DNA from: Saksenaea vasiformis B4078
Taxonomy: Eukaryota > Mucoromycota > Mucoromycetes > Mucorales > Saksenaeaceae
Length of the DNA stretch: 64,000 nt
Reading direction: 5' to 3'
Assembly: GCA_000697055.1 (NCBI GenBank)
Contig: JNDT01002331.1
Location: forward strand, 186,001-250,000
Under the pieces are notes generated by a model. The model was not told the DNA's origin and did no database searches. It saw only the letters and a program-made list of their open reading frames with translations. Positions 1 to 64,000 of the stretch are shown here, in pieces; the stretch's first letter is position 1; each line of letters begins with the position of its first letter. The position numbers and the translations under genes are program-made.

Positions 1-1360
1 ATTCTCCACGGTGTGTTGGTCATTGCCATTAATGTGGACCAGTTGCGAATCTCCTTCCACTGAACCGACAAAAACGACATCGTTATCTAGATAGGATAGA
101 CAAGATGGTGTAGATATCTAGGACCAGTGCAACATCAGATACTTGTTTGGCCTTCCTATTTAATTTACTTACGCTTCCAAGGTTTATAAGACACAGCGAG
201 TCCACTGTATTGTTAAGTATGACTAGCGTCAACAAATACAGATATCCTTCTGCGTCGCCAAGCAAGATCCGAGATCCATCGTCATTCATTAAGGTATAAC
301 TGCATAAAGGATAAGTCTATACCCGAACGGATTACGATAATACCTCTTAATCATGGATTTCTTGATTCCAATGGCTTTGGGTGCCTGGTGGGGCTTAAGA
401 TAGCGAACAAACTTTCCACCTAATAGTATCACGCCTCCTATGACGGGTGGCATGGCGATCATTAATGTGGCTTCTGATTCAAAGTGATCCATGACGATGT
501 CGCCTGCAATCAGCTCACGATGGCGGAGGTCCAAGGTGAACGTCTGTAAATATCGGCGATTCAGTGCATCCTCATAAAGTATCATCAACGTCGGCTGTGC
601 CGCATCCTGTAAGAATGCCATCGTCACAATCGTTTTATCCGCCAGCCTAAAAACAGAATTTATATCTGTTAGTATTACAAGTCGCAATGCACAAGCAACA
701 CGTACACAATGTTTACATAGTCAGGTGGATGCTGTTGCTGCCGCCTTCGAGCATCTCTTCGAAGGGAACTTCTGCGGGGATATGTCCCATTTTCTCTTGG
801 TTTTGGTCCAAATTCTGGTATGACAATCGTTACGATATTGTCATAAAGTGATGTAGCAATATAGCGACACGTAGCATCGAGAACACTGTGTACTTCATCT
901 TTCTTAATGCGGGCATCGCCAGGTATGGCGATCTCGCCGCTGATCTCTGTCACAATCTGTTGCGTGCTTTCACAGTAGGATAGAATGCAATACTTGTGCC
1001 GACTGGTGAGAATAAAAAGGGATGCTTTGACACGACCCTGCAAACAAGTTTGTCAGGGAAGATCGGCAAATGGATGCTTTTATTCTGATCCTTACTTGAG
1101 ATTTATAAAGTTTCAGATCCGCGATCGTGCCATGGATACTGAATTCGATTGTCGGCTTCAGACCATCCGGCGTTAAAGTGTAAATCTCAATGCGTGTTCC
1201 TTTGCTATGATTATCACAGTCAGCATGAAAGCCAGCATGATGAGGAATCCGCTCACCCCAGAACCAAATTTATCTCGTCAGGAGCGGTAAATCTCCCTTT
1301 GACAGCAAACTGGGTCGCCGTTGGCTTCTGAGCTGTTACAACATACTGATACTGGGACAT
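1..1360 (-). CDS. DDB1: DDB1, DNA damage-binding protein 1 (N-terminal part, runs off window)
   Basis: This is the N-terminal beta-propeller region of DDB1, the adaptor of CUL4 ubiquitin ligases used in nucleotide-excision repair and chromatin control. The start at 1360 gives MSQYQYVVTAQKPTAT, close to the DDB1 family N-terminus, followed further on by GSRILLGDAEGYLYLL and NDVVFVGSVEGDSQLV, both classic DDB1 propeller strings. Predicted exons on the minus strand are 1360-1257, 1204-1096, 1037-717, 646-344, 299-173 and 117 to beyond position 1. All phases agree except inside exon 3. There the frame carrying LYDNIVTIVIPE must change by one base near 810-812 (a TTT run) to enter the frame that continues correctly into exon 4. 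The rest of the protein (about 1,000 residues in the family) is outside the window. Identification is firm. Whether the frame break is real or a sequence error is open. Confidence 0.93.
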
Positions 1361-2212
1361 GACGCGCAGAGCAACCAACTGTTCTCCTTTGAGAACTGTA
1401 AATATGATGATCTGCAGTCACATTCACATATCAAGTAAAACTACTCTCTAATCATTGTCAGTCTGCAACTACTATTTATTAGCCTTACTTAATGGCAGTC
1501 AGAAGACGTTTTTTACTAGGAACATCCTGCAAAAGGGATTTTTGATGCCAATGAGTATTTTGTGATCCATAGACAGATGCTTATCCCAGAAAGGCAACGG
1601 ACGTTTTTCTGCTGTGTAGAAATTTGAACCGCGAAACGTTCTTGCCTAGGATCGCTTGATACATGCGACGCTCAACTGCGTCAGTGCATCAAAGGTGTGG
1701 TCAACACAATGTCAATAGAGATCTGCACCATATTGGTAAGAAAAATTTGGTTGGTTGTTCCCAGCATCGCAGAAGGCTGGGTTTGTCTCCCGAATTAACT
1801 TGAATTACTATTTCCGTGATACAAGCGGTTGTTGTTATGGGATATAGATCCAGCTTCCATTTAGAGGATATGTACAAGACATGAACCACCTTCTCGGTGA
1901 CCCATAAAGAGCATGCCACAAAGGCGTAAGATTAACAGTTCTTCCAGGACATTACCACTGTTAATAAATAAAGTGACAGAAAAAGCACCAAATACTTGAT
2001 CTGTTTGCTCCACCCAGTTGCAAATTCCAGCGTTCCACTCCACATTGCATGGACATACCATTCTCGCCTTTCGTGCACAGACACGATTATAATAAACGTA
2101 CATAAGCCACTATAGTAGTAAAGGCAAGGTGGTGCGTTTGTGCTCAGAATATATAAAACGCGCGCCATGCCGGAAATTATTATTAGTCCCTTTGTTTCTT
2201 TACGCTTTCAAG
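1361..2212. promoter_or_regulatory. Divergent intergenic region between DDB1 and the ECM33-like gene
   Basis: About 850 bases separate the two divergently transcribed starts, so the region should hold both promoters. A consensus TATA element (tatataaaa) lies at 2150-2158, some 55 bases before the ECM33-like ATG. No convincing coding sequence is seen; the short minus-strand open frames at 1701-2168 have no family signature and overlap one another in different frames. Confidence 0.5.
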
Positions 2213-3565
2213 ATGACTAAATTAGGCTTGCTAGCAATTGTGGTAGCGATGTCAGCAACCACCTTGGCTCAGTGTAAGTAAGGCTAGACGAAGAGCAATT
2301 TTCTTTATGTCTGATCCCCTTTATTGTTATAGCCCAATGTTCCACCGATATCAAAGTCATGGGACAGGAGGATCTCGACACTCTTAAGAACTGCAAGATG
2401 TTTAAAGGAAATATTATGATCAACAACGTACATGTATCGCAGCTGGAACTACGAGGTGTAGAAGAGATTAGCGGTGACCTTGCCGTTCAGGACAGCACTG
2501 ATCTTAAAACGTTCAGTGCACCGCAGCTCAAGACAGTGGGAGGCGAACTCAAGGTTACCAATCAGACAATTCTCGAAAAAGTTGATCTGCCAAGTCTTAC
2601 AGAAGTCAAAGGACTGACGCTTACCATATTACCTGCACTTGAAAGAATCCAATTCCCTGCAGGCCTCTCCAAAATTGAGGATATGCGTATCGAGGATACA
2701 AGAGCACCTGGCGTCGAAGGCTTCCATCCTGATTCAATGAATTCCTTCACGCTGACCAACAACAATTACATGAAACGTTTCGATTTCTCATCCGTTAAGG
2801 ATGTCAAAGGAAGCATATATATTATTGCCAACGGACACGCGTTGGAGTTCCAGGTACTACATGGGGTTGAACAAAAAGTCTAAATCTGTTTGGCTGACAT
2901 TTTTGTTCGGATTGAATTAAAAGGCAACCAACCTGGGTTCGTTACAGAATGCGACATTCCGCAACCTCGCCCAACTTAATGTTCCAGCGCTGACCCGCGT
3001 CGAATCAGATGTATCTTTCCACCAAAACGAGTTTTCCAACCTTAGTATCGATAGCCTTGAACTGATTGGGGGCACATTGACCATCGCAAATAATGAGAAA
3101 CTGACTGACACCTCGTTCAAGAATTTGGCTAAGATCGGTGGCGCTTTGTCCATCGGTAACAATACTCAGCTGCGATCCATCGATGGCTTCCCCAACCTGG
3201 GTGAAGTCGATGGCACCATAGACTTGGCAGGTGGCTTTGAAAAGTACAATCTACCTACGCTACAGGATGTTCGTGGTGGTATGCGCCTTCAGACGACCAG
3301 TTCCCAATTCCCATGCTCTGACATTGAGAAGAAAATGAAAGGCGACAATATTGTCAAGGGTACAGTCTGGAGCTGTTCCTCCAGTATGCAGGAAGGTGAG
3401 ATGACACCTACGATTGGACAAAACGCCGGAATGCCCGATAAAGTCGGTGGAGCTCGCAATAACCAAGCACCGGCCAACAACAGCAATATGTCAGACGCTG
3501 GTCCTATTCCCGGCTCCTGGCTGGCGTTAGTCGTTGGTTTGACATTTATCTCTCTTGGCCTTTAA
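2213..3565 (+). CDS. ECM33/SPS2-like GPI-anchored cell-wall protein
   Basis: Three exons (2213-2273, 2333-2853, 2924-3565) give about 407 residues, near the usual ECM33 size. The start begins a secretion signal (MTKLGLLAIVVAMSATTLAQ). The mature protein opens with CSTDIKVMGQEDLDTLKNC, the Cys-containing N-terminus of the ECM33 family. It is followed by leucine-rich, receptor-L-domain-like beta-helix repeats (e.g. LRGVEEISGDLAVQ). The C-terminus has an Asn/Ser/Gly-rich stretch and then a hydrophobic tail (SWLALVVGLTFISLGL), which is a GPI-attachment signal. Members are GPI-anchored glycoproteins needed for normal fungal cell-wall architecture; the precise biochemical role is unknown. A TATA element lies at 2150-2158, and an aataaa signal at 3604-3609 lies 40 bases after the stop. 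Confidence 0.9.
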
Positions 3566-3603
3566 TCATTTTTATTTCATTGTCGCGAAGATACAAGCCA
3601 TTG

Positions 3604-3609
3604 AATAAA
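3604..3609 (+). terminator. Polyadenylation signal of the ECM33-like gene
   Basis: A perfect aataaa lies about 40 bases downstream of the stop codon, in an AT-rich 3' region. It is followed within 20 bases by T-rich sequence. The position fits a cleavage/polyadenylation signal. Confidence 0.55.
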
Positions 3610-3905
3610 CACCACTTTTTGTATATAAATGACACTCAGTGTGAAATTTCATCACAGACCACAATTTATTGTGTCACCCCTACTTTGTCATGGTGCGCCC
3701 AAATTGAAGTTAACGGTTAGCCAAGAAGAGAAATGATGCACGTCTGCGTATATAGATATACACGTGTCCGTAAAAACATTTCTGTATATAGTTCTACATG
3801 TTCGCTACACTCCCTTTTCTCTCCTTATCTCACTGGGACCCCAGCTGTTGTTTATTGCTCTTCGTGATGAAACGTTTATCTAACAATTGTACTGACAGCA
3901 AATCA

Positions 3906-6184
3906 ATGGATACTGAAAGGTTGTTAAACGATGACACGGATGCACAAGAGAATCCTTTGAGAAACCAACTTGTCGGTGTTCAGAACAGCACCTCATTTGG
4001 CTACGGTGCAGTAATTCCATCGTGTCAACAAACTTCTACAGATCCAAGAGCAGGAAATACCAGTTGCTGTACCATTGTGTCCTTGGACAAACAGTCGAGG
4101 GCAAGGAGTCCGAGCTCGACAGGAAGCTCATACACCTGTGACAATCCGAAGATTGATCTGACCGGAGCGGCACCTGTTACACCAACCCCGCTACCGAAAA
4201 TGCAGATGTTTGTCATTGGTATACTATTATTTAGTGAGCCGCTCACATCAACCATTCTACTTCCATTTATATACTATATGGTATTATTTACAAGTCATTG
4301 TATGCTGCAGAAGTTAATGGTTCCTGTAGCTCAAAGATTTTAATTTGTCGGAGGACGAAAAGGGAATTGGCTCCTATGCAGGCTGGATTAGTAAGCTGAT
4401 GGATGAAGTTGACTTGCGATAACTCAACGGGTGCTACGAAAACAGCTTCAGTCTTTTTTTTGGCACAATTTTTAACGGCTGTACCTTGGGGAAGGTTTTC
4501 AGACCGCCATGGCAGACGCCCAGTTTTGCTCGTAGGGCTGGTAAGTCGTAATGTGCTCCACATCCAAAGTAACACCATCATAGCTTGGGAATTCCATATC
4601 TTCATGCTTATTCGGCCTAAGCAAAAGTCTATGGTGGGCAATTGCTATGCGTGCTCTTTGTGGTATTGTTAACGGTAAGTTTACTGCAAAAAGTTGAACA
4701 GTAGTGACCCCTTCCCCAGGAAACGCTGGTGTTGCACGTTCTATGTTGACCGAGGTTACGGATCGCACAAATAGAGCCAAAGGGTTCTCCGTCTACGGTT
4801 TCTGTTGGGGACTGGGCATGATAGGTATGCAAAATACAGAGTTATGCCCATGACTCATCATCTTGTCTTATTTTCTCTACTTATCTGTGGTTTAAAGCCG
4901 GTCAGTGTCATAAAACACGTGCTATACGCTCCCATTACTGATGCCTTCCTTTCATATAGGACCTGCAATAGGTATCCTAATGTTATAATTAACATGACAT
5001 TAACGTTTTCTGGGCAGGTGGCTATCTCAACAAGCCAGTGGAAAGATATCCTGATGTGTTTGGTGGTAATCAGTTTCTGCAAACCTACCCTTACTTTCTA
5101 CCATGCTTCGTGTCATCGTTGGGTTCGGCCGTCGGGTTCATCGTCGGATACTTCTATTTGAAGGAATCCAATCCTGAAGTGCTAGCAAATCAACGTGCTT
5201 ACAGCTCTCAAGAAACAAATGACTCTGATGCCGAGTGTCGCACACTTTTGTCTCGTCAGGATGACGAAGAAAGCACAAACAAACAAGGGGTTCCAGGAGG
5301 ATTCAGAAGTATTACAAGGACATCCATGGCCGCTATTTTGGCTTACTCGTACGGAAACTCATCCTTTACGTTTGTAAAGCATTAAGTTCTTTGTAGGTTG
5401 TTCTCTTTCTGCGCCATGCTCTGTGATGAAATCATACCACTGTACTTTTCGGCGCCCGCTTATGCTGGCGGACTCAGTGTCAGTTCCCCGGAACTTGCGA
5501 AATCATTGTCCATCTTGGGTATCCAACAGCTCTTCTCTCTGTTTGTAATCTATCCCAGACTCAGCAAGCTAATGTCCACCTTAACAATGGTGCGGTTCGC
5601 TTGCTGTATCTTCATCCCAGTCTATATTCTGCTACCAGAGTTATTCCCGTACAAGGAATGGCTGAGTACGCATATAATGGACGGAAATTCATGGCAATGG
5701 ATGTTTCGCGCTGGTTATATGGCCCTTTTTCTGCTGCGCAATTTCGGAAATGCTCTTTCATATACCAGTTTGTCCATCATGGTAAGCTTACGGTCATCTC
5801 TCGCCATTTACTATGCTGACAAAATTTTTGAGGTAAACAATTCTGCAGAGCCGGAAGTCCTGGGTACTGTCAATGGGTAAATATCATGGCCGATACTGGA
5901 AACAATAATCAACTTTGATTCCGTTATTAGTGTTTGTCAGTCATGTCTGTCTCTTGTGCGCGCATTAGGTAATCTAGCGCGAAGCATTTGTCTTCAGCTC
6001 ACAGATATTTTGGATAGCACCTTCCATCGGTGGTGCGCTTTGGTCCTTTTCGCTGCAAGTAGGAAAGAGTTACCCATTCGACCGACACTTGGTATTCTAC
6101 CTGATAGCATTGTTATCAGCCATCGCTCTATTCCAAAGCTTTACTATTCCTAACAGTGTTGCTCTGGGCGGGCGGAGAAGTTAG
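3906..6184 (+). CDS. Major facilitator superfamily transporter (ZIFL/drug-H+ antiporter type)
   Basis: Eleven predicted exons join in phase: 3906-4280, 4330-4390, 4446-4540, 4584-4674, 4720-4824, 4960-4971, 5018-5348, 5397-5781, 5833-5876, 5931-5968 and 6018-6184, giving about 567 residues. A long hydrophilic N-terminus precedes TPLPKMQMFVIGILLFSEPL (first membrane helix). MFS motif A is clear as GRFSDRHGRRPVLL. The antiporter-like GPAIGGYLNKP follows, and later GTVNG and PSIGGALWSFS mark the C-terminal half. The pattern matches zinc-induced-facilitator-like and fungal multidrug MFS proteins of the plasma or vacuolar membrane; the substrate cannot be told. The start at 3906 (MDTERLLNDD) is preferred; in-frame ATGs at 3868 and 3798 are alternatives. 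Exon 6 is only 12 nt and encodes part of the motif-C glycine/proline turn. Confidence 0.9.
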
Positions 6185-7596
6185 TAGGCTTAGCATCTTT
6201 TTTCTAGCAGGGTTCAACCTGTCATTCTTGTCAAGATGGTATAACTTAAAACTCTCAATTATTTATCATGCGAAGACACCCCCCCAAATACAACATACAC
6301 ATTCCTGTCCAAAACAAAAAGGAGCTCATGGTAAACAATCGGTCTCGTTTCATTACTTCTGTACACCACTGGTTATTGAACAGACTTTTACGCCAACGTA
6401 CCTAAATTCTGTATGCATAAGCCAATCTTTTGTTCAGTATCTATGAGGCTTTACACAAAGAAATAGGCACTTCTACAATGTGTCAAAATTGTGTTGCGCT
6501 GGTTCGCTGTAATAGGTTCCTCAATGCATGAACCGAAAGACGCGGAATAACAGTATTTAGAGGGACGCATGAATTGCCTCTTCTTTTTGCCTCAGCTACG
6601 CTTTCTCGATAAAACATCTCTAGTATGTCCTGGAATTGGCTGTATGCGGGATTACTCATGGCCTTTGATCTATTGTTTAGGCCATTGATTGCTAGAAAAA
6701 GTCACTGGCCGCTGCTCGACGCCATCAATCAAATTTCGCACTCCCACCGAAAGTGCACCCACAAACGTGTGGGAAAACCACTCAGACATAACTAAAATGA
6801 CATCCAAGTTTTACTCCATTTACCAATCATGAATGAATTTCTATGCTATTCTACGTAAATTTCGCATCCATCGAAGGGCCAACTTGATGTATATCAGCTT
6901 GTTACCACTTTATGTGTTAATGACAGCATATCCGATTCCACTCATAGAGCAAAATTTGGCCGCTTATGAACGGAAAATCTGCACAAGTTAGAGTAAACGT
7001 CTGTTCAATAAACGGTAGTTGTCGCTACGATCTGGAGTCTTTGTTGGTTCCTTCAGCGGTCTTAGAAACCATAGATATTACTTACAGTGCAGACTATCTT
7101 AAAACATCTGAGATCTGCTATTACCAGAGCATTCTAGATTGACTTGTAGACTAAAATACTTGTCATAGTCTACGGTACGGGATCCATTATTCGCATCGAT
7201 CTATCAGTACCTGTGGTGCAGAGAGAGTTCTGGACGCCCAATAGCGCTTTTAGGCGCCAATGACGTAATAGGTGGCTTGATCGCTCAGCGGGGGAAACAT
7301 TTGAATTGGCTGGTTTTGAAAAAAAAAACGAAGCCAACACCCTTTGTTCATCAAGGAGAAAAGATCCTTTCCTGCAAGCAAATACGCAAAGGTATGTTTT
7401 ATTCGTAAATCATGGCTTTAGTCTGGATCTATAAAGATCCGTTAGTTTTCATGAACGCGTTATATGTAAATTAGGCAATGCTTATGCTCGATTCTCACTA
7501 TCTTTTTTAGCAATAGCTTTTTTGTCACATTTCGAACGTATTCATTCGTGAACAAGCAAACGCAGTATAGTTTTTATCATTCAGTGATCTAACAAC
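6185..7596. other. Intergenic region, no gene recognised
   Basis: About 1.4 kb between the MFS stop and the start of the BAT2_N gene. It contains only short open frames without family features and several A/T runs, including an A9 run at about 7320. It presumably holds the 3' UTR of the transporter and the promoter of the next gene. No RNA gene or repeat was recognised. Confidence 0.5.
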
Positions 7597-10500
7597 ATGT
7601 CTGGAGAATCTCAAGCTTCAGCATCCAGTCGTTTTACTGGAATGAATAAGAAATACCCTAGCTCGCCAAAGAGCCCTATCGTGAATACTAGCACAACAGG
7701 TGAGTAGTCTTGCAAAAGACTGGTGTGAGCTCATTATAACGCGCTTAGCGGGATGCATGAAAAAGGTTGGAAGGGTAAAAGAGGAATAGTGAAAAAAGAG
7801 GATAGGTGGCAAGAGAGAGGGCGCCAACGAGTCATTGTGAATAAAGTGCTGCCATGTCCATTGATCAATAGGGCGAATATGTTCATAATCAAAATGTTGA
7901 CTTTTTTTTTCCTTTCTTTGCTTTAAAAAAATAGGCAACCGCAACGGTAGTCATGCGCGATCACGATTACTGACAACTAAGGTCTCGGCGCCGCGACCTG
8001 TCAATTTACCAAGCTTAAGAAGGGAAAATGCATGGTCAGAAACACCTGCCACAACGAGCCATCCTCCAGCGAATACTGGATGGGGTTCACCTTCAGGATC
8101 ACCTTTTACTTCACCACAAACCAAACAGACCGAGATCAAATCTACTTCTCTACATTCCTCACCAGAACAACCCGTTGCATCACCTATCCTAAACAAAGAT
8201 CAAAATGCCAACACATCACCTGTCTCATCCAAAGCATCGCAAAATCATGAAACTTCCTTACCTCCCACTTCACCACCGCAAGCATCACGTGCATGGGTAT
8301 TGCCATCGAACCAATCGAACGTCCCTACTGCGGATTCATCCGATTTTCCCACAACGGCAGAAGCAGCAACAACACGTAAAGGTTAAATTAATGGATGTTG
8401 TAATGTGTATTTACATGCGTATTGTCCCACTTAGAGGAGCCAGTAAATGATAAGCCTGATGCTGATCAAGAGTCTGAACCAAGACATGCCACGTGGGATG
8501 AAGTAAGGATTTTCAATGGATCGTCTATCAGCAGGTACTGATCTACTGATTTTGTAAGATGGTTAGCGAAGATTTGGAGTTTTCTGTATCCGTTGTTAAA
8601 TTTGCGGATGGCACGGAGGTCAAAGTGGACACGGGGGATGAAAGTGATAGTGTACATGGAAGAGGAGAGGATGAGCGAACAGACGGATCCGAATTTGTCT
8701 CGCCTGCAGACCGATTTACGGAAGATTACGATCGTAGCTATCCACCACAGTTAAAATCAGTACGAGGCGACCAACAACAACGTCCACCTTCGGACGATCA
8801 TGGTCGTTATGGGGAACGCAGTTCAGGATCTTATTACAAGCCACATCGATATGATAAATGGCGACCCAGTGCAGAGGAAGGAAGAGATAGTGGGACGCCA
8901 CCACGCTATGGACAAACTTACGATCGACGCGCAAGCGTGGAGAGAAATGATACACGTGGGAATCATAGCGCAGATTTTTCTTCTGATCGACGATCATCGA
9001 ATACGGGTTCTGAACGAGGCTACTGGGGAAAGCCGTTTGGAGCAGAGCATGCGCGACGAGATGTGCCGAGTACTGGAGAGGGAGAGCGTGGATGGGGTCG
9101 TGGCCGCGGTCGGTTTGAATCTCGAGGCAGTCAGGACATGAAGGCAGGGTTTCATCCAACACTGCTTCAACGCCCTCGACGCATGTCTGAGCAGTCTCGT
9201 GAGGATAATCAGGAATCGGCAAATGAACGTCCTGCCGATGATGCTGGCATCTTGCGACCAGCTCGTGAACCAAGAGAGGAACGCCCACCAGAGGTAACAG
9301 CCGCTCAACGTGAAGTGATGCTTAGCGCCGCCGAAAGAGCAAAGAAAAGAAGAGATGAAGAGGAAGCAGCTTATGAGGCGGCGCGAGAACGTGCCAGACA
9401 GAAATCGCTTGCGTTAGCCGAAAAATTAAAGAAGGAAGCGGCTAAGGAGAATGAGGAAGGAAGCGAAAAGAGACCGTCTGAGACAGACACGAAAGCCAGT
9501 GTAACGCAGACGGAACCGAAGTGCACTGAACCTGGTGCAACCGAGGCACCCTCTACAAATGCTGTGGATGAGGAGGAAAAGAACGAATCACGACGTACAA
9601 GTATATCCGAATGGAATTCCTATGCAGCGATGTTGTCAAAGCAGACAAAGGACGAGGAGGAAAAGCATGCTAACGAAAAGCAAGCTGAAAAGGAAGAAAC
9701 CAAATTAGATGAAGTTCAGACTGAGACGAGAAGCCAAAAACCTGACGAGCAAGGATCTAGTGCGAAACAGCCTGATGTAAGAATCAGTAAGATAGAAGAA
9801 GAAGAAGAAGGAGCAGCGGCGGATAAGAAAGAGGAGAGTGATGAGAAAGAGGCCGATGTCGAACAGGTGGAAAACAAAGCGCTTGAAAAGCCTAAAAAGC
9901 CGTCTGTTCCAATGACGAAAGATGATGAAAATTGGGAACAGTATGTCAGTAAACTGAAAGATGTAAAGAATGAGCCAATTGTCGTGCATACAACAGCAAA
10001 TGCATGGAATTCTTATGCTACGCGTTTGGAACAACTTTCGACTGAGCGACGTCAGACACGGCTAAAAGCCACTGGCCAAGGAGACGACATTGTCGAAGTA
10101 CATGACTATCAGAATGAAACGAGACTACATGCTACGCGTGAACCCAGTCATACAAGAGGTAGGGGAGGAGGAGCCCGTGCAAACCGAGAAGAACATCCAG
10201 CACGAGGGGGTCGTGGCGCTGGACGCGATAATACAGAGAGATCCCATGCTGGTGGTCGCGACAGCGACTCGCGTATTGTTCGATCAGGAACCAGTCGTGC
10301 TGAGGCTGCTGTCTCGTGGCGACGTCGACCCGTGAAAGAAAACGTTCCTCCCATAGAAAAGGCTGGAGAGAGGGTACAAGAGGTGAAAAGTGATCTATCA
10401 GAAGAGACGCTCACAGAGCAGGCGCTTGCGGAACAGAGCACAGACGAGGAGCCAGTGTTTGCACCCGAGGAGAAGAAATCTAGAGCGATCAAAGCAACTG

Positions 10501-10808
10501 GACCTCGGTCTCAAGCTACAGAGAAAGCAGCGGTAGTGATTCCCCAGGAAGTGCAACGAGCAGAAAAAGCTGAAGAACCTGTTGTGGAAATGCCTGTTAA
10601 AGCGATCCCGCCACCCTCCGAGACTTCGCAGCGCGTAATCAAGCCGAAGAAGAAAAAGAAGAAAAATTTGCTAGAAGCGTCTGCGTCGTCCATCTTTCCG
10701 GAAGCAGTAGAAAGATTAGCTGCGAAAAAGCCTGCTTACATGAGCTTTATGATGGAAAGTGAAGAGTCTGATCTGGAGATCACGGTAAGTTTACCGATCC
10801 ATTTGGGT

Positions 10809-10857
<49 letters not shown>

Positions 10858-11761
10858 CTGTATAATCGATAGATGGTGAACAAACCCGCAACGATCAACG
10901 ACGAAGATGTATCCAAAGCAATTGCTATTCCCCAACCACCGAAAGATTCCCAGAACCACACGTTGACACAGCCCATTCCCAACGAGGTTTTTATGAACTT
11001 CGCGTCGCCTCACGTTGACAGCGGACATCCTTCAAGGCCTGGTTATCAAACGATGGATCTTCCTCATACAATGGCTGATCCACGCGCGATTTCCACCAAC
11101 CAGAGCTTTCCTTTGGTGGTGTACCAGTTCCCTGTAGGTGATGGCTCTGGTTTACCTAATCCTGCGGCGTACGGTGCTGCACCAGAGCAACAACAACGAG
11201 GTAAGCTCATTCTAACGATAGCGAAAACGATTTTATTGCATCCCATAGCTAAGCATGTAACTAGGTGGCTTTGTTCCTGCAAAGAATCAGCAACATCCTA
11301 CTGGGATCTATCTCGTACCTCCACATCAGTTTCCTCCAGGAAACCAGTACATGGTCGCTTTTCCACAGGCAGGACCAGGTAACATGCGGCCACCACCAAT
11401 GTACGCGCCAAATATCCATTGGCAACAGCCACACATGACCAACTTTGTGATGTGTCCCCATCCTGAACACCGCCCAAGGCGACCCTCCGCCAACGCACGT
11501 TCACCTCACACAAACAAGGCCGATAGACAAAAGCCGCACGGTGATACGAATCTATCATCACCTTCCAGCGAGTCAGAACCTGCCATTCACTCGGCTGATG
11601 CCATTCCATGGGGTCAGTCTCCCAATTATAGCAACAGCCGAAGTGGTGGTAGCCACCGTGGCCGGGGAGGCTCTCGAGGACGAGGCCAGCGAAATCCTAG
11701 GGGTGGTCGTGGAAGGCACGACGAACATGGTCAAAAAGAGACTGTTGACAATTGGCAATAA
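7597..11761 (+). CDS. BAT2_N (PRRC2-like) domain protein, RGG- and EK-rich
   Basis: Six exons (7597-7699, 7935-8381, 8435-8502, 8559-10784, 10873-11200, 11265-11761) give about 1,222 residues. The first 180 residues resemble the BAT2/PRRC2 N-terminal domain: APRPVNLPSLRRENAW, then GWGSPSGSPF, and SSDFPTTAEAA. Next comes TWDEMVSEDLEF with VVKFADGTEVKVD. The long middle is low complexity: Arg/Gly/Asp-rich (GWGRGRGRFESRG), then Glu/Lys-rich predicted coiled coil, then a second RG-rich block and a poly-Lys run. The C-terminus is Pro/Gln-rich and ends with an RGG box (HRGRGGSRGRGQRNPRGG). In animals PRRC2 proteins are RNA-binding translation and stress-granule factors; a similar role is inference here. 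Intron 4 carries a long AAT microsatellite. Family assignment rests on the N-terminus only. Confidence 0.75.
10811..10855. repeat. (AAT)n microsatellite in intron 4 of the BAT2_N gene
   Basis: About 15 perfect AAT units start roughly 26 bases after the intron donor at 10785 and end shortly before the acceptor at 10872. The tract makes up more than half of the 88-base intron. Confidence 0.95.
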
Positions 11762-12458
11762 CGAAGAGGGTTTGAAAATCGTCTGTTTTTCTCTGTGAAT
11801 GTCCTTGTAATTTCTTCTTAGTTTTATGAACTGAATGTAATTTGTTTCTACTGCCTTCGTGCTTGTTTAAAAAAAAAATATTGGGTTTTGAAGAAACATG
11901 TGCAGCTAGCTAAGTGTTATTTTTTGCAAGCTGAACAGCGGGTTGGCTTTTGTGCGGAGGAGCAGACGCTTCTACATCAAAAGGCGCGGTTGCACCGATA
12001 ACATTTTTTTTCCCAATCTTCCCGATCGGAACGCGTAAGATAACGGAATGCGTGTTTAAAGAGACCTGGATCTTTTTGTTCCTTCGGCTCTGTTTAGCTT
12101 ATTTTTCTTCCCGGTATGTACCTTTTGGGTGGAATACACCTCCAGAATTACTCATCTCTCTTTCGTGCATCGTTTTTAGCCTGCATGACCTCTATTTCGA
12201 ATTGTCTTTGCTGCCGTGGTGTTCCTTACGTATGAAATTTTATATCCCAATCGAGGGACCAGATGGATATGGTTCAATAGCGCAAAGCTCTGTAGCAAAC
12301 TGTTGTTAAGAAATACTCTCTTTCTTTTTTTCTGATTTTCAGAAGTTTACAAATAAAAACAACATTGCCTTCATGTTATGCGACGTCGTTAGAATTTCGT
12401 TTTTTTTTTTCGTTAATTGTTTCAAAAAAAAAAGTATTGGGGAAAGATTAAACACTCT
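11762..12458. other. Convergent intergenic region, no gene recognised
   Basis: About 700 bases lie between two convergent genes and should contain both 3' UTRs. An A9 run near 11870 and a T10 run near 12400 are seen. An open frame at 11950-12309 lacks any family feature and I do not call it. Confidence 0.45.
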
Positions 12459-14371
12459 TTATGGCGCTGCGAAATAACGGATGGATCGGTCCAAGCCAGC
12501 TGCCAACAAGTTTTCTGCAAGTGGAGCCCATTTCAATCCGGTAACTTCTGCTGCGTTGTCTGTAAATGATGCAAGCTGTGAACCATCCTTGGCTTTGAGG
12601 ATTCTGACATCTGTGCCACCAACAGCAAGATACTGGGCGTAATAATCGAATGCCAGAGAGTGCACCTTGTAACCTTCGTCCAGAGTGAACGTCTTTGTGT
12701 TGCTCAACTTGCGAAGATCCCAGATCTTGACGAGGTTATCTTGCGAAGCAGTGGCAAGAATATAGCTATCAAATGGCGCATGTGTTATAACAAAGTTTCC
12801 TGAGAGAGTGTGACAGTACGTACCCATTCTCCGAGAAAGCAAGTGCGCTAATCTTTCCAGTGTGATCACCAAAGCTGGCTGCAACAGTTTGGGACTTGAC
12901 ATCCCAGATACGCACAACGGAATCGCCAGTACCTGCACCAAGGATCATACCGTCGGGATGGAAATCAATTGCAGTGTATCCTGTTCTCTAGGTTAACAAC
13001 GCGACATACTTGCTAAATGTTTTTCGAATTTACTCACCAGCCGATGTTTCGGTGTCTGCGACATCAACGATTGATTTACCCGTTTCGAAATCGTAAAGAG
13101 ACCACTTGCTATCCATGCCGGAACTGACAAAGTAGTCCTTGCTTGGATGCACGGAAAGACCAGTTGCTTCACCCTTATGCGCAGTGATATTGTGTCCGAC
13201 ATGGTAACCTTACATGTGTATGTCAGTAACAGTTTGCAACTTACATAGCTTGATAAATTTTTACCTTTCTCGCCAGATACCCAAACACGAACGTGCTTGT
13301 CAGCACTTGCACTAATGGCGACATCATTCTCAACCTCTTGTCCTCTAAACTTGACGGCCGTAATCTTCTTTGTATGGCCGGTAAGGTTGGCCACAACCTT
13401 CTCTTCTTCCTTGTTGTAGATCTGCACGTGTTTATCGTTTCCACCTGTCAAAATGAATTTTCCGGAATGATCAACGTCAACTGCAGTAATTCCGGGGGAA
13501 CGTGACGTGTGCAGCGATGGAATCACGGTCTTCTGCGCAAAAGTAGCAATGGTATCCGCAGATGTGTGATCCGTTGGCGGCTTTCTCTTTCGGCGAGTCT
13601 TCATAAGACTGCATAGGCGCGTATTAGTCGAAGATACGTTAAGAAAGATTAAAAAAGAAAAAAGAAAAAACTTACGCTTCGCTGGTTTCCGTAATTCGTT
13701 CAATGACTTTCTCTGGTAGAGCTGATTGATCCACTTCCATCGCGTCTTCTGCCTTTACAGGTTCTGGTGCAGCTGCAGCAGTAGTACCAAGATGTGCTTG
13801 CACGTTGGCCAATGCCCTATGATAGATTGAGCTCAAATTCATCACCATGGCGTATGTTTCACACTTACTCTCGCGCAGCATCACGTTCTTTCTTAATACG
13901 CGCAATCACTCTGGTAGCGGCATCATTCTGGTAAAGAGCATGAGAGAGCTCTTGTCGCACCTGTTGGTACTGTTGTTTTAAGGTAAAGGACTCGAGCATC
14001 ACACTATCCCATTCATTCTGCAATGCTGATAAAAGTGATGGTACAGACGCCAACTTTGGTGGACGGGGCTTCACGGCCTGTGGATCTAAATCGACGTTCC
14101 AACATTAGACTCAAACTTTTCTGACGTGTCAAGTGTTCGCTACTACGTACGTGCTTTTACTTCAATCAAGTCTTCAACTGTCATCTCTTCGCTGGTGACT
14201 GGATCTTTGCCATGATCGGCCAGATATTTCTCAATCAGCCTCTTTTCAAACAAGGCTCCAGACTTGACAGATACCACGGGATGCTCAGGTGCCTCTCCAG
14301 AGACTTAAATAGAAGTAAATAAAAGAACTTTACCAATTTAAAAATGCCGATCACTTACTTGCGCAAAACAT
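12459..14371 (-). CDS. PRP19: PRP19, U-box E3 ligase and splicing factor
   Basis: Eight exons on the minus strand (14371-14359, 14303-14151, 14085-13869, 13816-13676, 13608-13265, 13208-13038, 12980-12824, 12765-12459) give about 500 residues, the normal PRP19 length. The N-terminus [20 protein letters not shown] begins a U-box with [16 protein letters not shown] tetramerisation coiled coil follows ([20 protein letters not shown]). Then comes a basic linker (KTRRKRKPP) and a seven-bladed WD40 domain (e.g. [27 protein letters not shown]). PRP19 is the ubiquitin ligase core of the NineTeen Complex, which activates the spliceosome in the nucleus. The first coding exon has only 13 nt, so the start depends on the splice. 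All exon phases agree. The gene starts a run of minus-strand genes (RCF2, NSA1, zinc finger). Confidence 0.95.
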
Positions 14372-16683
14372 CGTGTTCTTCTACGAGGAAAGGCAGGCCC
14401 AACGCCTCTTTTTTTTTTTCCTCGAAAGACCTTCCTGTTCAATCTCCGCATTCGCTGGTAAGTTACGTCAGCATCCTAGCAGCGAGGTTGGGCGGATGCA
14501 CTTGAATCTGCGCCTTGGGGACATTCATATAACGTCATTTAGAGCGCCATTGTACTGATATCTTGGAATTTTCTAAAGAAAAAAACGCAGATAGCATACA
14601 AATACTAGCCAGTCGTTGAGTGTTCGTCAGTCCACTGCTTACGCTTAGATCAGAGTAATAGTATCTGTTTGTAGACGCTTGGTCGGCGTTCGTTTATCGA
14701 TGGATACTTGACTTACTGACACGCTCTTCTGGGATTTGGTTCTCATTTATAGTTTTGTCTTGCATTAAAATGAAGTTATATGAATGTCCGTAGCAATTAC
14801 TATAATCTTGTACGCGTTTAATTATTGACAGTACGACTACATGTGTAGAAATATACAATGGACACATGATCATTATAATATTCGGTACATAATGAGTATA
14901 TCTGTTTGTATTCAAATATATGGATGATTTTTCAGTCATGTTCATTACAACCGTGTTCCCATTGCCAAATATAGAAAATCAAAACTGTGGGCGTCATTTA
15001 AAGGTTTTTCTGTTTCTTATCAGCACGGCATTGCATTTTTTTTACTTGTAAAAATGATCTTTCATTTTCAGAGATTGCCGATAATTTCACTAAAGGAGTC
15101 CGGTCGCGCGGCGCATCAAGGTCTATATCGAGGATTCTCCAGTATGTTGCGGCCTTCCTACAACTTTCATCGAGGCTTCTAAAGTTGTAACTAGTTCGTC
15201 GAAGTCGGTGTCAACTATGGAAGCTGATTTCTTGCGGTGAACGTGTCCTAATTGATATGTTATCAGAATCTGAAATTTTTTTCGAGATCCGGAATTGAAT
15301 GTACGTCCAGCAAAGCCCCAGTTGCGACACCTACGATGAGCACGGATTCAGCCAAATCAGACTCATTCTTTAAAGTAACGTATGACTTTTTCTACACCAT
15401 TCGTTACCTCGCTATACACTTAAATATTATGGTGCGTTTACATTCAAAAAACTTTATAGATGGGTTATCCTTGTTTCAAGCACACTACCCAGCAAATTTC
15501 TGAAGAAACAGGCAAAGACAATCAACAATTCTTGATGATTTCCAAGTAGCGCATGCGAAATACTTGGTGTACCCATAGCGTTCCCTTCAAAAACAGATCC
15601 ACGCTTTCTTAAAATAGATTTTGTGCAATGACGAATTAGGCCTTGCATGTTCATTTTATAGATAGAAAGAGTATTGAAAAACGGCCGAAACTTTGACTAG
15701 GTGAGCTGAGCATGTGAGAATGCTGCTGGTTTATAGACAACGACAAAGTCTCCTATGGAAGAATAACAAATGAACACTGCTCACAATCGGATCATGTGGG
15801 CTGTACTTCTAAGCCAATTCAACAATTGTTATCTTTACAATAGCAACGTAACCGCCTCGTGTCTTCCTTTGTCAATGCAAAAAGTTGTCAGAGCATCATC
15901 GATGATCACTTACAGATGATCATGCCTTTTCTCATCTGCTTAACATTCTCTCTGATGGCCATGACCATCATCCATCCTATTTTCCTCCCTCTCAATACGT
16001 GCCGATCCCCTTAATCTTCACTGCATTGGCTAAGGTTGCTCATTAGCGGCACCGGAACCTTGTCACTGTTGTTCCCTACGAAACCACCAAAAATGGGTAC
16101 ATCTCGATTTTGTTCCACGTGCGGCACATTGTTCAACAGATTCAGAAAACCGGGTCATTAAATGACCGGATGGGAAAAGGCCATGCTAGACGTTACACGT
16201 CTGGTGATTACTTGGTACACAGTCCCTCTCTTTAATGAACAGGACTAAATAAGGCGAATCCGATGCTTTCTTGTGCTCATTTGGTTTCCTGCTTGGCTAA
16301 ACCTTTTGTTCCATACCATGGCAGAATTAATATCCGAATCAGACAACATCGTTTTCCCAATGCACATTGTGTTACCAATGATCTCTCCGCTTGTATTCCT
16401 TGTTTCGGCCATATCGGACGTCAAGCATCGGAGGATCAACGTTACAAGGATCAAAAGATCAAGACCCTCGAGAAAACAGAGAAAACAAAAACAAAAACAA
16501 AACAAACAGCGCAACACTCTATGCATGTATAGATAGATTACTTCACAAAAGCGTGTGATCTTTTTCGATTTTTTTTAGTTTCTCTTTGTGTTAGATTTTA
16601 TACAAAGTAGGCGAGGAGAAGAGAAAAAACGATGGGGAAAGGATGGAAAATATGCAAGAACTTTTTTTAAGGGGAAGAGAAAT
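14372..16683. other. Intergenic region of 2.3 kb, no gene recognised
   Basis: The region lies between the PRP19 start and the RCF2 3' end. It has several short open frames (for example 15252-15503) but no domain, no consistent splice pattern and no RNA gene that I can recognise. A CAAAA-type run near 16480-16510 lies close to the RCF2 3' side. Confidence 0.45.
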
Positions 16684-17433
16684 CTATTGGACGACTTTAG
16701 ATTCGTAGTGCTTTGTGTCAGGCAGTTCGAGAATAGCTTGTAGCTGAGCATCGGGGGCTTCTTTGCGCTTCTTATCTTCGTCATCCATGTAGATGGACAG
16801 GCCAGCGGAAGCCATCAAAACAGCAATGGTGACGGCCTGTGCGTACATACGTGCCTGGACAATCTTTTGTTGCGTTGTCAAGTATCGGTTGGAGAAACTC
16901 AGGCCCAATGCACCGGCCATGGAAACAGCCCATGAAATACCTAAAATGAATGTTGTTCAGAGACATCGCCAAAGAGAAAGGTTGGGGACCCATGATCAAA
17001 ACTTACCAATAACGGACCATCGGTTGTCGTTCAGGTAGTGCAGTACGGAATCGGTTGTTGACATAGGTCCCTGGTATCTATCCTTGTTCTTTTGCATGTT
17101 CTCCAACATAATCTCATCAGCGTATCCCAATGTTTCGTTTTCGTAAGCGATCGTTGCCTTATCCTGACCGAAAAGGAAACCAGCCAAACTGCCTGGAAAA
17201 AAAAAAAAGAAAACATGGTTCAGTCGCTATGTCTCTTTCGTTGTGAAAGACTTACTGGAAGCTGCCATGATGGATTGGACAGGTCTGGACAAGGACCTGA
17301 ATTCAGGCGAACGACGATAGGTCAAGGCGGTGACAACAACACCAATACCCAAACCGATAGCGGCACCCTTGAAACCGCCAATGAAACCGACTTTCTGGCA
17401 TTCCTTTTCTTGTTCGGGCGTCAAGTATTTCAT
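16684..17433 (-). CDS. RCF2: RCF2-like respiratory supercomplex factor (HIG1 domain)
   Basis: Three exons (17433-17256, 17192-17007, 16940-16684) give about 206 residues, close to yeast Rcf2 (about 224). The N-terminus MKYLTPEQEKECQKVGFIGG is followed by a glycine-rich hydrophobic segment (AAIGLGIGVVVTAL) that spans the membrane. After a charged middle (LGYADEIMLENMQKNKDRYQ) comes NRWSVIGISWAVSMAGAL, the start of the HIG1 domain with two further helices and QQKIVQARMYAQAVTIAVL. HIG1-family proteins sit in the inner mitochondrial membrane and modulate cytochrome c oxidase and III-IV supercomplexes. Start and stop are clear and the phases agree. RCF1 is an alternative but is shorter and lacks this N-terminal extension. 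Confidence 0.88.
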
Positions 17434-18683
17434 GTTTTTTTTTGTTTGTTGTAAGAAGTTGAGTTTAAGACGGGCCCTCCTAACCCCCGCTATTTTGAAT
17501 CGCTTTTATCTTGTATTTTGTGACTTCGAATTCATCCCGACTTAAGTGTGCAAATGGCATGATCTTTTTTTCAAACACAGTTGTCCAATGGGGCGTTGCT
17601 TACTACGCTACGAATTTGTTGTTCCGTACGCATCCGCCCACTTTGTGTCCCTTTCTCAATTACTTATTGATTTGTTTCCAAATGAACAGCGGCAACCATC
17701 AAAAAGCAACAATGAACTGACAGAAAAACGTGTGGTTATTGAAATCGTGGTTTACTCACATATACGTCATCGAGTGAACAATTTGCCGAAACAGCAGGAG
17801 GATTGGATCTGTTTCTTTGATTCCAGCCCACCATTTTCCATCATCAAAATACAATGAGCATGGACGATGGTCTTCTGCAGCATTATTTTCTATTATCCAT
17901 AAGCGGAAATGACGTAGCTTCGACATGGCGAAACAATAAGGAAAAACGAAAAGAAAGAAACATTAGCCGAATCCATCCGCGCGCAGCAGCCATCCCTGCC
18001 TGTAAGGCAAATTAAGCAAATTTAAACTTTTTTTCCCCTTGCATGCTATCCTATAATCTAAAGCCCGCCGACAAATCAACGAGCAAATGGTCCCTTGTTA
18101 CGACCCTTTTTTTTTTCTTCCCTGTTGTCGTTTTTCCCGACATGGACAGCTTTGCTGGCCCTTGTCTAGTATAGAACTGGATTAAAGGCAGGAGAACAAT
18201 CATGGCTATCAGCTTAACATTGATCTTGTAGTTAGATGACGGAGTGAAGCTCGGGTATTAATCTGTGGATGAAGTGTCGATGGCATAAAGCTTCCGAAGA
18301 AGGATGCAACACCATGTGGTAAAGCACAGTGTCGAATACGACAATTGCAGGAGCAAGGAACTACTTATTGACGTGATTAGTTAACTTGCATTGGCTTATG
18401 AAAGGACGGACATCGCCATGATTTGTTATTATCTGCCGTGACAAGTCTTCCTACAATTTTCTAGTTGTGTGTCAGATAAGCGAAATAAACCTGTTATGAG
18501 GCTACTTTTAGCTGCAGGATGTCCTCAAATGCTGGGATGGCACGGAAGAAGTCCTCATTGGAGTTCATTAGGCGAAAATGTCCAAGTTCAACGAGGCGAT
18601 ACATGCCGTGATAAGGCTAGCCTAAACAGAACATCGTACATTCATAACGTATGAATTCGACGGAGTCGTTGTAAAGTTGTTAT
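17434..18683. other. Intergenic region, no gene recognised
   Basis: About 1.25 kb upstream of RCF2. Short open frames at 17511-17857 and 18469-18654 have no recognisable features. T-rich tracts occur near 18110. The part next to 17433 should be the RCF2 promoter. Confidence 0.4.
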
Positions 18684-18935
18684 TCACTCACAATGTCTTT
18701 TACTGAGACGCCAGTAGTACTTGTCCTTTCTCGGTTTTGGATGATCGCACAGCCGAGCATGTATTTCAGCGCGTTCCCAAGCTGAACCAGACCGATTGTA
18801 TATCTCTACACAACAGCAGTTCGGCTTCTTGATCTCAAATGCCACCAGTTCGACGCTGTTCCTTGTCACAAGGATAAAGGGCTTCATACCAGTGAGCACT
18901 GAGTCGAACCTTTTCTCTCCATTTCCCGCTGCCTT
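18684..18935 (-). pseudogene. Fragment of an unidentified, possibly nuclease-like gene
   Basis: An open frame of about 80 codons on the minus strand reads GEKRFDSVLTGMKPFILVT and then VELVAFEIKKPN, which has the look of a conserved beta-hairpin of a PD-(D/E)xK-type fold (E-x-K). No start, partner exon or full domain can be found around it, so it looks like a relic. A similar E-I-K motif occurs in the orphan gene relic near 40.85 kb. The assignment is a guess from pattern only. Confidence 0.3.
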
Positions 18936-19525
18936 TGCATTATGGGAAAAAAATATCTTCGTTTAGGGCTGCTAGCGGTACAGCTCGCTACGGTTCGGCA
19001 CGGTTTACAGTAATAGCTCGAGTGCTGATAGCTTCTTAAAGTCGGTGTGGTTTACTAGATTGGACTGATTACCGACAATGTAATGTCAAAAGCAAATGCG
19101 GTTTGAAAAATGAGTGACGTTCCTTTCTTTCTTTCTTTCACTGCTTGACACCACTACTATTGAGCCGTGTCTTGTTTACACCGCCATTATACGTATTCGA
19201 CCCGAATACTGATGGTCCAGTACAATCCATTATACCGATCTATAACGGCTTGGTACGGTTGTCCGTACAGTCGACTCGGTATTAGGAATCTTAGTTTCTT
19301 TCGTATACATTTTCTTTTTGGGAATATCATCTCCACCCTACTCATCATCTTACACCCTCCTCTCGCCTCGTCGCTTTGCTGAAATTGAATCCTCAAATAT
19401 ATATTACACATGATTATCTTCTTTTGCCTACAGTTATCTTTCTATTGCGTCTTTTACTATCAAAGAAAAGAAGGGATTGCATACAGGAGCGCGAAACAGC
19501 TAGCGTTTCATTAAGATGATGTATA
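18936..19525. other. Intergenic region, no gene recognised
   Basis: A CTTT repeat of about four units lies near 19126-19139. Otherwise the sequence is AT-rich with short open frames only. It contains the 3' flank of NSA1. Confidence 0.4.
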
Positions 19526-21099
19526 TTACGCTGTACGTTTCCTCTTTGTGTTCACTTTCTCCATGGATGCCCAAAGCGCCTCCTCCTCTTCATCCTCGGC
19601 TTGTTCTTCTTCTGTCTTTGGTAATTCAAAGTCTTCATCCACCGCGACGCATGTTAGACGTTGTTTCAGATAAGCCTTGTGTTCAATCTTTCTGTACACC
19701 GATGTCATTTCATGTACCCGCAAGAACCTGTCTATGGAAACACTGACAAGCAAGGGTGCCTTGTCGGATGTTGACGATGAAAATGAGGGCTGAGGTGTCA
19801 CAAGTAAATCTCGTGCAGCACCTTGGAAACCTTATATCCAAATGTTTTCTTTTTAGTACGGTGCAAGAGAGTTTTCACGCCTGGTCCTACCTTTGTAACG
19901 AGCCACTAATTTGCCCGTTCGGATGTCCACAGCACCTATACCGGCAACGGTATCTGTGAATAGAACTTGATGTTGATCTTTTCCGATGCGAACGTTTGTG
20001 ATGGGGTTCTTTCCAATTTGCAAATCCAGTACCGGCCGTCGTGCAGCTTTAGCATCATACAACCGAATCTTTTTGGATAACATTTAGCATCGATTCAAAC
20101 GAATTGGTGCAACAAAAAAACGTACCTGATGATAATGGGTGCCTACCACTAGTTTGTTTGAATCTTCACTCATGAACTGCAAATCACGAACCCATACAGG
20201 TTGTTGCAAGTCCAAAAAGTCATTTTTAACCTGTTTGAATTGATGAGTTTCTCGTTTTCGGTTGTCTTGTGTCATACGTTACATTTTTCGCTTTAAACAA
20301 GACGCCCTTGGCCTCGGTCTTCTTTTTTTGGTATTTGGCGGTTTTTTCTGTAGAATTATCCCCGTCTGGTGTGGATTCTGTGCTGGAGAGGCCGTTGATA
20401 TCATAGACACACAGATCGCTATTCTTGCCACCTGTTGCAAAGATGTGTGATTGTGTGGGATGAACGCGCATGACGCTGAGATCGGCATTGAGGGATGCAA
20501 GTGAAGTGATCGCTCCCGATTCAGTTGATGAGAGTGAAGTGTAAGAGAAGTTGCCCGTCGAAGAACATGATGCGAGGTACCTAAGAAGCGACTGTTAAAC
20601 CTTTTTCTCTCGTTCTGAACATGTTGATCCAAACATACGTGTCAGTCGCGTAGAGCCCAACAAAGGCACCCTGCCCTTCCGCCTCACCAACATGTTCGTC
20701 TTTATACTCTCGTACGATCTCGCCTGTCTCTGGCGTCATGTATTGTAGCTTTCCACTTTTACGCGCAATGACCAACTACAAGTTTATTACGCGTCAGATC
20801 TTGCACGGTGTCAATTTAGGCGATCGTATACCTGTTTTTTGCCGTCCAAGGAACCCCAAGCCATTTTCTGAACAGCTTCCTTGGGATTTACTTTACCAAA
20901 GTTTCCAGTCAGGATGGTAGGCTCCTGCTTTTTTTCTTGTTCTTCTCCTTCTTCATCGCGTTTCACTCGCTTCTTTGGCTTCTCGGACTTTGCAGGAGGA
21001 AAGACCACCCCTAATAAGGTAGTTTAGAGAATGAAAGCTAAGTGGTGTAGAAGGTATACATTTGACCAGTCCATTTTCATCGCCAGTGAAGTACTTCAT
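19526..21099 (-). CDS. NSA1: NSA1/WDR74-like ribosome biogenesis WD40 protein
   Basis: Seven exons (21099-21060, 21010-20832, 20775-20639, 20580-20283, 20230-20126, 20068-19891, 19830-19526) give about 413 residues. The start MKYFTGDENGLVKW resembles the NSA1/WDR74 N-terminus. A basic/acidic insertion (KPKKRVKRDEEGEEQEKKQ) follows, then WD40 blades: VIARKSGKLQYM, VHPTQSHIFATGGKNSDLCV, WVRDLQFM. The propeller ends with KIRLYDAKAARRPVLDLQIG and SIDRFLRVHEM, a string typical of the family. The C-terminus is acidic then basic (KRKRTA). The family acts in the nucleolus on pre-60S particles and works with the AAA ATPase Rix7/NVL. All splice phases agree. Confidence 0.9.
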
Positions 21100-22367
21100 T
21101 GCTGTTCTTTTTTGGGTAAGGGCACTCTTCACAATACTGAGGAAAGATATTTGGGAAAAGTTTTGTGCTGGGTGACGGCGTCTGCCACCCGCCTTACGGT
21201 GACCCAAATTGTGACCCAATAAAAATACGGAACTGTTTTGCGGGGCGCGAAGGTTTACTTTCTGAACAGCATTGAAATCTATGGGCGAGACCGTGATACC
21301 GACGCTCATTGCGAACAGTAACTGCTAGCCGCCGTATGACTTCTGTGCCTCCACGGAACACAATATCCAGACGTTTGGGTTACAACGTTATGTCAGCCAG
21401 AGGGCAACAAAATGGTCACGAAACTGGTGATTGGGGACAAGGACGTTCGATACGCCGAGTAACCCTGAGTGTTGGCCCCACACCCTAAATTTTATATTGG
21501 ATCATCGCTCTTCGCTTGCATGCAAGGTACCTGGTGTGTGTTTTCGATCGGACTGAAGAGTACGTGAGACTGAAAGTTTTATTCAGTGAAAAAACCAGGA
21601 ATTCTGGTATCAAGATGACTATCCCATTAACCGAACCTCTGAGTTGTTGTGCTGAGTATACGTTCTGATATTGATTTATGACAAAGATGCCCAGACCACA
21701 ACAGTTACGACAGCTTCGTACCAAATTGGATCAACAATCCCACCATGGCTTGTGGGGCAACAAAAGTCAGCCCAGCTGGATAATTCCTTATATGCCAGAT
21801 AATCGGAAAGTGATGACGATAAAAGAGTTATGTCAAATGATGCTGGCGTAATCCATTTGTGAAACTTAGTATAAACACAATTCAAACATCTTGTGAGCTT
21901 TTCATATTTTTATTTTTATTTTTTCATAGAAAGGTGTCAGGATCTTTTTTTTAAAAAAAAAAAAAAAGGAAAAAAAAAAAAAGATCGTACAAATGTGAAT
22001 AGATATATAACATAGAAATCAAAAACATAAATTATTCTTTTTTTTTCTTTTTTTGTTGTTTTTTCGTTTTTTTTTCTTTTGGTAAAAAAAAAAAAAAAAG
22101 GAAGTGGAAAAAGGAAGAAGAAAAAAAAGAGAATAAAAAAAAAAGAAAAAACCAGCACCACAGTGTTCAAAAAGAACAGCGGAAAAATCTCCTCTTGTTC
22201 TGATGAGAAATAAGAAGGAGAAAAGGGAAAAGATAAGAAGAAAAGAAAAGAAAAAAAAGAGGTACTTTTTCTTTTGTTTCCGGTGAGAGAGGTTTTTTAG
22301 CCGACAGCCAAGTAAGAAATTTCAAAGCACAGTGTTGTTTGCAGATGGTAGGACATTCGATCATCAA
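21100..22367. other. Intergenic region with long A/T homopolymer tracts
   Basis: About 1.27 kb between NSA1 and the zinc-finger gene. From about 21,905 to 22,280 it is dominated by runs of A and T (up to 17 long), which create meaningless poly-Phe/Lys open frames. This is probably the 3' flank of the zinc-finger gene. No gene was recognised. Confidence 0.5.
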
Positions 22368-23534
22368 CTAGGCAACATCCTCGTGGTCGTGCTTCTGGAC
22401 CATATGTCTCGTTAACGCATCCTTACGGCTAAACGTCGACGAACATTCGGTACAAGAATAGGATCGTTCTCCATGGTGGACCGTAGAGATGTGTCGGTCG
22501 CAATCATGCTTTCGATCAAATGATTTGTTACATAAGTAACATGAAAAGTTCTTTTGTCGGTTCTTATCGTGTGTCTTGATATGCGTACCCAAATTATATC
22601 TTCGGCTAAAACGATTATTACAAATGGGACATTCATAACGCTTGGGTTCGCCATTTCCTGACGTCGTTGTTGTTGTAAGTCGCTTTCTCTTTGCTGGTAC
22701 ATTGCTTTGTTCTTCACCACAACGTAACTGCTTTCTCTTTGGTGGTTTGTCTTCTTCCTTTTCCATTGGCTTTGTTTGTGCTTGTTCCAAAGGCAACGTG
22801 TCGTAACCAAACAAGTCATCGAATGGTATATCCGTAATATTTTCACGTTGGATAAGAGCAGGTTCCAGTCCGTCGAAATGCTGCGCAAAATCGTCAAAGG
22901 GATCGGTGAGATCAGCCGAAGGAAGTTCACCAGTGTAGTCCTTGTTTTCCGATGGAAGAGGTGGGAAGAGTGCGTCCGTGTCTTCAGTAGCCGAAATGTG
23001 TGCTGCTGTTTCTTGATTCTTGACGAGTTGGCTAGGGTCTCCGTTAAAAGGTTCGTTTGCATTAGGCCAATTGGACGTGTCAAACTTTAAGTAGCTAGCG
23101 ACTTGGATATCCTTAGAGTCAAGCCCCATATTACAGGAACTAATAAAAGGCGATGGCTGAAAGGTATTTAAGCTAGGAGTGAATGTAGTCGCAGGAGTGA
23201 AAGGTGTCCCAGTACAGGGATCCAAAAAAGGTGTATCCATCATAGGTGATTCCGTGTTCAGAGACATGGAAGCAACAGCTGCCGCTGCTGGAGTAACATC
23301 TCCAATTAAGGATGCAAAAAAGTCATCTTCCTGTCTTGGGGCTTCCAATGTGGGATTCTTGGCAGAGGTTTCACCAAGAGAAATAGCGGCTGCTAAAGCA
23401 GACACATGGGCAGAGACGATAAGTTTACATGCGACAACAAATTCAGAATCGTTGTCGTACTCACCATCGAAATCCCAGAAATTCGTATAATCAAATACGC
23501 TGTTGTTATTATGAGAAGCTGGATTCATGGTCAT
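22368..23534 (-). CDS. C2H2 zinc-finger transcription factor (three C-terminal fingers)
   Basis: The uninterrupted frame from ATG 23534 encodes about 388 residues. The first 290 residues are Ser/Thr/Pro/Asp-rich and look like an activation region (WDFDGEYDNDSEF, DPFDDFAQHFDG). A basic patch (PAKRKRL) precedes three C2H2 fingers near the C-terminus: YECPICNNRFSRRYNL..H, FSCYLCNKSFDRKHDCDRH and YSCTECSSTFSRKDALTRH. The layout resembles Crz1/Msn-type fungal regulators, but the identity and target are not determined. The frame stays open upstream to 23642. A good 3' splice site (ttcattcag) at about 23605 leads into INEQIIQALFTDSVSND, so an upstream exon may add residues and the true start could lie beyond 23605. 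Confidence 0.85.
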   Translation of the reverse strand: MTMNPASHNNNSVFDYTNFWDFDGEYDNDSEFVVACKLIVSAHVSALAAAISLGETSAKNPTLEAPRQEDDFFASLIGDVTPAAAAVASMSLNTESPMMDTPFLDPCTGTPFTPATTFTPSLNTFQPSPFISSCNMGLDSKDIQVASYLKFDTSNWPNANEPFNGDPSQLVKNQETAAHISATEDTDALFPPLPSENKDYTGELPSADLTDPFDDFAQHFDGLEPALIQRENITDIPFDDLFGYDTLPLEQAQTKPMEKEEDKPPKRKQLRCGEEQSNVPAKRKRLTTTTTSGNGEPKRYECPICNNRFSRRYNLGTHIKTHDKNRQKNFSCYLCNKSFDRKHDCDRHISTVHHGERSYSCTECSSTFSRKDALTRHMVQKHDHEDVA

Positions 23535-24996
23535 GTCGTTAGAGACGGAATCCGTGAAAAGAGCTTGGATGATTTGTTCGTTAATGCTGAATGAAGTAGA
23601 TAAACACAAATGCGATGAAATAATAGTAATATGATAAAACAAATCACCAATAATAAAAGAAAAAAGGTGAAAGTGGGGTATAAGAAGAGTGCAAGTGCAG
23701 GAAGAAAGAAAAGAAATTTTCTTTTTGGCTTATAAGAAGAACTGCCGCAGCAAAAAAAAAAAAAAAATAGTTTTTTTTTCGTGTGAAACCTTAATTCTGA
23801 GTCACTACACCCGATGCCCGGAATAAAAAGAGCTGAAATAAATCCCGCACCGTCAACAAGATGCGTCCATTTTATTGGACGTTTTTGCACACAATCCCCC
23901 TATTGTACCTCTTCAATGAACGTCTGTTGTTGTTGACGCTCGAAGGCGCAGCTGTCCTTCCTATTTGGGTTTCCTCCGTTTTCATTTCTTCTTTGGGAAC
24001 AAACGACGTGGCTATAGCTTCTTTACATCATTGTGGCGCTGAATAAGGATCGTCTGACCTTCTTTTTTTTTTTTTCCTTCACGGCTTAGAAATCAGTTAA
24101 ATCAACTATCCATCAGAGGATATACACCATCGTTTGTCGTATCACTCTATCTCCTTAACTACACACAGCTCCTCAAGATAGTGGTAGTACAGATTATTGG
24201 GAATTAAACATCGCCCAAAGACCCATTACGACATATTCAATCTTTTCCTTTTTAGGTATATTCTAACGAAGAAGAAGAAGATCTGCTTGCTACTTCTTTA
24301 TCGCTTTATCAGTACCATTCTGCCATCGTCTTGGATCCTTTGTCATGTGCCTCCACTGGTTGAATACGAAATTTTACAAAGGAAAAACCATGTACTGGAA
24401 GAAATTTCGGTATATTTGTGCAGGAACAACTATCTTTTGTTCCATACTCCTGCGCAACCCAAGACAGGTACTATTATTATCGTTATAACGCCCGACTATT
24501 TGTTTCGTAACATCACAACAGCCTCATTCGCGTTACAAATATCGTTAACCCTTCTTCTATTTACTTTTTTTAAAACCAAGCAATAACGATGTTGCTTTAT
24601 GAAGAAACCAATCTAACCCCGTTTTAGGCTACAGCAGGACGTTATTGCAAACATGCCCTGTGAAACTGAAAGATTGTTCAAACGCCGCGCACATAATTAA
24701 TAAGCAAGAGCGGCTTTTTTTGGGGGGTGCCGGAATTCAAACGCCGCTATATATCATGGTTTTTGTGTGTACAAAGCAGTGCCAGCCCAGACATCGTCAT
24801 CTTGACAACTTGGGTAGTAGTTTACATACATCCTGAATCGCTTTTCTGTCTTGGAAGAACGATTATGGTGAAAGCTATGAAACGGGTTGATTCTTTAAAA
24901 GTATGAAGGTCGCTGGTTCCTGGTTCATTAAGAGGCAGAGAACGCAAATCTTCAACCTTTTTTTTTTTTTTTTGCATCTGACAAAATGCCAAGAGA
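23535..24996. other. Intergenic region, no gene recognised
   Basis: This is the presumed promoter/5' UTR area of the zinc-finger gene, with possible upstream exon(s) on the minus strand between 23605 and 23890. A14 and T14 tracts occur near 23752 and 24060. Open frames at 23861-24586 are short and featureless. Confidence 0.4.
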
Positions 24997-25250
24997 CAAG
25001 TCATCCTTAGCAGCAGTTAGTAAGACTCTTCCAAAGCGTTATAGGTTACAGAAGATTGATCAACGGCTAAATCCAAGAAAGCAAGTGACATTCCGCGTTT
25101 CAAAATGCCATTCCATGTATTCGTACGCAAGTGAAATCACTTAAAACATCATTAAATCGGATACAACTGGATCAAAGGGAAAAACGAGGAGAAGATGACG
25201 ATAAAGAAGTACAGCTACCGATAGTTTGCTTCGGTATAATTTATTTTTGA
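24997..25250 (+). pseudogene. Possible decayed ORF of unknown origin
   Basis: An ATG after a T16 tract opens MPRDKSSLAAVSKTLPKRYR, about 50 codons. In another frame the text resumes with coding-like composition (RTQVKSLKTSLNRIQLDQRE, then a charged stretch and VQLPIVCFG) before stopping. The two halves need a frame change and no clean intron joins them. I do not recognise the family; it could be a transposon relic or chance. Confidence 0.2.
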
Positions 25251-25640
25251 AAGCCTCTTTACCTTCTGCTTATTGTCTATGATCTCCTCTCCCAACAATT
25301 GGAACGTGAAAAAGTGCACCGCAGAGCCACAACTTAAATTTGACTCTTGCACGACATAGCTGCAATCAAGGAAGGATTTGATGTAGCGAACACCGTCGGT
25401 GGAGAAGTAGGGATATTCTATAGAATTGAGCGGATTCCTTTTTTTTTTCCTTCGAAACAGCAATGGTACCGACTACATTTTCTAGTCTGACAGTCACCAA
25501 TGTAATCGTCAAGACGGCATGAATCGAATACTCAAGGTCCACGGAATATAGTAGGAGTGAAGGCCGTTTCGGGACATTCAGGACAAATCTTTGTCTTATT
25601 GATCTCACTATTATGGCTTTCCTTTTGGAAAACACTGGAT
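25215..25640 (-). pseudogene. Cys-rich decayed ORF, possibly KDZ-transposon (CxC-type) relic
   Basis: On the minus strand one frame reads KICPECPETAFTP and, after a stop, CRLDDYIGDCQTRKC followed by RYHCCFEG. A neighbouring frame continues with YFSTDGVRYIKSFLDCSYVV. The dense Cys pairs followed by an aromatic/hydrophobic segment recall the CxC zinc-binding domains of Kyakuja-Dileera-Zisupton elements. Several stops and a frame change are present, so it is at best a relic. The assignment is weak and from memory of the pattern only. Confidence 0.25.
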
Positions 25641-26996
25641 GGATCGATCATTTTTTCTTTGTGTGCATCGTTCAAAAGACGCTTTTTAATTACTTAGTCC
25701 ACTAGAACAACTCCTCTTATTCTATGCTTCTCACCGTAAATCAAGAACTCCATTCGTGTTTCTATAAAAGATTGTATAAGCCGTCTGTTTTTCTTTTGGC
25801 AGTGCACCAAACTTTGATACATTCCGGTCATCCTCTCCCGACTCTATATTTGGTGTTTGTTTCTCAATATAGAACGTGTGTAACATGAACCGTCGTTATT
25901 GAGAATGCACGTAAATTTCCTTCGTCTTTCAAGCTTCGTCACGAGGAGGTTGCCTTTGGAGATGAATGGTCTGTCGAGTCGCAGCATTCGCCGACGTAAC
26001 ACCTTATTCGTATCAAAAGATCATTTTCCATTGAAAGTCTTCTGACAAGCTATATTTGTGATATCCGTATACAAGACTTTATATGATAACTGTTGTTGCC
26101 ATAAGCATAACGGCACAATGACTCATTTCCTCTTCGCTCGGCTGAGAGGGTAGCTCAGCACCAAAACAGGAAAATTTCGCCTTGGAAGGACTACATCTTA
26201 AACTTGCTCTTCAGCAGAACATTAGGAATATGAATCTCCTTCTTGACCCGCCTGTGTTCTAGACTCGGTTTTATCATGTATTCAGAGAATTGTTTCCATA
26301 CACCAGACTCAAAACTGCGATAATAAAGGTTAGCATCGTATCTTGGATACGAGTTGTTATCTTGTTAGGCGTTTCCGTTTGAAATTGTTGAAGAAGCGGT
26401 GCGAATTTCGCTAGTCATTATTGCTACAAGTCTTTTGCCAAGTGGCGATTAACCAATTTATCGTCAAGCTAACACAGGGCGGAGATATGAAGGGTGTGGC
26501 GGAAACTGAGGCCTTCTGATCCATGTCGTCGTCTTTTCAGATATGGCCTTCGTATTTCGGTCATCGCCAAATGAATTCATCATATGGCTTCATTCAATGA
26601 CCAAAATACGAAATCAAGCATGGTATTACATTTTAGCTTCTTTCATTGAAAAAGAAAAAAATAAGCAAATGATTCTCTACGGGTAGGTTGACAGAATGAC
26701 ACATTCCTTTTTACGCGATCAGCTGGGGAAGACTGATCGCATCGAGTCATCTGTCTCCTCCATTTGCGTTGCGCATAGATGCATGCACGCACGCACGCAC
26801 GCACGCACGCAACACGCACGTTTCATAGTCGACCGGTGCTTGCCTGACTCACATACAGAAGCAGACACCTCAAAATGCATGCATAATCAGAGATCGATAC
26901 AGCAAAAGGTGAACAACGCTTCTTCTATGCAAAGTTCAATGTCCCGACGGCTGGTGTCTGGTGGCGGGCCGGTTTATTTTTCCTTATTCAAACATC
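25641..26996. other. Intergenic region with CACG microsatellite, no gene recognised
   Basis: About 1.35 kb of AT-rich sequence without coding signatures. A short tandem tract of (CACG) units at 26783-26811 creates a spurious His/Ala/Arg open frame. No tRNA-like cloverleaf was found by eye. Confidence 0.4.
26783..26811. repeat. (CACG)n microsatellite
   Basis: Six to seven tandem CACG units, near-perfect, in non-coding DNA. Confidence 0.9.
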
Positions 26997-28512
26997 TTAT
27001 AGACACTTTGTTTTAACCGCGGCTTCAATACTTGAAACAATACGTTCAATAGCCAAATCGGTTTCTTTCTCGGTTATGTTAAGCGGCGGAATTAACCGAA
27101 TAGTATCATAGATAGAGGTTGTCAGCAATAAAGTGTCACGTTTCAACGCCTCCTGTGCCACGGCGCTGGCAAATCCAGATGGCACATTCATGAATTCCAC
27201 TCCAATCATAAGACCTAATCCTCGAACATCCACCGTCGCACCCTCAGGAAGTACACTTGGGATCTTGGATCGAAGAGCAGAAAAGAACTGTTCAGACCTA
27301 TTCTCCAGTCGTTGGTTTAACAGATGACACTCTTCTTCTTCTTCTTCTTCTTCTTTTTCCCTTCCTACATTACCTCGTGTTACAGTTGTCCAGCAACTTT
27401 TCCTCGTCAAACACTTGCAGTGTTCCTAGCGCAGCTGCGCAAGCAACAACGTTTCCTCCATAGGTTCCACCCATTGATCCAGGAGGTTGGCGATCCATCA
27501 ATTCCTTGCGGGACACAATAGCAGACAGCGGATAGCCAGATGCAATGCCCTTGGCCATTACCATGATATCAGGAACCACGCCAAAATGTTCGACCGCAAA
27601 CATCTTTCCAGTTCGGCCAAATCCGGTTTGGACCTCATCACAGATCAATAGGATATTATGTTTATCGCAGATATCGCGAAGTCCCTTAAGGAAATCTGAA
27701 CAAAAGGTTCAATCCCTTATCCGTGGTCGTTTCTAGTACTAGTACTTACTGTCTGGAGGTACAACATAACCACCTTCTCCTAGAACCGGTTCGATTAAAA
27801 TAGCTGCAGTGTCTTGAGGAGCAGACCGCTGAAGGAACAAGGTCTCTAGCTGCTTCAAGGCTTCCTCTCCGCACCATTCAGGGGTAAATCTGGTTGGGTC
27901 TGCCTTGTGAGCCGACCACTGTTGGTAGTATGGATAAGCAGCCACATGGACGCCGGGTATCAGTGGAGCATAGCCTGCGCTATAGATCGTCTTGGATGTT
28001 GTAAGAGCCATCGTACCGAAGGTTCGACCATGGTAAGACCCCTGGAAAACAATGATGTTCTGCCTCTTTGTCGCATGACGCGCTAACTTGACAGCAGCTT
28101 CGACTGCTTCTGCTCCGGAATTCCAAAAGAAAAAAGTATCAAGCTCTGGCGAGGGCATCCGAGGCTGCAGCTTCTGAATAAGTTCCACCATAGGCTTGTG
28201 ATAAAAGATATTGCATTGAGCGTGTGACAGGTTCGCCGCTTGCTCTTGGACTGCTTTGACAACAGTAGGATGCGAATGGCCTAGCCAAAAAAAAAATCTG
28301 TAGTATTACATAGCCTGTCTTTTACAACAAAGATAGAGAGTAGTACCTGTACTGGTGACACCAATGCCAGTCGTGAGATCGAGGTATCTTTTGCCATCGA
28401 CCGTCCAAACATAGGCTCCTTTCGCTCTCTCGATCACAAGATCGGTAGCGCGACCGATGCCGTTGGCAATATGCTTTTTTCCCAGTTGCGCAAGTTTAGA
28501 TCCGGCAGACAT
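26997..28512 (-). CDS. 4-aminobutyrate-type class III aminotransferase
   Basis: Four exons (28512-28347, 28280-27750, 27695-27374, 27297-26997) give about 439 residues, the size of GabT-type enzymes. The class III fold is clear: [16 protein letters not shown], then [20 protein letters not shown] (PLP phosphate-binding region), [29 protein letters not shown], and [19 protein letters not shown]. The PLP lysine is in [16 protein letters not shown]. These enzymes move the omega-amino group of GABA or similar amino acids to 2-oxoglutarate. No obvious mitochondrial presequence is seen, and the length is closer to bacterial-type GabT than to animal mitochondrial GABA-T. Beta-alanine or ornithine-type substrates cannot be excluded. 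Intron 3 contains a GAA/CTT microsatellite. Phases agree throughout. Confidence 0.88.
27331..27355. repeat. (CTT)n microsatellite in intron 3 of the aminotransferase
   Basis: Eight perfect CTT units (GAA on the gene strand) lie inside the intron between the exons ending at 27374 and starting at 27297. Confidence 0.9.
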
Positions 28513-29772
28513 GGTTAGATGACCGAAGCAAAAAGATCTCGAGCCTAGCGACGCTTTTATATTGCAGCACCAGGCGGAGTACCTTTGGATTTGTCAACTT
28601 TGCCCAATCATATCACGTCAAACCAAATTCTCAGGCACACGCTTTAGGATGTTTCTGAATCTCTTTCGCCTGATACAGCAATGAAACACTATTCTCCAGG
28701 TTTTGAAGGATTTGTAACGGAAATGAAAATGTCTAGACTCTTTTACTTTGTATAGCAAAGGACGTATGATGAAATAAAAAATCACAGCAAGTCAGCCATC
28801 TGTGATCACAATTTCAATGGATTTCGGATCTTTTAAACGCTAAAATAAGCTTAATAACTATATATATATATATATATATATATTAGCTGTAACGGTACCA
28901 ACTGTACAGTGAAAGAGAGAAATGTGATATTCAAATGCTTGCCTCTCAGACGCAACACGGTCCAACAAACCGAAGAGGCCTTGTGTTAGTCGATGACAAG
29001 GAAGAGAAAATGGGAAATTGAGCATATCTAGTAAATACTGCGCTCTTGTTGCCACACACTGGCACATCACCAGGAAGAAAATAATGTGTTCTCTTCATAT
29101 CATCCGTCACCCTTCATCCTTTGATAGATAGCTTTACATAGATCTAGCTTCCATTGGGCATTGTTGCGCTCATTTGCTAGTGACTCTTATCCACCACGAG
29201 GTTACGCGTTATCTTGATCAATAAAATCTCATGTTGTCAGACTTGCAGATGCTGGGGCCTTTTGAATCGTATACTTTCATCGGCTATCTTCTCTGTATCT
29301 GGAAGTCATAACGTAGGATCATACTGCATCCAACCAACAGAATCAGCTGCTATCGAAGCTTTGACGGCCCCCCTTCATGGATTTTATGCCACACACGCAC
29401 ACGCTATCCCCAAACAGAACAAATCAAGAATAAAAATGTCTTTTTATATACAAAGTACGCTATGCAAGCGCTATCACCCAACCCCCTTGGGTGAATTTCC
29501 AGAGTAATGAATGATCCTAGACATAGGAGGGGACATCGTCACAAACGACGAAATAATCATGTAAGTTGCGCTCGTGGAAAATTTCTGGAAAACGCCATCT
29601 GAACTCTATGGACGGTACGCTCACCATGAGTGGGGTAGGAGCGCGTGTTGTGCGTTGCCATGGTATGCCCTTGAATTTTTGTAAGTCCGAAAAGAAATTA
29701 GGCGTCACGCTTCGCCAAAAAAAAATTGTTTACCAACCAGTTCCGAAAGATCTCTGTCCATAGACGAAAACC
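28513..29772. promoter_or_regulatory. Divergent intergenic region between aminotransferase and eIF3h
   Basis: About 1.26 kb lies between two divergently transcribed genes and presumably holds both promoters. An AT dinucleotide repeat occupies 28859-28884. Open frames at 29214-29763 have no features supporting a gene. Confidence 0.4.
28859..28884. repeat. (TA)n dinucleotide repeat
   Basis: Thirteen TA units in intergenic sequence. Confidence 0.9.
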
Positions 29773-30842
29773 ATGGCTATCAGTCTTCCTTCTTCCGAAC
29801 CTCTTAAGGTCGTCCAACTTGATGGCTTGGTACGTTCAGTGATTCCATGTAGACAAAAGAAAAAGAAATTACGTGCGACATCGGAGATTCCTTACGGATG
29901 GACAACGCTATAGGTTGTGCTCAAGATCATTAAGCACTGCCGTGAATCGTATCCTAGCGATGTGACCGGTCAGTTGCTCGGTTTGGACGAAAAGGGTACT
30001 CTTGAGGTTACCAACTGTTTCCCTTTCCCTTCGGATGGTGATGATGAAGCTAGCGGTAAGGTTTGATCTGCTACTGCGGGTTCCTTTATGAAAGGCGAAG
30101 TTATCTAATATTCATTTTTTTTACAGCACAATATCAGTTGGATATGATGCGCTGTCTTCGTGCCGTCAACGTCGATAACAACACCGTGGGTTGGTACCGA
30201 TCTGCTCACTTGGGCAATTTCGTTGATCTTAGCTTGATCGAGACCCAGTACAGTTACCAGAACTCGTTGAGCGCACACTCGGTTGTTATTATCCATGATG
30301 TCTCCAAGAGTGCTGCACAAGGAAACTTGAGTTTGAGAGCATTCCGATTGCAAGAGAAGTTCATGAAGGCCTTTGAAGCGAAAAAGTTCACTACGGAAAG
30401 GTGAGAAAAAAAAAAGAGAATCAAGCCGCTGATACACTCAAACTTTTTTCTCTTCAAAAAAAAAAATAGCCTTGCTCGCGCCAAATTGTCTTTCTCCAAC
30501 ATCTTTGAAGAGCTCCCTGTTCAGGTTCACAATTCACACCTCGTTACGCTCATGCTTCACAACATTGAGATGCCCAAATTGGAGGCTGACCGTCTTCGAT
30601 CGCTTTCCACATTTGCTTCTACACAAAAGACACTCTCTGGAATTGAGGATGCACGACCCTTGGCACCCAACTTTGATGTGCTTGATTTGGAATTGGATCC
30701 TTTTATGCAAAAGAACTTGGAGTACCTCTTGGATTGTTGCGATGTGCAGCAACAAGAACAGAACAGCTATCAGTACTGGCAAAAGAGTGTTGCACGTGAG
30801 CAGAGCAAGATGCAGGCGTGGTTGGCCAAGAGAGTGAGTATC

Positions 30843-30893
<51 letters not shown>

Positions 30894-31171
30894 GGTGGTG
30901 GTGGTGGTGATGGCTATTATTTGTTGATGGGTTAGGGAAATCTAATGGGTGTTTTGTGATGTAGAAACAAGAGAACGCACAGCGTGCTCAGCAAGGCAAG
31001 CCACCGTTGCCTGAAGATGAGGTGAACACGCTGTTCAAGATCCCCCCTGAGCCTAGCCGTCTGGACTCGATGATTCTCAGCGCACAAATGCATAACTTCA
31101 CCAAGCAGTTGAACCAATTCGCAGGTCCTAGTCTCGCAAGATTGTACAGCATTCAGGAATTACAAAAGTAA
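29773..31171 (+). CDS. eIF3h: Translation initiation factor eIF3 subunit h
   Basis: Five exons (29773-29829, 29914-30055, 30127-30400, 30470-30833, 30965-31171) give about 347 residues, matching eIF3h (about 352 in human). An MPN domain covers the first half: [37 protein letters not shown], then [11 protein letters not shown]. It lacks the metal-binding JAMM histidines of active deubiquitinases, as expected for this subunit. The second half is helical ([20 protein letters not shown]), and the C-terminus ends [11 protein letters not shown]. eIF3h is a peripheral subunit of the cytoplasmic eIF3 complex that recruits the 40S ribosome. Intron 4 carries an AGT/GGT microsatellite. An aataaa lies at 31376, about 205 bases past the stop. 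Confidence 0.94.
30843..30909. repeat. (AGT)n(GGT)n compound microsatellite in intron 4 of eIF3h
   Basis: About 13-14 AGT units run directly into about 8 GGT units, starting nine bases after the intron donor at 30834. Confidence 0.95.
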
Positions 31172-32915
<1,744 letters not shown>

Positions 32916-33891
32916 AAAAGAAAAAGAAAAAAAGAAAAAATAAGAACACCTTACAAGAAAATTGCTTTTGCACACGCTTGTCGTACCTCCTCCTATTTGC
33001 GACCCTATTTCCATTTAGACCCTTATTTCCCGAACATGCTGGCTATCTGTCACAGACAGACAACAACAACAACAACAACAACAGCCACAACGATGACTCC
33101 AAGGCTGATTGATTCCACGCGACTGTTTGCATCCCAACCACTCTCAGTTCTTTTGCCACCAGTTGACAAACAAAAAACCACAAACGAATATACTGTTCAC
33201 ATCTGACAACCTATCGTACTTTCGAATCATTCACCTGTCTGTTTTTATCGTAGCCAGCTATGAACCCAAAAAAAGAAAAGAAGGAAAGAAAAAAAGCTTA
33301 GCTAGCACTTAATCTATGTAACCATAAAACATCTTTTACTATTGCTATTATTATTATTACTATTGGTTTCAGGTCACCCTTCCTCCACGTCTTCTTTTGT
33401 TTCTGTTGTCAACATAAGATGGCATGATATGAGCACAGATGGATAGGAGGGCAAAAACATGTGGTTTAATAATAATAATTTTTGATTCATCACGCGCTAG
33501 TACTATCGTTTGCAGCAGTACAAGAAATCTAGAAGTCAGTAATTAAAAAAAAAAGTGAAAACATGCTCAGCTAGGTTTTGTAAATTCATATGCAAATCAT
33601 TCAATTGAATGTTGTGACGCCATGGACAGATCGGCTTTTCCCGGACCAAATGATGTTGTCTGTTGTTTTTTGTATTGCGCAGCAGAATGGGGGTTCCTGC
33701 ACGACGCTGCATCTAAGAGCAATCGCGTATGAAGGACGCACAGGCTGCAGTAAACAGATGCAGGAAGGAGAAATAGTCGTCATCTTTCGACGTAGCATAT
33801 GATGAAGTTAATGAGACACAGACAAGTTGTTGCTTTGTTTACTTTTTTTTTTGGTTCAGTAAGTAGATGTAAGTCATGATTTTTATATAAT
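32916..33891. other. Convergent intergenic region, no gene recognised
   Basis: About 1 kb between the zinc-finger gene and CDC20. It contains an ACA triplet repeat at 33060-33083 and several A-runs. Open frames at 33590-33802 overlap on both strands and have no features. Confidence 0.4.
33060..33083. repeat. (ACA)n microsatellite
   Basis: About eight perfect ACA units in the 3' flank of the small zinc-finger gene. Confidence 0.9.
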
Positions 33892-35636
33892 TTAACGGAT
33901 GCTCTTTGTTTTCTTTAACATGGAAAATCGATCGCGTCCGCTTCCTAGTGTGGATTGGCCGTCGCTTTCAAAGAGTCGCCAGAATTTCAGATTTTCGTCC
34001 GCTGCCGCTGTTGCGACCACCTCACCATCAGGACTCATGGCGCTATGCAGAATGCGGGAATCGTGGGCCGGAATCTCAACCAACTTTTCCATCGAGGGAT
34101 ATCCCCAAACAGTAAGATGGTTATTTGGGTATCCGTGTGTAGAAACAATCTCCTTGTAATGTTTAGACCAAGTAAGTGACGTGACTTGCGAACCAGCGTA
34201 GACACTGTTAACACGGGCAGTCGTAGACGCATTCCAAAAGTGAATGTGTTTGTCTTCTCGTCCACCACCTGTGGCAAGCAAATTATGGCTCCAAGGACAC
34301 CATGCGAGCGCCTAAATAAATAAAAACAAAAAGTTGGTATAAGCTTCTTTTTTTACAATTTTTTTTTCTTCTTGGCAAGAGAATAATTTACCTTTACAGC
34401 ACTTTTGTGTACTCGTTTGGTAAATCTTGGTTTTGTGTTTCTGGCATCCCAGACGTTGACGACGTTATCGTTTCCGCCGCTGGCAAGCATCATGCCATCC
34501 CAGCGCCATGTTAAACCACAGACTTCATCTTCATGTGCCAGTAATTCAGCTGTTTTATGTTGTGGCGCACGCACGTCATGGTTCCAGATAGAGCCGTCCT
34601 TGGCCCCTGAAGATACAATGTGCCGGTCCCAAGACAGGACGCCAACACGCGACGTCCGACCGAGCATAGAACGTAATTTTGTGTTGGTTTCGACATCCCA
34701 TACTTGTGTATCGCCGCTAGAGGTGCCGATGGCGAGGTAATTGCCATCACCGGACCAGGACAGTGAGGTAATTGCTTCATCTTCTTCATAATTTAGCGCT
34801 GCAATGCTGCCATTATCAGCGTTCCATAGATATACAGCGCGATCGAGTCCGATGGCGACGACATTTAAGGATGACCAATCCAAAAGGTTTAAATAGTAAT
34901 CATCAGTCATGTAGGGTGCGTCCAAGATCTTTTCGGGGGACGTCATGATACGTCGTTTTGGAACCGAAGTTGAACCTTTGGTTGGACGCAGGTCCATATC
35001 TTTCCGTTCATTTTCTTTTGTTGGCGCTCGATTTTGAAACGAAAGAATACGCTGATCAAGATTAAGACCGCATGCTTTCGAAATCTGCTGTTGAATCGTG
35101 CGTGTACCCAAATCAAGGTATTTCGAGACGGGTTTGTGTGTAAGAAGATACTGTGAAGATTCAATATTCATATTATCTCTGTTTGGAATAATTCGATCAT
35201 GCTTTGAAATTTGTTCAGATGTGAATAAAAATGATGTCAACCATGTCACGTCACTTACTGTACTGATTTTTGCTTTTTTTGCTGGAGAAGTCTCCAGCCA
35301 TTGCTTTAACACGGTATCCAACGAGGAATGGGCTGAACGAGATCGCTTCAGTTCGCGCCCGCGAGGGGACGGAGACGCGGAAGGACGCTTATTCACGCGT
35401 AAAAGCGCGGTAAGTGTTTGTTGTTTTTGTTCCGATGGCTTTTCTGAAGACGATTTCTTGTTGCTGGCCACGGATGCGGTGCTGAGGATGACGTTAGCAG
35501 AGCCTTTTTTTGATGAACTGCTAGGACTCATGACGAGACGCGACTGGATCTGCTTCTTTTCCACCTTTTCAGGAGAAGGTAGCACCTTCTCCGGAACACT
35601 GAACTTTGCGTCTGCCTGGGCTGTTGACGAGCTCAT
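33892..35636 (-). CDS. CDC20: CDC20/Fizzy, APC/C activator
   Basis: Predicted exons 35636-35259, 35201-34392 and 34311-33892 give about 535 residues. The C-box is HDRIIPNRD, followed by SQYLLTHKPVSKYL. A KEN box is seen (APTKENERKD). The WD40 domain starts with ILDAPYMTDDYYLNLLDWSS and contains GNYLAIGTSSGDTQVWDVE, ASGGNDNVVNVWDARN, and LAWCPWSHNLLATGGGREDK. The protein ends in Ile-Arg (KTKSIR), the IR tail that docks on the APC/C. Blade sequences favour CDC20/Slp1 over CDH1. CDC20 brings cyclin B and securin to the APC/C in mitosis. The first intron (35258-35202) has a GTAAGT donor but is 57 nt, in frame and free of stops, so a 554-residue unspliced form is also possible. Confidence 0.92.
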
Positions 35637-38600
35637 AAACTGCGCGGAAAAAAGAATGCGATAACAATGCAAAATTCCCCTTTCACACACAAACTTGTGA
35701 CCGTAACATCATAGCCGTAACGTCATGATCGACGGAGTTGTAAATGCTACCAGCTCTCTTCCGAGAATCCACGCACCTGATCAGCCCACACACCCTCCTT
35801 TTTACGTATGAAACAGTCCTCTGACAAGCAGTTGACAACGATAAGGGGTTTTGCTATCGAGTTTATAACCTATTACTTCCTTAGTCTTGAGAAACAGTCC
35901 CCATGTACCAAATGTACAGTTTAGCTAACCGGCGCCGTAGCTAAACTCACGAAAAAAAAAAAAAAAGAATGAGAAAAAGAGCGAAGGAACGGAAAAATAA
36001 TCAACATGGCTGCAAAGCAATGCAGCGTAGAAAGTAGAGAAGGCCCTCTTGTTTGGCCTATTTTAACAAAACTTCAGGATGTTTACATAGGGGAGAACAG
36101 TTCGCTCCTGTGCCCATATCCAGGTTTACAAAAGCTACCCCACCGTAACAGAATAAGTTTATCCTTTCTATTTACGATATACATGGCAATGGAACAAGGT
36201 ACTGCGAGTGAGTAGACTATTACAAAGAAAAAAAAATCCGAAGATAGCAGAAGTGGATGAAATCTTCGTGGAATCAAGGGAACACTCAGCTGAGTCTTGA
36301 TCTTGCGATAGTCAATGCAGCAGGTGCGCTTAAAGAGGAAAGAGAGACCTGCCTTTTCTCCTAGTATGTGTGGGAAACGAGTCCACTGAGGTTCGCAGAT
36401 GATGGACGCTGTTCGAGGCTACATGATCGTGGGCAAAGAATCTGCCATTCGAATCCCGACAGGTTAACTAAGTTGCAGATCTAGCATGCCTCATATCGAA
36501 GTTGGTTCCACGGACAATGTAGTACATTTCCTCACTGCATGTCGTCCGAGTTCGTCCGCTTTGCTGACGAACTGTAACCGGGAAAAAGAAGGATACATAA
36601 ATGAATGAGGACGGGTGTCGGCGATCCTATTTTATGGGACCATTCTTGTCGAAGGCAATTTATACTATTCATAAGCTGTTTGGAGATATGGCTCTCCAAA
36701 GACGATCAATGCGCACTACGAGCCCAATGCTCAATACAATGGAAATCGAAATCACGGCTACCATCACTGACAATTCGCGAAATCGTGTATCGGAAAATGC
36801 ACATCGAATATCCTGAGTACCCAAGTATACTTCTTAAAGATGGGTAGATGATTATCTAGGTCGGCCCAGCTACAGAGACATGCCAACCAAAGAACATTCG
36901 CTATGGTAAGACCGGTTGCCGACAGACTACAGTGAGGAAACTGCAACTGATTCCATTCTTGCTTCTTTGCCTGCCCAAAACAGAGAGCGCAAAAGCAAAT
37001 AGGGAGAAAACCTTTAGCGAGCGTACCTAGATAAAAATGAAACATAAGAATTTCCATCGCAGTTAGTGCAACACTATTTTCCCGGTGTATGAAGTTTGTT
37101 TACCTTGCCACGTGGCTAAGAACTCCGAACGAATTGTAATCCTTAATTCTTGTCGATCATCGGAAGGCGAGCTATTCGAGCTTTCTTTGAGTAACTGGCG
37201 AAAAAAGAAAAGAAACGTATATCATGAAGCAGTCATAGATGCCCGTCAACGCAATAATTACTTTCTACGTCTATTTTTGTGCCTAACCTTTAGCATGCCT
37301 TCGTCCATATCTTAACACATAAGCAGTTGAAATAGCAATCAAGATCCCTGATCTATTAACAAAAAAACCTCACGTGCACCTTCATCAGTTACATAATAGA
37401 CATGGTCGAGAATCTGGTAGTTGAAAATGGTAGCCGTATGCAAAACAATGCGAACAATTTTGTTCGCAGCTATCCTGCTGTACTTACAGCACATCATTGG
37501 ACGTGGTTATTTGATTTGCCTTAACATAAGAATTATTACGCACACTTTTGCCCTGATGGTAGGCCAGAGAGCATGGAATCATGTGTGTACCAAAAGGCTG
37601 TGTTTAGATTTGTTCCTCATAGTAGCATGTAACTAGCGATACAGCTCTTCAGAACATTTTATGTCTTGCCAGCGCACAGCTTCTTTGCGCACCTCTTCAA
37701 TATGAGTTCATGTGTGGATTGCTATCTGCGTAATTACCCCGTTTCACTAGCGCTCTACTGGAAACAGACGTAAAGCGATAACCTCTTCTCCTCTGTAGAT
37801 CTCCAGGGTTTATATTCTTTCCCATCTGTCGTGTCTGTAAACCTTGTCATACGCTACTGTTCCTAATAAGCAATGCAAGCATTGCACCCCTGAAGTCAGT
37901 TATCTAGAGAGATTGTTAGTAACATTGTAATTCCTGGTATTTTTCCGCAGGAACAGGACGCGATAACTTGTGTGTCAAGAACATATGGCTCCTACAATCT
38001 TGATAGACGACAATTCCACCATCGAATGCAACGAATCAACCGGAAATCGCTCAAGATTTGCATCCTTGTTTCATGTACATACTGGGTTGGTAGCTACATT
38101 GTTTCAAGCCATCGTTTCAGCAATGGGTCAGCTTCAGATCTCCGGTTCAGCTTGGTATGTTCGACAAACATATCAAATATTCCAACCACTGACGCAAAGA
38201 TCTAGCAGCAGATTTCCAATGCCCTCTTCTTTCTTCCCTTTTCCTTTTTCGTTTGAACGGATTCTTTACCTATTTAAACTCAAACGTTTCCGCCTTACTT
38301 TCCAAATATTACTGAGGTTACTGTAGTTTAGGACAATCTGTTTTTGCCTTATCAAGAGCTAACATATTTAAAAGCAGAGTACCACGTAATGTTGTCTCGA
38401 CGTAGTTTCTTACGAGAGAAGGTGAAATGAAGCGCACTTTGTGGCTGGACATTCTATATAAAGAATATCATAACAGAATATGTCGTAGAAGAATGCTTCA
38501 AAGGTAGAGAAGGGAGGACAGAATTCCACAGGATCTGCGGAGCGAAAAATACCACAAGTTGCAAACAAGCCAAAAAGTCGCAATTTAAATAGGAACCGAT

Positions 38601-39309
38601 AAACAGTTTTCTCTCCGCAATTTTTTTTGCAGCAAGCGTAAAAGCATCTTTTTCTTTTCGTGTCGTTCATTGTATTCCTACAGTTAGCAGCTATTGGAAA
38701 GACCCCATAGTACAAGAAAAGGAGGGATATTAAGCTCTCTACATACTTTGTTGAGTTTTAGTTGCAATACCAGCATTCACGAGTCTTCTTGTTCGTGTGT
38801 AACTCTGTCAGTAAGTCACGCTGCAAATTTCTTGCTCAACGATTTTTTTTATTCTTTCAGTCTGGCATATTATAGAGGTTCAAGTACTGTAGACTGTTAT
38901 TGGGGATGATATTTGGCTCTTGAGATAAGGGTGCGCAGTAATAAAAGCGATGTTTGCGCTGTCATATTATGGACGATAGCTAGAATGAGGCAGAGATCTG
39001 ATTAAGGAACGCTTCCAAGAAATCTACTGCGTCGTTCATCACGGCATTAAGCCATGGTTTGTGCAATACAAACTACATAAGCTGACTTTAACTTTCGATC
39101 CTCAAGTCTTTATCATTCTTGCGATACTCAATAGACGCGTTCATTAAAGCTTGAACAAATGTGTTACGCAGTGTCGGAAATACGGGACCAGGAAATACCA
39201 AGTAATGCAGTGAAGTGTCAAATCAGCAAGCTTCCTGGTACTTCTGGGTTTTAAGTGGTATTAAGTGGTCATAGATCCAAGTTTTACCAAGAAATACCAG
39301 GTATCGTCT
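35637..39309. other. Accessory intergenic region of 3.7 kb, no gene recognised
   Basis: This begins the accessory block. It has only short, mutually overlapping open frames (for example 36601-36847 and 37970-38326) with no domain or consistent splicing. An A15 run lies near 35953. Between about 39185 and 39305 the words ccaggaaatacc and cttcctggtact recur in both orientations, a small inverted-repeat cluster. The part next to 35636 is the CDC20 promoter. Confidence 0.4.
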
Positions 39310-39590
39310 GATGTTAATGTATGGAGGATGGTCGTGTCTCATCGGAATGTCCGAAAGTTTAGTAAATGCTGCGTGTTCGCACATCACATGTCATTTCTTT
39401 CAAACAACCCCTTCTAAATAAAATGAGTGCATCCTCTTTAGAAGCGTTTATGCTATCGTACAGTGGCGATCATTTCAATCAATCATATTTCTTAGAACAT
39501 CGGCGGCTGCTCAAACGTTGCATATTTATTCGTCATCTTCTGATTCAGAAAACGATCTCATATCTACAAACCTTCAGGACATCCGCCTAT
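39310..39590 (+). pseudogene. Fragment of an orphan (mucoralean-type) gene family, copy 1
   Basis: The sequence from about 39,325 matches, by eye at high identity, the minus-strand segment at 41,690-41,930 and more loosely 50,105-50,345. The shared reading includes SLEAFMLSYSGDHFNQS, later CIFIRHLL. Frame changes and stops separate the pieces, so it is not a functional gene. In the 41-kb copy the same segment is embedded in a longer family member. Here it is abruptly followed by a Tc1/mariner relic. Confidence 0.5.
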
Positions 39591-39790
39591 CCAGAAATGA
39601 AAGGACATTATCTTGTCATGTATAATGCTCCTATCCATAGCTTAACCGACATTGGAAAGTATATTCACTCCCGAGGATACCTTATGTATACTTCTTCCGT
39701 ATTCTCCTGAATTTAATTTAATTGAGTAATCCTGGTCAGTTGTCAAGAGTACGGCTGAGCGAAATAGATATCTGGAAAAAAAATTGTTAA
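39590..39790 (+). pseudogene. Tc1/mariner-type transposase relic (C-terminal DDE part)
   Basis: Two overlapping frames read EMKGHYLVMYNAPIH, then IGKYIHSRGY, and LLPYSPEFNLIE followed directly by a stop and SWSVVKS. These match the conserved Tc1/mariner block (DNAPIH ... LPPYSPELNPIE.FW). The catalytic Asp is changed to Tyr (MYNAPIH), a frame change lies before LLPYSPEF, and a TAA interrupts the ELNPIE-QFW motif. It is an inactive fragment without visible inverted repeats. Confidence 0.75.
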
Positions 39791-39907
39791 TGACAAAGAA
39801 TCAGTGATGCAAGTGATAGCCTGTATTTAAGTGATTTCAAAGGCTTTGTGTCTTAACAAGGAGAGACTTTGAAATATAGAGGTTTCTCTTTGTCAAAAAA
39901 AAAAGCA

Positions 39908-39971
39908 CCAACAGTGCCCAAATAGTGCCCAAATAGTGCCATATAGTGCCAGATAGTGCCTAAATAATGCC
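39908..39971. repeat. Short tandem repeat, 11-12 bp unit (aaatagtgccc)
   Basis: Five to six imperfect units of agtgcc(c)aaat follow one another. Isolated further copies occur at about 40,108 (cagtgcccaaatag) and 40,280 (cagtgccaaataat). Confidence 0.85.
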
Positions 39972-40422
39972 TGTGATATTTTGCTGGAAGAATGATAAAA
40001 ACGCCGTGAGACACCGATTTATTTGAAGTTCTGTGTACTGCCACTACAATGCTCAAACTATTATGGCGGAGATTGTATCTCTAATTAAAGGGCAAGAAAT
40101 ACAGCAGTGCCCAAATAGTCCGACACAATCAGGTAACGCGGGGGTCAAGCGAAAAGGTGTAAGGTGGAACTTTGTTTCCTACATCGCCATGACAACGAAA
40201 GAGTTATTCATTGACAATGCTTGTCATTTGTGCAACAAGCGCAAATTCTCTCAAAAAGCGAAGCGAAGCTTTCACGCGTCAGTGCCAAATAATCGAGGAA
40301 GAAGAAGCTTACCGCTTTCATATTTCTTTATGGTGTGTTGTCATAAAAAAAAGAGAAAATTCATGTATAGAAAGGAATGAAGGGATAAAGAAAAGAAAAA
40401 GAAATGACTAAAAGTCAACAAA

Positions 40423-42490
40423 TCATGCGACAAAGTTGTGACGAGTTGCACAAGGACGTTTTCGATCACGAGTAGGTGACAAGACATGGTAGATACTTTG
40501 ATCAGACGAGGTAGGTCGTTTGCGCGTAGTAAACACTTCCAATTCATCATGTGATACAACCTTGCAATGTTGCTCGAAGATCGTTAACACCTTGACGACA
40601 TCATCAAGTTGGACAAAATATTGCGCGAGGTTTGACAGCGACGAGGGGGTAGTGAGTGTGGCAAGTTCCATCATAAAATAAAGGCCATCGGACATCAATT
40701 TGGTCAAATAGAATGTAATTGTACGGCCAACAGATTGCATCGTGAGACAAGCGTCTAGGTTGCTGTGATCAATTGCATTTTTGAAGAACTAACCGAGACG
40801 AATGAGGTCTTTAGCAACCGAATAATTATTGCTGCTTTCTGCTGCCGGTTTGATTTCTGCAAGACCAATCGTCACCTTGCGTTGGACACCTTCAAGACAA
40901 GATATCATAGCATCCGGACGGCCTGTAGAGATTGACCCTTTTGGTAACGCTTTTGCATCATCATTTGTGGTACCTGTCCATCGGAAATACGCATTATTTT
41001 CCGGATCATCAAGCAAAGGCTGGAATGTAGGGGCAAGGTATCGGGTACACAGTTCCTGTTCCTTGATTTCCGTGGATATGTCTTCCTCTGGCAATTCGTC
41101 GATCCTTAAAAGAGTTAAAAAAATGAATGAATGACTAGAACTCTGGCTTATAGGTAGGTACACCTACAATCTGGCAACAGATTTGATGATTTTTCTGTTT
41201 ATGGTTTATGCACTCTTGGCCATAATCAATAATTGTCTTCAGCGAAAGAGAACGCTCCTGCAGCTCGCTGTTTATGCTTCTTGCGCTTTTCATAGATCAA
41301 CGTGACAGCGTGATGTTCTTATTTATTATGTTCCCGTCAAGGACAGCCATTCCGTTGTTGGTTATGGTTACCCGATCACGAAACCGCAAATTATGCATTT
41401 GGCAAGTCTTGTGTAATATACCTAAGTCAAAGAATGAGCCGGTGATAGCATCAGTCTCCAGTCGTGCATGTCCAACGTAAGAAATAGATTCAGCATTTTC
41501 GGATAAAACGGTGAACTTTCTTAATTTGTCAGAACAAAACAGCTCGTAGATGCTTGATTCACCGAGTGATAATACGTGCACATTTCAAGGACGTATCCGA
41601 GGCAATACTTCGATACCGAAATCTCCATAACCAGTTGCCCAAAGCACATTATTTGCCAAAATGATAGGCGGATGTCCAGAAGCTTCATAGATATGAGATT
41701 GCTTTCCGAATTAAAAGATGACGAATAAATATGCAACGTCTGAGCGGCCGCCAATGTTTGAAGAAAAATGATTGATTGAAATGATCGCCACTGTACGATA
41801 GCATAAACGCTTCTAAAGAGGACGCACTCATTTTATTTAGAAGGGGTTGTTTGAAAGAAATGACATGTGATGTGCGAACACGCAGCATTCACTAAACTTT
41901 CGGACGTTCCGATGAGACATGACCATCCTCCATAAATGGTATTTGATGGATTGCCGGGATAGGGATATTTTTCCCATCTTCATCCTGCAACGTTTTTGGC
42001 ATAAATGGGTAAGGCAGGCGGACAATCTTCAACAACGCTGAGATCTTCTTTGGTCTAAGATCCTTTTTGTGGGATGTCCTCTCGATTTGAGCTCATTTAT
42101 CCCTCCGCCAATCGTTACTGAGCGCAGCTATTGCGTTTAAAGCGTTAAGACTTGCCGTTGGTACTTCATTGCGGATATTTGCTGAGATGTTTCCAGATAT
42201 GTCGTGCGCCACTGTGCTTTCTTCCCTTCCTTCGCTCTCCTCATCATCGCTTTCATCCTCGTCGCCGCTCTCCAGACCAAGCTCCTCGATGTATATATTT
42301 CTAGTAGTCCTTCTGTTCGACGGGGAGAGACAAAGGTCGTGCAGCTTATGGAAGGGATAGGATAAGTTGTGCTCTAATTTATCTTGAGGACCGTCTGCAT
42401 ATCGATGCAACAGGTGAGCGATCGTACGCATACCCCTTTTTACGTTAGATAAAATACCCTTCTTGCCGAGAGTATGGGGCTGTTCTAGGG
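40423..42490 (-). pseudogene. Orphan multi-exon gene relic with PD-(D/E)xK-like C-terminal region
   Basis: Minus-strand frames read, in order: NVKRGMRTIAHLLHRYADG with SYPFHKLHDLCLSPSNRR; an acidic stretch (SGDEDESDDEESEG); LKIVRLPYPFMPKTLQDEDG; the segment shared with 39.3 and 50.1 kb; SGHPPIILANNVLWATGYGD; NVHVLSLGESSIYELFCSDK; SFFDLGILHKTCQMHNL. The last two exons contain FRWTGTTNDDAKALPKG, then ISTGRPDAMIS and VTIGLAEIKPAAESSNNYSV, then MQSVGRTITFYLTKLMSDGL and a basic C-terminus. The D/E-I-K spacing suggests a nuclease-like fold; this is inference. I recall similar predicted proteins in mucoralean fungi but cannot name a function. Several frame changes around 42,060-42,110 and 41,700-41,930 indicate decay. 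Confidence 0.55.
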
Positions 42491-43790
42491 CCTATTGTTT
42501 TTGCAATTTTCGCTCCTCCTGTCTTTTTTGTTTCAACGAGTAGAACTATTGCTCCCGTTGCGGTGCCAGATGAAGATAAAGCAACACTCGGAACAAATGA
42601 TCCAACATTCTTTCTGTCAGGCTTCCAGAAAAATGGTTCTTGATGGCAGTGGCATATTGCCCTATCGCTGTGGTTACAGTCATGTCATTCCTTTTGGAGC
42701 CCTATGGAATCCTGCCTCATTCCCTTGTATGGAGAATTGTCCCCATAATGCTACTCCTTCTACGTTCGACCTTCCGTTTGTTCCCAAGTGAGTCGTGTAC
42801 ATGTGTTGCAAATGCCTTTGCGACAGAAGGTCTCTGAAATCGTTTGAAGAAGGTACATTCGTACGTTGGTCAATGCTCTTTATATATAATTGAAGTCCTT
42901 CAAGAGGTGTGCATAAATCTACCACATGGTTCTTCCTCAGCAATTCGTCTCGAATCAGGAAATTGTTAGGTACCGCCGACGATATGTTGAATATGCGCTC
43001 CGGCTCTTCACTTGTGCACGGTTCGAGTGATAGCACGGTTTGTTTTGAAGCGAGTCCATAGTATGAGAATCGGGCAATCCCGGAAAGTTCAAAGAGTATG
43101 TTTGTAATGACAGCAGCTTTCTCTTCTATCTCCTCGATAAACAGACTGCGAGCTTCTTCCGTCAGATCTTGGCGTAATGCTCTAGACAGCGGAATATCAG
43201 GTGTCAGTATCTCGACTTTCTGGTTCTTCTTTTCCTTGTCTTTTCTTTCGTTTTTGTTTTCGATTGTCCACTCTCTCGTTCCGTCCTTTCGACCGGTTTG
43301 TCGTAAGTAGCACTGAAATGCTCGTCTACGAATACGTCTCACGCACTTTGGACGCGGAAGTCCTTTCCCATTGTGCTGGTCACGTGTTTGGCTGGCACAG
43401 CTGTAACCAGCTGCTGCGAGAGGATATCCGCCGCGTCTTCCGCGATTCCTCGATATGCTGCTTTCACCTTGCACTTGAGACGCTCGTGAGTGGATTTTCC
43501 CTTTATCTTGCTCCAAAAAGGCTTGGATCTTCTCCGATAAATGATTTTCGCAGGAGCTATACAACGCTTTCTCACAAGCTTCCTTTGTGAGTGAATTGGA
43601 ACCGCCGCGCTTGCGCTTTCCCGGAATGGAAAGTGCACGGAACTGCACTGGTGGCACAGAACGGATAACTTGTGGAATGGGAGCGTGTGATGCGTGATGT
43701 TGTCTCTGATAATGCTTACAAGTCATCACCGAAAAGTTGTTGATTGCTGTATAGAAACCGATGTCTTGAAATATCTGTCATCTTTGACTT
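42491..43790 (-). pseudogene. Decayed ORFs upstream of the orphan gene relic (possibly its N-terminal part)
   Basis: Two minus-strand frames alternate. EACEKALYSSCENHLSEKIQ (about 43,560) passes into FWSKIKGKSTHERLKCKVKA and then AYRGIAEDAADILSQQL in a second frame. After a return to the first frame come LSRALRQDLTEEARSLFIEE, NISSAVPNNFLIRDELL, FRDLLSQRHLQHMYTTHLGT and AIGQYATAIKNHF in a third. Two or more frame changes are needed, so the reading is broken. It lies directly upstream of the 40.4-42.5 kb relic and could be the first exons of the same gene. No domain was recognised. Confidence 0.4.
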
Positions 43791-44487
43791 CAATGGCTGG
43801 TTGTCCGATGCTCTGCTTATCTGAGATATGTGTCGGGTCTCTTTCAGTTTCCTCTCCCGGATCCAGCTTTTGTCGATATAATTCTTTCAGCAAACATCGA
43901 TGTTAAAAAAAAAAGAGGAGGGTAACGAGCTGAAATATAACGACAACAAAGGACACGATAAATATTCCACTGGCTGACGTCAGTATGCTTTGTGTCTGGC
44001 ACCAATCTTGGTGGGCGCCAAAAAGACTGTTATGCTCTGAAATTGCAACGTCAAGCAGAGCGTGAATATTTCTTTTATGAACGAATCAATGGAAAGTCAA
44101 GATCATGCTTAAAAGAGATGTTGAATATACTCATTCCCGCAGGTGCCCTTGCAGTGATCACGTTTCAATCGCTGTTTCCTGACTTTGCCAGAGAATACAG
44201 ATCGCTAGGATGTCAATATAGCTGCATACAGAAATTATAGACTAACGGTCGGACGTCTCAGCAATAATTATCGACAGATAAATGATGTCTACATCGCACT
44301 CAGCCATTTGGTATTGCTTCAGGTACATTAACTGGCATGCTAATGGTAATAATTCTCTAATATGTATGCTTTATGACCCAGACAAAAAAGACCGACTGGT
44401 TTCCAATCCCAAAAACGCATTGAATATCGGTATTAGCGAGGTGATCAAAACTTATATAAGCATTTTCTTGGTCGGGAATTACAAGGT
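43791..44487. other. Accessory non-coding region
   Basis: About 700 bases with an A10 run at about 43,904 and a plus-strand open frame at 43,992-44,240 that has no recognised features. Confidence 0.35.
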
Positions 44488-44690
44488 ACACTCCAACGGG
44501 ACACTCCGGTCCCCCAAATTCTGAGCGGCTAGTAAAATAGAAGTGTCGTTAGTTGCCATAATAAGGTGTAGTGTAGTATGGAAATAGCGAAGCGTCTCAC
44601 AGTGGAGTGTCCTACACTGAATCACTCCGTTGCAGAGTCGGATACACTTCGTTAAGCACTCTATATAAAAATATTTGGTAAAAGAATAAG
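44488..44690 (-). repeat. Long inverted repeat, left copy (TATA plus short ORF start)
   Basis: About 200 bases here match 48,835-49,050 in opposite orientation at roughly 80% identity by eye. Shared blocks include ctccaacgggacactcc, cccccaaattctga, agtaaaatagaagt and gtctcaca. On the minus strand it contains a TATA-like tatataga element and then an ATG opening MATNDTSILLAAQNLG. The right copy opens the corresponding MATSDTSILLSVQNLG. It may be the end of a DNA transposon or a duplicated gene 5' end. Confidence 0.75.
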
Positions 44691-47600
44691 TTGAGAAGCG
44701 TTTTAGGGAACAAAACATGAAAATGTTTCACGATGAGTTCATACCAGAATAATCCGTATTTAAAGAGATGCATGAATCTTTTTTATTCTTTGACTCTGTT
44801 CAACTTTAACGTCCCCGGTAAGAACGTCAATCCATTACATTTGCAAGATTATTCATGTTTTTTGCCTCTTATTTAGGCTGCATCACCTCTGTCCCGAGCC
44901 GTCTTGGCCGTGTGTGTATCTTATGTTCACCACTCAAGTAAGTAAACGTTATCACACTCAGCATCACTGATTTCTTTTTTGTGATAGATCGCCAGACGTT
45001 GGATCGCTTCAAGTCCTCTGCAGACCGTCCCACAATCGCCCGCTCCTAGATGCCAACCGTCCTCCCTCTACCCGCTCCCACCGCTTCGGTGCGGGGTTGG
45101 GTCACCGTGTAATCGCTAGATTACCCCTTCGGGGGGATAAATAAAAGACCTCAAAGCATCTTTCGTTTACTAACCATGAGTTATTTTTTATGCTGCTCGA
45201 ATAAATTTTGCGCCCATTGGACATCTATTTTTCACAACGACACTTCCCTAAACCGCCATCTCCTTTCTATTTTTCCACGTCTTTCAACTTGAGGACATCT
45301 TGTATGTTTTTGATGTAAGCTGCAGCTAGCTTCCTATTGTACCGTAGATACGGCCGTCATGACGCAGATTTATGAGAGGACGGTAGGCCAGACCCGCCTA
45401 ATCGATCACGTAAGGACCAGGCAAGCAAACTCCATTGCACATACCTACAGCGCTCTAAATATACAAGTGCCTTTTGTAACGAGAAGCGACATTTGATATT
45501 GTAAGGGCACCCTTCCTTTCCTTGCTTTAATGAAAATCCGACGGCAGTAACGGGATCAATCTGTTTATGCAATTACCATTAAGACCGGCAGTAAAATCAT
45601 ACTGAAGAAAGGATGAGTTACTTACTTAGCAAAAATATACTGTGAATGAATACCCGGAAAGTGCAATGTAGTTACCGGTTACATTCGGCTGTTTTCATAA
45701 TCGCGATTTCGCAGCATTCAACTGAATGACCGGACTGCATGACATTCGAATGAGCTGATGCCCTTTGCAATAAGCATTCGAAATGAGAGATCTCTTCAAT
45801 ACACTCACCTTTTTCTGTTTCCTTGGTAAACGGTGCATTATCTTGGGGAGTGACATAACGCGCTGAGGTTGATTTCTCAAGAGGCCTTTAAAAAGGCCGT
45901 TTTTTTTTTCCTTTTCGTTTTCTTTTCTCTTTCGTTTATATCTTTCTTTTGGTAAGTCTTCCTTCTCTTCTTTATACTTCTTGTACTCAGTGTCGGAGGC
46001 CAACATCATCATTATGCGCTCTTGTTGTCCTGGCCAGACATACAAGACGTTGCAAAGAGCTGGCCACTCTTTGCTGATGATGCCGACTAACGAGTTTTTT
46101 TATATTTGTTCTCTTTCTACTTCTCTCTTTTTTTTCTTGTTCTTTTTTAACTTTATCGTTTATCTCATTCTTTTTTTTTCTGTTACTGCTTTCACCCTTT
46201 CGTTATTCTCTTCTTGCAACAAAACTTTCCGGTAAGCTATATTCCAAACAAAATCGGTTTTTTCACGTTGCTTTAGTTTCCGGAACTACGCGTATCTCGC
46301 GTTTTCTACGCGTTTCTATTTATTTCAACAAGGTATGCTTTAGGAATCGTTCGATCATTTATTCTTTCCTCATTAACTCCCATTTCAGATTTCGACATGC
46401 TCTTTCGAGAGTACGGTCTCCATTTACAAGTCGGGCTCTGAAACTTCTACCTTTGGTCGAGGGCAGTACCATTCACTTGATCCTTCCCATTCATTCACAT
46501 GTCAACTACAGATCGTCACCGACATTACGCCATTCACCTATGCGTCGGTGTTATGCAAGAACGCAAATGCCGATCAATCAGGTACGCTTTTAGTAGTGTT
46601 TGTTTCACAAAGTGTAACCCAGCTATTGTAGTTTCCCACTCCGGGGCAGGGACCATAAACGGAGCTCATGTACGTAGGAGTTACGGCGCAGATCGACCTT
46701 CCTTTCGCTTCCGGAATGATCCCCACAGAGATTGGTGCCATAATCCCGCATAGTCTACTGAGTATTTCTCGACCGGTATTCCTCCTAAAAGGTATGTTTA
46801 TTACGTTTTTCTTTTCTTATTTACTAATTATTTTGGATAGACCTTGCGCTACGGGCTACGGTATGGTGGGTAGATAACAACCCGCCATACGTATCCATCC
46901 TTTTTTTTTAGAGACTCAGGGAAGTTAGACTATGCAAATCAAGACCGAGGCTTGACACCATATGCATCGCTGGTCCTTCGATTGGTCGCCGTCCAGTAAC
47001 TAGTACGCTAGTTGTCGTGCCAAACCTCAAAGTCGTCCCTAAGGATTTCGGTCCTTTTGGCTGATGGGTTTCTGAAGGAGGAGGAAACTTATTAGTAGGT
47101 AACTTCTGTTATCTGGCGCATTGTCTTAGGGTTTGATGATTCCCGTCCCGGGATGACTCTACATGGTCTTAAGGCGATCTTTTTTCTGGGATTTCGCGTG
47201 TCCATCGGATCATCGTGCTCCTTTGGGTTGGGTAACGGCTTCCCGGGTTTATTCCTGGATTGGAGCTTCAGCTGACTGGTTCTCACCTTTATGGAGTTGG
47301 CCAACACGCGCGGGCAGGTCATGTTCCCAAGGAGTTATCCTTAAACTACGTGGCAGCGTGCGTTCTTAGGGCAGTTGGTCTTCGGATTGATTGTTCTTTG
47401 GGTTAAGCATCTTGCTTGGCTGGTTATCCCTTCATTGGGCTAGCCTGCGCACGTCTCAAGGCTTCGGTCTTGTGGGGATGGTAGGTTCCCAGAGATGATT
47501 CTTTAAAATACCTCCGTTTTAGCTGGCTTTGCCTTGAAAGTCGGTTAACGTATGTTCCTGTGGGTCCGGTCTACAGGGTCAGACTGGTTCTAGGCGCTGA

Positions 47601-48564
47601 ATCATCTGGATAGCTTTCACTCCGGTGTGTTGGCCGACATGCGCTTTAGAGCTTGACGTATGATTAGTTGGGTGTATGCTCTTCTGGTTGTGCGCTCCTG
47701 GTTCGAACTGGTTTGCGTGACGCCAGAGATTCATTTCTAAAGTTCGTGCACAACCGCTGGCTCTTGAGGTAAGAGTTGGCAAACCCCGGCACGGTCCTGA
47801 TGGCATTTGCCTGTTGGGCTGGAACGACGTCCATCTTGGTTCAGTTGGTGTACGGTTCTGGCTCTGTGGGGGGGCCATTCCGGAGGTGGGTTGAATCCCG
47901 CCAACGATCAACCCATGGGTTCCCGATGCATCCCATGTCATGGCGATACGATGATGCCGCCGGATCGAATGAATCGTTTGGTGAGCGAGCTCAGCAAGAC
48001 GAACAATGAGGCGAAGAAGCGTGGCGAGCAAGCGTGGCGAATACCGAGGCCAACAGGTGAGGCGAATAGGCGACCCAGTCAGCGAGACAAACAGTGAGGC
48101 CAACAACAAGACGAGCAAAGAAGCGTAGCGGGAAACACGAGTAGCACACTTACCTGTATCTCTCACAGCACGTACGTCGTCTTCGGCAGTCTTTCTGTGA
48201 AATATCAGTGTAGTCATAAGAAATAAAGGGTATTCTCACTCGGTCTTTCTGTCTTCCTTTGACGTCGCTACAGCATATGTGGCCTCGGTGACCCATTATA
48301 TTACTTTAGCTTCGGTGAACTGTAAAAAAAAAAAAAAAGGAAGACGGACGAACAAGGCGAAAGCGAAGACCAGCCTACCAATAGGCGAGAGACCTCAGCC
48401 AGTCGGCGTTGATCCGATCTTCCGCCCACCGGTGAATACAAACAAACTAGCCGGTGCATGCTGCCCCACGCAACTTCCACAATATATCTCGCCGGACTTT
48501 TGCATCGCCTCAAGTACTCTGCGCTTCATTTTTCCATACTCCAGTTGACAGGATGAAATTATAA
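44691..48564. other. Accessory region between the inverted repeats, no intact gene
   Basis: About 3.9 kb flanked by the inverted repeats. It contains hairpin-forming sequence at 45,060-45,145, T-rich tracts at 45,900-46,200, a more GC-rich stretch at about 46,900-48,200, and an A15 run at 48,321. The longest open frame (minus strand 47,579-48,217) is Arg/Ser/Thr-rich with no domain. Degenerate GAGGCGAA/GCGTGGCGA words recur at 48,005-48,125. It looks like decayed mobile DNA. I see no transposase or reverse transcriptase motif. Confidence 0.35.
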
Positions 48565-49055
48565 GGAATTGCTAAGGACGCTCCAACGGGACACTGCAGC
48601 CCCCAAAATCATTCAAAAAAGGATGGAGTGTAGTATCTACGCTTAATTCGGTTACAGTGGTGTGTCCCATAGTGCAGTGTCCCATAGTGAAGTGTCCTGC
48701 AGCAGAGTTTTTGTTGCCGGGTCCCAACAATTATCTTCAGATATGCTGCAGTAGATACTTGATATAATAATATTCTGGGCACACAGGGAGGTTATTATTT
48801 TCTCGAGAATATTTGCTAATAGGACTTGGGAGGATGGTCTCAAATTTATCAAATATCCTTATATAGAGCGCGTACTGTAGTGTATCCGGCTCTGCTGCAG
48901 GGCGCTCCACCACGGGACACTCCATTGTGAGAGACTTCGCTGTTTCTGCGTTACACTACACCTGAGTATGGCAACTAGTGATACTTCTATTTTACTATCC
49001 GTTCAGAATTTGGGGGTATTGGAGTGTCCCGTTGGATTGTCGCCTTGGAGTGTCC
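48565..49055. mobile_element. MITE-like palindromic element
   Basis: The left arm (48,568-48,720) starts gctccaacgggacactgcag and the right arm (49,050-48,830, reverse complement) starts ctccaacgggacactcc. The two face each other around an AT-rich core with no transposase. Both arms are full of GTGTCC/GGACAC words (at least seven copies). It is a non-autonomous, terminal-inverted-repeat structure of about 480 bases. Target duplications were not identified. Confidence 0.55.
48835..49050 (+). repeat. Long inverted repeat, right copy (TATA plus short ORF start)
   Basis: This is the partner of 44,488-44,690 in opposite orientation. On the plus strand ttatatagag at about 48,858 lies some 105 bases before the ATG at 48,968 (MATSDTSILLSVQNLG). 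The open frame runs on to 49,234, beyond the repeat, with VEKFEALIKRGD and FSPIFFRIRSCDKK, but has no recognised domain. Confidence 0.75.
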
Positions 49056-49248
49056 GTAGTAATTCCCCTTCTTGGTCACAGCGAAATATTGACAATACGT
49101 GGGTTGAAAAGTTTGAGGCCTTAATTAAGAGAGGTGACACTGTATTTTCTCCTATATTCTTCCGAATACGGTCCTGCGATAAGAAGGCAGTGAAATATTG
49201 CATTCAACTTGAATGTAAAAGGACATGTAGCTGATCGCAAACATTTTT

Positions 49249-49274
49249 CTTAGGGACCACAGGTTACCCGATCC
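49249..49274 (+). repeat. Left terminal inverted repeat of the MULE
   Basis: Begins cttagggaccacagg and ends acccgatcc. It is the reverse complement of 53,787-53,811 except for one extra C. Confidence 0.9.
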
Positions 49275-50104
49275 GTTTCCCGGACTCCCACAATAGCACT
49301 GATGCCTTCCGGAAGTGCGGTGTCCGGACAACATTAGGATTTTGAAAAATCAAAAAGATTAACGTCATCCCAATATGGAAGGAGCAAGAGGTCCGATACC
49401 CGATCCTTTTCGAAAGATCCTTTCTTCACCGTTTTCTTGAGAAGTATTCAAGTAAATAAAGGGTGAATAATATCTACGTGTTCTTCAATTTTTACTCTAT
49501 CTGTTAGTATTTTTTTGTCAAATATTTTTTTTGTCAAAATGCAAGCAAAAGTGGCTATTTGGCAAGGTTAACCTCTGTGGTTTTTGCTCATTTTAGGTGC
49601 ATTTGCAAAAAGTTTGATCAACATCTCAAAAAATTAATTTTTGTCAATTTTATATCAAAACGTAGCTCTTTTTCTTATTATTTATTATATCGATCTTTTT
49701 TCTCGCTAACCATTTTTTATGGAAAGGTATTTAACAAAAGATAAAAGAAAAGCTATAAGCGGAACCAATGGCAACAGTAGATATGTGTAACAATATGAGT
49801 AACAATATGAGAGTATTCTTCAAAAAAAATTTTTGGATTTCCTTTGTTTTTGCGCCAATAGGAATATTAGTAAATTGTGTGTTCAACGATGCTGATTGAT
49901 ATTCCACCTTTTTTTTTTAAAAAAATGAAGGGGTTGATGACCATCGGAGCCAACTGAAGCAGCATCAGAAACAACAACAAATGCAAGATACAGAGCCTTT
50001 AGCGCTATGGCTATCGGATTACATGTTAATGGCGCATAATGTTATAATGAACAAGTATTTTGACTTCAACAAGTCAGAAGTCATTAATTAGCTTAGGCGT
50101 GTGG

Positions 50105-50345
50105 TCGTGTCTTTCGGAACGTCCAAAAGTTAAGTGAATGCTGCATGTTCGCGCATCGCACATCATCTTTTTCAAAAAGCCTTTTTTAAATAAAACGGTG
50201 TATTTTCTTCGGAAACGTTTGTACTGTCGTACAACGGCGATCGTTTCAACTTACCGTACCCCTTAGGACACTGACAATTGCTCGAACATTGCATATTGAT
50301 TCGTTATCTTTCAAATCAGAAAGCAATTTCGTGTTCACAAAATTT
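50105..50345 (+). pseudogene. Fragment of the orphan gene family, copy 3 (inside the MULE left arm)
   Basis: Matches the 39.3-kb and 41.7-kb segments with more divergence: aatgctgcatgttcgc, then aaataaaacggtgta, and gtacaacggcgatcg line up. The reading includes ETFVLSYNGDRFN in one frame. Stops and frame changes are frequent. Its position inside the MULE suggests insertion or capture. Confidence 0.5.
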
Positions 50346-50667
50346 CTGAACATTTGCCTTACATATATCGTCACTAATCATTGTGGATAAATATAGACAC
50401 GTCCGTTTCTTAAAGAAATTGAAGAAACAATAAGATCCATTGAGGACCCGTAGTTCCGCTCTAAAAGTATCTAAGTTGCCTTTGTGGAAGAACCGCTTTT
50501 ATTCCCTGCAGTGTCCTCCTGTTAGTGCTTCTAGAATGTAGTGAAATTAACACGTTAGAAAAGATGAATATATGATTATTACGGTGATTGAGTAAGTATA
50601 AGGCCATTAATATTAAAAAAAAAGTCTATAGTTATGTGTCGTAATCAATAAGGATAAAATATATTAT

Positions 50668-51290
50668 TTACTTTTTATGCTTTGGGAATTGGCCCCATTT
50701 GTTCCAATAAGTTGGAAAATGGTTAGCAATTCCATGTTTTTGGCAAGCATAGAAGAACGATTTGTTTACAGCTGGCCATGACTTCTGAACATGGTATTTC
50801 ACATTTACTGTCGCCCAATGATTTCCGCCGATGTGATGTAGAATGAGGGAACGGGGCTTTTCATTCTGACTTTTGGGCGCAGATAAAGGTAAGAAAGTCT
50901 GTGACGGAAACAATATGTTGTCTGAGTATACACAGACAGGCTGGTTGTATGCGTCGGCGACAACTTGAGCGCAATTAGGGGCAGAAAACCAAGGTCTAGT
51001 ACTTTTGCAGGCAAGTATATTTTCTTCTAGGTTTGGGTCGATTTCCATACCAGCTATGATTACCTCCTCAAGATGTTGCACGTCAAATGCGAAGCCATCT
51101 TCGTAAATAAGTTTGTGCTTCTTGAAAGCAGCCAACATATTGGATTTGACAATCGGGAATCGATCTTCATGTCCATGCACAAGATGCGCGAAAACCCTGA
51201 AACCACACCAGCCGTCACCCTTTGGATCAAATGTTGTGATGATGGCAGACTGATCGACCTCGGGGTGCACGTCAAAGTCAATCTTAGACT
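50668..51290 (-). CDS. OTU-like cysteine protease encoded in the MULE
   Basis: The minus-strand frame reads DFDVHPEVDQSAIITTFDP and then KGDGWCGFRVFAHLVHG, the OTU catalytic D-G-x-C block. The matching histidine is in LHHIGGNHWATVNV. The ends of the domain (ACKSTRPWFSAPNCAQVVAD, QPVCVYSDNILFP) also fit OTU. OTU proteases cleave ubiquitin chains; in a transposon the role is unknown. The part upstream of about 51,290 (SHLDQQYVHEIPVLAKKLK) is in another frame across an A5 run, so the domain was probably the C-terminal part of a longer protein, perhaps the transposase polyprotein. The C-terminus is basic (GQFPKHKK). Confidence 0.8.
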
Positions 51291-51539
51291 TTTTAATTTC
51301 TTTGCGAGAACAGGAATTTCATGGACATACTGCTGGTCGAGATGGGATGAATTATGTTCATCCTGTTTCAGAAGAATATCTAGTAAAAGTCACTGGCATT
51401 GACTCTTAGACTGGTGCCCATCCCATATATTACCCTCATCAACGACCGCATCTTCGACTCGTCTTCTTTTCTGCGTGACTGAAGATTTCTGTGATAATAA
51501 CGCATCTTCTTTCACCAACTTCTTCTCTTTGAGTATTTT

Positions 51540-53583
51540 TTAACCATAGCCTTGACTCCAGCCTTCCGTAAGATACCGACTGTGAGTATTTCTATAGGTG
51601 CAAAGTCTATACGTTACCTGGACTCTATCGAGAGCAAGTTTTCTCCATGCCTTCTTTCCCAAGTCTTTAGGAAGGGCTGTTCGTCTTCGCTGCTTCGCTG
51701 ATCTACCGGGCGCTTTGACTTCGCTCACTACTGGAAGCATCATTGGCGGGTGGCTGATGTTGTTTTTGTTTCTGCTGATGAGCTTATTGACATCAGCCAT
51801 CAATCTGTCAATTTGCTGTTGACCCTCGCACTGCCGGAATACATGCTGAAGCTTGATTATGCAATTCATCCATGATTCGGTGGGCTCCAAGACTGGCACT
51901 TGGCATTGCTCTATCAGCTCTGACGAGGAGTCCAAGAGCCATCTCTCAGGGATGTCATGAACTTCCAGCTGTCAATCGTGAGGTAGCTTGTGTCGACAGG
52001 GGATTCCGAACAAGAACCATGACTGACATGTGCACATGAGCTCTTTCTCGTTCGCATATAGTAGCTCATTCTCTATCGTAATCAAGGCTCGTTTAGACAC
52101 TCGACAGAAGAGCTTTTCCAATAGCTTGTTCTGATAAAGCAGGACATCGATATGTGTCGATTCCTGGATCAGCATATCGGAGTAGCCCCTCTCAAATTGC
52201 TGCGGATACCCGTGGATTCTATCGAATGCAATTGGCAGTGGTTGAACCGAGCTAATACTCTTCAATGCTCTATGTCCACTTTCGGCTCGTTGCGCGGTAG
52301 TGCAGCCAAGGTGCATCAGATGGCTGGTATGGTATCCGGCCCACTTCTCGATGCAGCAGAGCCATTCAGCTGAAAAATATGCGCAGATGTCACGCTTAGG
52401 CTTTTGATGTTGGAGCTTTCTATTTACAACTAAACTCCAGAGTTCCTGACGGTATCCATTGAATTGCTCGACTGTTTCACTGCCAATCATTTCGTGCATT
52501 TTTCCTTATCTTTGACGTCAACAAAAACACCTGAAAATGACTTTGCGATGTTGTTTATCATACGCCAAGTGCAAAGAAGTTTGGCGTTGCTGGGAAATGT
52601 GATGTCCAACGCATTCATTAATGCAACACACTTATCAGTAACGAAAACAGTACTTTTTTCGTTATTCTCAGACATGATTGCCTTTAAATGCTGCAAGAAC
52701 CACATGTACGTTTCTTGCTGCTCATTGTCAACCCACCAGAAGGCGACAGGGAATGATTTAAGCCTCATACCTCCAAGATTACTAACACCTTGAACCGCGA
52801 TTAAAGGCATTTTCGCATTATTGGTGCTACATGTTGCATCGATAACCATCACCTCGGGAAAGCGATGAGCTCTGTTGATCATTTCCTCTGATGTAAAGAA
52901 CAAATTACGCAAATAGCCATTTTCACTCTGTTTAAAATGAACGTGATAGCCTTTTGATTCCATATTCCTGATAAGTGTGGTCGCAGCATCATGCAAGTCG
53001 AATGTGGTGGTTTTTCCATGCTGGTGTTTCAAGTTGTTGATGTCATGGACAGTCAACTTGTTAACTTTGTCCTGTTCATCGGCCAAGGCGTTTTGGATGC
53101 GTCTAGTCTCGACGTGTCCTTCCATGAGGGTTGCGATCTTTTCGGCATCTTTCTCAGTTATCATAGCCTTTCTTCCTTTAGCAGATGAAGAAATGTTTGT
53201 GGTGTAAGAGGGTGATTATGATATCTTTCTTCAGCCTTTTTCGGGCTGACCAAGTAATATCTACCATCCTTTCTTTGACAAAGTCTGATCAAGAAGGGAC
53301 AGCCAACAAGAGCTGTCTTAGCTAGCCTCTGACGTGCATTCTCATCAATGTTGCGCGTATTGCGATATACATTCCCCTTGTAACATTTCAAATGGAGAAC
53401 GCCACTACCGCTGTGCTTGGTGGCTAAGGTAGAGTAGTTTCCTACAGCATAGGCATCCAAAAGTTGGCGAACTGCTTTCCTATCAGCGAAACCTTCCTCT
53501 GGGCATGGTGGCAACTGGTCGACGCAGTAAAACTTCTTCTCATCAACGATAACTTCGGTAACTGTATTAGACGTTGGATTCAT
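51540..53583 (-). pseudogene. FAR1/MULE transposase with several frame breaks
   Basis: From ATG 53,583 the first block (MNPTSNTVTEVIVDEKKFYC ... VGCPFLIRLCQRKDGRYYLV, YHNHPLTP) is a FAR1/WRKY-GCM1-type zinc DNA-binding domain. The transposase core gives the three acidic residues in VMVIDATCSTNNAKMPL, VFVTDKCVALMNAL and QRAESGHRALKS. A SWIM zinc finger follows (CTCQSWFLFGIPCRHKL). The C-terminus is basic (RSAKQRRRTALPKDLGKKAW). The frame changes near 53,165-53,200 and 52,490-52,500 (an A5 run), and TGA at 51,972-51,974 interrupts an otherwise continuous frame after the SWIM finger. It is probably inactive if the breaks are real. Confidence 0.82.
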
Positions 53584-53786
53584 GTTGCAATAATTCGAAA
53601 TTGAAGATTTGAAAAACATTTTTTTTATATGGGCGTGGTTGGCGCCAATTTATTGAAAAATAAACGATCACACGTGTAGACAGTGGTAAGCCGTGAATGG
53701 ATCGAGGGAAAAAAGTAATATAAACAAGACGATGGTGCCGGAAACTTATAAGCCGGACAGTCGATAAGCAGCCATGGAGAACAATT

Positions 53787-53811
53787 GGATCGGGTAACCT
53801 GTGTCCCTAAG
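53787..53811 (-). repeat. Right terminal inverted repeat of the MULE
   Basis: Reads ggatcgggtaacctg and ends ccctaag on the plus strand, the reverse complement of the left repeat with one base missing. Confidence 0.9.
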
Positions 53812-53840
53812 TCCGTGTACTGTTTTTTGCAGAACGTTTT

Positions 53841-53923
53841 GCGTCGCCTAAAATGATTTTTTGCGTCAATCGAGAACCGTGTGTATCGATTCTCACGCGA
53901 CGCAAAAAGTCATTTCAAGCGTC
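53841..53923. other. Strong palindrome downstream of the Fanzor 3' end (possible element end/guide-RNA region)
   Basis: Left arm 53,841-53,867 (gcgtcgcctaaaatg ... ttgcgtc) pairs with right arm 53,899-53,923 (gacgcaaaaagtcat ... gcgtc), about 25 bp with a few mismatches around a 31-base loop that itself contains tcgagaa/ttctcac-type complementarity. It lies 130-210 bases past the Fanzor stop and 30 bases from the MULE terminal repeat. Fanzor guide RNAs are generally encoded at and past the 3' end of the gene, so the place fits. The function is inference. Confidence 0.45.
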
Positions 53924-54053
53924 ACCAACATTCATTATTGAGTATCATGCCTGAACTTCTGAGGAAGGACTTACCGATGCAAACACCTAAAAGGATCGAT
54001 CAATAAAATTGCTTTAAACTTTACATATGCAATGACAAGCTTACCGTAAAAAT

Positions 54054-56911
54054 CTAAACCCTCCCGGTGGAGGGAACCGCATTCGTAGCGGCGATATTGT
54101 CCCTTGAAGGCCTGGCAAATTCAGCTGGTCTGTCTTGGCCCCTCCAGATCGATTCAGCGATCCGAAATAGGTTCTTGCTTGCCATCACATCCCGATCCCA
54201 CAACATCTTACAGGTTTTGCATTCCAAGATGCTGTGGTGGGAGATGTGATCGCCGGTTACAACTTTTTGCAGCGATCTGTTTCGGCAACTATGGCAGATC
54301 TAAACATATATTTGAGCACATCGGTGTCACCAGCATCATAATACTGACCTGCGACGAAAGGTATTCGTCAATTGTTACGACTAATAACTCTCCACGTCTT
54401 TCCCTTCTCTTCAAGGATCTCCATAGGATGTTGACCACACCTTTGCGATGCCCCTTGTAGTTACAGTTGTTATTGAACATCCCATCGCCAAATACAATCA
54501 AAGGCGTCTTCTTCCCTTCATTGGTGAACTTCGCGGGCCTCCAGTGATGAAGGCATCCCTTTCTTCTGAGCGTGCTTCGTTCGGCGGAAGTATTTGGACG
54601 AGGGACACTGTTTGCAACTCATTAGTTACTATTGGTAGTGAATTGGTTTAATTAAAATACTTGCCATTGAGCTAATGAGCTATCGCCAGCCGTACATTTC
54701 TTACTCTGTACGTCTTTACGCCGTTTACGACCTTTTTTCGTGTTCTCCTGTTTGATCGCGTGCGCTTTCTCTTTTTGCGATTGTATTTTTTTCCGCCCGA
54801 TACAAGAATGTTAACCATATCTTCTCTTGCTCTTTGCACTCCTTGATAACCGTGGAACCTTGCCACTGCTCTTCCCAGGCCGTAGAACTCGAACAAGGTG
54901 TTCATATGAAGAAAAATGCACTCCAGATAGTGGTTATGCGACTCGATGTCAGGCGTCTTTCCGGATTCCAGGGAGCTCTCAATCTCTTCGACACCTTGTT
55001 CTTTCTTTTCGGCTTGCATCCGCCTATTTCTGTTCGGTGAACCCGTATATGAATAATGTTCGTTCGTAGAACATCGTCTTATTTTATGATGCTCGCTGTT
55101 TTGACCGTACGCAGCAGTAAAAGCCTGATTAATACCAGGATCTATGGCACATGGGGGAAAATGCTCATATACATTCTCCATAGTCAGATCGTCAACTGAA
55201 AGGCTCGTGTCGATGATTGCAGCTTCCGGTTTCCGAGCTCGAGCAAACTGTATATCAACGCTATATACATCACTCAGAACAACAGCCTTGAATGCTATGC
55301 CGCTCTCGTTTGCCGAATTTTTCAGTTGTTCAAGTCTATAGAAAAAACTGCATCAGACGGTTATCTAATGAGCGCTCTTGCTTACGTCTTATAGCCGAAC
55401 TTGGAAAAGTCATACATTTGATAGAACCGAGCGAGCTTAGCATCGTAATCGTTCCACGTGTAAGACCTGTTAAGGCTGCAAGAACGTTGCAATTGATTGA
55501 CACAAATCGCCAATGCATAGATGGTGAAGGTGATAAAGAGAACAAACGAGGCAAATCTTTGCACTCTTTTCCTGCCTTCTTGTGTTCGTCTTCATGCATT
55601 CTAAGGATATAAGCCAGTACTGGCACGTACTCTCCAGGACGTACAGAGAGTCGTTCTGCAGTAGTTGGTTCTACTGGCATTAATCCTGTAAATTCGGAAC
55701 ATATGGTCTCCACGTCGGATTCAACTTCAGAGTCAATTGGCTTATCAGGAAATGGCCAGTATGGATCACCCTTAGCTAAACGTTCGTACACATAGTCCCC
55801 GGCAATTGCCTTGGCCTGACTCTTGTACAGATTCTACGTTACCAAAATAAGTAAGAAGTACCTCCCGACTTTGGGTCTTACAGGTGCAAGAGTGGCCAGC
55901 CTTCGTGAAATGTAAAACTTCACTCGGTTTTCGAAGTTCTCCACCACATTGTTGTAATACGTGGATGCTAATGTGACACATGCTGCCGATAGACTACCAC
56001 TGTATCCCGTAAAATCGCCAACGCGATACACAGCATTTGGGTGACGAGTCAATAAATCCTCCCAATGCTCGTACATCTCTCGTGGAAACTTGCTGTTGTT
56101 ATTGCTGACCTCGATTCCCATTACCAATTGACTGGCAGAACACCAAAAGTTCTGCGTATATATGTATGAAGGTATTGCGCGATCGGAATTAGCGATTATA
56201 TACGAGTTTACAACTAACTGGGCACGAAATATTACTTCGCGCAAAAATTTGGACAACCATATGATTTTCGTGCGTAGTGCTTCTTCGTGCTCTGGGCGTA
56301 CGACAGATGGAAAGGGTAATTTGCGTGTGAACGTTTCATAATTTTTTTTGAGCAAGTCGGTCTGCAATGATGTCTTTCTTCGATGCTTTATGCATGGGGC
56401 ATCGTTTAGACGATGATCGGGTATGATCGGTACCACCACAGGTTGGACATGGTTCTTCTGAAGCGTCTGTATTTGCGGTTTCTTCAGCTTTCTGATATCT
56501 TCCGCGTTTTTTTGCCTTCGACGTCTCAGCTTGTTCGGTAACAGTAAGCTTTCGTTTGAGAGCAGCTTGCAAAGAGAAAGAAGCTGATAAGAAAAAATCT
56601 TAAGTAACCGTATCTTGTATGCTTACCAGGTGCCTTTCCGTGTCTGATGTTTAAGGAACAGATTTTAAAACGCTTGTTAGCATGACCAGTAGCACCACAG
56701 TCCTTGCAAATAACTACACAGGTGTGTTTTAATAATATTAAGTCATTTACGCGCTACTCTCACCTTCTCGTGAACGTGCCAGCTCGTACTCTTTGTCAAT
56801 AGATTTCTTAATCTTTAAAAACAATACGAAATCATGCCAGGTCCATTCTAGCAAGTTTGCAAGTAGGTTGATTATTGTAACACAGCACCACTGAAAAAGA
56901 GCTTGAAGCAT
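54054..56911 (-). CDS. Fanzor (Fz1-type) RNA-guided DNA endonuclease, TnpB relative
   Basis: Seven minus-strand exons are proposed: 56911-56764, 56713-56627, 56565-55882, 55833-55386, 55335-54712, 54607-54349 and 54299-54054, about 830 residues. The N-terminus has two CCHC knuckles with identical spacing (CKDCGATGHANKRFKIC and CPTCGGTDHTRSSSKRC). RuvC-I is CAIDPGINQAFTAAYG, then IRRCSTNEHYSYTGS. RuvC-II is in TPLIVFGDGMF and VVTIDEYLSSQ. The zinc ribbon is ICHSCRNR ... CKTC, and RuvC-III is WDRDVMASKN. The catalytic D/E/D candidates are therefore all present. Fanzors are guided by an overlapping 3' RNA and are found in transposons of fungi, protists and giant viruses. Two one-base frame breaks occur in the N-terminal half: an extra A in the A8 run at 56,342-56,349, and one missing base near 55,470. 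The start codon (56,911) is the least certain point. Confidence 0.85.
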
Positions 56912-58567
56912 AATGAAAGAAGAGAAAAGGGCGTATTGAAATGTTGCCACATAAACTTGATGAACTTCAAGTACGTCAACTCGAGCCGTCACACGAAATT
57001 TCTATCAACATGATGTACGGTCAAAGTATAGGCGTATTGGTAGTTCGATCCAAAACGAGACGTCAGGAAAAATCAAAAGAAAGAAAAAATGAAGAAGAAT
57101 CACTCGACAGCTACAGTTCCATCATTGGCAATGGGCCAGCGGACAACGAAGAAGTCCTATGCAGTGGAGAAGTCTGTCCGCTTGTGATCTCATGGTTTTT
57201 GTACTTCCAAGAATGATAGGGTATCTGTGAGCTGCACAACGAGTGGATCAAGTAATTTTCAGAAATGGATTATTATTATTGCAAAAGAATACTACATCAT
57301 ACTACTGTATGCCGCACGCCGTGTTTCAAAATCTACTATGAAAAGAGTTATAATAATGACGATAAAGGTATGTTCACTGTTCATCGACGCTCATTAAGGT
57401 CATGTTTCTGGACATAGATTAAACTATCTACGGAGATCTCTTTATCAATACGTTTTACCTGAGAGGTTCGACATACAGCTACCATGTATGAACAATACCA
57501 CAGAAGATCACGTATTACAAAGTCCACAGCAGATCTATGATTTCTGAATCGATGCCGCAACGCGCAGATATGGAATTACACACACAAGTGAAATTATGGT
57601 AGCATCAATTTCTGATAGGGGCTAAATAGAGGAAATGAACAATGAACGGTCAGCTACATAATAAAGAGTCATCGGTTTCATTACCTGTTGTAGTATATTA
57701 AACCGAAGTAGTATGAATCGGACCATTCATGTTACTCTACATGTGCATGAAGGCCGCGAAGGCGACCGCAGCTTAGGTCGATGTCTATGCAAGGATTGTC
57801 ACCATGGATAAAGCCGTCGCAAGAGTCACCACCAGATTCACTGTCGCCGCAAGTGTCGCTGCGTTCACCGTTCCCAAACAGAAAGCTATAGACCCACAAA
57901 TCCCAAATACCTAGAGGAAGCCTTAGACACGTATATGGCAGAAAAATGAATAAGCCGGAGAGAGTCCAGATTAAAGGTGTCGATTCGGTTTTAATCTGAT
58001 GTGTTTTTGGAATATATCGTGTTTATCCAGCACGCCCATTACATTACATATATAGGCCAGGAAGCGTTCAGCTCGTGCAACGACGCGATCATGAACTGTC
58101 GTTGCTTCTTTTTCGTTAAGCTTTTCCTTCTTGGACACAGATGTAGTCTGAGGCTTTCTCAGAGATGTATCTATTACTGCTTCCTCAGATATAGCAACTG
58201 ATATATTGTAGTGATTGTAGCTTCCCTACTAGTTGTTAACGCCGTTTCCAGCTGGCTACAGTACCTTTCGCTAGTATATCTTCAAAGAACCACCAAAATT
58301 TCTATAGGTATGCAAGCAGAATCCGGGAATATCAAATGAGGATGCAATTCTTCGCGATATCTGATTTGTATTGTCTCCCGTCGGGCAACTTTCCTTTCAC
58401 AATGCTACGATTGGATCAGAGTTTCTTGCCTGAGGAGTTTTTCCACCTTTCTAAACATGGTACATCATTTATAGACTAGACAATTATGCGAACTAAAATC
58501 AATATGTTAATCCTTCAAGCGTTTCAAAGAATTTATTTTACACGATGAAAAGCCGGTTCCTGATCGA
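56912..58567. other. Accessory region upstream of the Fanzor gene
   Basis: About 1.65 kb. A plus-strand open frame at 56,941-57,216 (SLDSYSSIIGNGPADNEEV) has coding-like composition but no family. At about 57,765-57,945 a Cys/His-rich frame reads GRCLCKDCHH, a stop, then HCRRKCRCVHRSQ and PKYLEEALDTYMAEK. It could be a zinc-binding relic. No inverted repeat marking the other Fanzor element end was found with confidence. Confidence 0.35.
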
Positions 58568-58786
58568 CTACTTTTTTCGTTGAATAAAAGGATATCCATC
58601 AAGAACTGGGTTTTCATAGTGTTGTGCTAGCCGAGATGGCAGTTGGCCTTTTTCAACATACGAAAAAATGAGGTGAGTAGGAGACAGTTTACCGCTGCAT
58701 CGAATACGAGGCTCTCTTTGAATACCATATAATAGTTTTCCTTCGTTCTCGTTGTGAATTTTAATATTAGTACTTTGCAATTCCAA
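58568..58786 (-). CDS. Short hypothetical ORF (72 codons), uncertain
   Basis: The frame from 58,786 reads MELQSTNIKIHNENEGKLLY, then IQREPRIRCSGKLSPTHLIF and LPSRLAQHYENPVLDGYPFI, ending QRKK. The composition looks coding and not low complexity, but I do not recognise a family. No splice partner or poly-A signal was confirmed. It may be a single exon or relic. Confidence 0.3.
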   Translation of the reverse strand: MELQSTNIKIHNENEGKLLYGIQREPRIRCSGKLSPTHLIFSYVEKGQLPSRLAQHYENPVLDGYPFIQRKK

Positions 58787-59164
58787 TGCTTATTTCGCTT
58801 ATTTAATTCTGCTTATTTTGCTGTTCTCTCGCCATCGTTTACTATACTCGAGTACCTTTGCTGTTTGTCGTGGCGTATATATACTGTATACACGTGTAGA
58901 GTCGTCTTACAACTTCGGTCGCTGCAGCGTGAATGATATCAGCTAAGGTAAACTTTCCATCATCTTGGTCGGAGGGTCATATTCATTATCGTACGCATGC
59001 ATGTAGATAATGGAACATTTCTAAGTCTTCCTCCGTCATAGCACGATCAAATGAATGATAAAGCCTGAAAGGTGCCACTCTACAACGGCTGTTGCAAAAT
59101 TCATTCCCAGACAACGCAAATTAATGCCATTGGCCAGCGCAAAAAGGCTTTTCAATTAACGTAA

Positions 59165-61650
59165 AATTACGCGCAAAATACTATAACCTGTGGTCCCCTA
59201 AGAGCACTGGATCGCAAACGCAGTATTCTTTGCATCGTTCGTGATCCCAGCTTCAAAGTCCGTCTTAGTGACTGTGTCGGGAAAGTTTTTCATGCCATTT
59301 TGGTTAAACTATTTGCCGAATACTGCACAATTCGAGAAAAAAGCCGCGAACACCCAGAAATGGCGTCAATGCATAATTGGATTCATGCTGTAACGAACGA
59401 AGTAGGAGGGTGTGATGAGCTTGTCTCGCGGATAGTTGGAAAGATCCATGCATTACATTTATATGCAATGAACGGTCAGAATCTGTCAAAGTTGCCGCGT
59501 TCAAAGGGTGTCATTGTCCACGGCAAACCAGGAACGGGTAAAACACAACTCGCGGTGTCAATAGCTAGTATGTATAAACCGAGGTGGCCGAGTGAAAGAG
59601 AAAAGTGCTAAACCTCTACATAAGAGCACTCACAGTTGCCGTATTTTATAATGAACGGCTCCGACGTCTTTCAGACAGGTAATAGCATCGAGGCGAAATC
59701 CAAGACTTATAAAAACATGTGGATTTAGAGGAGGGAGCAAGTGAATCAACATTAAAGTCTTTCTTCGAGGATGCACGGAAGCAAAAATTATCTGTCGTCG
59801 TGTTGGATGACATCGACATGCTTGCCAGCCACAGCAAGAAAGAAGGCGTTGACGTTCGTATAGGCTCCATGCTGCTATCTATACTGGATAACATGAACAA
59901 CCTTAATGCGGAGCATTTTGTATTTGTTATTGGTAGGGGGCGCTTGGGAGAGATCGTGGACTAAGCTTTAAGGACGTTACTTCAGGTCTTTCTAGTAGAA
60001 TGCATGCTATTGATCCGTGTTTTCTATCCTCGGGAAGACTGGATTATCACGAAGAACTCCTGATCAAATCACCAAGCCAGCGTCAAGCTATTTTAAATAT
60101 ATTAGTGCAACGTAAAGCATGTTATGACTGAAATGCTGTAGTTGACAGAAAGTTTCTTTAGGGTTACCGTTTCAGTCAGATGAGCAACGCAACGACATAA
60201 TTGAACGAGTAGCCAAAAAAACGCATGGATTTGTACCAAGTGATCTGCAGAGTCTGTGTGCTCAAGTTGTGTTACTGCTCGTGAAAGAAGAGACGGAGCT
60301 GGGAAAGCAGAATGTTGAAAAGGTACAATCCCTGTGTTCATCATCCATGCAATTAATTCTCCCTCTGGTTAGCCGGTGTATGTTGAATGGCATCATTTTG
60401 AGCGATCGCTAGGTGTAGTGAGACCCTCAAATCTGAATGAGTACGCAACAAAGGTTAGCAACTATTTACATAGGTGCAATACTCCTAACATGTATTTGTA
60501 GGTGCCTTCAGTCAGTTTTTCCGATGTCTACGGCATGAGTGACGTTATCGACGAGATCAAGGTAATCATATCATTGAAGATTTATTATCTCATTCGTTAT
60601 AGGCATCTATAATTCATCCATTCCATCATCCAGAGCATTATCGCCAGTTAGGAATTGCTCCTCCAAGAGGTATCTTGCTATACGGTCCGCCCGGTGTAGG
60701 AAAAACAATGCTTTGCTGTGCTCTTGCATCAGAAGCTGGAGTCAATTTCATGCTGGTTGAGGTAGCACCACAAACCGTTTTTCTAACTCTTCGCTGACGC
60801 CGCTTCCAGAGTTCTCAAGTGCGTTCAAAAGTCGTAGGAGAGTCTGAACAAAATATCGCCAAACTATTTTCGCAAGCACGCGCCAACTCTCCGTGTATCT
60901 TGTTTATCGATCAGGTGAGAAGAGGTGCAGCTACCAAAGTCCCTGCTTACAAGGATAGATTGATATGTTGCTACCAAAACGAGGAACGAATATCACTTCA
61001 GAAAATGCAAGTGATAGGATCGTTACTGGCTTTCTTACAGGTGGGAAAGTGCTAGTATGAATGAGATTCTAACAAAAGGTTCCAGAGATGGATGGGTTAA
61101 TGACAAAGAGTGTGGATAATGCGCATATCGATGTCCTCGTGGTTGCAGGTACAGAATAAGATATTATAGGCTTATATTCCTCACAGGTATTATTATTATC
61201 AGCTACCAGTCGGATGGGCAGTATGGATCCAGCTGTACTGCGACCTGGCCGATTTGATGAACGGATTCACATTGCTCTGCCAGATGAACATGTAAGCAAA
61301 TGAAGTCCGTCTCGCTTATGATCTAACAACGGAATAGAAACGTATGGCTATTATACAAGGCCTATGCAAAAAGATGCCCATTGTTATGAGCGAAGAGGAG
61401 CGTATTAAACTTGCACAAAGTACTGTAGGTTGGTCAGGTATGTTCATCATTGGGAAGCTTCAGCTGTCAATTCATCTCTTCTTTCTAGGTGCTGAATTAG
61501 ATAATTTATTTCGCGAGGCTGCTATGGTCAGCTTACGTGAGAATGTACACACAGAGAAGGTAAAGGGATGCTGACAAAAGATGCTGTTTATTCATACAAA
61601 CAAATTAGATTACGTTGGATCATATCGAAACTGCAAAACACCGTCGATAA
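59165..61650 (+). CDS. Tandem AAA+ ATPase, AFG2/SPATA5L1-like (N-terminal exon(s) unresolved)
   Basis: Fifteen exons join in phase: up to 59567, 59625-59678, 59729-59932, 59986-60111, 60162-60322, 60373-60453, 60502-60561, 60603-60761, 60810-60914, 60959-61040, 61086-61148, 61203-61291, 61338-61437, 61489-61559 and 61609-61650. The first AAA module has Walker [12 protein letters not shown] and Walker [11 protein letters not shown], then SSRMHAIDP. The second has [17 protein letters not shown], Walker [12 protein letters not shown], Walker B CILFIDQIDML, sensor-1 [13 protein letters not shown], arginine finger [10 protein letters not shown] and [15 protein letters not shown]. The type II layout and D2 sequence fit the CDC48 superfamily near AFG2/SPATA5L1, which act in pre-60S maturation. 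Both Walker B motifs lack the usual Glu (D-D, D-Q). The 5' end is unclear: the frame is open from 59,165. An ATG at 58,933 (MISAK, then gtaaac) after a TATA box at about 58,875 could be exon 1. Confidence 0.8.
59182..59202 (+). repeat. MULE-terminal-repeat-like sequence at the 5' end of the AAA gene
   Basis: tataacctgtggtcccctaa resembles the right MULE repeat (gggtaacctgtg-tccctaag) in the same orientation, with a few differences. It may be a solo end or a footprint of a related element. Confidence 0.45.
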
Positions 61651-61740
61651 ATCCAAATTCAACGCGGGCTTTTTTTTTCTTATAAATAGAGATTCATTAG
61701 CAATAGCAAATACTGTTTAATTTTTCTTTTCTCTCCCACC

Positions 61741-62481
61741 ATGATCAGTATCTGGTGTACAATAACAAGCTACTCCTTCTTTTTATCGACCGTTCCATTG
61801 GCTGTGAGCAGTACCTATTTTCGCCAAGTGTTTCTACCATGGTTAAGCTTCACATTCAAACTCAAGTTCTCCAACGAAGTTTGTCTGTTATGCGTAGCAG
61901 GCATCACATTGTATACTTATGTCATGCTGGACTTTGTGCTCGACATTTCTCAAAGTGAACGCCCGTTCTCCAACTATTTCTCAGACAAACGTCTTAACGA
62001 TGAACGGCCATTGGCTCCATCATCATTCAACAGGCGATTCGATAGAGCCATTCAGGAATGTAAAGGCATCTTCCCAGGTAAGGAAGAGCAAAGAGAAAAC
62101 GGTGACAATTTAACTCTAAATTTGATGGCAGCTTTTGCCGCATCCAGTTTATTGATTTGGTCCAACACAAATCAATTTGACACTTTGCGGAACGGGTAAA
62201 CATAGGCTGAAGGAAAAATCCCAAGTCTAAACCAACTTGTTAGATTTGTTTGCCTTCAAACGTTATTGCTTATTTTCTTGCCATGGGCATTGGCTTGTCC
62301 TTCCTCACATGTCAATCGTTTCACTCGGATAGCCTATCGTTGTGCACTCGCCTGGACACTGGTATATAGCGTCACGCCTCACGCAACAAATGCGGTCATT
62401 CAGTATGCTATACAACAACTTCATCCCTATGGCACAGATGCAAATTACTGGTGTCGGTCTGGTCAAGAATGGATCTTATAG
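61741..62481 (+). CDS. Multi-pass membrane protein of unknown function
   Basis: Two exons (61741-62195 and 62244-62481) give about 230 residues, starting MISIWCTITSYSFFLSTVPL 90 bases after the AAA gene stop. Hydrophobic segments lie near residues 5-40 (two possible helices), 48-67 (CLLCVAGITLYTYVMLDFVL), 125-142 (LMAAFAASSLLIWS) and 153-170 (CLQTLLLIFLPWALACP), with another around WTLVYSVTPHATN. A hydrophilic loop with RPFSNYFSDKRLNDERPLAP lies between. No signature of a known transporter is seen. The splice phase is exact. The very short distance to the upstream gene in the same direction suggests compact packing, not an operon. Confidence 0.65.
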
Positions 62482-62725
62482 TTTACAACCAGAGAAAGGA
62501 AAGGTAGACTGATTTATTGATGCCACACTCAAGTGAGTCGGATTAATTTATTTCAGTCCAACATGGGCCTATTCAATCAACGTAATAGAGTGCACTTTTT
62601 ATTATCTTCTGTCCGTCCATCAATCATAGAGAAACCACTTGATAGAAAAAGAAGAAGAAGAAGAAAAAAACGGAGCTGGAAGTTTGCTAAGCACAAATTC
62701 ATTACTTCTACATGAATACTTTTTC
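62482..62725. other. Short convergent intergenic region
   Basis: About 240 bases between converging stops. A GAA-rich run lies near 62,650-62,670. No gene. Confidence 0.5.
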
Positions 62726-63904
62726 TTAATCCTTTTTGATTTCACGTCTAACTTTCATGGCCTTGTAATCACCATTCAATGGAATACCCATCTTCATAAT
62801 CTCCGTAAACACATTCCAATCGAGCACCTTGACCATGATGATCTTCATGATCACTGTGATAATACCTTGATCGGCTACCACCACTTTACCAGCATTACGA
62901 CAAATTGTGTCTGCAATGACACTCGGAGAAGAAGACAGTTTCTGAGCAGACAAGAGGGCAGACATCTTACCGGCATTGCTATAAAAGTTCGAATTGATGG
63001 GTGATGGATGCTATTATCCACGATAAGTCTTGTGCAACATCATAATCAGATAAAGAAAACTTACCACAACCAACACATCGATCCCGTCCTCAGCGTATTC
63101 AGCTGCAATAGATGCTGCAAATGTAGTCAAGAACACCTTAGTAGATGCTTTTGTATAAATAAATAGTGTCAGTACTTGGTACATCGCCGTTTCCCGTTAG
63201 GACTTACCATATAATGCGCTCATTGGGTTAGGAATAAAGCCAGCGCTGCTAGAGGTAAAGGTAACCAAGCCCTTGAGACCCTTGTCCAGCATACGGTTCA
63301 AGAAATAGTGAGACAAGTTCAAGCCAGCAGTAACATTTGTGTGGTAATTGGCCATATTACGCTTGATTGCTGTATCGGCAAAGGCACCGGTTGTGATGAA
63401 GCCGGCATTGTTGCACAAGATTTGAACGTCAATGTCCTGGGTCGCCTGCTTCAAAGCTTCCATGTATGTTTGGCCTTCGGAATCAGACAAATCACAGCCA
63501 ACAAATCGGAACTGCACATTTGGAAACTCTTTCACAATGGTTTCCTTGAACTGTGCCATTAATGTATCATCAAGTGCAGCGACGACCACGTTCAAACCCT
63601 GCGACGCGAACTTGCGAACAATGGCAGCACCAATACCCGATGAGCCACCAGTAACAAGCGCCCTAAACGTACCAGCATCAGTTAAACAGCAAGGCAATAG
63701 GGGTTCTTTTCACATTACCATTGCGCATTGTACTTCTTCTTGAGGTTCTGTTCTTTACAGACGAATGCACCATAAAAGACCAAGGCCAAGTAAGGGACCA
63801 CGGAAAAGAATCCAATCCAAAATAATACTACGCTTATTTATAAGCGCTTCCTTTCCGTTAAAAAACATTTTCTACTTATTACCTGACGTGATGGAGATGA
63901 GCAT
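62726..63904 (-). CDS. ER-anchored short-chain dehydrogenase/reductase (HSD17B12/ketoacyl-CoA-reductase-like)
   Basis: Five exons (63904-63883, 63827-63719, 63662-63208, 63147-63065, 63010-62726) give about 317 residues. An N-terminal hydrophobic segment (LFWIGFFSVVPYLALVFYGA) anchors the protein. NLKKKYNAQWALVTGGSSGIG then gives the Rossmann dinucleotide-binding motif TGxxxGIG. NNAGF is the NNAG motif. The catalytic Ser lies in VTFTSSSAGF and the YxxxK motif is YGASTK, formed across the exon 3/4 junction. IDVLVVHPSP follows. The layout matches membrane-bound SDRs such as very-long-chain 3-oxoacyl-CoA reductase and 17-beta-HSD type 12; the substrate is inference. All splice phases agree. Confidence 0.85.
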
Positions 63905-64000
63905 CTCGGAAAAGGTGGGTGGCCAAAGAAAAAAGTCGCTCGACAGATTTGATGCGTGGGACAACGAACGACTCCGCTCGAATTCTTAACCGGCTGAGAG
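63905..64000. other. 5' flank of the SDR gene at the window edge
   Basis: Fewer than 100 bases remain after the ATG at 63,904 on the minus strand. They are the presumed 5' leader/promoter, and nothing else is recognisable. Confidence 0.4.

Follow-up and report, generated by a model that had tools for sequence, protein, structure and literature searches.

The 64,000-nucleotide stretch of Saksenaea vasiformis B4078 DNA analysed here (the window) carries a Fanzor-like gene on its minus strand, between positions 54054 and 56911, close to the transposase gene of a MULE. The questions raised by this locus are what the gene is, whether it can still be functional and which element brought it to its present place. 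We consider it most probable (about 0.85) that it is a Fanzor1 gene with a broken reading frame, that it lies in a 5.36-kb transposon which bears the marks of a Tc1/mariner element and whose insertion site is a TA in the end of the MULE, and that a block of DNA at the 3' end of the gene likely encoded a guide RNA. Below, C numbers designate contigs and L numbers fetched stretches of DNA, L030, L031 and L032 corresponding to C391, C628 and C277, respectively.

Identity of the gene

A preliminary description of this DNA had proposed a Fanzor with RuvC-I, RuvC-II, zinc-ribbon and RuvC-III motifs, Fanzors being related to TnpB and Cas12, enzymes that cut DNA under the guidance of an RNA. All of them are indeed encoded by exon-like pieces on the minus strand of 54054-56911 (AIDPGIN for RuvC-I, TIDEYLSSQ, CHSC...CKTC and DRDVMASKN), and the profile searches support the assignment. 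In a Pfam profile search, the joined last two exon pieces reached 38.3 bits for the zinc ribbon Cas12f1-like_TNB (cut-off 26.3 bits), while the PDB sequence search with the C-terminal half gave as best match SpuFz1, the Fanzor of Spizellomyces punctatus (8gkh; E 6.7e-5), and also GtFz1, the Fanzor1 of Guillardia theta (9cer; E 1e-4), both of which outrank the TnpB-like L79 and TnpB as closest relatives. A profile built from the window protein and nine relatives matched SpuFz1 with an E value of 8e-20, the LaTranC proteins being found at 0.003-0.004.

The active-site layout of the window protein is D-P-G, E-x6-CxxC-x21-CxxC-x6-D, with R-D after the C4 ribbon. The D-P-G of RuvC-I stands in AIDPGIN, and the RuvC-II glutamate is placed six residues ahead of the zinc ribbon (E-YLSSQI-CHSC), within TIDEYLSSQ, in agreement with the rearranged glutamate of an Fz1 suggested beforehand. 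This corresponds to the Fanzor layout (D-P-G, repositioned E, C4 ribbon, D) described in PMC10711439, the ribbon spacing of 21 residues being larger than the 12-18 allowed by the search pattern of that paper. The Fanzor1 motif of PMC3627910, D-X(125,275)-[TS][TS]-X-X-C4 zinc ribbon-X(5,50)-RD, is found as well: CHSC-x21-CKTC is followed by RD, and about 243 residues separate D from SS, a distance that varies with the exon 5-6 border chosen. D, E, D and the zinc-ribbon residues are all retained in the window copy, so that the survival of the catalytic residues, already remarked upon, is confirmed. The N-terminal part, with zinc-knuckle-like units, matched zf-CCHC_6 at 24.3 bits (cut-off 22). 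Judged by these similarities, the minus-strand gene at 54054-56911 is a Fanzor1.

Two Mucorales proteins, P0001 of Rhizopus delemar and P0003 of Mucor saturninus, are each 31% identical to the window protein in the multiple alignment. The fold of P0003, predicted from a 36-sequence alignment (mean pLDDT 67, with 258 of the 821 residues below 50), had seven PDB matches at E <= 0.001, and all seven are Fanzors; the prediction made for the relative without an alignment (mean pLDDT 33) was not usable.

As for the host, the fungal genome recognised in the preliminary description agrees with the Cdc20 gene, whose best match comes from Apophysomyces ossiformis, order Mucorales (75% over 92% of the query vs. 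52% for the second-ranked match). Genome-wide, E <= 1e-3 was reached by at least 137 zinc-ribbon matches, with 150 of the 388 candidates scored and the window's own copy absent from the matches listed; by this measure, Fanzor-type genes are therefore abundant in the genome.

A conserved block downstream of the coding region

A block of 98 nt located at and past the stop codon (53966..54063, minus strand) is shared with a sister Fanzor family. In two copies of that family, on C569 and C561, 77/98 and 80/98 positions are identical to the window, while the adjoining exon 7 has 144/236 and 152/236, the block being the more conserved in both cases (Fisher p 0.002 each). Since it is more conserved than the adjoining exon, it is likely the scaffold of a guide RNA (omegaRNA). 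The block of about 98 nt occurs at 19 places in the genome, nine in the window family (window included) and ten in the sister family, the latter 95-100% alike within the block; part of it is deleted in C391. Concerning the terminal 51 nt, 43/51 and 41/51 agree in the C569 and C561 comparison.

The block might alternatively be a splice or RNA-processing signal of the 3'-UTR, or a transposase binding site, a reading that we regard as the less probable one, with a real but minor chance of being right. It would account for the splice-site-like motifs GGTAAG and TTTTAG-GTG within the block, and for the lack of covarying structure, as 0 of the 14 predicted pairs change on both sides. It accounts less well for the constant distance to the zinc ribbon: the block lies 107-110 bp past the zinc-ribbon match, on the same strand, at 6/6 of the sister places present in both the block and ribbon tables (six of the ten; C561 was placed by alignment, and C317, C380 and C599 are not included). 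Also against it, the distance from the block to the transposon end varies between the two families, and the guide RNA of SpuFz1 occupies the same place (PMC10432273).

The folding energy of the block is not unusual (z -0.30). Beyond it, a long imperfect palindrome (inverted repeat I1; 53838..53928, minus strand) is predicted to fold into a hairpin with which the transcript would end on its 3' side, and the fold of 53818-53950 has a z of -7.48; this terminal hairpin is absent from the sister copies C569 and C561. No Rfam family was found at the gathering threshold; below it, the hairpin gave just weak matches to microRNA precursors, and L074 a single weak match.

Exons, frame breaks and selection

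Seven exon-like pieces were drawn on the minus strand, from 56911 to 54054, separated by six GT...AG gaps of 43-53 nt. The least certain is a possible first exon (56764..56911), opening with an ATG at 56911 and also present in C633, C391 and C628. The first zinc-knuckle-like unit (CKDCGATGH...C) is encoded by exon 2 (56627..56713), and the second one, together with the start of the N-terminal half, by exon 3 (55882..56583). Exon 4 (55386..55833) is followed by exon 5 (54661..55335, an outer bound with a provisional 3' border), which holds the RuvC-I D in AIDPGIN (GCC codon at 55148). Finally, exon 6 (54349..54607, 5' border provisional) carries the repositioned RuvC-II glutamate in TIDEYLSSQ, and exon 7 (54054..54299) the CHSC...CKTC zinc ribbon, the RuvC-III RD and the stop.

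These exons had been described as being in phase, which the sister copies do not bear out: relative to them, the window coding sequence has three single-base indels, near 56.35 kb in exon 3 (compared with C633, C391 and C628), near 55.45 kb in exon 4 and near 54.74 kb in exon 5 (both compared with C277 and C382 in addition). As assembled, those in exons 3 and 4 interrupt the reading frame. All three are located in or beside runs of A and could hence be assembly errors. A mechanical scan was made for GT...AG gaps restoring an open frame around each indel. Nine were found around the first one, and 9/9 remove or misread conserved protein; of the 15 around the second one, the 12 seen all do so (12/12). 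Around the third indel, eight alternative splice choices with an open frame cost little, so this indel might be spliced around and need not matter.

The five sister copies carry indels of their own, some outside A runs, and in-frame stops occur in four of the five (two in C633, one in C628, one in C277 and three in C382, vs. none in C391). Moreover, C382 has lost the first D (RuvC-I) and C628 one cysteine of the ribbon. The window copy has no in-frame stop in the codons compared. With its frame broken, it probably makes no working enzyme any longer.

Over 754 codons, the dN/dS of the window copy is 0.20 vs. C391 and 0.21 vs. C628, third positions accounting for 132 of the 223 and 126 of the 225 changes, respectively. 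Fourteen of the 15 pairs computed have values of 0.20-0.38, from which the Fanzor family most likely made a constrained protein for a long time. The remaining pair, the window copy and its closest sister C633, has a dN/dS of 0.85; taking both copies together, first, second and third codon positions differ at 20, 25 and 15 places, and protein constraint was not seen in this youngest pair.

That the gene is nevertheless intact and active, its breaks being assembly errors or spliced around, seems improbable to us. The A runs at the three indels, the absence of stops in the compared codons, the full set of catalytic residues and the open GT...AG choices available around every indel would all suit such a gene. 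However, the dN/dS of 0.85 and the distribution of changes over codon positions vs. C633 fit decay, the splice choices seen around the first two indels sacrifice or misread conserved protein, and the sisters have their own indels and, in four of them, stops. The preliminary description had set the gene apart from neighbouring relics; given its frame breaks, its missing transposase core (see below) and its dN/dS vs. C633, it is a relic itself.

Bounds of the element and its insertion site

The gene belongs to a decayed Tc1/mariner-type element of 5,364 bp (53820..59183, genes on the minus strand), delimited by the bounds of the repeat and by an empty site. The latter is provided by the MULE. 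The MULE transposase gene of the window (52487..53649, minus strand) has a MULE domain above the cut-off (69.8 bits at 52487-53215) and a FAR1 domain below it. A second MULE copy, 89% alike, is present on the same contig about 60 kb beyond the window (C602:310696-312935), and a further copy on C538. In the second copy (L070), the MULE end reads ...GTCCGTG-TA-ACCTGTGG... with a single TA, vs. ...GTCCGTG-TA-[element]-TA-ACCTGTGG... in the window, where the TA stands on both sides of the element (53818..53819 and 59184..59185). The comparison of the empty and filled sites thus fixes the element at 53820-59183 and its target duplication as TA, as in Tc1/mariner (IS630-Tc1-mariner) elements. The Fanzor gene had been placed next to a MULE; it does adjoin one, but as part of an element whose TA target lies in the terminal region of that MULE.

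Terminal inverted repeats, also a Tc1/mariner character, are present and imperfect. The left one (53820..53868) is CTGTTTTTTGC...TTTTGCGTC and the right one (59138..59183) is ...ACGTAAAATTACGCGCAAAA plus 5 nt. Among ten left-end rows, eight begin with TACTG or TACTT (the exceptions being C398 and C28), and in the relatives C102 and C606 the right end is TACAGT.

A 19-bp direct repeat surrounding the window element, whose score was reached by 2/500 shuffles, was considered as a long target duplication and rejected: the empty copy has it too, and it represents a tandem repeat of the MULE end that is older than the insertion.

Direct repeats longer than TA flank the copies on C628 (8 bp; score reached by 116/500 shuffles) and C277 (11 bp; 8/500). 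They replace the last bases of the right end, bases that in L031 and L032 are substituted by a copy of the left flank (TGGAG-TA and GAGTGTGTC-TA, respectively); otherwise these copies belong to a TA-type family. No outstanding flank repeat was found in C391, C633, C382 and C651, where the score was reached by 373 to 500 of 500 shuffles. C382 has CA instead of TA at its right end, and that of C651 is cut short. The repeats of C277 and C628 had raised the possibility of a MULE origin, which the empty site rejects for the window.

MULE or MuDr elements have target duplications of 8-11 bp and their MULE transposase inside the ends. The MuDr duplication is given as 9 bp in PMC3627910, where some Mucorales Fanzor1 genes are reported with 9-bp duplications and MuDr-like ends, and the window Fanzor could likewise be thought a cargo of the MULE, whose reading frame starts some 170 bp beyond the left end of the element. 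We find this very improbable: at the window's site the duplication is TA alone and the MULE gene lies outside the element, the second MULE copy is uninterrupted at the insertion site, where it has one TA and lacks a Fanzor, the other aligned copies have different left flanks, and the transposase piece found inside the family is a DDE_3.

Copies of the element and traces of a transposase

A search of the 38.7-Mb genome (666 contigs) with the DNA of the Fanzor gene gave 30 matches, those of at least 119 bits being distributed over 15 contigs, and the 5.36-kb repeat is present on 15 contigs, mostly as pieces. Four matches are full-length: the window, C633 (97%), and C391 and C628 (89%). In 13 stretches fetched around relatives, similarity never extended left of 53815 or right of 59181, and the left flanks differ among ten aligned rows. 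Forms with internal deletions (C277, C382 and C651) keep the 3' end of the Fanzor gene and the right end.

C391 and C628 hold an extra 575 and 556 bp, respectively, near 57.8-58.0 kb of the window (57812..58014). This extra DNA includes the C-terminal part of a DDE_3 transposase, at 36.8 bits in L030 and 42.9 bits in L031 (cut-off 28.6), on the same strand as the Fanzor gene and upstream of it. Within the Fanzor family, DDE_3 was seen just in these two copies, as pieces of about 120 residues; genome-wide, 105 matches to the DDE_3 piece reach E <= 1e-3, the majority belonging to other elements. The window itself retains a putative remnant of the upstream part of the transposase (57971..58225, minus strand), which has no DDE_3 match by itself, 58014-58287 aligning with the L030 stretch that borders the DDE_3 piece. 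Since the short form lacking the transposase piece is common to the window, C633, C651 and C655, the loss most likely came before these copies spread, and this lineage most likely moved in trans. From the TA at the empty and filled sites and the DDE_3 pieces of the two sisters, the window element is best read as a decayed element of Tc1/mariner type whose insertion target was a MULE.

The least probable reading of all, a host-adapted (domesticated) gene as proposed in the preliminary description, could draw on the purifying selection between lineages, but it is opposed by the many copies with differing flanks, transposon ends and decay that make up this multi-copy transposon, by the pair of the window copy and C633, in which no constraint was seen, and by the empty site, which contradicts it. 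The other proposal, a recently mobile gene, is not borne out either.

Several related sequences were noted besides the window family. At eight places (C637, C624, C598, C540, C488, C459, C438 and C121) the initial 48 nt of the left end recur with 96% identity, C637 also having a diverged 3' block, and at C436 with 94%; these probably represent a related family. L037, L038 and L040 resemble the window family at about 86-91% in the right end and in all or parts of 55097-55794, the DNA for the Fanzor C-terminus in L037 and L038 being just 64-71% alike. They are perhaps mosaic elements formed by recombination. In L049 (C269), Fanzor pieces lie near two DDE_3 pieces with the transposase on the opposite strand, unlike the window family.

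Comparison with known systems and a possible mechanism

Fanzor1 genes have been described in the Tc/mariner elements PGv-1, PUl-1, PUl-4 and HMa-1 (Bao and Jurka 2013, PMC3627910), and the window copy is a relic of this already described class. The shared characters are a mariner-type transposase or ends, a TA duplication and the existence of elements without transposase. The mariner Fanzor1 prefixes in PMC3627910 point to a virus, Hydra and others, and its fungal Fanzor1 cases are MuDr-like or unclassified. In contrast, the window element is of Tc1/mariner type and its host is a fungus of the Mucorales. We take the prefixes PUl and PCa to stand for oomycetes and the like. In the parts of PMC3627910, PMC10432273, PMC10711439 and PMC11423790 covered here, no fungal mariner Fanzor1 is named.

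SpuFz1 (8gkh) is, by sequence, the best relative of known structure and shares the D/E/D residues and the zinc ribbon. It also resembles the window family in having a conserved non-coding block between the stop and the 3' inverted repeat, and in being multi-copy with ORF-less relatives (PMC10432273), comparable to C277, C382 and C651. It differs in that no transposase was found between the repeats of Spu-1 (PMC10432273), while two sisters of the window copy have a DDE_3 piece, and in that predicted introns split the window gene. PpFz1 of Parasitella parasitica (9cf0, 9cf1) is, like the window gene, a Mucorales Fanzor1, and it is active and of solved structure; its TAM is reported as ATN and its RuvC insertion binds cyclophilin (PMC11423790). 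It had no sequence match with the queries used and was found solely via the predicted fold of P0003.

As to the mechanism, cut-and-paste movement at TA would have been the work of the transposase, which would have acted in trans on the lineage without one (the window copy, C633, C651 and C655). The RNA bound by the Fanzor would combine the 3' block and the terminal repeat, and the 14-15 nt of flanking DNA nearest the element would provide the guide; the nuclease would then cut the emptied or sister TA site, and repair would copy the element back. If the RNA of the window copy is of any use, it could be so solely to enzymes encoded elsewhere in the family. The guide of SpuFz1 measures 14-15 nt (PMC10432273), and the predicted 15-nt guide of the window is the flank just outside the element (53803..53817, minus strand). 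This putative guide, CACGGACTTAGGGAC, and the unoccupied MULE site at C602:312935 agree over exactly 15 nt adjoining the TA. Any insertion into a repeat would be expected to give such a match, which is no proof of function but names that site as a candidate target.

On a more speculative note, the cut-and-paste mariner transposase and the RNA-guided Fanzor might form one homing system, in which the duplicated TA doubles as the nuclease motif and the flank as the guide, every empty TA site of the same repeat being cut and the element copied in. We hold this idea to be doubtful; were it true, the window locus would already bring together donor, guide and a matching unoccupied target (15/15 nt) on one contig. 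The notion of cutting the empty site and copying back is open to direct test in this genome, since in two sisters a DDE_3 piece and a Fanzor occur within a single element, the 3' non-coding block is common to two related families, and one contig carries a target in both its occupied and its unoccupied state.

Neighbouring repeats

The window MULE contains a unit of about 90 bp (53619-53709) that the second MULE copy lacks. The unit is SINE- or MITE-like, with an A run at its end when read on the minus strand. Similar units are located about 230 bp past zinc-ribbon matches in C29, C33, C74 and C428, matches that have equal scores and belong to another Fanzor family; in C33, the unit is flanked by a 14-bp direct repeat. 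On the other side, just past the right end of the element, pieces of an AAA-ATPase (PF00004) are found at 59713-61055.
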